A DNA stretch of 64,000 nucleotides. Source: Branchiostoma floridae. Lineage: Eukaryota > Chordata > Leptocardii > Amphioxiformes > Branchiostomatidae. Of this stretch, positions 1-64,000 are shown one piece after another; within the stretch, counting starts at the first letter, position 1, and each line of letters begins with the position of its first letter. Where the stretch lies: positions 12,407,525 to 12,471,524 of the forward strand of contig NC_049996.1 of NCBI RefSeq assembly GCF_000003815.2, written 5' to 3'. Position numbers and translations under genes: made by a program. The notes under the pieces were generated by a model that worked only from the letters and a program-made list of their open reading frames with translations, was not told the DNA's origin and made no database searches.

Positions 1-121
1 TGACACAGTCAGAATTGGAACTTACGACCTCTGGTCCAAAGTTAGGGTCACTATATTAAAGCCCTGGACTATGGACGTATGTACATGTAACTGTATTAAG
101 TTGTTGTTGTTATTTTTACAG

Positions 122-3100
122 CATATGACAAAGACCAGGCGTCCCTACGTTTCATGGTGCTGGGGGACTGGGGAGGGCTCCCAGCCTACCCCTACAGGAC
201 AGGGGTGGAGAAGGATGTAGCAGCCAGGATGGGGAAGGTAGCGGAGACCATGGACTACAAGTTTGTCCTGGGCCTGGGGGACAACTTCTACTTTGATGGC
301 GTACAGAACGAGTTCGATAAAAGATTCCAGGTACGTATATCGAAAAATAATAGTTTAAACATTTTATATGCTATTCCTGCATAGAAAGTTAAAGTCTTAC
401 TAAGAAGTTTTCGATCAGTTCTCTGATCCTGCTCAAGTTGAGATGACCTGAAGCGTGTCATGTGACCTGAACAGGAAGGGTGACATCAGCAATTGGTCAA
501 ATGTAAGAAGTTTACTTTGTGTGCGGAATCGAAGTAAAATCTTTGTAAGCTCAATCACTGTTTCATTTGAAATCCATTACACATTACAGTGATTTTGTAT
601 TTCAAAGTCTCTTCAGTTAAAGGTGGCAATTTTGTAGGGCCAGTTAACCGTATAATCAGTTCTGTGTAGTTCATAGCCAAAGTGCTCAAATTTATCATCA
701 AATGTAATTGGTGCATTCGATGTTAGCACTAGAATTTAGTGTACAGCAAAGTCAGCCTCCCCAAATAACGTAATACATAGACACTGCCTTTCTAAATTTA
801 TTGTTGACAGTGCAAACTCACCACAATGACAGACTCACAGTGTACTTGAAAACTTTTTCACAGGAAACTTTTGAGGATGTCTTCACAGCGAAGTCATTGG
901 ACATTCCCTGGTACTTCATCGCTGGCAACCATGACCACAACGGCAACGTCTCGGCTCAGATAGCGTACACGAAGAGGGCAAATAAGAGGTCAAATAAATG
1001 GTATGTTGCTATCACTCTTACTGGTGCACATGTTACTATTGTTAGTTCTCATTTTTCTCTTGTGGTACTTATGTAGAATAGCAAGCAAATTTCCAAAGTG
1101 ACAAATCAGGACTGGCACAAAAGTGTTTGTTCGAGCTTGCATAAATTGTCCTTCAAATTTCAAATGTTAGGACAATGTTGCCTGTGCACTGAAATGCTGC
1201 AAACATTTGGGTTTGTTTTGGCATCCGTCTGTCTCGGAAGACAATGGTAGGCAGACAGGGTGGGTTTTAAGGCGACCTGTCCGCCTGGCCTGCACTTTTT
1301 AAGGTGAAGGAGGGGTGTGCACTTCCTTCTCCACCACCCTCTCGTCCACTGGCGCACCAAGTCCTACAGGGCCCCAGCAGATGCAGGTTTGTTATTTGGA
1401 GTTTCCGTCTCCTAGGAGGACTTCCGACCAAGGATGTAAGGGGTTCCTCCTACCCCTGACTCGTGTGTCATGGCGGGTGCGTCATGCCCGAACATGCCCC
1501 TATGGCCTGTCACCACAACAAAGGCCTGTCACTGCCACTAGCCGAAGCTATGTACTCATTTACACCTGAGTTAGGTGAGGAAAGTCGTGTAAAGTGCCTT
1601 TCCCAAGGGCACAAGATCGGTGACACGGCAAGCGGATTTGAACCCGGGACCTCTCGGGCCTGAGACCAACGCGCTCCCGATCGTGCCACGCGGTCCCACA
1701 ACATTTGGGTACAAGTGGTTTAAGGGACAAAGTACAAAGGCCAAATCTTGGTTGAGTTGTTGTCTCATGATGCAAAATAGAGATTTCTTCAAAGCATGGG
1801 TGGTCACTATAGACATGAATGTTAATGCTTGTGTCAATGGGAAAAATTACTAGGGACGAGTAAGACTAAAAAGTGGTTGCATTGGGTAGGTGGTTCATAG
1901 TTAAAGGTGGCAACTATTTAAGGTTTGACTGTGTATCATGTGCATCTTCTTTGGGTAGTTTTAAAGAACGCTTGCAGATAGATGTGCAATGGTTAGGTGT
2001 GACGGGTCGTTCGGTGTAATATAACCAGCTGCTGCCGCGCCGCTTGCCTGCAAAGCTGGTGTGTTATGCCGAACGGCGGTTATACCAGCTATATAGATAC
2101 AGATACAGATGTACACATGTTTGATCAAGCATCTTGTCCCCATAGGAACTTCCCAAGCCTGTACTACAGCCTGAACTACACTGTGCCTGGTACCAACACT
2201 ACGGTCACCATCATCCAGTATGATTCCATCACTCTGTGTGGGAACACAGACGACTTCGAGGATGGGCTACTGATGGGGCCGGAGAATCTCCAAGTAGCTA
2301 CGACTCAGCTGGAATGGCTGGAACAACAGCTGAAAGCTACAAAGTGAGCAATGTCTCCTCCTGTTTGAAGTAGCTTATACTGCAACATACTTATGTCTGT
2401 GACAACAGGGTTTCTATTGAAAGTGGGAGAGGATTGGCTTGACATGTCATGAAAGCATCCATACAGCCATTGTCTGTCTTATAGCTCCCAAGTCTCTTCT
2501 GTCCTATCCGCAAATGGAGACCCGGGAGCTATAATACGGCTGGATACCAGGCTATGTGAAGTGTCATTCTTATTAACAGTCTTTGCCTAGAACTTGTCAC
2601 TCCAGACATAATTTGCTTATGTCTCAGAGGCCTTCAACTTTGACATATTGCCTACAGTGCATCACACTGTGCAGGTGCAATGCAAACCACGAACCAGCTT
2701 GTTACAAAAGTCCAGATTTTCTTTTTATGTCTTGCTTCTTTAGTTCAGAAAAATGACAGCCAATGGCTTGATATAGTTTTTGTGCAAGCCTTACATGATA
2801 GTTGTTCTACAATACAATGTACCTATATTATCTCTAACCCTTTCAATTTGTTTTACAGATCGGACTATGTGATCGTCACTGCTCACTATCCCGTGTGGTC
2901 TGCAGCGGAACATGGACCAACCAAGTGTCTGGTGCAACAGGTGAAGCCGCTATTGGAGCATTACGGTGTCACGGCGTACTTCAGCGGGCATGACCACAAT
3001 CTTCAGGTATGTCACAGTTTCTGTAGCCTTTTCTCTTTGTGAGCAGTACTATTCAATGGTATAATACTGTGCAAAAATGGTGTTACAGTTAAAGGTATCA

Positions 3101-3668
3101 TGCATAACAGTAGTCCAGTTGCCAAAACAACAGACAGCACAAGACACTTCAGGATTGTTGTAGACAAGTTGTGACACAATCATTTGTACAATAGTGTTCT
3201 TCAAGTACTGTAAATTTATTCATTTTCTTAGTTTCATGGTAGAATTCTGTAGTATTTTTTGTTACTGTAATAGTAAAGCATTGACACGGTAGAAATGCTT
3301 GGTAAAATTTGCGGTGTTATGAATTTCCATAGCAGAGATTTCTAGAAAACAACAAAATAGAATCACAGCATATATTTGAAGATTTACAGAAGCTAATTGT
3401 ATCTTTCTTCCATATCCAGCACTTGAAGGAGGAGGACTCAGATGTGGAGTACTTCGTCATTGGCTGTGCTAACTTCATCGACACCTCTCAGAAACACAAG
3501 GAGTCTGTACCCAAGGACTCTCTGAAGTTTATTTGGGCGGAGGACAAGGGAAGGGGGGGCTTTGCTCAAGTGCAGGTCACTGAAGAGGACCTGACGTTCA
3601 CGTTTTTGGAGTCCGAAGACGGCAAGGAGTTGTATCAGAGAGTCATGAAGCCAAGGAAGTTGAAGTAA
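122..3668 (+). CDS. ACP5: Tartrate-resistant acid phosphatase type 5 (purple acid phosphatase), partial at 5' end
   Basis: Secreted or lysosomal metallophosphoesterase that hydrolyses phosphomonoesters at a di-iron centre. Coding exons: 122-330, 864-1000, 2146-2343, 2859-3006 and 3420-3668 (stop TGA/TAA region ends 3668). All junctions are GT/AG and phases match, giving 312 residues. Every metal-ligand block of the family is visible: GDWGG, GDNFYF, AGNHDH, AHYPVW and SGHDHN. Other family landmarks are the [12 protein letters not shown] junction, [14 protein letters not shown] and WLEQQL. The mature vertebrate enzyme is about the same length, so only the signal-peptide exon is missing; it should lie left of base 1. 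The first exon opens with two bases that finish a split codon. A small extra stretch (ANKRSNKW) sits where vertebrates have a shorter loop. The gene converges on the kelch gene. A 41-bp tandem array begins about 140 bases after the stop, probably inside the 3' UTR. Confidence 0.95.
1420..1700 (-). mobile_element. tRNA-derived SINE (family B) in ACP5 intron
   Basis: On the minus strand the element opens with a degenerate tRNA head: an A-box-like TGGCACGATCGG and a B-box GGGTTCAAATCC. A body follows containing GGAAAGGCACTTTACACGAC. The same body recurs at 48262-48475, 49563-49795 and 53335-53545. It lies in the intron between the exons ending at 1000 and starting at 2146. The left limit is approximate. 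Confidence 0.7.
1798..1900 (+). repeat. Dispersed repeat of the GGTGGTCACTATAGACA type
   Basis: The segment reads GGTGGTCACTATAGACATGA, then TTAATGCTTGTGTCAATGGG, then AAAAAGTGGTTGCATTGGG. Closely related stretches occur at 45685-45870, 47520-47590, 50228-50350 and 63087-63207. It looks like a non-coding interspersed element, probably a DNA-transposon derivative. The class could not be assigned by eye. Confidence 0.5.
1940..2110 (+). mobile_element. 3' end of a non-LTR retrotransposon (CR1/L2-like), copy 1
   Basis: Translated on the plus strand, the segment starts [15 protein letters not shown] and runs to an in-frame stop. This resembles the extreme C-terminus of CR1/L2-type reverse transcriptases. 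A short 3' UTR follows, with GCTGGTGTGTTATGCCG, and a tail of ATACAG units. A near-identical copy at 49872-50046 starts at almost the same base and keeps the same stop. A further-truncated copy sits at 29322-29397 and a diverged minus-strand copy at 55662-55745. Confidence 0.65.
2481..2536. repeat. Short foldback (MITE-like hairpin)
   Basis: The arms TATAGCTCCCAAGTCTC and GAGACCCGGGAGCTATAATA are imperfect reverse complements around a short loop, in an ACP5 intron. Such solo hairpins are common remnants of small DNA transposons. Confidence 0.4.
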
Positions 3669-3803
3669 AGCAAAGTTTTGTGAAGCCAATACTCTGCCTG
3701 CCTTAACAGTAGCATAGTTTCCAGTCTTGCTTGTAACAGTCACTATCATGGGAGGGGGTAACGGATGTTGGAAACTAACAAGACTAGAAATGCTGCTACC
3801 CAT

Positions 3804-4262
3804 AGTGTTCAATAATTTTCTATGCTAGATTACTAACGGTAAACCTGCAGAAGTGGTGTTCAGGGAAATAGTGATTTTTTATGCTAGATTACTAACCTGC
3901 CAAAGTGTTTTATTTTCTATGCTAGATTACTTAGCTGCAGAAGTGTTCAGTAATTTTCTATGCTAGATTACTTAGCTGCAGAAGTGTTCAGTAATTTTCT
4001 ATGCTAGATTACTTAGCTGCAGAAGTGTTCAGTAATTTTCTATGCTAAATAACGCTGCAGAAGTGTTCAGTAATTTTCTATGCTAGATTACTTAGCTGCA
4101 GAAGTGTTCAGTAATTTTCTATGCTAGATAACTAACCTGCAGAAGTGTTCAGTAATTTTCTATGCTAGATTACTAAGCTGCAAAAGTGTTCAGTACTTTT
4201 CTATGCTAGATAACTAACCTGCAGAAGTGTTCAGGAAAAGTAATTTTCTATGCTAGATCACT
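3804..4262. repeat. 41-bp tandem array (11 units) after ACP5
   Basis: Eleven head-to-tail copies of a roughly 41-bp unit carry the anchor CTATGCTAGATTAC followed by GCTGCAGAAGTGTTCAGTAA. Central units are nearly identical and the outer ones are diverged, as expected for slippage-driven homogenisation. It starts about 140 bases after the ACP5 stop and so probably lies in the 3' UTR. The first candidate poly(A) hexamer, ATTAAA at 4282-4287, follows the array. Confidence 0.9.
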
Positions 4263-5654
4263 AGTATATCTTGTCATAATAATTAAAACATGTACTTCAT
4301 GTTACTCGCCAAAAGCTTTGAAGACGATCATTAATGTAGAAAAAATGTGAAAAAAATTGTGTTGAACAATCAGTTGTACATAATCAGGATATGTGTCAAA
4401 TATTTTGCATTTTTTTGTGATAAAACAAAATTGTACATACTTGGAAGTTTTACTTAGAAATTATATTGAAGGAGAAGATTTTATACTTTGTGATAGCCTG
4501 GAATGCTTCAAGTTTTGCTGTATAGGTTGTGGGTAATAGTTACCCAAAGTGATATTCTAGGTCAATTTCTAATTTTGAAAGGAGACTTTTTAATCCTATC
4601 CCTGCTGCCTTACAACCCATTACAACTATTACATTAGTATGTGGAATGATAAGTTGCGACATAAAAGTCCTGTATAGATTTAAGATGTATAAAGTACTTG
4701 TAATAAGGATCAGTCGTTCTCAGGTACGGGAATGATTTTTTTCTCTTATGGATAAATGTAAAGGAATTGTTTTGCTGCAAATTGGAATGTTTTGGGCTAG
4801 CAGTTAGAAATATTTGAAATGTAGTATTTTAAATTCAGTGTACATGTGTACTATTCTTATTATCATATGCAGCAAGAAGATTTCTGCAGGATTTGTACAA
4901 ATAGATTTGTTTGATAGATATATAAATAATATATTAATTAGCAATGTCTTTGGATTTGCAATAGGCACTTGGATTGTCATTTGATAGATGCCGAAGGTAA
5001 AAGTTTTATTAAAAGGATGTGTTTTGACTTTTACATGGAAAAAGTTAAGTTTAATTGAAATGTTTTCATGGTACTAAATGTTAAATTGTGCTTATTTGAT
5101 AAAATCTGCACTTATGTAATCTTTGCTTCACCTGCAACATTACATGTCAGATAGAGTACTATTTGCCTATTCTTTTGTTGGATAGCCTGCAACATTGACA
5201 TTTTTGTTGGCATCCCAGTGTTGTGAACTTCAAGTTCAAAGTTATGTATGTTTTGGATGTTGGAGTCACCTTGTTGGTATGCCGCAATATTAAAATCCAC
5301 CTTTAATGATGATACATGTATTGCTGTCAAGAGTATCACTGTAATTTTGTGGTTATGATAAGTATTAAATTGTAATAGCCTCCTCTCCTCTTGTACTTGC
5401 CTTCATTTTATTTCAACTTTTCCATTCCCATATGCTCATCCTACAATTTAAAAAGTCCTTTGAATGGTTCTATTGCATATGTTGAAACAAAATTGTGTGA
5501 CAATTTGCATAATATACTATCCTCTTCTGCAGGGCCTTGCCCCTGGCCTATACAATACTAGATGCTCTACAAAACTGGGCTGAGGTTTCCACAAGATCTA
5601 TTGTATAAGCATCAGACAATGGCCTATACTTAAGATAGTTTACAATATAATGTA
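4263..5654. other. Convergent 3' region between ACP5 and the kelch gene
   Basis: A-T rich sequence without a convincing gene. It contains a minus-strand AATAAA (plus-strand 5407-5412), about 240 bases past the kelch stop, which is the likely kelch polyadenylation signal. A weak ATTAAA for ACP5 lies at 4282-4287. Nothing else was recognised. Confidence 0.5.
5407..5412 (-). terminator. Candidate poly(A) signal of the kelch gene
   Basis: AATAAA on the minus strand, about 240 bases downstream of the stop at 5655, in otherwise non-coding A-T rich DNA. Inferred from position only. Confidence 0.45.
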
Positions 5655-8600
5655 TTACATTTCCTCCCTGTATCTTACTTTCCTTGGGAGATGTATTGTG
5701 CAAGCAGTCAAACAGCTACGTCCGTGTGGTAATTTTGACACCACCTTCCACTCATTTCTGTCCACATTGTAGCTTTGTACCAAGTCTGTTGGTTCGTTTT
5801 CCTTGCCATCATTCCCGCCAAGTACGTACACCTTGTTCCTGATGACCACTGTACCCATGAGGCTTCGGGGCTGCAGCATGGGGGCCACCACGGAACAGGT
5901 ATCTGTGGTGATATCGTAAAGTTCGACCTGATTGAAAGTGTCGTCCTGCGCTCTTCCTCCGATGATGACGATGGTATTGCTTCCAACCGCACACATGGAG
6001 TGTAAGAATCTAAGGAGAACATAGAATTAATTCTTTGTCAATGGCGGCTCCTTTTCAATAAGTTTTATATTGTTCCAAATGTGCATGCACAGCAAAATGC
6101 ATTGTGGAGTATATGTCAAAGGCGAAGGCCCTTAAGTTGTAAACAGCTCTTACCAAGACCATGCCTGTTACATGTCCAGACATGTTTTGATAGTGTTACT
6201 GAAGCCCTCACCTTTGACATGTCAGCCACTGTGCATCTTGTTGTGCATACGCAGTTTAAACTGTGAACCAGCTTATCTCGATAGAAAACTACTCCATAAG
6301 TCATATGCACATAATGCTCGTCATGTTACAAAGAGCACTGTCACCTAATCTGTTGTCTTTCTTACATCATACACATTTGGTAATGTGTTGTTAGGACACA
6401 ACTGAAACCAGTAGCATGTTAAATTATAAAACTAAGACTGTTACTAGTATTAGATATCTTTTACTGACCTTGCATACTGCATAGGTTTTCTGTAGGTAAC
6501 GCCAGCACTTGGATCATATGTGAACATGTGGTTGGTGAACTCATCATCATTGAAGCCTCCTATGGGGAAAGAACAGAAAGTCTCTGCTGACTAATTGTTC
6601 TTTTATATACAAACAATACCAACTGAATACGGATTAAAATATTTTTTGTAAGTATTTGTAAGCCCTTGTCCAAGAGGTTATGCTATACTGAATAGTAATG
6701 TTTGTTTGGGGCCAGATCAGTGCCTCATTCCATCCCCCAAAAGAACAAGAATTTGCTTTTGAGGAGAGAGAAAACTTTCTTCACATCCATAAAAAAATCT
6801 TAACTTCATAAGATCCAATAATACTTCCATAAGCAGAATGACAAACTTTGAACAGTAAGAACAAATATTTGCTTCAAAATATGAATTAAATCAAATACTG
6901 CCTTTACTTTGCAACATCCCATTAACCATGGTTACTGGTAGTGCCTTCCAAGGTCTCTCATTAACCCCCTTCGAACAACAAGTGGGACAGAAAAAAGTTC
7001 AAAGCCTGTTTCAGAGGTATATAAATCTCAACATGACTATTGAATTGCTATTTCCCAAGCAAATTTCCTGACCTGAGAGATACATGGTTCCATTACACAC
7101 ACAGCCTGCATGATAGCAAATCGTCTCCTCCAGTGAACGCACAAACTCCCAGCTGTCTACTTCTGTCGTGTACGCCTCCACGGAAGCTAACGTGTGCAGC
7201 TGATCATCTGAGCCACCAATAGCGTACAGCTTCCCTTTCCACGGCAAGAGAGAAAAGTGACATCTGGAGTTTTTCATTGGCGCAAGATGAATCCAGTTGT
7301 CGAACCTCGGGTCATACCGGAAACATGCGGTCATGTTGGCACTGACGTCGGCAATGATGGTGAAAAAACGTGCCAGTTCCTGGCCCCCTGGTACTTCGGA
7401 ACCTCCGGCAAAATACAGGAATCCGTCCATGACTGCCACTGCGTGATTGGCTCGGATGTCCCCAGGTGAAGACAGTGGCCGCCATTCCGAATCTGTCTCT
7501 GCATTTTGGTCCCAGAACATCATACTGTAAACCTGGGTCGCTTCAGGACCATCCCCAAGCAACCGCTGCATGGCTTGTCCGACCTGTTCTGACCGCGTCT
7601 CTCCACCGAGAATGACAATGGAAGGGCTATCGGAGCGAACTTTTGTCCGTTTGTTCTGTAGCTTGTTTTCTAGGTAAGGGTTGGAATGATACGTCATCGC
7701 TTCTTCTATCAGAGCTTTGCAACCCTGATCTTGTAGCATAAAATCCACCACAATAACGTGTTCTCTGAGATCCTCTGGGTACAAAAGGGGAAATCTTACA
7801 CAACTCATGAGTCCTCTTGCATACTGCAATCTTGTTCTTTTCTCAAGTTTGATCCACTTTACGACTGCATCGAAGACTTCAAGTTCAGTCCTAACTTCTA
7901 ATCGATCGTTGTCGATGTAAAAACTCACCTCATCTGCTGGCAAGTTCAGAAAGTTGTCTGTCTGAGAAAACTTTAAGAAGTTCTTAAACACAAACTGGTC
8001 TACTGCTGACTTTAGACTATTAAGATTGTAGAGAGCAGCCAAACTAGCAACGTGCATACAGCTGTTAACGTGTAACATCTTCTTAAGGTATTGGCAGCAT
8101 AGCTCCACTACTAACGGTAGCTGTAGCATACAAGCTGTTGTCAGGACAGTTTCTGCATGCTCGACACCTTTAAACTCAATGTCAGAGTTGTATATAAACT
8201 CAATACACGATGACACACCCTGGGTACTGAGACAATACAGTTCAACTTGACTTTGTCTGCATTCTTTCATTCCACCCGTAAACATAGCCCTGAAGTAGTC
8301 GCCACTAGCTGCAAGTACAACCCTATGAGCTTTGATCGCACAATTTTCTACCAAAATGTCAACATCGCAAAGGCTTTCTGCTTTTTGAAGCTTGCCTAGT
8401 TTGTCAAGAAAATCCTTTGCGAAGGAGTGGTTGCTGAAAACAGAGTCACTGCTACCTTTAGAAAAGCCATCACAAGTTTCCACAACAAAAGGCAACTGTA
8501 ACAGCTTGCCGAGTAGACGAATATCGTCAACTGTTTCACTTGTTAGCAGAAGTTTTGACGTATAGATATAGTTTATCAACTCTTTAACAGCTCTTTCTGG

Positions 8601-8849
8601 ATGCTTGTTAAAACTATCATTTAGTGAAGCTTTCTGATTTTTGTTAAAACAAACTTCAAGGAAAGGGCTGCTAGCTGCAAGGACCACTTGATGGACGTTA
8701 TGTGTTTCACAAAGAGTAATGTCACAGAGAAGTCCGTCCTTTTGCAGAGATTCAATGGCTTCTTGAAGTTTCACTGCATGTATGAAACTTGGTTCATGAG
8801 CACCAGTCTTGTGTTGAAGATTGTCGTCTGCAAGGTTTTGGGAAGCCAT
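5655..8849 (-). CDS. Kelch-like protein with tandem BTB domains (BTB-BTB-BACK-Kelch)
   Basis: Coding exons on the minus strand are 8849-7073, 6559-6469 and 6009-5655. They total 2223 bases (740 residues), with consistent phases (1, 2) and clean splice sites. Domain order: a divergent BTB at about 28-125 (LLCDITL, VHQVVLAASSPFLEVCF), a canonical BTB at about 145-250 (LCDVDILV, AHRVVLAASGDYFRAMF), BACK at about 255-355, and a kelch propeller from about 410 to the end (VILGGE, LYFAGG, LYAIGG, MYLSGG, IVIIGGR, VYVLGG). Family members are usually substrate adaptors of Cullin-3 ubiquitin ligases. The kelch part looks most like the KLHL9/13/26 group, but I cannot name an orthologue. The start ATG lies 11 bases after an acceptor (AG at 8862-8861), so a non-coding leader exon must lie upstream. 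The extra N-terminal BTB is unusual. Confidence 0.9.
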
Positions 8850-8860
8850 CTTTAAAATTT

Positions 8861-9489
8861 CTGAAAGTTTAAAGAAAGAAAAAATGTTTATACTGAACCT
8901 AGCTTATGGAAAAAATGCCACAGCGGTGTTTAAATCTCTTCCATTAGTGTTATGACTTGAGAAATATTCAAAAAATAGTTTTGACTTTTGAGTGTTGACA
9001 AATAGATTACAGTCTATTGCCTTGTCTCGCCCCCCTCCCCACCCTTAGGTAAATCTACAAAAGCAAGGAATTCAAGACAAAACCCAATGTAAAAACTGTA
9101 TGAAAAGAAAATAAATATCTTCATAGCCTTTATTTCGCTTTCTATTTGAATAAAACTGCGCAAATGAACTGTCGTTCGCCAAAAGTACACTTTTTCCCTA
9201 CCTCTTCTGTGTCCTTAGCCAAAAAACATAAAAGGTCACAGGAAGAGTTCAGTATTGTTATAGGGGTGATTCATTGAGAGTATTCAGTAAAATAAGATAC
9301 ATGCTGTAAATAGTAATACTATCTAACACAATTTAAATTGATATACTATTATATTAATATGGTGAATGGCACTTTTAAGTACTTGAATGGTTCATATTTG
9401 ATTGGAGTAATATATATATTTTACCCCTATACTTATCAATGAACTAACCGCCAAAACATCCGGTGGATTTATCTACGCATGCGCTCTTA
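8861..9489. other. Upstream region of the kelch gene / divergent intergenic stretch
   Basis: Non-coding A-T rich DNA. It should contain intron 1 and perhaps the leader exon of the kelch gene, because its start codon sits just behind a splice acceptor. I could not place that leader exon. Confidence 0.35.
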
Positions 9490-9560
9490 ATTGGTCATCC
9501 TGATTTCAGAAGACTGGACGACAGTGAAAGTTTTGGCTCGAGAAATGGTCCAATTTTGAG
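9455..9560 (+). promoter_or_regulatory. Candidate promoter and non-coding first exon of RNF41
   Basis: An ETS-like site (ATCCGG, 9458-9463) and an NRF1-like palindrome (ACGCATGCGCT, 9475-9485) sit just before a stretch that ends in a strong donor, GAG/GTAAGT at 9560/9561. ETS and NRF1 sites typify TATA-less housekeeping promoters in animals. RNF41 has an acceptor 7 bases before its ATG (AG at 16480-16481), so it needs an upstream leader exon, and this is the best candidate seen. It could also feed the divergent kelch gene. Confidence 0.35.
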
Positions 9561-10043
9561 GTAAGTCTGGCCTATTTCTCCTCAGACTGAGTCAGGTTTC
9601 CCTTTAAAGACATCCAAGTTCTTAAGAAATTGTGTAGGTTCAAGAAAAAGTGGCAATTTTTTGTGGAAAACGTGAAATTTGTGTGAAGGAATTTTTGACC
9701 CTAGGGTTTTCCGTCTGGACAGTCTGCCTTAGGGTACGGTACTAAGATCTGAGAGAAGACGGGAGAGTGGTCAGACAGCTACGTAGGAACTCAAGAAAAG
9801 GTTTAAGAAACTCCTCAGCTTCTTAAGGTTCAAATTTCCTTCATCCGGGAAAGGTTTATGTAACTTATCTTTTCTTGGTTTTGTTGTTGTTGTTGTTGTT
9901 GTTGTCCTCGTTTAACGTCTATTATTTCGCTAGACGTGGCCTCTTGGTGCTGAGTAACACATGGTTTGCATTTGAGTTGCATTGTTTTGCTAGATTTTCT
10001 TGGCAAGATCCATGTGTTGACCCTTGTTGACAGAGGATTTTTT

Positions 10044-10079
<36 letters not shown>

Positions 10080-12860
10080 AAAACCTTAGTGTAGTATCAT
10101 CTTCTAAAGACGTATGCTTAACCTTAACAAGGAAGGTTGTGTTACAGACTATTGTCATTGCTATAACGTAACAATGATTTACTGGGGAAAAATACAGGAA
10201 ACAGTTCTTGGAGATCTCACGTATGACAGGAAGTAGTGATATTTTCACAACAGTCACTAATTGGAAGGAAGTGATGTTTTGTAATTGATCAGTCGATACT
10301 GTTTCAAGTCATTTATGATTTAAATGAGGAAGTTAATGTGCTTTTGCTCAACAGAGAACTGCCGTTGAGTGTAATTCATGGTAGCCTGGGTAGCCTTAGG
10401 GAAGCGAGTGTATGGAGCCCCGGTAGAAATCGGATGGTACCCAGGCTAAATTTATGGGGTTTGGAGTATTTACTAGTACATGTACTAGGGATTTTCTTAA
10501 TAAAGTCTCCAAGCCTCATACTAGCTTGGAGTTAGATATGCAGTTAGATTTGAAAGGATATTCTATGTTGTAGATGTGTACTGTAGCCAGTTTCTGCTGT
10601 GTGCTTGCAACAATGCAAGCCTGGTCACATACATGTCATAATAGAGCTTGCCAATTCTGTCGGCAAAGATTGTGATTTGGGTCTTTGTCAACAGAGATTG
10701 CGATCAAGTCTCTGCCAGTGTAATCACAGTGATTCTTTACTTGTAAAGATCTCAATTTTTCCTGTGCATGTAAATGTTCAGGACATTTCAACTTCAATTC
10801 ATGTCTGTTAAGATCAATGAATCAAATCAAAACTCAGGGTAAAAAATCTCAATATAACTGGGTTACCACCTTAACACATTTCTAGTATCCCAATTATGAA
10901 TATGATCTCTGTTGATGAAGGCAGCTGAATCAGATCACAATGTCTACTCTGACTTAGTTACATGTACTATATCATTCTGGTTAGGTAGCATCTTACATAA
11001 CATCATGCCTCAAGCTAAATTTGAGCATGCAAGACTACGCCTTTTAGCTGGAATAGTGACAAATTTCTTTCATACTGTCATAGAGTTTTGTTGCAAAGCC
11101 CTAGCCAAGTATTTGTGCCTGTTTACACTTGTAGCTGTTTTGTAGAGAGAAGATATGACTTTGTAAAACTAAAAAGGTCATTATAAACCATAGCTTAGTC
11201 AGACTCATAGCATATTTTATTTTCCCATTGATTGTTTGGGACCCTAGGTGAATTAGCCTTCTTAAATATGTCATTTTTGAAAATCTATGAAAATACATTT
11301 TTGTCAGTTTCATCAACTTTCATGTCACATAGACAATATAGACAATATGTCTGTCCCATTCGACAATTTTCCGTCCTTGGGCAGAGAGACAGAACCTGAA
11401 GACAGCCCTGTTGTGCAGTGACCTTCAATAAACCTGTGCGATCCACTGTTTACAAAAACAACAGCTAGCTGTTGGTACTACAGTATTCTTGTAAAAAAAG
11501 ACACACTTATGACAAAGCCTTATGGTAGGGCGATACCTGGGATTGGTTTAGGGAAGAAGGGAAGGGGAGTATTACTAACATCAGTGATGGCTGGGGCTAT
11601 AATATCTTGAAAAACTGAATATTTCACGAAATTATGAGATCTTTAATTTCTTGCTTTCGAAAGGCTGTCAATGTCAGCCATCTTAGACAGTATAGTGTAT
11701 ACAAAGATGTGCCCTTTTCCACACTGACAGGTTAATGAATGATCGTGTACATCAGTTCTAAAATATTAATGTCGGGAACTGACTGACTCGGGTGGTCCCA
11801 ATCGCAAGGTCATTGGGGAAGATACCAGTAACATGAACACTTTGTTTTTCTTTCCATGCAAGGAATACACAGAATTTCCTGACAAATCCTTAGTCTTCTC
11901 TCCATAGCATTTTATTGGTAAAGATATAGAGAATCATGTTTGATCATCATCAAATTCTTCTTGAAATTTCTGAAATCTATACATGTGTAAGTGGTTGCTG
12001 CATCATGGATTGAGCTTTAGCTTTACTGTAATGTGACAGCTACATTTATACACTACAGTATTTCAATTTTTTCAGGTAGAAACCAAAACAGACAGACAGT
12101 GAAACAATATACGTGTAACTCATGCTAATGTTGGATCTATGCCTAAATCCTGCCTTATGTTTTCTTAATCTGTATATAACTCAGGTCAGCATCAAAGGAT
12201 TCATGTCATAACACAAATACTTGTCCAAGCTTCTGTCAATAAACTATAAAGAGAAAGTGTTGACACAAGAGAGTGGATAAATTATAGTACTACTAGTACT
12301 AGTAGTTCACAGCTATCTTCAGCTTTAGATTTTCCATCCCACTCATTGTTTTGGAGCCCACATGGTTGTATCCGTAGTAAAATCTGCCATTTTTAAGCTT
12401 AAGAAAATACTTTTTCATCAATTTCAACATCATTAAGTTTAGATTTTTTGAACGGATGGGGTGAAATTTTTGTCCATCCCAACAAAAACTTTAAGAACAG
12501 AGCTCTGGGTCCTGGAGACAGATCTATGGTAGTACTTATACTATATAGTACTCTGTGATGATCAATTGTTCATGAAAATCTTTCAGCTAAATTCTTTCAC
12601 ATACAGATTAGCATAAGCTTAAGATGATAAGCAAGTGTTACTCAACTGTTAAAGTGTTAATCATGGTTTTACCATAATCCTACAATAGATGGGCTGTGAT
12701 CCATTGTAACCTCTGTCTTGTGTATTTCAGATAAAGGTGCTTCTTGATTCATCCAAAACCATTATGTAGTGTCTTTTGGTCATGTCAGGCAACTGTTGTT
12801 ATAGTGTAGTCACCTGAAAGAAAATCTACTTACCCAAAGAGGTCAAGCAAGCTTTGCTTT

Positions 12861-12941
12861 AGCCAGGATACCAGACCCCAGTCCGATCTAAAAAACATGA
12901 TAGATAGTTTTGAGATCGGGCCGAGGTCTGGTATCCAAGCT
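12861..12941. repeat. Foldback with GGATACCAGACC arms
   Basis: The left arm GGATACCAGACCCCAGTCCG and the right arm (reverse complement GGATACCAGACCTCGGCCCG) continue into GATCT on both sides, leaving a loop of about 25 bases. This is typical of a short MITE. Confidence 0.6.
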
Positions 12942-13881
12942 AGTTTTATTTTGAACCCTGTAACAAAACAAAACAGGTAAAATTCAAAGAAGTATTTGAA
13001 GTATGAAGTATAGATATTTTTCTCCCATATTATATCATCAATGCCAAGTCAAATGTTTTCATATGCTGTACTTTGAACTTCTGGAGTCGTGTGAGAATGT
13101 CTGTACTGTAGCCATATGCAAACATAGGTGTGGTCCTAGTGTACATGTAAATGAAAAGGCAAGGGTGGACCCTGGCTGTAATCAAATAAACCTGACGTTG
13201 GGAGGCATTAATGTGCTTTTACTGCATCCACTCTGGTAGGGATATATTTCAGCTTTGTTGTTTCTCATAATATTGATATTTGTGTAACTGTAGCAAGATT
13301 GATATATATACTCATTGTGTATATGTATAAAAGGCGCTGCTGACACTTCTTTGCTCTCTCTAAGTCTAACAGTACGCTTTTAACTTCATCCTGCTAAGGA
13401 AGCCATTCGATTCCAGCTTTCTCTATAACTGGGTTAGGCAGCAGGGAGAATGTTAAAGTGGTCATTTTCATTGCCATACTAGAACTAGTAAGTTGGCTTT
13501 GGTTTAGTTTTACCTGAGGTTTTTGCACTTGTTCCAAAGAAAGTAAAATACAGATTAGTTATCATAATAGTCTTGAACTGTAAGGACAATATAATAATTT
13601 TTTTTTTCCTGCATTCATACCTTTTTTTACAAAATATTGGGATTCGTAAAATCGGTTCCGAGAATCCTTTGGGACGTTTTGAGTCATCTGTTTAAAAATC
13701 CCCTCCTGATTATCAGATAGACATAACAATACCAGGAGTCTGTATTGTCTACAGATTTGATAAACGTTTCCAGCATCTAACCTGTACATGACCCCATATC
13801 TTTGTTTATCAAACCCCTAGCTGCTGCGTATGTGCTTCCGGTAACAGGTGCCAAACGTCAATTGTTATATACTGGTCCAAG

Positions 13882-15256
13882 TACTGTAATTCACTTTATG
13901 TTCACGGTAGCAAAATTTCGCGGTGTGAGAAAAAATTAAGTGTTAACGGCACTCTATGTTCGCGGTGGCGGCGGTTCACCAAAAGAAAGTCGGCCTGTTT
14001 CGGCCGTGATTTGATGACAGCGCACGGAACGCAACAGGGCCAATGACCCCTGATATGTCGCAATCACATTTGCCGCATAGGCTGACGGGATACCCACGCC
14101 AAACACAAGCGACGCGGGCGCCATTTTGAAATATTTTCGGCGTGAAAGACGGCGCTAAGTTTTAAACTTTCAGCGTAATTTGTGGACACAAATTGTACAC
14201 AAATTGTACACAAGGAGGTGAAGAGTTTATCTCTCCGATATTTACAGTAGTTCCAACTCAGAATTATGAAACGAACGTCTTTTTTTCGGCATGTAAGCGG
14301 AGTTTTGTTTGCCACGTTTCTAGTCGTAAAAATTTCCCCGCTATTATTGTTGTGAATCTTAGTTGCTGTAATTCCATAGCCATTACTTGTATTTGTAAAG
14401 ACCGGTACTACTCAGTTTTATTTTTTGTTCTGTTTTTAACTTGTAGAAATCTAGTTAAACTATGATAATGTACTAAGTAGATTGTTATCGCAGCCATGTC
14501 ACGGCGTGTACGTAAGTTTTGTTAGTAAACAAAGCCGATATGTTTCTTTTTCCTCCGGTCGCCGGTGGCACATTTCTATACAATAATGACTCCCTGTATC
14601 GTATATGTGTTGAATCAACTTTTATTTTTACAACATACTGGTATTTCAGTAAATTCGCTGGTTTATTTGTACTCATCACCTGAAATTCCGCGACTTTGTT
14701 GAAAATTCCTTTGTCTAACGCTTGGCTTGGGTACCGCCATTTTGTAACATTTTTTTTATGTATCGCTAGCTGTAGTTGTACAAATATACGAGTCATTTTT
14801 TGTACTAGTACTAGTACTTTCAGTGATGATCCTGTAGTAATTCCTTGCTTGAATAGCACTGTAGTAGTTTTTTAGTTTGTAAATGTACACATGCTGCCTG
14901 CTAGCGGCGATGTAAACAAAATAGCGGTTTATGTTATCGTAACGTAAACATGAACATAAGTAAAAGAAATGACACAATTTTGTGCTTGTAGAATAAATGT
15001 TTTATTTCTTGAGGAGAATTTGTGTTTGAGTTGTTATTGTGGCGATCGTTGCGTGTTGAAAGTGTGTTGTGTGAATGGATAAGACATTCGTAACGTACTA
15101 GTAAGTACTAGTTCTAAGTACTTGGATGGTAGCGGAGAAGGGGGAGGGGGGCGAAAGACGAATGATTTTTTAACGGCAATGATAACTTCGCGGCACAGAC
15201 GTCACCGTGAAAACCGTGAACATAAAGTTACCGTTAATAAAACAGGAATTACAGTA
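13882..15256. mobile_element. Possible DNA-transposon derivative with TACTGTAATTC ends
   Basis: The left end reads TACTGTAATTCACTTTATGT. The right end, reverse complemented, starts TACTGTAATTCCTGTTTTAT and then reaches ACTTTATGTTCACGG, matching the left arm again after an 18-base insertion. No transposase frame was recognised inside. Two YY1-like GCCATTTTG motifs (near 14120 and 14737) lie within, so a promoter function cannot be excluded. Confidence 0.35.
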
Positions 15257-16488
15257 TCTTCCATGTGTGTTGTTTATTGTTACGTAGAAGACTTAAAGGT
15301 AAGAATTCCTTCGTTCTAAAAAGATATGTCTCTTTGTATGTAGTTGTACAGTTTTATTTGGGTCCACGGATGTCACAAATATGTATTTACTTTTTACTGT
15401 CGAATGTGTGTCGTGAGGTTGTAAGTACAAGGTTTCTTTATTCAGGTTGTAACAATGTACAAGGTTTGATCTATCCAAAGGTCCAGTTTCTTAGAATGAT
15501 TACATATAAATCAAAGTTGTCACCAGGCTTGTGAAAAATGAACACATTTGAAATTCCTGGCATCCAATATGGATCTATTCTATGGAATCAACCTACTAGT
15601 AATGGCCTTATCTACAGCCCCCCTCCCCATTTTTGTCTCTACTCTGAGTCATATCACTACCAGGAAGATTAGAAAGGAAACAGCTTCTGTGGAATGGTAG
15701 CATGATCTCTCCTAATCTCAGTAGGTCAATGCAGAGCAGAACATGTACAGGAAAGACTGGGCTGGTTGTTGGGAGAGGGGAAAAGGGCACAGGAAACTCA
15801 CATGTATAACCTGCCAGCTGCCCATATTTGAACAGAAAACAGTTGGAGAACATAAGCTTGTTGAGGTCATATGTCCTGTAGGGGGGATTGTGTAATTGTT
15901 TTTCTTCAATCCAGCAATTATAGACTAAGTGTGTGTGAAAATTGAATGCTGGATATTGCAGTGGCCTCCAATGTTTTAGATTGGACTGTGTAATTACAGC
16001 TACTGGTGAGTCATAAATACAGTATTTGTAAATACTGATAAAGCTCTTATTTTTCCCAAGTTGGCTGTGCAGAGCATCATATATGTTATCTTGTCTATAA
16101 AAGATACAACATGTCCTTGAGGGTACCCAGACTTAATAACAAATGTGTAACCTCTGACTATAATGATGTATAATCATGTATTCCAGGTACATATTAAGTA
16201 TTAACCTTGTACAAGTCTCAATGACAGTTCCATACTTTGACAATGTATATAAATGGTACCAGGTGTACACAAGCAGGATGTGGCAAGGTCAGTAATGAGT
16301 ATCTGTCAGTCATGTAAGGATTTACTGTACATTCTGTATTCATGATGTGCTGTGAAGTCAGCAGCTTTTCTTACTAAGTTACATGTATTGAGGTAAGTTA
16401 GGAGGCGAAAATATTACAGTCTGGAACAGTGCTTGGTTATACTGTATTCACTAAAGCTGTTGTTTTTGTTTCCTGCTCCAGGTGAGCC

Positions 16489-19400
16489 ATGGGTTACGAT
16501 GTGAACAGGTTTGAAGGAAACGTAGATGAGGAGTTACTCTGTCCCATCTGTGGAGGTGTGTTGGAAGAGCCGGTGCAGGCGCCGCAATGTGAACATGCCT
16601 TCTGTACAGCATGCATACAGGTCAGTCATGTACATGTGTGTTAAACATCCCATCTGTATGGCATACATATTTTGTGAGTGTTTAACATGCCTTCTGTACA
16701 GCATGCATACAGGTCAGTCTTGCTAAAGAATCCTTTCACCTTTTGTTGAAACCCAGGAGTGGCTGTCGAGACAGCACACGTGTCCCGTAGACCGTCAGAC
16801 GATCACGCCGTCGCAGCTGAAACCCGTCCCCCGCATCCTCCGCAACCTGCTCTCCAGACTCTACATCAAATGTGACAATGCCAACTTTGGCTGCTCACAG
16901 GTAAAACTGTTTGTTATGTTTATTTGTTTTGTCTGTAATAGCTTTTTACCCAGACCTTGTTATGTTGCCATTTACTGTATATCAATCATGAGTTTCAACT
17001 TGAAGCTCATTTTTGTTTGCATCTTAAAAGAAATCAGAAACAACAAGGAAACCTGAAGCCCAATGTGCAAGTATGAAAGAGGAAATAACACAACAACATG
17101 GGCCATTTGATTCTGCACTTTTAGGTCCTATGAGCTTGACTGTTAAACTCTTCAATAACAGCTCATGTATAAAGTAAAATGTCTTCTAGAAGCATGCGTA
17201 GTCCAGTGCTTAACACCCCTGCCTCTGGACCGTGAGATTTGGAGTTTGAATCCCGACTGTTGTCACTCACAAGACATGCACTCTACTGGAAATGGTTGCA
17301 GTCCTAAGGAAAGGTAGTTAAGCCTTGGTCCACTACAGTAACTGTTCATTGTGCTTGTGGAATAAAGCAAGGGGAATTTTCCCAGTACAATGAACGTGTA
17401 TATACTGTACATAGCATCTGTCTTCTCTGTCACAAGCAGTGGAAGATTAGATCTTCAGTGAGTTAAAGATCACTTTTACTTTGTTACTGTACCCAATGTC
17501 CCAGATGTTTACTGTTGTAATGTTCATTTCAGGTTATAAAACTAGACCAGCTTGCATCCCACCTGGATGAGTGTGAACACAACCCGAAGAGACCAGTGTC
17601 CTGTGAGCAGGGCTGTGGGTACGTTCTAGCCAAACGTAATAGCTTAGTAAACATTGTCTGTGCTCAAAATACTTTTTTCATCCAAGTTGCTCAGGTGGCA
17701 ACCTAAGTCAAAAGCCAGGTTGCCCCATTTCCAAGTTATTGCTTTCTTCAAATGAGCTACATATCCATTATCTTTCCTTACATGTAACTACTTATATTTC
17801 TTACCAAGAAATAAAATTGATACAAAAGCTTATGCATATAGGTGAGGGAAAAGCTCACTGCGCTAGCTGGGTTTAAGATTAAGTATTGCGCCAAGCAAAA
17901 TGTATTTGTGTGCAAGTGGGTTTTTCGAACAATGCATTGTTAGATCTGCCTAAAGGAAAGTGCTGCATTCTCACCTTTATGAAAATGTAGTTCAAAATCT
18001 TTTTGTTGTTGTTGGATCACATCTATCCTCTATACCTCTCCCCAGCCTTGTTATTCCAAAAGACGAGTTGAAGGACCACAATTGCGTGCGGGAGCTGCGA
18101 ACGGTCGTGTCCCAGCAGCAAGTCAAACTCAGTGAATTCCAGAGTGAGCTGGCGGAGCAGAAGCGGATGATCCAGGACCAGAAGAGGGAGATCCAGATGC
18201 TGAAGGAGTACATGCGGGCCATCCGCGCCTCCAACCAGCCCCTCACCAGGGCTATCGAGGACCAGATGGAGTCTGACGAGGTGGGTGCAGTACCGCCTCT
18301 TGTTGGTAGGAGGTGCTTGAGCCAGGAGGTGAAGAACTGCACTACTGTACCTAACCACTTTGTTACTTTGTTTCCTTCCTGTCCTAGTGGTGTCCTCTGT
18401 CTGGTGTTTGTTTTCAAGCAAATCAGTATTTAATCCCACAATTCCTGAAGTAAAAACATGGTAAAACTCGAAAACAAGATGGCCCCTGCATGATGTCAAA
18501 TCCAACATGGCAGAGCCCATTGATGCTGACAAAAACAGTACAGGTTTTGCTATTGCACACCTGTAATTGGATAGAGGACAGTTAAATCCATGATAAAGGA
18601 TATCACTAAGACAAGGACTATTTCACGGATCCCTTGGCATGCTGGGAAAATTGAGAATTCTGGGTATCAGGGCAATCCAAATCATTACCATGACAACATA
18701 GATGAACTGGACACTGTACACATGCATGTTGTCATGGCAATGTTGTTTTCCCCCATGGATCCATGAAAATGTGTTTTGTGAATAGATAGATGCTCCTGAT
18801 AGTCTCCTTTTCTAGTAGCTACCTCATTCTGCCATCTCTTTCATACCTTTGACCTGGCATGAAGAACTACAATGAATCAGTACAATTGTGGATTGTGATA
18901 TTTGAGGTACAAATCTATTTTTACCTTGTATATACTGTTGTAATGTTTGTAAATTGTATGTATGTAGCTTACTCAGTGCCTCTACATGTATGAAATGCAG
19001 TGCCAAGTCTGAGATCTAGAGATCCACCTTGATATAAGAAGAGAGAAATGACTGAATAAAGGAAGGTCTGTTGCAATATCATGCTTTATTGCAAGCAACA
19101 GTGTAGGATTGAGCATTTTGAACACGACATGTTCCACAAACGAAGCGTGTTGTTTCCAGGTGTTACGATGGGTGCGGTCGCTGCAGACGGCCCGTGTGAC
19201 ACGGTGGGGAGGAATGATCTCTACACCCGATGCTGTGCTACAAGCTGTGATAAAAAGATCCCTCCTGGACAGGTGAGTGCAACTTCTGATAAAACATTGA
19301 TTAAATCAAATTTGGAGAAAGTTGCAGCTCTTTACTCTACCAGCAGTCCTCGCTTTATAACTGTATTATAAAATTTTTATGTTCGATGAAGATTTGCATG

Positions 19401-20081
19401 CATAATGGTCTAAGGAATACTGACCCTTGTGTTTTGAATCACATATGTTATCCATAGTCTTCAACCTGCTATCACTAAAACCAGTACAAAGTGCCATATA
19501 TAAGGCTTACTCAAAAGAGTTTCAAGATACAATCATTGGTTGGTCTGCATTGAAATGACCTATTTAAGGCTTGCACATAAAAATGATTCAGTGCAAGCTG
19601 GTTAATTTATTTTGTATTGTATATCAGTACAGTATTCTTAGCCATGATAACTGATCAAGCTCTAACATTTTAAGGTGCTTCGATAACTAGATCCCATGTA
19701 AATTTCATTCTATATTGTGCATGTCTTTAAAGATAGAGCAGTAAGCATCATTTCACCATTGTAACTACACAGTATTACAAGCTGTATGATACTTTCCAGT
19801 TCTTCAAAACATTGTAACCAATAACAAGTCCCATTTCCAGTGGTTGTCCTGCTGGGATCGTTGACGTCCTCATGGAGAATGCTCACGAACGGAACTGGCC
19901 TCGCGGGCTGAGCACGCTGGAGACGCGGCAGATGAACCGCCGATGTTATGAGAACTACGTGACCAAACGGATCCCGGGGAAGCAGGCGGTGGTCGTCATG
20001 GCGTGCGAGAACCAGCACATGGGGCCGGACATGGTCCTGGAGCCCGGACTCGTCATGATATTTGCTCATGGAATAGAGTAA
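16489..20081 (+). CDS. RNF41: RNF41/NRDP1-type RING-finger E3 ubiquitin ligase
   Basis: E3 ligase that in vertebrates ubiquitinates ErbB3, BRUCE and other targets and is stabilised by the deubiquitinase USP8. Coding exons are 16489-16620, 16757-16900, 17533-17618, 18046-18280, 19160-19272 and 19841-20081. They total 951 bases (316 residues; the human protein has 317), and all phases close. Domains in order: RING at about 18-57 (CPICGG, CEHAFC, CPVDR), then a TRAF-like zinc-finger part (CDNANFGC, HLDECEHNPKRPVSCEQGCG), and a coiled coil in exon 4. The C-terminal USP8-binding domain includes TARVTRWGGMISTPDAV, LETRQMNRR, RIPGKQAVVVMACENQHMG and GLVMIFAHG. The MGYDV start matches the vertebrate start. 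The donor of coding exon 1 has a duplicated decoy 92 bases downstream. Confidence 0.97.
16592..16719 (+). repeat. Triplicated exon-1 end / splice-donor segment of RNF41
   Basis: The 36 bases at 16592-16627, which include the exon end CATGCATACAG and donor GTCAGTC, recur exactly at 16684-16719. A degenerate third copy starts at 16644. Use of the second donor would add 92 bases and shift the frame. Confidence 0.85.
17191..17467 (+). mobile_element. tRNA-derived SINE (family A) in RNF41 intron
   Basis: It starts AGCATGCGTAGTCCAGTGCT and has the B-box-like GGAGTTTGAATCCC at 17241-17254. The body includes GGTTGCAGTCCTAAGGAAAG, CTGTTCATTGTGCTTG and ACTGTACATAGCATCTGTC. The whole unit is matched by the minus-strand copy at 60049-60759, which establishes both ends. 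Confidence 0.8.
18610..18770. repeat. Foldback in RNF41 intron 4
   Basis: TACCATGACAACAT and ATGTTGTCATGGCA form the inner arms. CACGGATCCC and CCCCCATGGATCC are weaker outer matches. This is a MITE-like remnant; the borders are approximate. Confidence 0.4.
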
Positions 20082-23000
20082 GGCATTCTATCTGTTAGTA
20101 GATATAATATATATATACATGGATGTTAAATCACTAGCAGCACTATCATCTTTGTGAAAGTTAACATCAAAAGTTAGAGATTTTTTGAAGAAGATTTTAT
20201 AGAAAAAAAGCTGTTGCTTTGTCTCCTACAAAGGATTTAAAGGAAGAAAGCAAAGTCAAAAAGAAGTTGAATAATGACACAAGGAAATATGCAAGATTGT
20301 GCATATGCTTTAGAGAGGAAATTTTCTCATTGGTGAAATTGATGAGACACACGTTATTGGTTACATCTACAAGAAGTTCCTTTAAAAACGAAATTTGGGG
20401 GAGTGACTTTGCAAGCTGTGTAAAAGATGTATAAGATATTGAGGGAAGAACATTCCGGTAGTAGATATAGGTTGTGCACAAAAGATTATTGCAACAGCTT
20501 GTCTCTGCACATGGACATTGTGCCTTTGTCAAAAAGCACCACAATACAGGGTCTGAAAACTTCAAAGAAACAGCCAAAAATAACATGTACAGTATGTGTG
20601 ATATATAGCAAGGCATGAATATGTGGTCAAAGATATATGATATTATACAATGTAGGATTCTGATATATAAAATAGAGTGCTTTGTGTGTAGATGTGGGTA
20701 GTGTGCATTGTCACCAACCAATCTTGAGAACAGTATGATAGCTTTATGCCTGCAGTGTTCTAGACAGCAATGTAAGGTACATGCAGTTAATCTTTGCAGT
20801 GTCTATGGTAGTTTATTTCATTTGAATGTCATATGTAATCTTGAGATATGTACATAGAAGAACTGAGAGAGTTGTTAACTCTTGCACCAGCCAGTTGATA
20901 ACAGCTATGCAAACCTCTGCTGCAAGATACTTTTTAGTTTTACACTGCAGTATTTCGTAGTAGTAGCCTTATTTTTGCTCTGTATGCAATTTACATGCTT
21001 TATTTGCTGTATGGTTCTACCATGAATTGAATTCTTCACATTTTAAGCTCTTTGTATTTCAAACTGCAGTTCACCCTGTTGTAGCTAGAGCCTTTTTGCT
21101 GCAGCTTCTTGTTGATGTGTTTCACATTTTCCTTGTTGTTTCTGCATGCATACCAATGTTTTACTTTTGTTGTTGCTACAGCGTTACTGATTACTAAAGT
21201 GGTGCGGCATGGAAAGAAGGGATAAAGGTTGGTTAATTACAGATTTTATTGCAGCTTTGGATGCGAAGCTTTTCTAAGCTTATGACTAAGATGCTAACTT
21301 GCCACGTTTGGGAACATATAAGATTTATGTTAGTTTGCTGGCATTGCATGGCCTGTAATAGTTCTTTTTGCACATTTGTATAGTGAAGAAATATACAAAG
21401 CATGACTTAATTTACTATGGTGCTACAAATACACAAAGTCAAGACTTGAAAACATTGGAGATGACTTTTGGAGTAGAACTTAGGAGGCAAAGGCATTCAG
21501 GGTATCTTGATTTCACAGTTGAAATATCTGTAGTGTTGCAATGCAAGACAGACCACATGTTTGAGTTTGCAGTGAAAACTCACCACAAAAACCATGAAGA
21601 TATAACCACTGCAAACACTTAACAATTTATAGCATTTTAAGTAGAGCTCTGTCAAACACTTTGATGTAAAACTGGAAATGTCCATAGATATAACTTTTGA
21701 AATATTATGATAGTTGTTGAAATCTTGGTATATACAGTATGCAAAGCTATGGTTAGTCAAAATACATTCTAGTTGTGCATATAATAATGAATGACTATAG
21801 TTATAACATGTATTGTAAGTGCACTAACACAAGTCTTTCCTTTATTTCAGTTCATGACATCTTGGTTTGGATTATATATATGGAGTATTATTATTATTAG
21901 GTATTTTCATATGGAACACAGTGGGGACATATATATATTAACTTAGTGTGGAGAGAAAGTAGGCGATCTTGTGTGTGCCAAAATTATGATATATATGTAT
22001 TGTTATTTACCTCTATTTAAACAAAAAGAATGGGTTAGATAAGAATATTCTTTGTTTGTTTTCCTTTTTTTGTTTTGCAACTGTTTTGAATGGATAGACT
22101 TTGTTGTCAATTTTCCTTGCATTAGATTATAATATACTTAGGTTGATAGACCATGGAGGTACTGAGAAAAGGGTACTTTATTTGAACAATTTCATATTAG
22201 ATGTGACCAGAAATGCCCTTATATCTTATACTTCACATTTGAAGTTTACATTACAAAATCATCATCATACCAGATGACGGACGGAGACCAAGTCTTCTTC
22301 ACACTTGTAAATGCATGAAAAGAACTTGGATATGGAAGGAAACGTGACAATACATTACGTCAACTATGAATTTCCTTCAAAGGGCACGTCAGGTTCAATT
22401 TTTGCCAACCTGTTGCAATACTATATGTGAGTTGCTATAACTCTCCCATTGCTTCTTTAGTATACATACCACTTTGCAAAATAAGTTACCCACCCTATGG
22501 TGCCAGCCAATAGATACGGAGATGTGTCACTTGTATATTACTTTGTTACATGGTTCATAGAAATTTGTCTGTTTGCTACATATGAATTATTTTTCTCTAC
22601 AATTTTTTTTTCAACTTTCAAAATCTTAAAGTCATGCAATTAAGCATTCTCAAAAACATAATTTTTAAATGGCCTCCATATGTTTATCAGTGACAATAGC
22701 TTCAAATATATCTTCTTGAAGAAAATTGGTAATATATCCATATATGTGTGTGTATATATATACAGTTATTCATATGGGTGTGTGTGTGCATATTTTTCTA
22801 CCACTATCATAATACTACATGTACCCTGAGTATGCAGAGGTTTGCAGGAGATGCAGACTTTGGTGCCAATTTTGAGTTTCAGCATTCTACGCAATCCTAA
22901 CTTGCACTAGAACAAAACTGCACAATTTATAAACCATCTTGTGCACGTACCAAGCTTACAGACAAAGTTGACTGACTCGGATGCCTCCACCCCGTTAATA

Positions 23001-24887
23001 TTCAACAAATGGCATCCATAGTATGTGCCATCGGGCATTTCCTATGCATGTTTCTTAATAGTCATTGACAGAAACTTGTGAAAAACATACCATTCATACA
23101 ACATGATATGTCTACATTCTACACTTCTGATGTTGGTACATTACTATACATTAGTTTATTGTGTACTTCTGGCACAGCCTTTCTTTCCACTAGTTAAGTA
23201 TGTGTATGCTTTCTGACTAATCAACTGTATGTAGAGTGATTTGCAGTTTGAGTTTTTTGTAATATACATGCCTCTTTGGTGTCCGGTACATCATAGGTTT
23301 CAGTTTGGTCTGTATTAGGTATAAGTTATGTACTACGGAAAGATCGTTCTTCTATCACTCCTGGAGCAGGCTCTACTAAATTATATATGTGACGGCCAGC
23401 CTAGTTAGTTATTTGGTCAGAGGGCTTCTTTGCTGGAAAAAAATTGAAAAGAGAATTTCCAACAAAACTTTCTTTTTTGAAGTAGGTAAAACTGAACATT
23501 ATACCCCGGGAAGAAAGAGCCAAACAATAACTTTAAGATCGCTGTACATAAGAAGTGGTGAAGTAGATATGCATGTTTTAAAAGAGATCATGGTACAAAA
23601 GTTTTTTTTCTAAAATCACCATTATGAAACAATGTTTACCTGATAGGCTTTCTTGTTTGACAGAAAAAAGGGTGTGTATGTGTGTGTGTCCCCCTCTCTT
23701 TCACATCCCCATCCCAACTTCAAAATGGAATAGCCTTGGAGGAGAAGTTTGTATATGAATGCCATTGCATGCATTCCTATGAAAAATGTAATTGTAAATG
23801 AGCCTTTACTAAACATATGCATTACAACATTGTACTTAGATACATCCAAAGAGCACATTTAGATTACTAATAATATCTCTTGTAGAGCTATATGTGGCCT
23901 ACTTTTACATTTTTTCCTGTGTCCTGGTTTACTTGGCAAAACTATAGCATCAAGAGCAGAGCGGTGTAGTTAAGAAAAATGTGAAAATCTCTATCACATA
24001 ACATCTGCTTGGATCTTTTATGAAGGTTGTTGATATAACGTTGATATTACTGTTGTTTTGTTTCATTATGCTGATAGTATCATTAAAAGGTTTAGTTTCA
24101 TTATTTTCTTACATGAGAATGCTTTCTGGCACTACCAGTGCCAGATAGCTTTATATATGTATGTGTTGCTATTATGGTACTATGATGAATAAAATGTATA
24201 CAAGAAAAGGTTGCAAACAGTTTTTGCATCTTTGAAAAATGGATAACCGTAGAGGTGTGGGAAATGGGACATCGGAAAAGACTGAAATGGTGAAATTGGG
24301 TGAATTTCATTTAATGATGTGAACCCAAGGGCAGTGTAGTCGGTACAATCCGGGTAGTAGTTCGCTCCTATGTTCGCACCTGCTACCCGTCTGGAGACCT
24401 GCACATTCAAACCTTTAGGTGGTGACTCCAGTTAATGAGCAAATTAAGGAAAGGGTTCTAGAGCACTCATTCAAGGACAACAGGCCCTCCCGCAAGTGGA
24501 TGGAGGGCGTTTCGGGTGTTTGAACGAGCGCTTGAACCCATTCCTTGATTCGATGTAGGGACAAATCAGCGCCCTCGTCCAAAATTTGGACGATTCCAGA
24601 CGTTAACATTGGCAAGGTTCCAAGAAGCGACTGTATATAGTGCATAATAAATGTATATAGTGTATAATGAACGCCTGAGCAAACTACTTTCCAGATGGCA
24701 CCCATGGTGTCAGATGCCTGGTTGAATTTTGATGCATATGGCTATTCTAAATTTCTATTGATGGAAAAAAGGGTTGCTTCACTTTGAAAAACAGTATTTT
24801 CGACGTTTTTGAGGGCTTCTAAAAACTGTCTGGCTATTGCGTGCAGTAAAAAGATTGATATGATGTTGGAAAAAGAAAAAATTTTAT
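20082..24887. other. 3' flank of RNF41, no gene recognised
   Basis: 4.8 kb of A-T rich DNA with frequent TATATA runs. A minus-strand open frame of 174 codons at 20197-20721 is hydrophobic and A-T driven and looks random. A plus-strand AATAAA near 24187 could end a very long RNF41 3' UTR, but earlier cleavage is equally possible. The segment 24415-24705 is more G-C rich and open on the minus strand (96 codons) without similarity I recognise. Confidence 0.4.
24876..24881 (-). terminator. RNA polymerase III terminator of tRNA-Ser
   Basis: Six T residues on the minus strand, 7 bases after the last tRNA base, the normal Pol III stop signal. Confidence 0.8.
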
Positions 24888-24969
24888 CGTCACGGACAGG
24901 ATTCGAACCTGTGCGGGCAGAGCCCATTGGATTTCGAGTCCAACGCCTTAACCACTCGGCCACCGTGAC
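24888..24969 (-). tRNA. tRNA-Ser (anticodon CGA)
   Basis: An 82-base intronless tRNA. The acceptor stem is GTCACGG/CCGTGAC with discriminator G, as expected for serine. The D arm is GCCGAGTGGTTAAGGC. The anticodon stem-loop is TTGGA-CTCGAAA-TCCAA, giving anticodon CGA, which reads UCG. The long variable arm (TGGGCTCTGCCCGC) is diagnostic of class II tRNAs, and the T arm is ACAGG-TTCGAAT-CCTGT. Internal A and B boxes are intact and a T6 terminator follows. This is a real gene and not a SINE head, since all stems pair. Confidence 0.97.
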
Positions 24970-26519
24970 AACGGCGTGGTTGGGGGTGTCTCCATAGGAC
25001 AAGAAACGAACAGTGCAATTTCGCCTCTCTACAGCACAAATACGCAGAGATTGTAGTTCGCTTCTGTATCTAAGGGGTCTTGAGATGTAGCCATACTGAA
25101 AACCCTAGATAGGTTGAAAAATGACTTGCGCGTTGGTTCGTTTTAGTCGTATGACGCAATCCACCGGAAGTAGTGGATCAAAAGCGCCGCTTAGTAACCA
25201 ATGCTAGTACTGCAAGTAATCACCTGTCTTACCTGTAAATGTCTGCTTCTTTGTTAATTTCATACGAAAAAGCAAAACTGGTTAACATAAAGCTACTTCA
25301 AAAGTGTTGATAGAATTGTTAGGGGTTGGCCTTTGAATTCTGTATTCTTCAAGGGAGTTTATTTTATTTTATTTGGAGGAATGAATGAAATCGAGAAAGA
25401 CTTAAACCCGTCAAGGAATGGAATGAACCGTTTCTTCTTGTTGTTTTGCTCCTAAAGGAAAACTGGTTTTTCAAGTTTGAGTGAACCAAGAATGACCTCC
25501 CTCTTAATTATCTCGGAGGCTAAAATAGAGGTTTTCAGTGTTTTAAAAAAATACATTCGAGGCAGGAACGGTACGTGTAAGGAGAAGAACCTCTTTAAAA
25601 GTACGTGTAAAACGAAAATTCTGCTGTTCTACTTCGACACAAATGCAATTATATATACTTAGAGGTGGTGCATGTTTGTGAGCACCACTTTTAACCATTT
25701 TCCTAAACGCAGAGAGACGAACACGCGCCCCAGAAATCCGACCCGTCGTACGTGACAACTCCGACCAGTAGTCCTACAAGTCCGACCATCAGTCCGTGCA
25801 ACTCCGACCATCAGTCCCAGAAATCCGACAGGCACTCCATGAAATCCGACCCGTAGTACGTGAGAAGTCCTACCGTCAGTCCTAGAACTCCGACCAGCAC
25901 TGGCCTGGAAATCCGAACAGTTGGAGTTTTAATTCCGGCCAGTCGGAGTTCTACTTGTAGGACTCGCGTTAGTCTCTGCGTAGGAAAACGTTTGAAAACA
26001 AAATAAAACCGTTGTTTCCTTGAGAATTAAAAGTCATTTGAAGACTTGTAAACAACATGTTCGCTTTAACGTTACATGTATTTCTAATGCAGAGAAATCC
26101 TTATAACATGTTACATTGTATAAAAAGTAACGGCTATGACTCTAAAGTGTTTTAATCTTTAAAACATTACCAAAAATGATTGAATTTAATTAGAAAAAAT
26201 AATAATAATAATCCCTCCCCATCGCGCTTCACTTTTATTATGACAAACAAACAATACGGTACACAGAAATATGACACAAATACATTATGGACCGTTGTTG
26301 TCTTGTCGCCTACTTTCTCACTTCAACTCAAAACCCCCGACAGGCCCCCGGCTACGCTTCACTGATCCGCGTCCGTTTTACCCAACACACCTTGGGGCGC
26401 CAGTTCTGGCCAGTTTTCCACCTTTTTGTCTTATTCCAACGTCTTGCCTCGACGATCTGATAGATCGAAGTGTTAAGAAGATATCCAGGTCCCTTTAAGA
26501 AGTGTAAAAGTGGACCAAG
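24970..26519. other. Intergenic stretch between tRNA-Ser and the Ly6 gene
   Basis: No protein gene seen. It contains the tandem-repeat foldback at 25702-25984 and presumably the Ly6 promoter. I see no clear TATA box near 26450-26500. Confidence 0.4.
25702..25984. repeat. Inverted-ended element filled with a 21-23 bp tandem repeat
   Basis: The ends are CCTAAACGCAGAGAGACG on the left and, reverse complemented, CCTACGCAGAGACTAACGCG on the right. The inside consists of about ten degenerate units of the form AANTCCGACC-NNNAGTCC-NNN. Units and ends together suggest a small transposon whose sub-terminal repeat expanded. Confidence 0.65.
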
Positions 26520-28962
26520 ATGGTTGGAGTTAAGGAGTATACGGTGTGTTTGGCCGTCCTTTTCGTCATTCCTACAGGTAAGTCACGCCACACCTATTGT
26601 TAGTCTTCCTGTAAACACACAGGGACGTGAAATGTGTCCTTCAGTTTTTCATTGTAGGTTTAGTTTCTTGATCGGATATCAAACGTGAAAATTGTTCAGA
26701 TATGTTCAGTTTACAGATACAAGATGTTCAGGTTTTAGTACGCACAGGTAATTTTGACAGGTGTGTTTTTGAAAAAAAAAGATGGCTTCGTCACTGTCGA
26801 CATTTTGTCTCATGAATATTCATGTCGGTAAGACTATCTTGGACAAAACATCGTTACAAGAACTTACTTTGATTGAAGCATCGCAAAAATGTTCAACATA
26901 GACGCATTCGTATTTCAGAAGAAATCTTTGACTGTTTGACTTTGAGTTGTAAACGTTTCAACACTACCAATGCAAAGACTATTTGCCTATCCCTGTTCAA
27001 ACAGTGTGGCGACAACAGTTGTCTTTATATCGATTTCTTGTTTGTATTGAAGATCGTGGTAAAATGAAAACAGATTGTCAAAGAAAACTACGTTTGTACA
27101 ACCTGTATCTTAAGTTCCGCTAGCTAACTTACCAACGAAACAGGTGGTCGCCAAAGCCAAAACTACGGGGTACTGTCAGACCATAGTTTTGTCTTTGCGA
27201 CCACCGTGGGAAAACGTTCCTATGAAAATGGAGGTTCGTAAACATGATCGCCCTTAAATAATTTCATATAATCAAACGTACAACCGTAAGGGCGATGGTA
27301 CCATGTATGTGACCGGACCCTTAATGGCGAAAAACGTGCATTGCTAGATAGCGTTGTTGGAGACGGGACGAGGTGACACGAAACACCGCCATGTTTTTCT
27401 ATACATAATTAACGACTTTGTCTGCAAGAAAAGGCTAAAATTGTTCAAATCCTCCTCTTTCTGTGGCAAATTACATTTTTGTTGACCAGTATGGAGAAAG
27501 AAAATTAGTGAAAAAAGCATTGCTATGATGAAAATATTCTGCTAAAGGTCTGAGGTATGTTGTGGTAGGCGTTATAGCCGCGGGCTAATATATGTGTCAC
27601 CTTAACATGCCTCAGTAACCGTCAAACTGCAAAATCAGCAGACAGGTCGTTATAGTACTGTATCGTAAAAGATCGTATATAACAAGTTTTTCCATTTTCT
27701 AAATATTTTGAAATCTTATCCTTTCTTTTTTACACACTTTCCTAAACTGTTGTACAACTGTCCTATTTTACACAACCACCTGTTAAATGTGTTTTTACAC
27801 ACGGGAGAAAGCTACGGTGTTTATCATGGTGTGCTTGGAATAAATGAGGATATCGTTTTACATTTAAGGTTCACCACAATACGTGCGTTAAAGAAAAGAC
27901 AACAGTCTAGTGGCAATAACATTTGTTGAACTAGTTTTTCTAGAACAAAAACTTTTCCAGAAACCATCGAGATATCATAATCTACTTTAATACACTATGA
28001 ACCTACTATTTACCTGAAAATGGAGGTATTGTTTTCAGTTGACTTTTTGTTTTAAAAGAAAGATCTAACATTACCAATGTGCTATCTTGTTCCAGTGGTG
28101 CTCGGTGCCCTGCCCTTCCAGTGTTACGGGTGCACAGGTCGGTACACAGACGACTGTATCTCTAACAAGGACATCGTCAACTGTACCCGCGGACAGGACA
28201 CATGTATGATGGAGGTCATCAACTTCAAGTCATGTGAGTTTGCCATTGAAACTTTCATTCTGGTTAGTTTACTGTGCATAGATGCAATTTTGCCTCTGGG
28301 TAAGGAGGTTTTGCTTTCACTGTGTCTGTATCTATTTGAATGTAGTAGTCTAAGAGTAGCTGGTTTCCACATGCTGGACATTTAGAGGACACTGACAGGA
28401 AGTTAGATCAAAGGTCCCAGAAGTGTCCCAGAATAGATTCTTATTTCCTGTCTTCAGTGTCCCTCTATAGGCATATCTGTTGCCTTATGAGAGCATGTTG
28501 GAAAAATGCATTATACATGCAGTCAGTGAGAAATTCATATTTATGAATACAACAAGAAATTCCAGAAAATTAAGATATTTCATGGAGGTACATTATGAAA
28601 ACATTGATGACAAAATTTGCTCCCATTTTTTTTCCATTTTACATGGTTACTTATTGGTCCATAGTAAAGTAAGTCTTGTTTTTTTTTTTCCAGCCCTACA
28701 GAGGAGATACACCAAAATGTGCACCACCCGCAGTGCCTGCCAGCAGGCCAAGAGCAGGTACAGTAAGGGGTGTCACAATGCTGAGGGCGCCATCTGTGTC
28801 ACCTGCTGCAACACCGCTCGCTGTAACGTCCGCCCCGACCCCACCTACGGACCGGACTGGGTCCGACTCAGCCGCAGGAACGCCGGCGTGTACGTGTCTC
28901 CAGGGGGCGCTGTTGTCATGACCGTACTTACCGTGTTAACCATGCACCTGGTGTTTCACTAG
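26520..28962 (+). CDS. GPI-anchored Ly6/uPAR (three-finger) protein
   Basis: Exons 26520-26577, 28096-28233 and 28694-28962 total 465 bases (154 residues), with phases 1 and 1. The first exon and the start of the second encode a signal peptide (MVGVKEYTVCLAVLFVIPT followed by VVLGA), with likely cleavage before LPFQCYGC. The mature part has the Ly6 cysteine pattern: CYGC near the start, several single cysteines, and the closing CVTCCNTARCN, which fits the family signature CC-x4-CN. The C-terminus is hydrophobic (GGAVVMTVLTVLTMHLVFH) and ends the protein, as in GPI-anchor signals. The family acts at the cell surface as ligand-binding or channel/receptor-modulating folds; no specific member can be named. 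The second donor was placed at CAT/GTGAGT because it preserves phase. Confidence 0.85.
27143..27205 (+). repeat. Strong 63-base hairpin in the Ly6 intron
   Basis: The arm GGTGGTCGCCAAAGCCAAAA pairs with TTTTGTCTTTGCGACCACC across a loop of about 12 bases, with only a few mismatches. It could be a MITE remnant or a short hairpin RNA. Confidence 0.5.
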
Positions 28963-28967
28963 TTCAG

Positions 28968-29145
28968 TACTGTAAATCTTAAAATGTTCAGCGCGGTGAT
29001 CTTTTTTTATGGCAAAATCATGATAGTTACCTGAATGTTCTGTTTTTATCCTGCTGTACTACAGAATTGTATCACAAAAATCAAACGCTCCTTTTCCCTC
29101 CTACTGCAAAATAAAGCCATGGCAAAAGTAAATACATTTACAGTA
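28968..29145. mobile_element. TACTGTAAAT-ended MITE forming the Ly6 3' UTR
   Basis: It begins TACTGTAAAT six bases after the Ly6 stop codon and ends ATTTACAGTA, giving inverted ends with CGCGGTG-like inner sequence. The AATAAA at 29110-29115, the likely Ly6 poly(A) signal, lies inside the element. A diverged second copy spans about 29419-29615 because of the tandem duplication. Confidence 0.6.
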
Positions 29146-29321
29146 TCAGAACACCCAATTTCACAGGTTATGGTTGTACTGTTGTAGTGTGCAAATTCTG
29201 GTATGTATTTCTTTTGTAATCCTGAAAAAAGGACAGAATATTGTCAAATCATGCAAGTGCCTTGAAAAATGTCCCGGGGACGCTTCCATCATGAATGTCC
29301 TTACCTTGTTAACCATACACC

Positions 29322-29397
29322 AACTGCTGCCGCACCGCGTGCCTGTGAAGCTGGTGTGTTATGCCGGAGGGCGGTTATACCGGCTATATAGATACAG
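29322..29397 (+). mobile_element. 5'-truncated non-LTR retrotransposon 3' end, copy 2
   Basis: Matches the last 75 bases of the elements at 1940-2110 and 49872-50046 and ends in ATATAGATACAG. It is flanked by ATACACC on both sides (29315-29321 and 29398-29404), a readable target-site duplication. Confidence 0.75.
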
Positions 29398-30504
29398 ATA
29401 CACCTGGTATGCCACTAATACAGTATTGTACACATTAAAAATGTTCGCAGTGGTTTTATTTTTGCAATGACCTCTTACCACAAAATCATAGCACCAAATG
29501 TTTTGCTCTTCTCCTACTGTACTATATAGTTTCAACTGCGAACATCAAACATTGAGAAAACCTCCATTCCCTCCACAAATAAAGCCATGGAAAAAATAAA
29601 TGCATTTACGGTACAGCATCATCAGAACACCTTGTCTCAAAGGTTTTTACTATTGTACATTGTCAAATAGTGTTAGAATTCTGAAATGTATTCCATTTGG
29701 AAGAATACTAATTCTGCAAAAAGGACAGAATATTGTAGAATTATGCAAGTGCCTTTGAAATCTTTTACATTTTCTAGCGACTAGTTTCTCAACAGTCATT
29801 GGGTGCAGTGCAAATGTAAAATCTGCAATGGTATATTTGCAATTTTTTTATATTTTCGATATTTTATGTGCTTTGGAGCTGAGATATTAAAGTAAAGTAA
29901 CAGTGTTTTAGAATTCTATAGCCTAGAATAGTGTGTTTACATACTTAGTAGTAAAATCAGTACTATGCAGTAACAGATTACACATTTTGTATCATTGTAC
30001 AATATAGCCAGTAAATATGTTGTTTGGTGGTTGAATTTTGTATCATAATTTTTCCTTTTCTACGACTATGGGAACATGCAATAGTTTGGACATTGACGAG
30101 ACTGTATGTATGAAATCACAAGAATGATGCCTTCTTTTATCCTTCAGAATCTCCGACTTTTATTTTCAAAATATATCAATGACAAGAAACAGGGTCTTCC
30201 CAAAGTATCCCCAAAATGTACTCCTAACAACTGTTCAAATACACATAGAAGCATGTCCAACTTGACGCACAAATGTGAAGATATATGAGTTTTGTTTCCT
30301 TTCTTTCCTGATACATTATGTTTTTTGTTTGCATATGAAACAACAAAGACAATGTATACCATGTACTTGGGGTTTTATACAAAATATACTTTGTACAAAA
30401 GGAACATTGTTTGCCTGATTGTTTTGCATAACCAGTAAACTGTATTCAGGTGTACAAAACACACCAGTTTTATACAGTAAGTAAAAGCTGTACAAGTCCA
30501 AACT

Positions 30505-30780
30505 GCAGGGTTTGATCCACACACGGCAGGAAGGACCCCTGCTTTCTTCAGTAAGTGTGATGGGTTCTTTAAGTTAACCTGCTCAAGGTGTGGCTGTCCT
30601 TAAACATGGGACTCCATCTTTACATCCCAGTTGAGAGGACATGTCCCTAGTCCCTATATGCACAAATGTACATGTACATGTATACTCCTTTTCACCTGAG
30701 TGGAGTAAGGAAATAGTTAATTATCAAGTTAATTATGCTGGGGATTCAAACCCTTAACCTTTAGATTCTAAGAAAAAGCT
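30505..30780 (-). mobile_element. Degenerate tRNA-derived SINE (related to family B)
   Basis: On the minus strand a B-box-like GGGTTTGAATCC is followed by CCTTACTCCACTCAGGTG. The latter matches the ACACCTGGGTGGAGTAAGG body of family B in reverse complement. Borders are uncertain. Confidence 0.5.
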
Positions 30781-30875
30781 TTGCTGATGTTTCAAGGCAC
30801 AAACAGTTTCATTTTGAATATATCAATAATCTTTCTATGACATTATTGCCAGCAAAAGAATTCTAAGAACAGTCA

Positions 30876-33328
30876 TCACAAACTTGTGCATGACCTTAAC
30901 CTTGCCTTGTACACTCTTATATCCCTTCTCTGATCGTACCTCACTTCCTTAACTTCAAACTTTCCTTCCAACATCTTCAAGAAGTCAGTGTCCCTCTCGT
31001 ACCTGATCTTACAGCCTAGCAGCACGACAGTCTCACAGTTACTTAAGTGTACCAACGTCTTCAATAGATCTTGGAATGTCTCCTTAATGTAGATGATATC
31101 AGACCCGATGACGTACTGATATGAGGAAGGATAGTGGTGTAAGTTTTGCCCCCATGTGAGTTCCTGGATGAGAACAGGGTGAGGGGTTGTTCCTGGGGGA
31201 ATGTTGGATTTGATGTTACGTCTCAGCGAAGCCAGGGCCATTTCTCTCTCTGTGATGGTCACCTTGGCTCCTGTGAAGGGCAACATTTAATACATGTGTA
31301 TAACTTTTAAAACAAGAAGATAAAATAGGAGGGGCTGTTATTTTCCAATGTATCAATGAATACATAACCAGACAACATTTTGCAGAATTCCAAATGAATT
31401 ATGCACATGCATTTTGTAAAACAAGGCTAGGCTCTCTTTCAGCCAGTGAAGTCAGTCAGTCAGTGAGTTAGTTAGCAAAAGAGTGAGTCCGTTAGTCAGA
31501 GAGTTAGTTAGCAAAAGAGTGAGTCAGTTAGTCAGTGAGTTAATTAGCAAAAGAGTGAGTCAGTTAGTCAGAGAGTTAGTTAGCAAAAGAGTGAGTCTAT
31601 CAGTCAGTCAGTCAGTGGGAGAGTGAGACTACATTGTATCAGTCATTAAGTGAGAGAGTCAGTCAATGACAGTGAGAAAGTCAGTGAGAGAATCAGTCAG
31701 TCAGCACTGAAAGAGTTGTAAGTGAGAGAGTGAGTCAGTCAGTGAGAGAATCGGTCAGTCTGTCAGTGCTCACCCTGTAGTGCTGCCACCATGCCTGTGA
31801 GCCCTGTCCCTGCCCCCAGCTCCACCACAGTCTGGTCTGTCAGGGTCACCTCAGTCTCCAGGTACTCACCTAGCACCACAGCCTGGAACAACAACAAACT
31901 CTCAGTATTACATCACAACTATTAAAGAGGGTCTGCATGGAGGATCCAGGCAAAGCTTGGCAGTAAGATACATTAAAGACCAGCAATAACTAACAGTAAA
32001 TTACTATCTACTTGCAAAACGTTTTTGGAACAAGTTAATTGATTTGTTCCTTCATGAGGTGCCTGGAATTCATCATTAGTGATATATCACAATTTCAACA
32101 AATGAGAGAGTGATTGCATGTCTGTAAATATTTGCATTTTCATCTTTCTATTTTGCATTTCTACATTTTGACGCATGTGACTATATTAATTGGTATGGGT
32201 CGGTCTACTTTTAGATCTAACCAAGGGGTGTGCCTAAATACCACAAACGACCACAAACGACTCGGAAATACCACAAACGACCACAAACGACTCTAGTATG
32301 CAGTGTATATGGGTCAAAGACCTTGTGTGGCGCTCTGGAGACATTGTTTACACATTTATGAATTTAAAACACGCAGCAAGTCCTGCGTATTCACCAGTTA
32401 TTTCGAGTTCGATTCCGCCGGTTTCAAGATCGAAGCGATTCTGCGCTGTCAATGAATGCGTGCTTGCATTGAGGCTGAAAAACACTCAGTATACAAGTTT
32501 TATAAGTTGACAATGAAAGATTAATGCCATGCTATAATCTATGAACCAACAGCGTCCATGGTTTTATGGTCCTGTCGTCTATGGAGCCGTGGAAGGTATC
32601 GAGAACTTCCCCATGCAGACTCTTAGCACGGGCGATCCAACATGGCGGCCGAGAATCGCTTCGATCTTGAAACCGGCGGAATAACTTGAAATAACTGGTG
32701 AATACGCAGGACTTGCTGCGTTTTTTAAATTCATAAATGTGTAAACAATGTCTCCAGAGCGCCACACAAGGTCTTTGACCCATATACACTGCATACTAGA
32801 GTCGTTTGTGGTATTTCCGAGTCGTTTGTGGTCGTTTGTGGTATTTAGGCAGACCGTAACCAAGGAGCTTAATAAAAGCTCCTTTATATAACAAAAATAG
32901 ACTATTATATATTAAAGTTTTGGCCAGCGCCCCCCTCCCACCCTACTCACCGCATCCCACACCACAGCTGCCACGCCGAGTTCCCGCCAACTCTGTCTGA
33001 TCACCAGCTCTCTTCCCGCAAACCTGAACTTCCTCTCCGCCAGGTGAAACGGTGAGAGCTTGTCTTCGTCATAAGGCACCACGGCTAAGGCGTAAGTCTT
33101 GTCATTCCTTCCGTCATCTCGGTTTGAAACTTGTCCCGAAACGCATGGTGCTGTTGTTTCTGTGTCGTTTTGTTCAAAATCTCGGAAAAGTAATTGTTCA
33201 AACGTTACTCTTTGGCAAGAAAATATTTCATGGTTTCCTTGGATAGAAGAAAACCGGGTAGAAACAACACAAACAGTAAACACAAGCGGGATAAGAAAGA
33301 AAAGAAGTGAGTCCAAACCATTACCCAT
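30876..33328 (-). CDS. METTL21A: METTL21A-type protein-lysine N-methyltransferase with N-terminal membrane segment
   Basis: SAM-dependent enzyme; human METTL21A trimethylates a conserved lysine of Hsp70 proteins. Exons are 33328-32951, 31882-31774 and 31270-30876, totalling 882 bases (293 residues) with clean junctions. Family blocks are VVPYDED, IRQSWRELGVAAVVWDA, the SAM-binding motif VELGAGTGLTG, AKVTITERE, QELTWGQNL, GSDIIYIKETF and CKIRYERD. The vertebrate protein has about 218 residues; here about 75 extra residues precede the conserved part. The only in-frame ATG in exon 1 starts MGNGLDSLLFFLIPLVFTVC, a hydrophobic segment at about 5-24 that looks like a signal anchor. An in-frame TGA lies upstream of the ATG. 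A long foldback transposon and a minisatellite occupy its introns. Confidence 0.93.
31436..31766. repeat. GTCAGT-rich minisatellite directly after METTL21A exon 2
   Basis: Units such as GTTAGTTAGCAAAAGAGTGA and (GTCA)n repeat over about 330 bases. On the gene's strand the array starts within about 10 bases of the exon-2 donor (GT at 31773-31772) and merges with it. Confidence 0.85.
32226..32856. mobile_element. Long-TIR foldback DNA transposon (non-autonomous)
   Basis: The arms 32226-32442 and 32652-32856 are near-perfect reverse complements of over 200 bases. The outer ends carry TGCCTAAATACCACAAACGA with internal ACCACAAACGA repeats. Both flanks read TAACCAAG(G) (32218-32225 and 32857-32864), an 8-9 bp target-site duplication. 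The middle 209 bases encode nothing recognised. It lies in METTL21A intron 1. The duplication size and long inverted repeats fit Mutator-like or related superfamilies; the class is not proven. Confidence 0.85.
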
Positions 33329-34390
33329 CACAACGTCCACGTCGAAGGTAAAACCCGGTTTCTGTGGTGAGGTTCAGACCTATTCTGCTAGAGGTCGTTT
33401 TTGACACGCGAAGTAGAATGTCGTAGGGTGCATTTATTTTACTGACCGCATAGGGGCGTTTGAACAAACCAATGGTGACCGCTGGTGGATGACCGAGACG
33501 AAAACGCACGTGCCAATGTTGTACGTGTTATAATGATTATGTGGCATTTTGTTGAAGGTGAACTTTTCTAGGCTATTGGATGATTTCAGATCATATCAAA
33601 ACGACTGGGCCATATCCAAGCAGATGGAAGGATCTTGCTTTTAAAGTGTCAATGTTTTACAGCGCTCCGCTTTTTCTTTTCAACATCTATAATTTTATAA
33701 AGGTTAAATGTTTTAAAAACAATGAGTTACAAATTTTACACTTGCTTTGAGATTCAATAGCGTTTGGGCCCCGAGAAAAGGCTATAGACTAGCTGAGGCA
33801 ATACCCGTTACAAAACTGAATGACAATCAGAATTCCAGAATGTGTTGGTATGGTATTTGATCGTTTTTCAGTGTATATAGCACATATTGTCAGATATACA
33901 ACATTCAGAAATACACAGCTGATTTTTTTTTAATAGCTGACGTCATTTAAACGCTATGCACCCATAGCTGGCCAACGCGTCTTTGACACCACAATGCATG
34001 TAACATACCGTGGATCAAGGACGATTAAAGTTATACATGTATAATGATGTGCACGCAGTCAGTCTATGACTGTATCGAAGGCAAAGTTGACGTGTAATTT
34101 CCAAAAGAAAAAGTGGGCTTACCGGGTAAAAGTTTCGGCTATCCGACTCCTGAAGGAACTGAAGATGGGCATAGAATTGACTCATTTACTTTGGATAGAT
34201 AATCAAGTTGTTTGCGCAAGTTGTTTGAGCACGGAATTACCGTTCAACTTTGAATGATTTCTACAAACGCAGGTTACACAGCCATATGTAAGTGTACACA
34301 ATCAAGCATCCAAGCTCAACCCACCATCGATTGTTCTGTTCTCTTCGTTTGGTTGGAGCCAAACTGATTACTAGTACTAGTACTCTCCAA
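33329..34390. other. METTL21A upstream region
   Basis: Probably contains the METTL21A promoter. There is an E-box-like CACGTG near 33509 in the CG-richer stretch next to the start codon. No other gene recognised. Confidence 0.35.
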
Positions 34391-34570
34391 CTCCGAGCAG
34401 AGGTTCGGCTCCGACTGTCTTTGACGTGTTTTAGACGGTTTTGTCTAGCTTTCCATTTTGTTAAGTTTTCTTCTTGTTCACTGGCCATGTAGAAAACGGT
34501 ACAAAAACCTAAAATAGAAATCCCGACAAAACACGTCAGAAAACAGCCGGAACCGAACCTCTGCTTGGAG
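34391..34570. mobile_element. Foldback MITE, CTCCAAGCAGAGG family, copy 1
   Basis: The left arm is CTCCGAGCAGAGGTTCGGCT. The right arm, reverse complemented, is CTCCAAGCAGAGGTTCGGTT, and both continue to GACGTGTTTT. Related elements lie at 43312-43474 and 43781-43916. Confidence 0.75.
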
Positions 34571-37500
34571 ACTACAATTCGCCATCTGGGCCCATTGCGT
34601 GCGAGCGGCTGACACATGGCACGGTACCGCAGGCTCCGAGAAAGAATTTTCGGATTTTGTTTCTCCAAAATTGAGGGTAACGATATTTATAGAGAGACTA
34701 TTTCCTGAATGCTAGTTTGAGAGAAACTGAATATATGGTACATTCTTTTTTTCTTTACAGAACATACTAGAAGTGAAGACTCTAAACAACGCTGGTTTTC
34801 TATGAAAAAATGTAACGAAAAACGGACCAAAGAGAAGCGTTAGTTAGTTGAAATACATGCAAACTTTGTTTAGAAAAATTCTTAGTGAACTTTTGCTGTT
34901 AAAATTCTCGATTCAAGCTCAAAATCTTTCTTTTCACACTACGCCCTCTCATTCACGATTTGTCCCCGTATCTTTCGTACATGTACATGTATATGCAAGA
35001 AGGCGCTTGGCCGGAAGTGTCAATTATGACAGAAACGTGCTAAATGAATTTTCACAAATTAACTAGAATTGTAGTCCGTTACATAATTTCCCAGCCATAC
35101 CCCTTTATTGAACCTCCTTGCTCCACAAACAAAAGAAAATTAAATCCTATGTAAAAGTTGTTGCCACTAGATTCTTTATATTGTCGGTCTGTTTCTGTAT
35201 AGTTTCTGCCGATGTTTCTTTTCCATCCACCGGGGCGGTCCGGCGATGTCGGCGGCCTCGCAGGGCGATAGAACCGATACTGTTGAAGCCATCCGCCGCT
35301 CCCATGGGACTCGTGGCAACAAGCATCCCCGTAGACTTGAAAATAAATATTTATTTCCATCAAAACTATTCCCATCATCGAGACAGCCCCCACGTTACAT
35401 CTGTTTTCAGGTTTCTAAAGTTGAAACAAAATAAAGAACTGTTATCGCTTAAAAGATTTGCGCAGACGAGATTTGCATCTGATGATCTATTCTGTGGTTT
35501 GCAAATCTTTCTTCCCAGACGAGAGTAAATATTTAGAGGACAAACATTTGCTCAACGATGTTTCTATTGCAAACCAATTCCAGAACACTTTTCTTCGTTT
35601 TTTCTTCGTCTATTCCAGTTTTACCGTGAATTTCTTGTGATGAGGTTTTAGAAACATCTTTTCTTCTTCCTTTTTTCGTGAAATTTCCAAAATTCCATCA
35701 CAGACAGAGACAGGAAATTCAATCGGCTAACAATAGATACTGAAATACTAGTAGACCTGTGCTGTTTTCTAAACTACAAAAAAAACCTCTCTCACAAGAA
35801 AACTCAGTTGTTTTCTGCAAATTGGTTACGGAAACCTTCCAAGTCTTAATCCCTTTATTAGGAGGCACGACGTCGGTTTTATTACAGACAAAATGATTTC
35901 GATGGAACAGACAAACAACCTCGTGGCCGAGACAATAGAAGTGATTACGTCTGGTGATTAACATCGTAAAGAAGTGCCGCCCCTTGCTCCTCCCTGTGTT
36001 TTTCACAACCGGCGAGATCAAACCCCCCTAATTATCAGGTCACACATTCACAATTGTCTCCCTTGACAAAAGCTCCCCCTCTTTTCCACCCCCTGCTATC
36101 CCACAGGGAAGCGACTCATGAATAAAAATCTGGGAAATTCGGGCGGCGGTTGGTTTGATGTGCCCGCTAGAGTGTCTGTAAGTGTAATGGTGTATAATGA
36201 CGGCTGTCATGTCTTCATTCACACCTAATTGTGTCTTTTGAAAGATCGTAGGCTTTTGGTGAGAAGCTTACGCGAGGAAAAATCAAGCCATAACAACAAT
36301 TTCTGGCTTCCTTGATCTAAATCAAGAGGATTTGTTAGAAAATCCGTTTCAGTCTCCTTCTTGTATCCTTTTTGTATTAATACGAAATCCCACATCAAAG
36401 TTTTTTTTTGTGCTTGAATTTGGTTCAAAGATGAGAAAAAGGAAGGACTACTCACTAGCTTTTGTTAAACAGGAAATAACAAGATATGTAATTTCAGGTT
36501 TTAGAAAAAAGTACTATGTAGGGTTTGCGCTTACGACAAAAAGCAGGCCTTATTTGTAAGTCACACAAAAGAGACGGATACATCAAAAACTTTTTGTGAT
36601 ATTAAAGCAGCGAAAAGCGTGGGAATTTGTTTTTGTGCTGAAAAGTATATTTTTAAGTTCGTTCCTTTTCCCTTTCTTCATTTTGCTTTGCGCAAGTTTT
36701 CTGTTGTTCTGTCTCGCTCACTTTGGAGAGTAAATATTACGTATTTGTTTCCACCCAAGAAAGGGGTCACATAATGTACTTGTTTCACCGTACTTTTGGC
36801 CCAATTATTGAATTCACTCATGAAACACTTCGAGGAAACCTTGAGAAATATACCTGTACACTAAAAATCAACGTGATTTTTGTTAAATTTTCCCGTTTAT
36901 TTTCAAATTGTCCCAAAATATCATCTCCGTTCGTTTCTCCCTCTCGGTGCCGTGACAAGCAGCACCAGTCGTATTTATCTGGTAAAGCCCCACCAAACAG
37001 ACAGCTTGTGCCAATGTGTTGGCCCTGTGTGTGCGGGAGAAAGCCGATCAGGGCGCTATGTTCAGTGTCATTTACCGATGATGGGTTTCTCATCTGTGGC
37101 CGGGGCCAAACTCTCTCTGATCAGTGCCGAAAACGTAAACATGAGCTCCGCTGAGAGCCCGGCCGCATATGGAGTCGCTTGCCATCCCCTGACCTCAGTC
37201 TAGCAGCTGTGTGCGCGAGTCTGGTTTTACCTCAGCCTGTCGTCTGATTCCGTCAAAATACGCGTCTTTTACTCATTTCCCCCACCTTTTGAAGATTTGG
37301 CCCTTGTTTTAGTTTAACTAGAGTATTTCGGCACTTTTAGGAAGGTTTTAGGGGCGCTTGCTCGGGTGGAATCCTCGCTCGCCCCGGTATGGGAGCGTCA
37401 AATAAATCACGAGCGGGAGAATCTGTCAGGGAAACGGGATCCTCACGCCTAATTGAGCGCCGAAAGAAATGATTTCGGGGCCGCGCTAAGATCTGAGGAG

Positions 37501-38926
37501 ACTGTCGTCTGAATGCCCCACACAGCTTGAGGACATGTCATTTTTGTAAACTTGTGCATATATTGTTTGCGGGGGGTGCGGGCTAGGGCCCGACAATTAT
37601 TGGGGGGCACAGCGCGGAAGCCATCGGTATGTGTAATGTAAATTATCCGCCTGAGTGGAGGGAGGGCGGCGGAGGCGGTCAAAGGCGGGCCTGGGCGGGG
37701 CACTTACAAGATTGTTGGCCCTAGTCGTTTGATCTTCCCCGCCCCACCGCGGGGAGCCCCTCTCCCGGAATTCGCCCATTTTATTTTTACACTCCAGACC
37801 GTAAGTGAATCCAGCAGGCCGCGAACTCAGGGCAGTTTGCTGGACCTCTTCTGACGGACAAATTCGGTGGAACAGACGACCCAACCGGCCCACACACGAA
37901 ACAACAGTCTCTACACCCACACCGAACCTTTCTATCGCTCTCTGCAAGAGTTTTCCCCACTTATCCAAAGGCTTTTGTCTGCGCCCGCTAAGCCATTTGG
38001 AATCGGCGGACAACTTGAAAGACTCGCACCAAACTAAACACTCGTGTTGGTCGGAGTAGTCCGCCATTATTTCCGTCAGTTTGCGCTACCCAATTATCCC
38101 TAAAACCTCACAAAAAAGTTTCAATATTTTACTCTTTATCCGAAGTTGAAGTATACCGTATGTCAACATAAGTGTTACTTTAGAAGGAATCAAACGAACT
38201 TGCTAGGGGGCTTGGAAACTTTATTTTTTATCGTGTGTGTTCTTGAAGTGCGAAACTCCCTACTGTGTCGGGTCGTCACATCTTCATTTCTTATCGAAGC
38301 CGAGTATCTGGGCGAAGAAATTAGCAGATTTCGTTGTCCGATAACACAATAGCTGTTTTACGAACAAAGCCTGCATGCAATAGTCGCATTGTGTGTGGCG
38401 AGCCATGTGACCCACTGATCCAATCCCCATATGGGGCGATCGGCTTCGCTCCTTTGATCAAGAGTTGGCCCCTATTTAGCATGTAGATAGATTACGTGGC
38501 TAGTGATTAGGTCGTTCTTTTACCCGCCTTTGTCCCGCCCAAGACAACCCCTCTAATAATCGCTAGTATTCTACATGTCAACAAACAAGCCGCGGGAGCC
38601 CTGTGTATAGAAGGGATTGAATTTCCTTTTAAATCGCCCGCTGATCACATATGAATGGCGGGCGGCACACATCACAGGAATTTTCTCGCGTGCCGATTGG
38701 CTGGCGGTGAGATCAGAGGCAGTTGCAAGTCTGGTCTGTGTTACCGCCTTTTCACACCGCATGCAGAAAAAGGCTGCGTTTTGGGAGGAGAAGTTCACAA
38801 TTAGCCGCCCCTCGCTCGTGACCGCATCTTGCTGAGAGTCAGTCCCGGAGTCCCGACCTACAGCGAACTACGAGATCACCGAGCGACGACTAGTCAGTCT
38901 TACGGCACTACGTCCACTCCACCCCG
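34571..38926 (+). promoter_or_regulatory. Sp5 upstream regulatory region
   Basis: 4.3 kb without a convincing gene and with alternating A-T rich and G-C rich patches. G-C rich, complex, repeat-free islands are near 35890-36230, 36940-37200, 37350-37760 and 38400-38900. TCF/LEF-type sites include TCAAAGG (37679-37685), CTTTGATC (38452-38459) and CCTTTGT (about 38527). An inverted CCAAT (ATTGG, 38696-38700) lies 230 bases before the start codon. Vertebrate SP5 is a direct Wnt/beta-catenin target, which makes the TCF sites plausible. Regulatory function is inferred. Confidence 0.5.
35907..36062 (-). promoter_or_regulatory. Candidate enhancer: left member of the inverted pair flanking Sp5
   Basis: Reverse complemented, this segment aligns without gaps over about 116 bases with 43021-43136. 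It shares AACACAGGGAGG, GGGCGGCACTTCT, TACGATG, TAATCAC and TTGTTTGTCTGT. A weaker match continues on the other side. Confidence 0.6.
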
Positions 38927-40521
38927 ATGGCTTCAGCACTAGCCGCCTATCCACAGAACACGCAGTTTTTCCATCAGGTAAATATTCTCTTCCAGAATTA
39001 TGTGATTTTTTTTCAGACGTAACACATGTTGACTGCACGTTTCCTCGTAAAATGCCACAGTGTGTGCCTCTGGCTGTGCAGAGGTACAGAGGGCACATGC
39101 CTCCAATGTGTGGTCTGCATTTCAGTTTTGTACAGTGCCATTTTAGCCGATAGTGTTCTACTAACTAGTATTGCTGGAACCACGGTCCAACTTTGACTAC
39201 TGTGTACTATTTTGACTGAAGTTCTGTCGCAAAAGCTTTTTGTAAGTCATCAAAGTTTCTTGCATCATCACAGTGTTGTGTATGATGGTTAGATTTTCTG
39301 TTTTCATCATGTTATGTGTTATTGAGTGTAGTTTGGAGTTTTTCCAAGTTTTCCCTAGCTGTTTGTCCTTGAGATGTATCGATTTTGTAGCTAGAGGATG
39401 GTTTGTTTTTGTTTGTTTTGTTTTATGTTTTGGCGTGGTGAAGCCACACAGAAACTTAGAGGCTGAAATAGTCATAGTCCGATAATCTGTGACTGTCGAA
39501 ATGGTTTCGTACACGATTTTAACCGTATTATTATTCCTAATTCCAGCCCGGTGCAGAGCTTCAGAAGCCGTCTCCTCTCGCCATGCTGGCAGCGACGTGT
39601 AGCCGTATCGGGAACGGCCCCGTCCCGGCAGAACTCGAGCAGCACCGACTCTTCCACCCGTGGTCCACGGCGATGTCATCCTTCACGCCCGCCGCGTCTG
39701 TGACGGTGTCCGCCCCGACATACGTCGCCCCGTCGTACGGCACACACGAGCTCCCACTGACGCCACCAGCCGAGCCCGGGACGGCGTCCTTCCACTACGA
39801 TATGATGAAGCTCCAGAGCCAGTACCTACACGCCCCGGCCCTGAGTCTTCCCCCGGCGCTATCAACGGCTTCATCCGCCTTCAGCTCAGCGCCTCTCCCC
39901 GTCATGTCCAGTCCGACCAGCTTCTCCTCGTCACCGCCACACTGCAGCGAGGAGTCCCTGCCCTGGTGGAGCATCCAGCCGTCCGTGAAGCCACACATGG
40001 CCCCTACGTTCATGCGGCCTCCCCTCATGGCTTCACCCGCCGAACTTTGCCAGTACCCCGCCCAGCTTGCCGGCGTGCTACAGAAGCCAACCATCGCGAC
40101 AGCCCGTCGCTGTAGGCGCTGCCGGTGCCCGAACTGTCAGAACTCCACCGCAGGGTCTCCCAACAAGAAGAAACAACACATCTGCCACATCCCCGGCTGC
40201 GGGAAGGTGTACGGCAAGACGTCCCACCTGAAGGCGCATCTCCGCTGGCACACCGGCGAGAGACCGTTCGTCTGCAACTGGTTGTTCTGCGGGAAGAGTT
40301 TCACACGCTCCGACGAGCTCCAGCGGCACCTCCGTACCCACACGGGCGAGAAGCGCTTCGCCTGTCCCGACTGCGGTAAGCGCTTCATGCGGTCAGACCA
40401 CCTCGCCAAGCACGTCAAAACACACGCACAGAAGCGGGCCGGGAAGCCAGACTCTCCCGACAGCCAGGCCTCCGACATCGAGAACAACGAACAGAATCAC
40501 ATCGACGTACAAGAAGACTAG
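38927..40521 (+). CDS. SP5: Zinc-finger transcription factor Sp5
   Basis: DNA-binding factor of the Sp/KLF family that binds GC/GT boxes. Exons 38927-38977 (17 codons, [17 protein letters not shown]) and 39547-40521, joined at CAG/GTAAAT and TTCCAG/CCC in phase 0, give 341 residues. The Sp box [14 protein letters not shown] is at about 26-39 and the buttonhead box [10 protein letters not shown] at about 206-215. Three C2H2 fingers follow at about 228-310 ([31 protein letters not shown], with TGERPF and TGEKRF linkers). The short first exon, the Sp-box wording and the overall length favour Sp5 over Sp1-4 or Sp6-9. The exon is strongly G-C rich compared with its surroundings. Vertebrate SP5 acts in Wnt feedback and axial patterning. 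Likely poly(A) signal at 40972. Confidence 0.93.
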
Positions 40522-40971
40522 AAAACAAGAACTTTAAAAGTTGCAAAACGTGCCAAAGACTTGCCATACAGAAACTGTTCTTCCTAAACAATGCCTTCAG
40601 AAGAAGTGCTATGTTTTGAGACAATATATTTAGAAAATGTACATACTGTATATAGCACAACAGAGCCTTTTGACCACTTTTGTAAGATACGAAAAACAGA
40701 GAAACGTTATTTTGTGATATTTTTGTTACGTGAGAAAAAAGAGAGGACTTGGTCCTTTGTAACGTTTTCGTGTTCTATATAGCAGTCAGTATATTTCACA
40801 GTACCAACGACACAAAGTACAACTATTTGGACCCAACCATTTAAAATCATGTTCATTTGCTGTACAATCTGTATCCACTGTTTTCAGTATAAACATACGT
40901 AAAACATCAGTATATAAACTGATACATATTGACAACAAAGTTCCCTTCCTTTGACTGCATTTATTCTCATG

Positions 40972-40977
40972 AATAAA
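40972..40977 (+). terminator. Candidate poly(A) signal of Sp5
   Basis: AATAAA about 450 bases after the Sp5 stop, in A-T rich sequence; the first such hexamer downstream. Confidence 0.55.
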
Positions 40978-42969
40978 CCGTCCGAATGTTCAAATCATAT
41001 TCTTCTCTTTGTCGTTTATGTCCTTGGGTTAGATCTAGGTCAGCTTCATGCAATGGTGGTAGAATTTGGCAAAGAAACGCCAGAATAATTAGCCCGATGT
41101 TATAGATGGACCCGTGGTAGGGTAAGCGTTTCCCATTGACGACCAAAACTAGTACATTGTAACATCATTAGCTTAACTCCTACAGCAAACTATGCCCTCT
41201 AGTTTATTGAATTTCAATTCACGTCTACGTCGATGAAGGTTAGACATCCAGGTAATAAGATAACATCCAAAGTACGCCAATTTTCTTCTAGTTTCTGTCA
41301 GACTCCAAATGTGTGAAAATACAGAAAAATATACTGAAAGTTGCAAACTACACTCCCGCGGCCAGCTAAATCCTCTTGAATATAGTCAGTCTCTTAAAGT
41401 TCTACTCTTTTTTTAATCAACATACTGAATCTAGTGGCAACTAGTATTTTTCAGACAGTGTAGTAAGCCAGGTAGAGACACCATACTAGATGTAGAGATG
41501 TGTACAAAAATGGGTCTGCCAGATGGCCGCTGTCTGAGTTCCCCAGGCCTGGCATCTGTGCCTCTAGTCGGGCGGGCAGCTCAGCGGGTAATCCTAGTTC
41601 GCTATTTGCCAAATCAAAAGTAATCACAGCAGCGGCGAACTCTATCCTCCCATCTGACGGGCGGCCCCTTTGATCGTGCCCGGAGAGCAGCCGGGGGCAA
41701 GAGCGGGGGGAAGCCCTTTTCGGGCGGCCCGATTGGAGGGGCGGGCATGCCACTGGGTGGCGGAATGGCACAATAAAACGTCTAAATAAATGCCCGCTGG
41801 AGTGGGAAAACGGGACGGTTTTCTGCCCCATTTCTCATGAGAGTGTGTCCTGGTACATTCCTTTGGTGGTGGTCGCACAAAAATATACAGACAAGCCTCT
41901 AACTTTGGCGTCGATTGTGCGTAAAGTTTATACATATGCCAGCTGAATTAAATCTGCCCACTGTCTAGATCTGGAATTGCTCAATGTACTTCAAAATGAC
42001 CCTAACGTTTCAACAAAGCAAAAGTATATACCACCAATGTCTGCGTTGAGATAGGAAAGCTATGTACATGAAGTTATTTACCCATGCATGAGCCAAAAAA
42101 AAAACGCTTTCTTCGTACACTTTAAACACACATTTTGTAAAACATAAATTATGACAGGTAAATATGATGTCTCATTCTTTATGTTCTGTGTTCTAGTTGT
42201 CAATCTCTGGACGACACGTTTTTAAAATCCCTGCTAACCCGGACGGTTTTGGAGGCAGGCCGTCAGTCCTTTGGTCAACAGAAGTTGAAAGGTTCGCCGC
42301 CCAGAGTCAACACTCGGTAGCACGCCTGTGTGGGGCGCAGTGTCAACACTAGCGGATCAGGCGCCTGCGTTTACAAGAAACAAGCGGACCAAAAGGGCCC
42401 TCTGTTTATATTACGCAAACCACACAGTTCCTCTTCGCAAATTTGAGACATTTTACTTACTTTTGCGAAATTTTGCCGGTTCTGAATTTTGTTTTCCGAC
42501 GGGATGGAAAAGTTTGCGGATGTGTATTGCAAACAGGGAAGTTTCGTTAATACTTGCAGAAACGGAGGTTTGGACTACTAGATCTATATAAGCCATTTAT
42601 TGTACATAGACGGGAGTAAGAAATCATTTAATAAAGGAAATATTTAATATTGTATCAAAAGGAGAAGAAACCATAACAAACGTCTGCAAGAAAAAAAAAA
42701 TTGTATATGACGAGTCTGACGACATTTGCGGGTGAGAAACTGAAACTAGATTGTCTACAACTGGGTACGAATCGACGAAGATTGAAACTTGTCATAACAG
42801 AAAAACAGATTTTCCATTTGTGTTGGATTCGTTTCATTTTCTGTCCAAGAAAAGGGTAATTTAATATAGACAAACGCCCGAACTTGTCGCGTTTTCAAAG
42901 TCGGGATTTCCGAACAATGAGTGTCCGACAAGAGCCTTGAAGCGCCGCCAAGCGGCGAAGACAAATACG

Positions 42970-43136
42970 CTCAGATTACCTCGGACAAAGCCAAATGTGT
43001 GGCACAGTAATTGTCCTTCCTGTGATCTCACCGCTCGCGAACAACACAGGGAGGGGCAGAGGGCGGCACTTCTCTACGATGGTAATGATGATCTCTAATC
43101 ACCCGGTTTTGTTTGAGCCCACAATTGTTTGTCTGT
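42970..43136 (+). promoter_or_regulatory. Candidate enhancer: right member of the inverted pair flanking Sp5
   Basis: Homologous in opposite orientation to 35907-36062. By hand count about 64 of 82 bases are identical without gaps in the core 43021-43102. The match continues to TTGTTTGTCTGT on one side and CACACATT on the other. Confidence 0.6.
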
Positions 43137-43311
43137 GCGCTGAGAATTTGTCTAAAGCCCCACGCCTTCCGCCCGATTCACACCTCAGCACAGGGTGTCA
43201 GACATGAAAGGCTTCACCGATTCACACCGCTAGCCTTTCTTTCTTTCTTCTGTCGTTCTTTTTTCAAGGTGAAGGAACTGTGAGTTTTGGAGCATCCACT
43301 AGGCCTTCCGG

Positions 43312-43474
43312 CTCTCCAAGCAGATGTTCGGCTGTTTTTCAGTATGTGTTTTTAGGCGTTTTTATCGGGCTTGTGATATTTTCTTTATGTCTTCCAGCAA
43401 CAGCACCACGGAATAGCAAGCCCGATAAAAGTAAAACGTCAAAAACAACCGGACACGGACGTCTGCTTGGAGAG
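43312..43474. mobile_element. Foldback MITE, CTCCAAGCAGAGG family, copy 2
   Basis: The ends CTCTCCAAGCAGATGTTCGG and (reverse complement) CTCTCCAAGCAGACGTCCGT are followed on both arms by TTTTTATCGGGCTTG or ACTTTTATCGGGCTTG. This gives arms of about 60 bases. Confidence 0.75.
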
Positions 43475-43780
43475 TAAGAACTTCCTGTAGTACGGGGTTT
43501 TACTTTTAGTTTTAGTTATGATGGCCCAACTGCCCGGCTAAACATTGTCCATATCTGGCTAAATTCCACTATTTTCCAGCCAGTGTAGTTAGCTTTTTGG
43601 GACTAGAATGTGTGAGCGAGCATTTGACAAGCAGACTTTTCGACGGTTGGGTTTATTTTATTTATTTATTTGTTTGTTTTGTGGCCCTTTCTGTAATCCT
43701 ATGTTTCATAGGAGCGAGTGCGTTTTTCATTAGAGCAAGGAAAATGAAACAATTGGCGGCCACAACAATGGCGATATCAC

Positions 43781-43916
43781 TCCCCAGGCAGAGGTTAGGC
43801 TTCGGGTGTTTTTTTTTAACGTCTTCTTATGCATTTTTGCTAAACCTTCTGTCTTAAGGCCCGACAGAAACGCATCAAAAGAAGCCACAAAGCCAAACCT
43901 CTGCTCAGATACTCAG
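43781..43916. mobile_element. Foldback MITE, CTCCAAGCAGAGG family, copy 3 (degraded)
   Basis: GGCAGAGGTTAGGCTT and, on the other arm reversed, GAGCAGAGGTTTGGCTTT form diverged inverted ends. Confidence 0.5.
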
Positions 43917-44040
43917 TGAACATTAGTCCAAAAGCAACCAAACATTCCCAGGCCGTAAACCCCGCTCGGGAAGTGTATGAACACAGAATATCAGTTACAA
44001 GTCACAAAATCTACTTTGAGGATTTTTTGAACGAACGATA

Positions 44041-46163
44041 GTCAAAGGAAATTATTTTTCAGGTTGACAGTGTTTATTCAAAAATTAAAGCAACTTTATT
44101 ACAGTGGATACGATTGGCTGTACTACTACTAGTAGTATGTACACAAATTGGTGCAAAGAATTACTTCACCCAATGATATCAAAGTTGTCATAGCTAACTC
44201 TACAATCCAAAATTCCAAAGTTTTATACGAAAACATACACAGATTTTTATAGCTAAATGAATTTATGGTATTTCCCCCAAGAAGTTACTATTATCAAACA
44301 ATATTATTAAGCTGTTACTTTTTTTAACTGGGATACCGGTAACAGAATTCTATTGAAAATTTCAATACAATGTACATTCAAATTTTTCTGTTAAAAACGA
44401 TTCAAATACGTCTCTTCTACACTATAGCCTCTGGTTTTGGTAGTACAGCCAAATACAATTTACCAAATGCATTTAATACAGAGGTCAGTTTGGTACAGCG
44501 TTACAGTAACTATAGTAGTCAATATAACAATTTGCATAGCTTGATCCCATAGGATACACTTAAAACTTCTGACAAAATAGGAAGCCAAATTTCCACACAC
44601 AAAATACATAACTACTAGTATCAATTGACACTTGCCATACGGTATCAAATTCAAAGGACGGAAAAAACTTTATACAGCTCATTATATGGCATCAATATCC
44701 CTGTGTCAAACTGTAACAAATATTTTCATCAAAAGAATAAAACATACTTAGTCAATTTTATCAAATGTTAAACATATAATGAGATAGTCCTCAAATTTTT
44801 TGGCAAAATGAAATACAAAAACATTCTGTACAAATCTTAAACAAAAGTTAGACTAAAATAATATCTATTTGTGTACATTATTCATTATTTTGACATTCAA
44901 CTCTTACATATACATAAAGAGAATTCAAATGATTCCCTCTCAGAAGGATTTGAATATGGTAGACTTGATCTACTCTGAATATGTCAATAGACAACAGCAT
45001 ACAGCAAAGAAACTCTCAATTACAATAATGATTTTGGTCTCAATATGTAAGTAGAACTATACTTCCTTCACAACACCATTAAAATTTGCCTTTGTTTTTA
45101 ACTACAATATTAACTTTCAGTTAATGTTTAGACAGTTTTTATACTCGCTAGTCTTTTCTTGGAGGAATATGAACAATAGATGTGTGAGAATGACTGTTCT
45201 TTTTCTGCAGCAAATTAAAGGCCTATTCTCCAACCCTTTAATGCACCGACTCCACACCGCCAGTCAAGACACACTAACAACTGTACAAAACCTAGTCCTT
45301 TGATTCTGCTATACTTACAGACGTTTGCTACAGCAGAATAAAAGATGGGCTTAAGCAGACCACCTGATCAAAAGAGAGGGATATGCGTCAGGAAATCTGG
45401 TGTATCCGAAAGATTTGCCTGGTACAAAAGTCGCTCTAAACCTGTCATACAGACTGTGAAAGGCACGGACATGTAAACTATTCACAGCAAAGGGTGACGA
45501 ATAAGAGCAATGTGTGTGTTGTGTATACCTGTATAGTCCTATAATTCAGTTATGGGGGAAGATCTGAAAAGTGTACTTGTTATCAAGGTGTACAAACTTC
45601 AAAATTACTTTGGGTGTGGCTTCTCTCCTGTGACTCATCAATATTGGAATAATGACCATGATAATACATTTGCCGTTCCCAACTAAGTACAGTGAAATCT
45701 GTACAAGTGACCACCTCTACATAAAGACCACCTGGCCAATGTGACCACATTTTTGGTTGTCCGTTAGATAACTGTGGCCCCAATGACACACTCAGCCTGT
45801 CTTTAGTAATCACCTGTCTACATAGACCAGATTCTGTTGGTCCCGAATGGTGGTCTTCTTGGGCAATTTTGAAAATATACAAACAAAAATGTATATTTTC
45901 CCAAGGTTGTTTGTATCTCTGTGTTTCTGATACTAATGAATTGTTGGAAGACTAGCTCAATTATGGGGTTAGAAAATTCTAAGAAACCAAATGGTACTTT
46001 CCGTCTTCTATGACTAAATTTTCAGACTACATTTGTACCTTTTGAAGATCATTGGAAGATTAAAAAACACTAAAAAGTCATGAGATTTGCAACCCCAATG
46101 TGACACAATTAATTGGTCCCTAACTAATTATAAGAGCACTAGGTTTTAATGTCTGTTGTTTCA
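44041..46163 (-). other. Probable 3' UTR and downstream region of myosin III
   Basis: The first part is notably A-T rich, like a long 3' UTR read on the minus strand. Two minus-strand AATAAA hexamers (plus-strand TTTATT near 44067-44097) could end it, about 2 kb past the stop. The dispersed GGTGGTC-type repeat occupies 45685-45870. No further gene recognised. Confidence 0.35.
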
Positions 46164-49100
46164 TTAAGCGACTTCCTGCATTGGCCGCATGTTTTCGTCA
46201 GGACTGCCCGTCTTGCGTAGGTTCCCGCGGAAATCGTGCTGTACCACAGCGTTGCTCTCCTCCGCCGGGTGCGGTGTGAGCGGGATGCCGGTTTTCCGTA
46301 GCTTCCCGCGAAAGTCGAAGATGACTGGCTCGGAAGTCCCGTTCTGTTTGGCCACTGCTTGCTGTACTTTTCTCAGAACTGGCTTATTCCTGAAGAAATG
46401 AATGAAAATGCTTTTTACAATAATTACAATTGCATTAATTGTAGAAAGTCGTTCCAAACCAAAGATGTCGTACAGTATACAATCATATAAATGCTCAGAA
46501 AGTCATACGCTCTCTGACATAAGTCCTACTGAGTACCACGGAAAAACACAAATAAGTCAATTTACCATTAACCATTGCTAGCCTGTTTGAATCTCGCTTA
46601 CAGCAGCCCGCCCAACATCAGTCCTCCTGAATTTACCGTTTAGCATTGACAAGATCCCACTAGGCAGACCAGATGTTTTTTGGAAGCCATAATGAACATG
46701 AGAAATAGTACTTACGCTGCTGCCTGTGCAATCTGCTGCTGCAAGGGGTTGGGTACAGGTACAGGTACAGGTACAGGTGCTGAGGGAGGTGATGAGGGTG
46801 GGAGTGTGTTGGGGGGAGATCTGTTTGTGATACTGGTCCTGTAAAAAATATCACAACATTACATTGACTTTTACCATTCACTGTAGAATGATGCTTTGGC
46901 CTTAAATGCTCATACCTGACTGAGGTGAAGCATTATGATTTTTCAAGTAGCTATTGGTGGTGATGTAACAGTGTGTTCAAGCACCGCCAACCGACCATGC
47001 CAAATGGCTTTGAGCCTTATGGCATAATCGGTTGCGTGCTGGGTTTGTGGTCTAGTGGTCCGGGATCGTCGCATGTTTGAATCCTGGGAGTCAAGATATT
47101 GTTTCTGTCTGTTATCACAGAGAGAGTGCAATGCACTTGGCTTTGCTATGACTCATGTTTTCAGCCAAATACACTCGGTCACCGTTACTCTTCTTGACAA
47201 GTGTATTGGGTTCTTTTACGTGCATAGGTTTAAATCTTGATTCTGAAATGACAAATGCAATCCCTTACAACATGTCTGGGGCTGAACCTAGGACTAACCC
47301 ACACCCACAGATCTGTGGAATTTGATAACAAACAGAAAGAAAGAAAGAAACCTACTTCTGCTGGTGGTTGGGGATGGGTAGCGGTTGGTCGGGTTGTTTC
47401 ATGATGATGAGCTGTTTCACCACGATAGGTTTGCGCTCCTCCGAGCAGACGTTGTTCTTCAGGTTGTGATAGTACTCGTCATCCGCTGGGCTCACCACTT
47501 GTTTCATTTGTCTGAAAGCAGTGACACAAAAATGGTCAAACCTGTACAAGTGACCAACTCTACACAAGGAGCTAGTCAGGGTGACCACTAGTACTTTTTT
47601 TTGTGGCCAGGGTGTCAGTCATCCTAGCTAGCTAACTTGGGCTTCCATGCTCTCCTCTTACGAACATTAGTGGACATTATGGGAGCAGCGGGAGCAGTGG
47701 GTAACTAGGATGACACTCAGGCTACACTTTGTGGTCCCATAGATGATTTTCTCACACAAGCATCAAGTACTGAGTATCCTGTCTATAGCGACCACCTGTA
47801 AGCCTTTATATAGAGTTTAAAAGCCAAGTCCTCTAACCTTCCTCAAGTTGAAATGATCCAAAGTCATGATATCTGAACGGAAGCAATGCATCAAATTACA
47901 TGACACAACATAGGCTTTGAGTCATTTTATCAAAGGACTGTCCGAAAGCACACAAAAAATAAAATCTGTATACTGTAAATTGCCTTCACAGGCGAACTTT
48001 CATTCCATGTTAAGTCTTATTCTTTAACATGAGAAGCCTACCCTGTTTTGGACATCTTCCTCCTGTAGTTGTGTCCATCCTTCTCGGAGGTGACGTTTTC
48101 GTAGTACGCCACGTCCTGCAGCGACCAGGGAGACTTCACCGCCGCCCCGCCGCGCTTTACATGTCGGCTACGCTCCGAGGGAAGACGTTCTATCAAGAAA
48201 AAAAAAAAAAGTAAACATTTGTCACCAAGAACCAGATATACAGTATACTAAGGGTAGTTTGATAGCCTTTTTAAGGCCGTAGTGGCAGGAGGTTGTTATC
48301 CACTATGTCTAGGGTACAGTATTAGAAGGCAGAGCCCATCCCTCTCCTTCCACCACCTTTTACCTCCCCAACTGAAGCCAGGTATTCATTTTACACCTGG
48401 GCAGAGTGAGGCAATTTGTATCAAGTGCCTTTCCAAGGAAACAACCTCTATCTTGCATTGAGAATTCAAATAACCAAACTGTAAGGTATAACTGTTACCA
48501 TGAAAATCTGCTTACCAGAAAGATCAGACTCTGTCCTGAGTCGTTGCTCCGTGATGTCGTCCTGGAACACTGAGAAGTTTAACCGCTGCTGGTGAGCCAT
48601 GACTTGCTGTCCGTACTCTTCAACCTGTTGCATGAAGTAGATCCTCTGTATGTCCTTGCGGCCGTTCTGCTGTAAGAGTTGTTGGTACTGTCGTTTGGAC
48701 AGCCACATGCGCACAGTCTTCTGCATTATCAGTACAGCGCTCTCTCTCCTGTACCACACAAATACAACATGTCAGGTACATGTAAGTTATAATCAGGGCT
48801 GTCTACTGTACCTGTTCCTCTGACCAGGGATGGAATTTGGTTTGTTGGGACAAAACTTCACTCCATCCCTTGAAAAAATTCTCAATGACATAAATTGATG
48901 AAAATAGATTTTGAAAATGAATTTGAAGCTGGAAACTACAGATTAAACACTAAATCAAGAAAATGGGCTCCAAAATAATGAGAGGGACAGAAAAAACTTC
49001 AAGCTGCAGACAGCCCTAATTATAACTTGTCGTCAGAGTTTTTAACTGAAATTTCAGATAGAACACATGAGTTGATGAGCATTGGGTAGTACTAGTAAGT

Positions 49101-52100
49101 TGCAAAGACGGGGGCACCATATACTTTCTGCAACATATGATGCACTGCTCAAAAAGTCACATGTTCTATCTGCAAACATAACATCACCGCAGCAGTGGCT
49201 GGCTCAACCCTTAACAAAGACTGGAGTCTAACATTTATGCAAGTCCAATTTTTGCATTGAAAAAAATTGGACTTACATATGTAAGACTTGCACATTTAAG
49301 TCCAATTTTTGTGTTGAAAATAACAATCTGCTGTACAACCCTTCACAATAGTTACCTGACCATAATCTTCTTCCACACTGACTCAGCCCTCTGCCTCTGT
49401 AGCTGTTTCCTGGCCAGGAATCCCCGTATGTTAGACTGCAGGACCACGGCCGAGCTTTTCCTCTGGGTTACTTCTGACTTGTACCTTCTCCTGGCTGTGT
49501 AGCCTCTGTACGCTGAATTGATACACAATTCTCACAGTCAGGTTAAAAGGTAAAGATAATTGTAGTCCCATGGCCTTTGCAGTTGGTTGTTCACCAAAAT
49601 GTCTAGTTTAGGGCACAGTATTGGAAGGCAGAGCCCATCCCTCTCCTTCCACCACCTTTTTCCTCCCTATTAAACCAAACTCAGGTACCCATTACACCTG
49701 GGTGGAGTAAGGAAAGTCGTGTCGAGCACCTTTCCAAAGGACATAAGCCTTATGGAAATGCCAGGAATTAAAACTATTACCGTTAAAGTCGTGTCCACTA
49801 GCCTCAGACATTTCATGCCACTAAATGCCTACTTACAGTAGAGTGGAACTTGTTATCACCAAGCACAGTAGGTGCATCTTCTCTGGATAGTTTTAAAGAA
49901 CGCTTGCAGATAGATGTGCAAAAGTTAGGTGTGACGGATCGTTCAGTGTAATATAACCAGCTGCTGCCGCACCGCGTGCCTGCAAAGCTGGTGTGTTACG
50001 CCTAAGGGCGGTTATACCGGCTATATAGATACAGATACAGATACAGTCTCGAAGATAATATTATAGTGAAACTGTAATAATGACCAAGCATACCTTTCTG
50101 TATAGTGACTGCTGCTGTCTGCCTCCGTCTCACTGCAGTCTGATATTTCTTTCTCACCAGCCAACCACGGACAACTGGAACAACAACAAAAATGTCTTGT
50201 CAAAAAAAAAAAAGAAATGTCAAAACTGCCCAAGAAGACCACTTAGGGGTGCTGATATTGATAAAATCTGATGTATATAGACAGGTGGTCACTATACTAT
50301 TCTATAGACAGGATTCTTAATGTTTGTGTCAACAGGAAAAGTCATCTTAGGATCACCAAAATATAGTTACATTGGACTAGCCTCCGTAGCAATGAATCAG
50401 CAACGGCTGGAAATCAGCGACCCAGTACAAAAAGAAATGGCCAGCAAAACTGTACTATGAGCAAAAAAAAGGCCCCAGAGAGTCTGCTGCGGAGGCTAAC
50501 ATTGGGCAGTTGTTCTTTATGCAGAGGTGGTCAATAGTAGAGATTTGACTACAAAAAATATTGAAAGTGACAAAAGCAGTTCATTCATTCTTGATGAAGA
50601 ATGAAGTTGCACAGTCAAAAAATCTTATTCTAAGTGTACTTCTTAAATGTTGGATTGAATGTTTAATTCACAAACAAACGAACAACCTCCTATTTCGAGA
50701 GAGTGTAGAAGCTCACCTCTCTGTAACAGAAGCACACTGCTGTGTCTCTGTTGGCGGAACCTCCTGTACCTGCGCATGTGGAGCCACCTGCGCACCTGCG
50801 CCTGCACCAGCACGATGCGGTGGTGCACCTGCTCCACCTGTCGGGTCAGCTGTTCCACATGGTAGTACTTCAGAAACACCTGCAAGGAAAGAAAAATGTT
50901 GTAAGTGTTATAAGTGCTTTCTCTGTACTATACTTGCATGGCTATTCTTATACTTTTATGTAATTTTCAGATCTACTTATCCATTCCTAATACATATATT
51001 ATAGTTCAGAAATCCTTTTGTTGTATAGGATGGTGCTTGTAACTGTTACAATGTTTCTACTTCTATAGCGCTTGGACCATACAGATGTAAAGCTACAAGC
51101 AGGGGGCTAGACCATTGAGGAATATTCTAGTAGTTCACATTTAAGATTAAAAGCATACACATGTAACAAAATGATTTTCTTAGTTTTGACAACTTCACAC
51201 AACTATCCAAAATTTGCACACCACTAATTTGCATAAATGGGAAGTTTCACACACATAACCAGTGAGATGTCAGTACCTTAGTCTTGCCAAGTCTCCAATT
51301 CTCCATTCTACAGTTCTGTAGGATCTGTTGACAGGTCTGCTTGCTGGGGGGAACCTCCTTCCCAGGGCTGTATGCCACCATTGCATACCTGTGAAAGAAA
51401 ACAACAACAACACTTAACATGCAATTGCAATACTGTGTATGGTTAATAGGGGGCACTGCTGTACTGCTGGCTGTGGAAGGGAGCTCAGCAAGTTGTGAGT
51501 ATAATATCCAACTTTCAGCCTCCGCTGAATGGCCATTTGTGATGTATCTTACTACATACAGTACTTTCCATGATTAATAGAGGTTTGAAATGATTGTTAG
51601 CTGGTCCGAACCTTCTGACAAAGTCCTGGAAGGCGATCCGATGTGAGTACCCCTCCCTGCGTATCCGTGTGGTCTCCAGTACTCCCGTGTACCTCAGCTG
51701 TATCAAGACCTTCTCAATATCAAACTGTCCCGGAATCTTGTCATTGTTGGGCTTGATACACCTGTGGAAAAAGAACACAAAATCAGAATCAAACATTTCT
51801 TCAGCATATGTGTCCTGTAATGCTATATTGTATGTACTGTAAGTTTTGAGATGTTTGTGACGGTTTTAATATTGTGGCAGTGACATGGACACTGTTTGTG
51901 TTTGTAATGTATGACTACTTTCCTACATAATTGTTTCAACCAAGAATTTAGAGTACTGTGGAAACCTCCTTTCTCTTTCTATTGAGAGAAAAAAAAGAAG
52001 TCCCTACAAAAATAGATGAGCTTACAGTAGTCTGATAATTGTACTGGTGAAATTACGTAATAATTCATGAAAGTTGTCATCAAAATTCCTGCATGCAATC

Positions 52101-55100
52101 CGCACTAATAGATGTACTCTGATTTCCAATACAAATTATCAAAATTTCCTTGACAGATAAAGCATTTATCCTATGCCTGGTGCACTTAGACTAAATCTAC
52201 CTACCTGACAAACATGGGCATTCCTGTCTCCATCTTCTGTAGCAAGTCCATCAGGGAGTACTGTAAATTAAAGGGAGGAGAGATCATCAGTAAATAAAAA
52301 CAAAAATAAAAAAAGACTCTGAAACATCTCTGAATCCAGCTGTCAGCAAATCAATTCTTTTTGTAAATCTGATACAAACAGGGGAACTATTCTTCCCTAG
52401 TAAGATTATTCGTAGAAATTATAGTCATACGTTAAGTGTTTAGTTTAAGCTATCCCTTACCCTGAAGTAGAGAGCTACAGTCTGCTGTGTCCGTCCTACA
52501 CTGTCCTCTGGGCTCAACAGTTCTGTGGTGTTGTTCTGGGAAAGGACAAGGATATTAACTTGAAATGACAACTCCACTACAAGAACTCTTGAAGTCTTTT
52601 TTTATTTATTTATGCACATGATGAAGTCAATCTGCTCCTTACCTTGCTACCAGAAGAGTTGATAGGCCTGATCCTGACATGACTGACTCGGGGCTGACTG
52701 GTGGTACCATTGCTCCCCCTAGTGTTAGCCAGGTTACCTGCAGCAAAGGACATTTTCAGACCATCAAACATTTTACATACATACTGCAAACTACATCTTT
52801 AATATGTGACATTACAGAATGAATAACTCATCACATAAGACAAAGAAAATATAGTAACAATTCAAAGGGAATTCAAAGACTAGTAAAATCTCCCTACAAG
52901 TTGTAATTGAATGGCTTTTACATTGTGAGGATCAAAATTATCCCCAAATCATGTTTATCAATTTTACAGTACCATGTATGAATATGGTCACTTTATGTGA
53001 AGATTATCACAATATCAGAACACACACCTGTCTTAGTGAGTGGGTTGAGGAAGAGCGAGCGGATGAGTTTCCTCTCCGACTGTCGGAGCAGAAGGACGAC
53101 ATCGGGCGCCAGGTAGTCACGATTCTTCTCTAGGAAGTCCTTCGCATCGTACACAACCTGAAGAAATCACACACATCAGACTATTGTGTTTACTGGAACC
53201 TTATTAAGTTAGGATATGGATCCTTAGAAAAAATGATTTTCATTGTAAGGATGCTTCTTGTACAAAAATTAGACTTTATCATTGATAGTTATAACCAAAT
53301 ATGGTAAAAAAAAGTAAATGTAGTCTCATAGTAATTTTTTAGGTCCGCGGGTTGTTACCCACTGTATCTGTATGTGTGTATGTGTAGAAAGTAGAGTCCA
53401 CCCCTCTCCTTCCACTGCCTTTTACCTCCCAATCAAAGTCAGGTACCTGTTTTTACACATAGAAAGTCGTGTTGAGTGGCTATCCGAAGGACACAGCTTC
53501 TAGCCAGGAATAGAAATAGCAGTAATAAAACCTATTACCTTTCAATCTTGATTATGCTGGTTTAACCACTTGACCATTGATTTCAAAAAGCTAAAGATGA
53601 TCTTGAAGTGAAACAGTTCAGAGTTGGTGAAAACTGACCTTCCCTGCATAGTGCTGCACCCCAAACACCAGCCCAGACCCTTTAGGTGTCCAGTGGTACT
53701 GGCTACTGATGTGCTTGTTGAACTTTTCTGGTGACAAAGAAAAGAAAAACATTCAAACAACCTTTTACCCTTAGGGATTCTGATTTCCTACTATACAGCA
53801 TGAGGTATAAACTAAATAAAAGAAGTATAACATAAAATCAGATAGAAAATAATTGTCAACTCAGAAGGAAAATTCAAAAATACTTACCAACCAGTGATTG
53901 GTCGGATGCTTGTGGAAAGCGTGACTCCTCGTCCAATAGCGCGAGCATGCCAAGCGGCTTCCCCAGGAACATGTTCAGGAGCGGACGGTTGTCCTCGTAC
54001 GTCACAGCACTCGCCTCAATCCCCTCCTGTTTGTACTCAGCCTGGGGAGAAATGTGAATTATCTCAAACTTTGGTAAAATATTCAGAGCTTTTGTAAATA
54101 GTTGATTTTAATCCATAATCTATACATTATTGTGAACTTCTCACTTATTCTGTCTATGCATTTCCTGCCTGTGCAACTTTGGCCCTGGGCTGAGCCAACT
54201 TCCAATCTTCCCAGTCTCCAGTTACACTATATTCCCCTCACATCACTCTACAATCTTCAAATAGCTGCAGACACATGCCAAGACAAACACATGGACTGAA
54301 CTCAATGCCTCTGTTTTTAACAGTGTAAAAACACACCTTGATTTAAACAGTGTCCATACTTAACTGTCGACTTGTATTCACCAAACAGCTGTGCAAACTG
54401 TCAAACATCCACTTCAGAATTTGTGAATGTTGTGACTTACTGTAAATCTTGAAGTAGTTGCTGTGGTTTTACATTTGTGGCCTTCATCGTGACATCTCTT
54501 CCAGTGAAAATAAATGAATTTACATTACTGATTACTGATTTTATGCATTGTTGAGATCACATTTAGAGATTTCATCCTCATCATCATCCTTTATTGATTT
54601 CAACATAGCAGACATAATACCAGCCTGAATAGCGTTGAAATTTACAACATAAAAACATAAAAACCGTATATATACAATAAGAAACAATATACTAAAGTAG
54701 TAAACAACATCTCCGACGTTAAGTAGCCATTGTTACTGCCTACATGTCTACAGTCTTGTTGTACAGCTTGATAGCTGTGTGCAGGAAAGAGTTCTGAAGT
54801 CTTCTGAAGTCTTTTCTGAATCCTATTTCTGTTGTACTTTTCACTTGCAGTTAACAGTTCCAAATGGCAGTGCAGCAATGCTCTCTATTGATCCTAATTG
54901 GTACTGCACATAATATAAAGAGACACTATCACCCACCTGCTCCCAGGCAAAAATGTGCTGGTTGAAGTAGTACTGTAGCTGCTCGTTGGCAATGTTGATG
55001 CACAGTTGCTCAAATGAATTCTTTTTGAAGTTCTCAAAACCAAAGATGTCCAAAATGCCAATTACGCAAGTCTCCTCCCTGGAATAGTGCAAAACAACAG

Positions 55101-58100
55101 AAAAGTTGTTTTCTAACCAAGGTAGCAAACACGTTTACAAATTGTCTGCATTATATTTCAATAAATTCATAAGCATTCTCTTAAACTAGGAGACCAATAG
55201 TCAGAAGTTGTCACCATAGATATTTTGCTAAAATATTGAAATAACAAGAAAAATAAAAAAATAGACACAGCGAAAACAAAACCTCCATACACAGAGAGAT
55301 AACAAAACCACAAATTTAGACAAATAACTACACTGTATACATTCATACTCTTACCCATTATCCTTGTTAGGTTTCAACAGTGTGTTGATCTTGTTAACGA
55401 TCCAGTCAAAGAGTCGTCCGTACAGAGCCTTGGACATGGCGTCTCTCACGTCCTTCGCCTCATCCACGGTGTTGTACCGGACGATGGTCTCCCCGCGAGC
55501 CACCACGCTGTGCGTCGTCAGCGCCTCGCAGAGTTCATCAGGGTTCACCGCGAGAAGAGTGGAAGCTAAAAGTGTGGGGATAACAGAGAACTGTTCAGTT
55601 TTTCCAATAAACGGGGAAAATTCAAGCTCGTCTTGTTTTCATATCCATTGTGTATAGTCCTTATATCGGCTTCAATGTAACACACCAGCTTTGCAGGCAA
55701 ACGGAAGCAGCCGGTTATATCTCACAAGACTCCTTTACATATCTAACTCTTGGACTGTACAAAATCAGTGTAAATGCGGACTACTTCCTTGTAGCATGCA
55801 CAGTGTTTGTAGTACATTTCAATTACAGGTCACTACTAGTATTACAGTAACAGTTCCAAATAGCAATGCAGAAGCACCCTCTACTGATCTAAAGTAGTAC
55901 TGCACACCCTTGTCCAGTGTTTGTGGTTGACAACAGCTCTGTTGGCTGTTGTGTGCTTGCAGTCAGTGGGACTCTCTACACTTAAAACCTCCCAAACACA
56001 TGCTTCACTTCTACCGACCACATGTCACACACATCATCGTCGGCACCGACAGACTGCCTTAAGCAAGTAAGCAGTGGGACTAACGGTTGATAAAAAATAA
56101 AGAATTAAAACAAAACTTTTAGGCCATCTTGTCTTTTGATAGTATGTTATACATTCAAGATACAAAGTAATGTTGACAACACTACTCACCCTTGTTGAGT
56201 GTTTGTAGGTTGACCACGTAGCTGTTAGCTGTTGTGTGCTCGTAGTCAGCGTTAGCAAACTCTATATTCCCAACATGTAGAATTCCTGCCAAGATGCTGT
56301 ACACTGAGTGGATCTCCTGTTAAATGGAGAATATCAAAGGCTCAAGTCACTCAACCTTTAAAAATCATGATCAAAGAAAAATCAGCTTTACTGCTATTAT
56401 GTATGTGATATGGGCCAAGGGCCTGAAATAAAGTTGAAAAAAAAAATATATATGTACATGAACACAGAAATTGAAAACGTTGTATACAAAGTCAAAATGA
56501 TTCACATTTACCCTAGATTTTATACAGTTCTAGATCTGTCACAAATATACAATTTTCCCTTCAATAGAAGAGGTATTATCTACTAGTATATACCATTTGA
56601 TAATTACAACCAAGAGCATACCTCTCCATTGAATCCAATGGTTTCTAGACATTCATGGATGGCATCAAAACGTTCCCTGTTGTTTGGGTCCTGTGCAATG
56701 GCTGCCATACTGCCTACATCATTGGACAGGTACCTGTGAAAATAATTGAAATGCATTTAAGCTTTCTACTACACACCTGTCCTTGGTGCTGAACAACATC
56801 TACAGATATGCAAACACATCTGTCCTTGGTACTGAACACCATTTACATTTAGGAAAATATTCCTGTCCTTCCTACTGAACACCATCTACATAAATTCAAA
56901 CATACCTGTCCTTGGTGCTGAACACCATCTACATACATTCAAACACACCAGTCCTTGATGCTGAACACCATCTACATACTTCAAACATACTAGTCCTTGA
57001 TGCTGAACACCATCTAAACAAACATTCCTGTCCTTGGTGCTGAACACCATCTACATACAGACACATCAACTCTACTCTCTCCCTGCCATACCTGTATGTA
57101 TTTGTTGGCTCTAACAGGTAACCGTCCTTTCTGGCCAGTCCAGCAAAGATGTAGTAGAAAATATGGAAGTTGCTCTCTCCCCTGTATAAAACAATAAACA
57201 GCACAATTAGTAAACATTTTTCTAGTATACTCACAATGACTTTTGTGACAACAATCCATATTTAGCCATATTAAAGTACATGGCTATCCCCTTGATTCAA
57301 ATTGAACTGTACACCCCTGTAAATAAATGGTGCAGCCTGAAAATTCATCACTTGAAAATTAGTTTTCTGCAAAACCAATGTGACTATTTAAAACACCTAA
57401 GATCAGGTAACGTATTTGTAATGTTAATTTTCAAAGACAAAATTAAACCTCTCAAATTACTAGTATTTCAACACAAACTTTGAATGAACTGACATTACTT
57501 CTACCTCATTTCAGTTCTGTCTTTACTGTTGAATTCCATTCTTGTGTTTTTCAAGGACATCCAAGCCAAGGAAAGAAAGTACAGCAAGGGAGGAAAATAC
57601 AGCAAGGGAGGAAATTACAGCAAGGGGGAAAATAGAGCATAAGAGGAAAATACAACAAGGGAGGAAATTAGAGGAAGGTAGGAAATTAGAGGAAGGTAGG
57701 AAATTAGAGGAAGGTAGGAAAACAAAGCAAGGGAGGAAAATACAGCAAGGGAGGAAAATACAGCAAGGGAGGAAATTACAGCAAGGGGGAAAATAGAGCA
57801 AGGGAGGAAAATACAGCAAGGGAGGAAAATACAGCAAGGGAGGAAAGTACAGCAAGGGAGGAAATTACAGCAAGGGAGGAAAATACAGCAAGGGAGGAAA
57901 TTACAGCAAGGGAGGAAAATACAGCAAGGGAGGAAAATACAGCAAGGGAGGAAAGTACAGCAAGGGAGGAAATTACAGCAAGGGAGGAAAATACAACAAG
58001 GGAGGAAAATACAGCAAGGGAGGAAAGTACAGCAAGGGAGGAAATTACAGCAAGGGAGGAAAATACAGCAAGGGAGGAAAGTACAGCAAGGGAGGAAATT

Positions 58101-61100
58101 ACAGCAAGGGAGGAAAATACAGCAAGGGAGGAAAGTACAGCAAGGGAGCAAGGGAGGAAATTAGAGCAAGGCCAAAGGCAACAAAAGGATCACTTACGGC
58201 GCTTGGCTCACGACCCTGGACTTCTCCAGAAGATACTCGGACAGTTGCGCCCCCGTGACGGCACCTGTGCCTGTGAAGTTCATCTCCAGGTACTTGCCAA
58301 AACGCGAGGAGTTGTCGTTGATGGCTGTCTGCGCGTTGCCGAAAGCCTCGAGGAGCGGGTTCACCTGTAGTATCTTCCTCTCAAGGGTTCTGTTACTGGC
58401 CTTGGGTATAAAAGGTATGAACAGGTAAGGCTATATTTGTCACAAATAACTACATAAGAAAGTCACAAATATGCAAATTGAAGAAAGTCACAAGTATGCA
58501 AGTAAAGTCAATACTTTCAGATGTCAGATGGACACTTTCACATCCTGTGCCAATGGATGTCCCCCCAAAAGGCTTGTATCGACAGGTTTTTGCTATGGTT
58601 GGTTGGGCAACCAGAAATATAACATTTTGTGAAAGGCCTTATTCAAAGACTTCACACGCTGTGTATTGATTCTCCTTACCTTTCCCAGCTGAGTGAGTTG
58701 TTGCACCAGTAAGTTGGCACTGACTGTCTTCCCTGCACCACTTTCGCCACTGATGACAAGACACTGCAACAAGACACACAAAAATAATTAAGCCTAAGAA
58801 CAAATTTTCCATCCTAATATTTGTACCCAGAAATCTAATCAGCTGAGAGACTATAACTGACAGGTGACAAGCTTTCATAGCAGACTAAGAGCCCTGTCAT
58901 ATTCCTTGTGCGATTGTCAAAGTGAAACTGACAGCATTGTTTGGATAGTTGTGCATATGTGCTAAGAAATTCAGTTGTCTTGTTTCAGAAAATGCTGTCT
59001 TAGATCCCTGTTGGCTCTTGGTTCCTTCACAGCTTGCTTAAGAATTCTGTCACATCAAAATTGTATGATGACATACAACATATGTGAAAGTGCCACTATC
59101 GGTATTACAATCCATGTCTTTTTTGGCATTGAAACCACACATCACAATTTTCAGACAAAAGGCTGTAGAAGTTTTAAGTGCTAACTTACAGAGAATCTTC
59201 CATAGAAAAAGTTTGAAGGTAGAAATACATTGTATGTGCAGAGTGTAAAAGAATGTTGCAAAGCTACTTTAGAGGATCCGTACGTGATGATTTGGTTGCG
59301 TTCCCCGTCTACGCTCCATCCCGTGCCACGGTGGCTCCTGTACGCTATTTGCCGTGAGCTTAGGTACAAGCAGCAAGGAAGGGAAGAACAGATGGTTCAC
59401 AGACAGATGGAATAGTACAAAGCAGCAGTAGATAGTTCAACAACATGTGACACATTGACAGTTAAATTACAGGACAAACTACAGAGTAGCCTGTTGGCCT
59501 AGTGATCAGCAACATTACTGCTCTCTTGGATCCCTTTTCACTAGATATTTGATACCGCTCAACAGTCACAGCGTCTAGTGAAAAGGAGTGAAGGAGTAAG
59601 TGTGACAAAAGAATAAGCACACATGGAAAACACAAAAGTATGAAAACTGCCACACTTTTGGATGTCATCCATGTGAGAAAGTTATTGTGGCCTTATTTTG
59701 AACAAATGTAAAGATAATGTATGCCTAAACTTTTCAAGTATTATTTGTTTTAACCTGACCCTGTATCCTAAACCATATTTGGTACCAAAATGGCCTTAGC
59801 AGTATGCAGTATTAAAGTTTACCTGGTTGTGCTTGTGATGTACCATGGCCTGATACGCTGCGTCTGCTATTGCAAAGATGTGAGGAGGATTGTCCTGCTT
59901 GGCTGCACCACGATAAACCTCAGAGTACTGAAAGAAACAGTTCATTTTTTAAAGTGTTTCATGACTTTTACTCTGAATGCATGATTCAAAAACAAATTAC
60001 GAGAGAATTGACTGATTGAAAAGGAAAAAAGGAGTGATCTTGATCCAGTTTTAGCTCACTGAAGAGCTAGTCTTCCATTGATTGTGACAGAGAGGACAGA
60101 CGCTATGTACAGTATTCACAGGTTCATTATACCAGGGAAATTCCCCTAGCTCTTTTTGACAAGCACAATGAACAGTGGACCACAGCTTAACGTCCCGTCC
60201 TAAGGACTGCAACCCTTTCCGGTAGCGTGCATGTCAGGTGAGCGACATAGCCAGAATCAAACTCGGCTTCAACTTCCAGAAGCAGGACCACTAAGGCCAC
60301 ACCAATTTAATTTCTTGGTTCACGGATTATTTCATAAAAAATATGGAGCGAGAGGGCGAAATAAAAATAAAATTAAAAATCGTAAAATGGTTGGGGTAAA
60401 GGTAAGGGCTAATCCAAAACATAAAGAATAAAAAGTTTTCAGCTTGAAAAAAGTACAAAAACACTATTGCTGTACAGTAACAGCACCGGTTTGTTCAAAA
60501 TTACAAAAGTAGTGTCAGTTTTTATGTTTGTCCCATTCTTCATGAATGGAAAATATGACTGCAATAATAATACCCACATTTTAAGGAGCTTATAATATAA
60601 AGGCCAATTTGCTACACCAGAAAGTTGCTGAATGGTTTCATTAATGGTGAAAATTTGCTGAATGGTAATTTTTTTTTTTTTCTCCAAAAAATAGGAGCGA
60701 GCGAATCCGTAAACCAAGAAATTAAATTGGTGTGGCCTAACCACTGGACAATGCATGCTACCAATTGATTCTTAGTCTTACCTCATCAGTGTACATGCCC
60801 AGGTCCTGGAAAGGGTTGACAGCGATGAGAATGTCTCCCACGTACGTGTAGATCTGTTCTCTCTTGTAGCGCTGGTGCAAGTGTTCCACTATGATGTCCT
60901 ACAGGCAAAAACTCTGTCAGGTCATTTTGTATTGGAGAGGATGGACAGTTGACAATAGGGTGAGAAAATCAAGTTTAGGGAATGCTTGTGACCTTCAATG
61001 CTATTCTTACCCACATGCATGTGCTGTATTCTAAAAATTGAAACAACAAGTATTGAAAAAGCTGGATACTCCGGCATACCACAGCCAATTGAAAAATGAT

Positions 61101-63994
61101 CTCCCAACACCTTGTTTTGAAGTGATGACAGGCTTTTAAAAAAACACCACTAAAACATAGCTCTGACAAATATCACAAAGAACAGTCACCATTGCTTGCA
61201 GTGAGCACCTTTTTTGAAAATTTAAAGCATTTGTCAAAAGAATGTGAAATATCAGTCCCAAAAAAATAGTGTTTTTCCCTGTGACATAAATACAATATCA
61301 CAACGTGTATGGTACCGGGTATATTGTTGTACAGAAAACATAACACAAGACTGAAGAATGAAGATCTAGTGATGAAAAAAAAGAAACATCACAGCATCTT
61401 GAAGTGAGTGACAAAGAAATAAGATAGTTGTGACAAGGAATGGTTTGGGTTGGTGATGGGGAGGGGGGGGGGGATCCAACCAACCTCTGCTTGCTGAGTC
61501 CAAGAGGAGTTTGTAAGGGACTTGAGCTACAAGAGTCCAGCACAGAAGACAAAACAACAGAATGAGACAGACTACAGATAATAGATAGACAGGACACACA
61601 GACTTGTACGGGATGTTTATCATGCCCCAGTCTTTAGCTGACAATGAGTCTTCCGATGTGAAGGCAAAGAATATAACTTACAGGTAAAGAATACGATTTT
61701 TGATGACCATAGAAGCTTATCAAACGTGTGACTAGGGCTTAAAAGAGTAAAACATTTGATATGCTCCTGAACAGGGCTGCCTCCAGGACCCATCCCTCCA
61801 TTCATCCCAGGACAGGGCTTTTCAGGATATATATGGCTATGATACTGCTGACCACTTCAAAATCACTTGGGAACGAACAAGCCACTTTTATTACATTCAA
61901 GAGCAGTGCAAACGCTACCACAATCCATAGTTAGGGTATTAAACCTATTCTTCTGAAGATCTTTTCAGTGTTGCTGATGATATCTGTAGTGCATGCTATC
62001 TGAAATGTCTGACCGTTTCAAAAATCATATCCAGTTGCTTGAATTGAACTGCTATTTGGCATATCACCTGGATGTCTAACCTTCATTGATGTATACCGCA
62101 AAATACTTACTTTCCTCTTATCTTAAGATTTTCTTACCTCGTCTAAGGCCTCCAAGGTGGCCAGGTCATCCACAAAGTACATCCGAGTCTTCCTGCGGCA
62201 AGACTTGAAGAGTCCATGTCTGCGCAGGTGGGAAAACATTTAAGATACATCAGTACAGATTTAAAACCTATCAACTTAACAACTGCCACCTGACTAAATA
62301 GAGAATCTTCTGTTGTTTGAACAGTGGTAAGGCTGTGGAGCGGAGACTTTCATGTGTCATGCATTGCTTCTTTTGTTAGTGCAGTAATGTGATAAAGAGT
62401 GTTCATAATTAGCATGGGACTACAGTAATATGAATAGTTGACCTTGGTTTCAACAGTTTTATAGTGATAAATTTGATGATTGAAGAGTATTATAAGCCGC
62501 ATTATAAGACCGATTGCATTATCAGTTCACTGTGACGGTTTCAATGTCATAAAATTATGAAGTTTGCAGCGTCCGTCAACTTAATATCCCTGAATACCCT
62601 GTTGACTTGATATCCCTAAATACCCTGATATAGGTTACCCAACAGATGAAGATAAACTATTGTAAGGTAATTGTAAGGTAATTGTACAAAAATATTTAGG
62701 AGCACTCTGATGCACCCACAGTAAAAAGTTAGTTGCACTGTTCAAATTGTAAGTGTGGAAAAGTGAACAAGCACCCAGTATTTTCAGCTCTGCATACATA
62801 TCCTTTTTCTCTAGACTAATTCATATTAAACTTTAAAGTAAAAAAAAAGATTAGCCATGAATAAAAAGTACTGTCATAATGCCCATACACATAATATACC
62901 TGCAGGTATCACAAGCCAAGCGCCTTCCATTATCCAATGATTGTGTACCAATAATTGGGGGGGGGGGGGGGGGCGGGGTAGAAGGAACACATACAGAACA
63001 GTGAGCAACAATCAACACACAGAAAATGGGAAACACATATCACATTCAAAAATCATGCCTTCAAACCGACAAACTTTGTTCTATGTGGACAGGTAGTCAC
63101 TTTATATTAAATATAAACCATAAATATACAGGATTCATAATGCTTCTGTCAATGGGAAAAATCATCTAATGTGCCACCAAAAAGTGTACCCAACGTCCAG
63201 GTGGTTGTTATGTACATGTAGAGATGTCACTGTTCTTGATTTGGACTTTGATGTGATATCACTTTCTAAAGACTCTTTATCAAGAATGTCTAATATTTGT
63301 CTGTACATAATACAGTCAAAATATATATTTACCATACACTTCCGTTATCTAACTCTTCACTTCAATTAGTCAGGACAATACATGCAGGACAAGACAATTC
63401 AGCCAGGACAACTATAGACATGTCACGTTGTAACAAGAGTGTGTGTTGAAGGTGGAACAAATGTAACACTTCACTTGGACAATGTACATACTATCGGCAT
63501 TGCACACAGATTATCATTAGCAAATGATGTACAGTCACATACTAGTATCTCATGTATGTCAGCGATCCTAATCTACCTGTTACTGCTTCCCATATGTTTG
63601 AAAAAAGAACAGTTTGTCTTCATCTTTTGGCATATGTCAATATGTGCCAAAAGATGATCTTTAAAAATTGAAAATCTTCTAAAGTCCCAGTCATTGCAAT
63701 AGGATTAAAACTATAACTGACACAGTTACAGCAACTACATGTGTACCAATTCAGAAACAAATCTGCTGATATCACTACCAAGGCAATGATAATTTACCAA
63801 GAGTAATGAACTCCAATGTACCTCCAATGATTTGATATGGTATACTTGAAGAATCTACGTATGTTCTATAGAAAATCAAGATGTGCGTCTTACTTTGTGG
63901 TGACCGGTACGTGCGGTTGGACCTTCCCCAAACGGACGTTGATTTCCATCTGGTCTAAGAGCTGCTTGCGAATCGTGGTCGTGTCATCGCCAAT
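46164..63994 (-). CDS. MYO3: Class III unconventional myosin, 27 exons (kinase domain beyond right edge)
   Basis: Actin motor of stereocilia, filopodia and photoreceptors. Exons (minus): 63994-63894, 62219-62138, 60898-60782, 59927-59823, 58763-58680, 58400-58198, 57181-57092, 56733-56622, 56316-56190, 55565-55355, 55078-54937, 54041-53888, 53727-53639, 53157-53028, 52737-52643, 52535-52461, 52260-52205, 51761-51612, 51388-51277, 50879-50717, 50174-50094, 49512-49356, 48748-48516, 48189-48042, 47511-47356, 46838-46716, 46389-46164. All phases close over 1173 residues. Motor landmarks: [23 protein letters not shown]-loop GESGAGKT, switch [10 protein letters not shown], switch [33 protein letters not shown]. 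The wording matches MYO3A/B throughout, and the first exon fits the kinase-motor linker, so the N-terminal kinase should lie beyond base 64000. The exon ending at 51612 uses a weak donor, GTTCGG. Confidence 0.95.
46746..46778 (-). repeat. Coding hexanucleotide repeat in the myosin III tail
   Basis: About four to five copies of a 6-bp unit (plus strand GGTACA) inside the exon 46838-46716 encode Val-Pro repeats. The unit length keeps the frame, so copy-number changes would only lengthen or shorten the tail. Confidence 0.85.
46975..47330 (+). mobile_element. tRNA-derived SINE (family C) in myosin III intron
   Basis: The tRNA-like head contains GTGGTCTAGTGGTCCGGGAT and the B-box-like ATGTTTGAATCCTGGG. 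It is not a functional tRNA because its stems do not close. A body follows with TGTATTGGGTTCTTTTACGT and an end with GAAA repeats near 47336. Confidence 0.6.
48262..48475 (-). mobile_element. SINE family B copy in myosin III intron
   Basis: Shares GGCAGAGCCCATCCCTCTCC, TTCCACCACCTTTTACCTCC and TTTACACCTGGGCAGAGTGA (plus-strand spelling) with the copies at 49563 and 53335. Orientation is taken from the complete copy in the ACP5 intron. Confidence 0.7.
49563..49795 (-). mobile_element. SINE family B copy in myosin III intron
   Basis: Contains AGGCAGAGCCCATCCCTCTC and ACACCTGGGTGGAGTAAGGA followed by AAGTCGTGT, in the same orientation as the 48262 and 53335 copies. Confidence 0.7.
49872..50046 (+). 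mobile_element. 3' end of a non-LTR retrotransposon (CR1/L2-like), copy 3
   Basis: Encodes [19 protein letters not shown] and then a stop, followed by the same 3' UTR and ATACAG tail as the copy at 1940-2110. It is antisense to the myosin gene. Confidence 0.7.
50228..50350. repeat. Dispersed GGTGGTC-type repeat
   Basis: Contains ACAGGTGGTCACTATACTAT, then ACAGGATTCTTAATGTTTGTG and TCAACAGGAAAAGTCATCTT (spelled in pieces), matching 1798-1900 and 63087-63207. Confidence 0.5.
53335..53545 (-). mobile_element. SINE family B copy in myosin III intron
   Basis: Contains GGGTTGTTACCCACTGTATC, CCCCTCTCCTTCCACTGCC and GAAAGTCGTGTTGAGTGGC, diverged from but clearly related to the copies at 48262 and 49563. 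Confidence 0.65.
55662..55745 (-). mobile_element. Diverged non-LTR retrotransposon 3' end, copy 4
   Basis: Reverse complemented it reads TATAACCGGCTGCTTCCG followed by GCCTGCAAAGCTGGTGTGTT, matching the 3' UTR of the copies at 1940 and 49872, but without the ATACAG tail. Confidence 0.55.
56774..57060. repeat. ~45-bp tandem repeat after a myosin III exon donor
   Basis: Seven units built on TCCTTGGTGCTGAACACCAT followed by CTACATACATTCAAACA. On the gene's strand the array begins about 30 bases past the donor of the exon ending at 57092. Confidence 0.85.
57570..58170. repeat. 18-bp minisatellite (about 33 units) in myosin III intron
   Basis: Head-to-tail 18-mers AGCAAGGGAGGAAANTAC, where N is A, T or G and varies between units. 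Because 18 is a multiple of three, several frames stay open and give hexapeptide repeats. The array ends about 28 bases from the exon end at 58198. In the transcript it is a pyrimidine-rich (TTTCCTCCCTTGCTGTA) array. Confidence 0.95.
60049..60759 (-). mobile_element. SINE family A copy interrupted by a MITE
   Basis: On the minus strand it starts AGCATGCATTGTCCAGTGG, breaks at 60738, and resumes at 60294 with TTAGTGGTCCTGCTTCTGG. It then continues through TTGATTCTGG and GGAAAGGGTTGCAGTCCTTA to CTTCAGTGAGCT-like sequence, matching 17191-17467 on both sides of the break. Confidence 0.85.
60295..60737. mobile_element. Harbinger-like MITE with 34-bp TIRs and TAA duplication
   Basis: The termini are GGCCACACCAATTTAATTTC and its reverse complement, extending to 34 bases with one mismatch. 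TAA flanks both sides (60292-60294 and 60738-60740). A 3-bp TAA/TTA duplication is the hallmark of PIF/Harbinger elements. The 443-bp interior encodes nothing. Confidence 0.85.
61460..61475 (+). repeat. G run in myosin III intron
   Basis: An uninterrupted run of about a dozen G residues preceded by GGGGAG. Listed as low-complexity DNA. Confidence 0.8.
62953..62977 (+). repeat. Long G run in myosin III intron
   Basis: About 17 G residues followed by CGGGG, on the strand opposite to the myosin transcript. It has quadruplex-forming potential. Confidence 0.85.
63087..63207. repeat. Dispersed GGTGGTC-type repeat
   Basis: Contains GGACAGGTAGTCACTTTATA, ACAGGATTCATAATGCTTC and TCAATGGGAAAAATCATCTA, like 1798-1900 and 50228-50350. 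Confidence 0.5.
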
Positions 63995-64000
63995 CTACAA

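Follow-up and report, generated by a model that had tools for sequence, protein, structure and literature searches.

The closest described systems are the promoters of human and Hydra Sp5 genes and, as a class, duplicated conserved non-coding elements, which usually lie at paralogous genes after genome duplication. The available part of one source describes the human SP5 promoter as a target of Wnt whose regulation requires the TCF C-clamp and Helper sites (PMC4267635). For Hydra, the available text describes Sp5 and TCF sites clustered near the start site and repression by Sp5 of its own promoter in the epidermis via proximal Sp5 sites; the gastrodermis does not show self-repression in this same form (PMC11201823). 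Branchiostoma floridae has three Sp-family genes, and its Sp5/Btd gene shares a scaffold with an Sp6-9 gene, according to the accessible portion of the description (PMC3087555). In the paper on amphioxus functional genomics, a word search of the main text finds no occurrence of Sp5 (PMC6292497). Among the matches listed in the literature search, titles and the beginnings of abstracts gave no description of the element pair reported here. A study of Sp5 and Wnt in amphioxus is said to date from 2017.

The window analyzed here is the whole 64-kb stretch of B. floridae DNA, and all coordinates are positions within it. It contains a gene that we take to be Sp5 from an earlier reading and from traits of the family; Pfam finds only C2H2 fingers in it. 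Together with mir-2060 matches in the window, the same grounds point to a lancelet origin. Two short, non-coding elements, A and B, flank this gene in opposite orientations. We consider it probable, from the sequence comparisons below, that A and B are regulatory duplicates, i.e., that an enhancer-like module of Sp5 underwent inverted duplication locally, long ago, and that constraint has kept both products. A myosin exon is also present in the window; in human, MYO3B is a neighbor of SP5, and a search for literature on MYO3B, SP5, and synteny together found no paper. The gene and the two elements are as follows.

38927..38977, plus strand: Sp5 coding exon 1, 51 bases (ATG and GT donor read from the sequence)
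39547..40521, plus strand: Sp5 coding exon 2, three C2H2 zinc fingers (sequence and Pfam)
35907..36020, plus strand: element A, ungapped homologous segment of 114 bp (BLAST and diagonal comparison)
43023..43136, minus strand: element B, inverted homologue of A (BLAST and diagonal comparison)
35957..36020, plus strand: core of A, 54/64 identical to B 43086-43023 (BLAST and diagonal comparison)
43023..43086, minus strand: core of B (BLAST and diagonal comparison)
35970..35982, plus strand: perfect block AGAAGTGCCGCCC of A, with a GCCGCCC/GGGCGGC box (in B at 43061-43073, minus strand)
36010..36020, plus strand: CGGCGAGATCA box of A (in B CGGTGAGATCA, 43023-43033, minus strand)

The pair is real, inverted, and flanks Sp5. 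A (35907-36020, plus strand) aligns with B (43136-43023, minus strand) on a single diagonal without a gap, with 81 of 114 bases identical overall and 63 of 80 across 35941-36020. In BLAST searches against the window, a 601-base query containing A found the core of B at an E value of 1.0e-14, the 64-base core was recovered from the B side at 8.5e-15, and comparison of the window with itself gave 1.1e-12 for the pair. This core was the sole strong off-diagonal match of either element, the remaining matches having E values of at least 0.03. The gapped local score of A against B was 49; scores of 1,000 dinucleotide shuffles averaged 9.3 and did not exceed 15. The preliminary description, which counted about 116 ungapped bases and about 64 identities in an 82-base core by hand, is borne out in size and identity, but its full segment, to 36062, is not gap-free, the ungapped stretch ending at 36020. 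To the right of this position the register is off by 1 base; AATTA, CACACATT, and TTGTC still match, and a weak extension reaches ∼36058. The distances given previously also hold, A lying ∼2.9 kb upstream of the first ATG (38927) and B ∼2.5 kb downstream of the stop codon (which ends at 40521).

Similarity between the elements is uneven. The left outer arm, described earlier as a weaker outward match, is indeed alike at 27 of 50 bases compared to 25% expected (P = 1.3e-5, an optimistic value, as the segment was chosen as the best scoring), and it is closed by a perfect ACAGACAAACAA in unchanged register. On the same diagonal, identity falls to 25/100 to the right of the segment and 18/100 to the left, which is background. 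When perfect blocks were listed from 5 bases up, six were of 7 to 13 bases (ACAGACAAACAA, GTGATTA, CATCGTA, AGAAGTGCCGCCC, CCTCCCTGTGTT, and GAGATCA), with less similar stretches between them. Identity is higher in the core than in the left arm (54/64 versus 27/50; Fisher P = 7e-4, also optimistic, since the border was taken from BLAST's own core). Such uneven decay is expected of constrained blocks and would not readily result from uniform neutral decay. The indel-free register, from which constraint was initially argued, is weaker evidence than claimed: with 6, 10, or 20 substitutions per indel, zero indels would be expected with probabilities of 0.4%, 3.7%, and 19%, respectively, so that constraint gains support only where this ratio is no higher than about 10:1. 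Placement of both elements in G-C-rich islands is a fair description of B (G+C of 0.51) and a weak one of A (0.42 to 0.46), adjoining 250-base steps having values of 0.34 to 0.45.

Two core blocks, CGGYGAGATCA and GCCGCCCYYYGCYC, are also found in the Sp5 promoter, at the following positions.

38705..38715, plus strand: CGGTGAGATCA in the Sp5 promoter, third of only three matches (≤1 mismatch) in 64 kb
38804..38817, plus strand: GCCGCCCCTCGCTC in the Sp5 promoter, third of only three matches (≤1 mismatch) in 64 kb

With up to one mismatch, CGGYGAGATCA has three matches in the window (A, B, and the promoter), compared to 0.87 expected, and 3 of 100 shuffles give at least three; the second word, GCCGCCCCTCGCTC, likewise matches only in A, B, and the promoter, compared to 0.03 expected, with three matches in none of 100 shuffles, both patterns having been written after inspection of the sequence. 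In an automatic scan of 16-base blocks both promoter matches scored 14/16, and other matches at 14/16 were scattered across the window. So that nothing depended on patterns picked by inspection, all 14-base blocks of the core (35941-36022) were compared with 400-base tiles (n = 624, in 100-base steps, tiles touching A or B having been excluded beforehand), and the best two nonoverlapping blocks were scored. The promoter (38527-38926) scored 38.2 bits, which was reached by 0 of 616 tiles elsewhere (best, 32.3 bits) and by 0 of 500 shuffles of the promoter (mean, 24.7; maximum, 33.7). The two words stand in reverse order relative to A, and the promoter is therefore not a third collinear copy.

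Candidate inputs were sought in the non-coding flank of Sp5, defined as 35000-38926 plus 40525-43900 (7,303 bases), exons and intron being dropped from both sides of the comparison. The 7-mer GGGCGGC, chosen after looking at the pair, occurs 9 times in the flank (7 without A and B) compared to 0.88 expected, a count reached in 0 of 500 block shuffles, and once in the other 55.1 kb of the window; GGGCGG occurs 16 times compared to 3.05 expected. GGGCGGC is present in A, B, and the promoter, as looked for in an Sp/KLF autoregulatory element. GAGATCA is found 5 times in the flank, compared to 0.74 expected (0 of 500 shuffles), and 7 times in the rest of the window. Each element carries GGGCGGC within a longer word, GRGCRRRGGGCGGC, in addition to the CGGYGAGATCA box, and both recur in the promoter. 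Part of the GC-box cluster may be ordinary CpG-rich promoter DNA, beyond what dinucleotide shuffles correct.

TCF-type sites (CTTTGWWS) number 7 in the flank compared to 2.96 expected, and 13 of 500 shuffles reach this count. Two arrangements with Helper-type sites were seen.

41660..41675, plus strand: TCF-type site CTTTGATC with a GGCGGC Helper-type site two bases away; the sole strict pair, in the downstream flank
36142..36159, plus strand: Helper-like GGCGGCGGT, 2 bases from GTTTGAT, beside A; relaxed TCF pattern, chosen post hoc

At least one strict pair arises in 18 of 500 flank shuffles, and there is none in the rest of the window. Neither A nor B contains CTTTGWWS within 11 nt of RCCGCC, and the extended Helper motif GCCGCCR is not significantly enriched in the flank (3 versus 1.35 expected; 70 of 500 shuffles reach this). 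RCCGCC itself occurs 17 times compared to 5.2 expected, the highest count of all 30 letter orders; the next orders follow closely, with 14, 13, and 13, so part of this enrichment reflects general G+C richness. By eye, the TCF consensus CTTTGWWS is missed by 1 base at each GAGATCA box (in A, in B, and in the promoter). A TCF/Helper code as the main explanation is weakened by these results, as GCCGCCR is not enriched, GGGCGGC is, no TCF/Helper pair lies within A or B, and GAGATCA departs from the consensus. Sp/KLF proteins bind the GC box, according to the available part of the Hydra paper (PMC11201823); with the Helper motif unenriched and RCCGCC closely followed by other letter orders, the GC box is consequently the better-supported input. 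That Sp5 and TCF are the binders at A, B, and the promoter is a tentative proposal drawn from motif content, possible rather than probable.

The reading of A and B as a duplicated enhancer, raised in the preliminary description, is the one best supported: the elements are non-coding and without an RNA fold, they consist of blocks with divergent gaps, and two of the blocks recur in the promoter. The alternative that fares best against it is that A and B are what is left of two insertions near Sp5 by one short mobile element, a MITE or a SINE, whether or not they were later put to regulatory use. Such an origin was allowed for from the outset, and we still give it some weight while regarding it as unlikely. 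The neighborhood is repeat rich, self-comparison of the window yielding 75 repeat pairs at E values up to 1e-3 (tandem arrays counted), and a MITE-like family with paired ends is found at 34391-34570, 43312-43474, and 43788-43904, near both elements. A and B thus resemble MITEs in their surroundings, in which short inverted-end elements are common, but differ in having neither paired ends nor further copies in the window. The only inverted repeats around the shared edges (361 bases around each element) have arms of 8 to 11 bases at noncorresponding positions. Sensitive tile alignment of the whole 64-kb window, the range over which the single-copy status originally described was checked, found no third copy: the best non-pair tiles scored 14 for A (this tile overlaps the border of B; next, 13) and 16 for B, compared to 15 to 20 for 12 random pieces, and the best non-pair tile of B was the Sp5 promoter. 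Neither element matches Rfam or a tRNA, and a random insertion would not be expected to share two core blocks with the Sp5 promoter. The exact core pattern has no match in viral contigs and none in prokaryote contigs, a result that says nothing on animals.

An architectural role, in which A and B are paired anchors (CTCF-like or tethering) that loop around Sp5, was also suggested initially, and we now consider it very unlikely. An inverted pair flanking a single gene would suit such a role, words in common with the promoter would fit tethering too, and in A (35977), B (43053), and the promoter (38805) alike the homologous block fits the CTCF consensus with 3 mismatches. However, the window holds 76 matches at the 3-mismatch level, compared to 57.7 expected (1 of 100 shuffles reaches 76), so those in A and B mean little. 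Moreover, the CTCF-like motifs of A (minus strand) and B (plus strand) have a divergent layout, whereas the motifs of vertebrate CTCF loop anchors are convergent. CTCF loop anchors are thus unsupported, with a motif at chance level in the wrong arrangement. In the downstream flank, outside the pair, 41750-41763 departs from the CTCF consensus by a single mismatch, a closer match that also speaks for anchors.

That two enhancers rich in GC boxes converged independently, with no common ancestor, would draw on the spread of GGGCGGC sites across the locus, but is highly improbable: an ungapped register of 114 bases that includes six perfect blocks far exceeds shared single sites, and elsewhere in the window no tile aligns to either element better than random pieces do. 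Least credible of all are paralogous exons or a structured non-coding RNA, for which 114 bases without an indel might speak; the mismatches are spread evenly over codon phases (12/12/9), stops interrupt 6/6 frames of A and 5/6 of B with no frame open in both, the fold z-scores of the four strands (−1.10, +0.24, −1.93, and −0.04) give no sign of a stable fold, and the three Rfam matches of the window (one tRNA and two of mir-2060, an amphioxus family) lie elsewhere, by which both a coding exon and a structured RNA or microRNA are rejected.

Under the favored reading, duplication of an Sp5 enhancer, we predict the following. A local inverted duplication around Sp5 would have produced A and B as two surviving copies of one cis-regulatory module, long enough ago for unconstrained flanks to have lost all similarity. 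Purifying selection would then account for the observed block-wise similarity by keeping the binding-site blocks. The same proteins may bind all three places. Judging from the general preference of the family, the GC boxes would be bound by a factor of Sp/KLF type, plausibly Sp5 itself, and the GAGATCA and Helper-type sites possibly by TCF. As enhancers or silencers with partly overlapping roles, A and B could adjust Sp5 expression to Wnt signaling and to the gene's own product. A bolder version, which we think improbable, holds that A, the promoter, and B share two words because they form one regulatory hub, in which the inverted modules would meet the promoter through common factors and give a symmetrical, self-limiting Wnt readout of Sp5, and which would have arisen in the lancelet or early chordate line by duplication of an enhancer rather than of a gene.

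If both copies are active, the locus is a natural experiment in which an enhancer duplicated beside one gene has diverged with its core sites kept, and the gene concerned is a target of Wnt signaling in vertebrates and a brake on it in Hydra. A plain and testable prediction follows from the GGGCGGC cluster, self-regulation of Sp5 in a non-vertebrate chordate. If the pair is instead a repeat relic, it is ordinary.

Compared to known systems, A and B are most likely an old duplicated Sp5 switch and not something of a new kind. They resemble duplicated conserved non-coding elements and shadow enhancers in being homologous, similar in blocks, and near one developmental transcription factor gene, but they differ from duplicated conserved non-coding elements in that both stand at one gene, inverted and 7 kb apart. 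The likeness to Sp5 control in Hydra and human lies in the gathering of GC boxes and TCF-type sites around lancelet Sp5. The difference is that the sites described in the available parts of those papers lie in the promoter, whereas the lancelet words, as putative sites, are also found in two distal elements. By analogy, a lancelet version with inputs spread over two distal copies would be a reasonable extension of the control described for Hydra and human Sp5.

Besides the non-coding element A and its inverted homologue B, base composition and motifs mark a further candidate regulatory element downstream of Sp5:
41500-41830, G+C-rich island
The G+C content is 0.62 at 41500-41749, and the island contains two GGGCGGC boxes, CTTTGATC adjoining a Helper-type site (RCCGCC) and, at 41750-41763, a match to the CTCF consensus with one mismatch.

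Short inverted copies of their own words adjoin both A and B:
36102-36159, inverted words beside A (CACAGGGA, CGGCGGTTG, GGTTTGAT)
42939-42949, inverted word beside B (GAAGCGCCGCC)

The 25 longest of 95 inverted-repeat pairs include three MITE-like elements with related inverted ends of the CTCCRAGCAGAKGTTCGGCT type, close to A and B, yet outside both:
34391-34570, element 1, arm of 31 nt
43312-43474, element 2, arm of 19 nt
43788-43904, element 3, arm of 28 nt
In these three elements, the arms are 79-89% complementary, and cross-matches link the elements to one another.

Two mir-2060 precursor matches both sit at a tandem array with a 43-bp unit, and another array has an 18-bp unit:
56771-57066, minus strand, mir-2060 precursor matches
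57567-58148, the other tandem array, 18-bp unit, ∼32 copies

One coding feature lies downstream of Sp5:
51515-51865, minus strand, myosin motor exon
Since MYO3B is the neighbor of SP5 in the human genome, lancelet Sp5 and this exon may retain an old gene order shared with human SP5/MYO3B.
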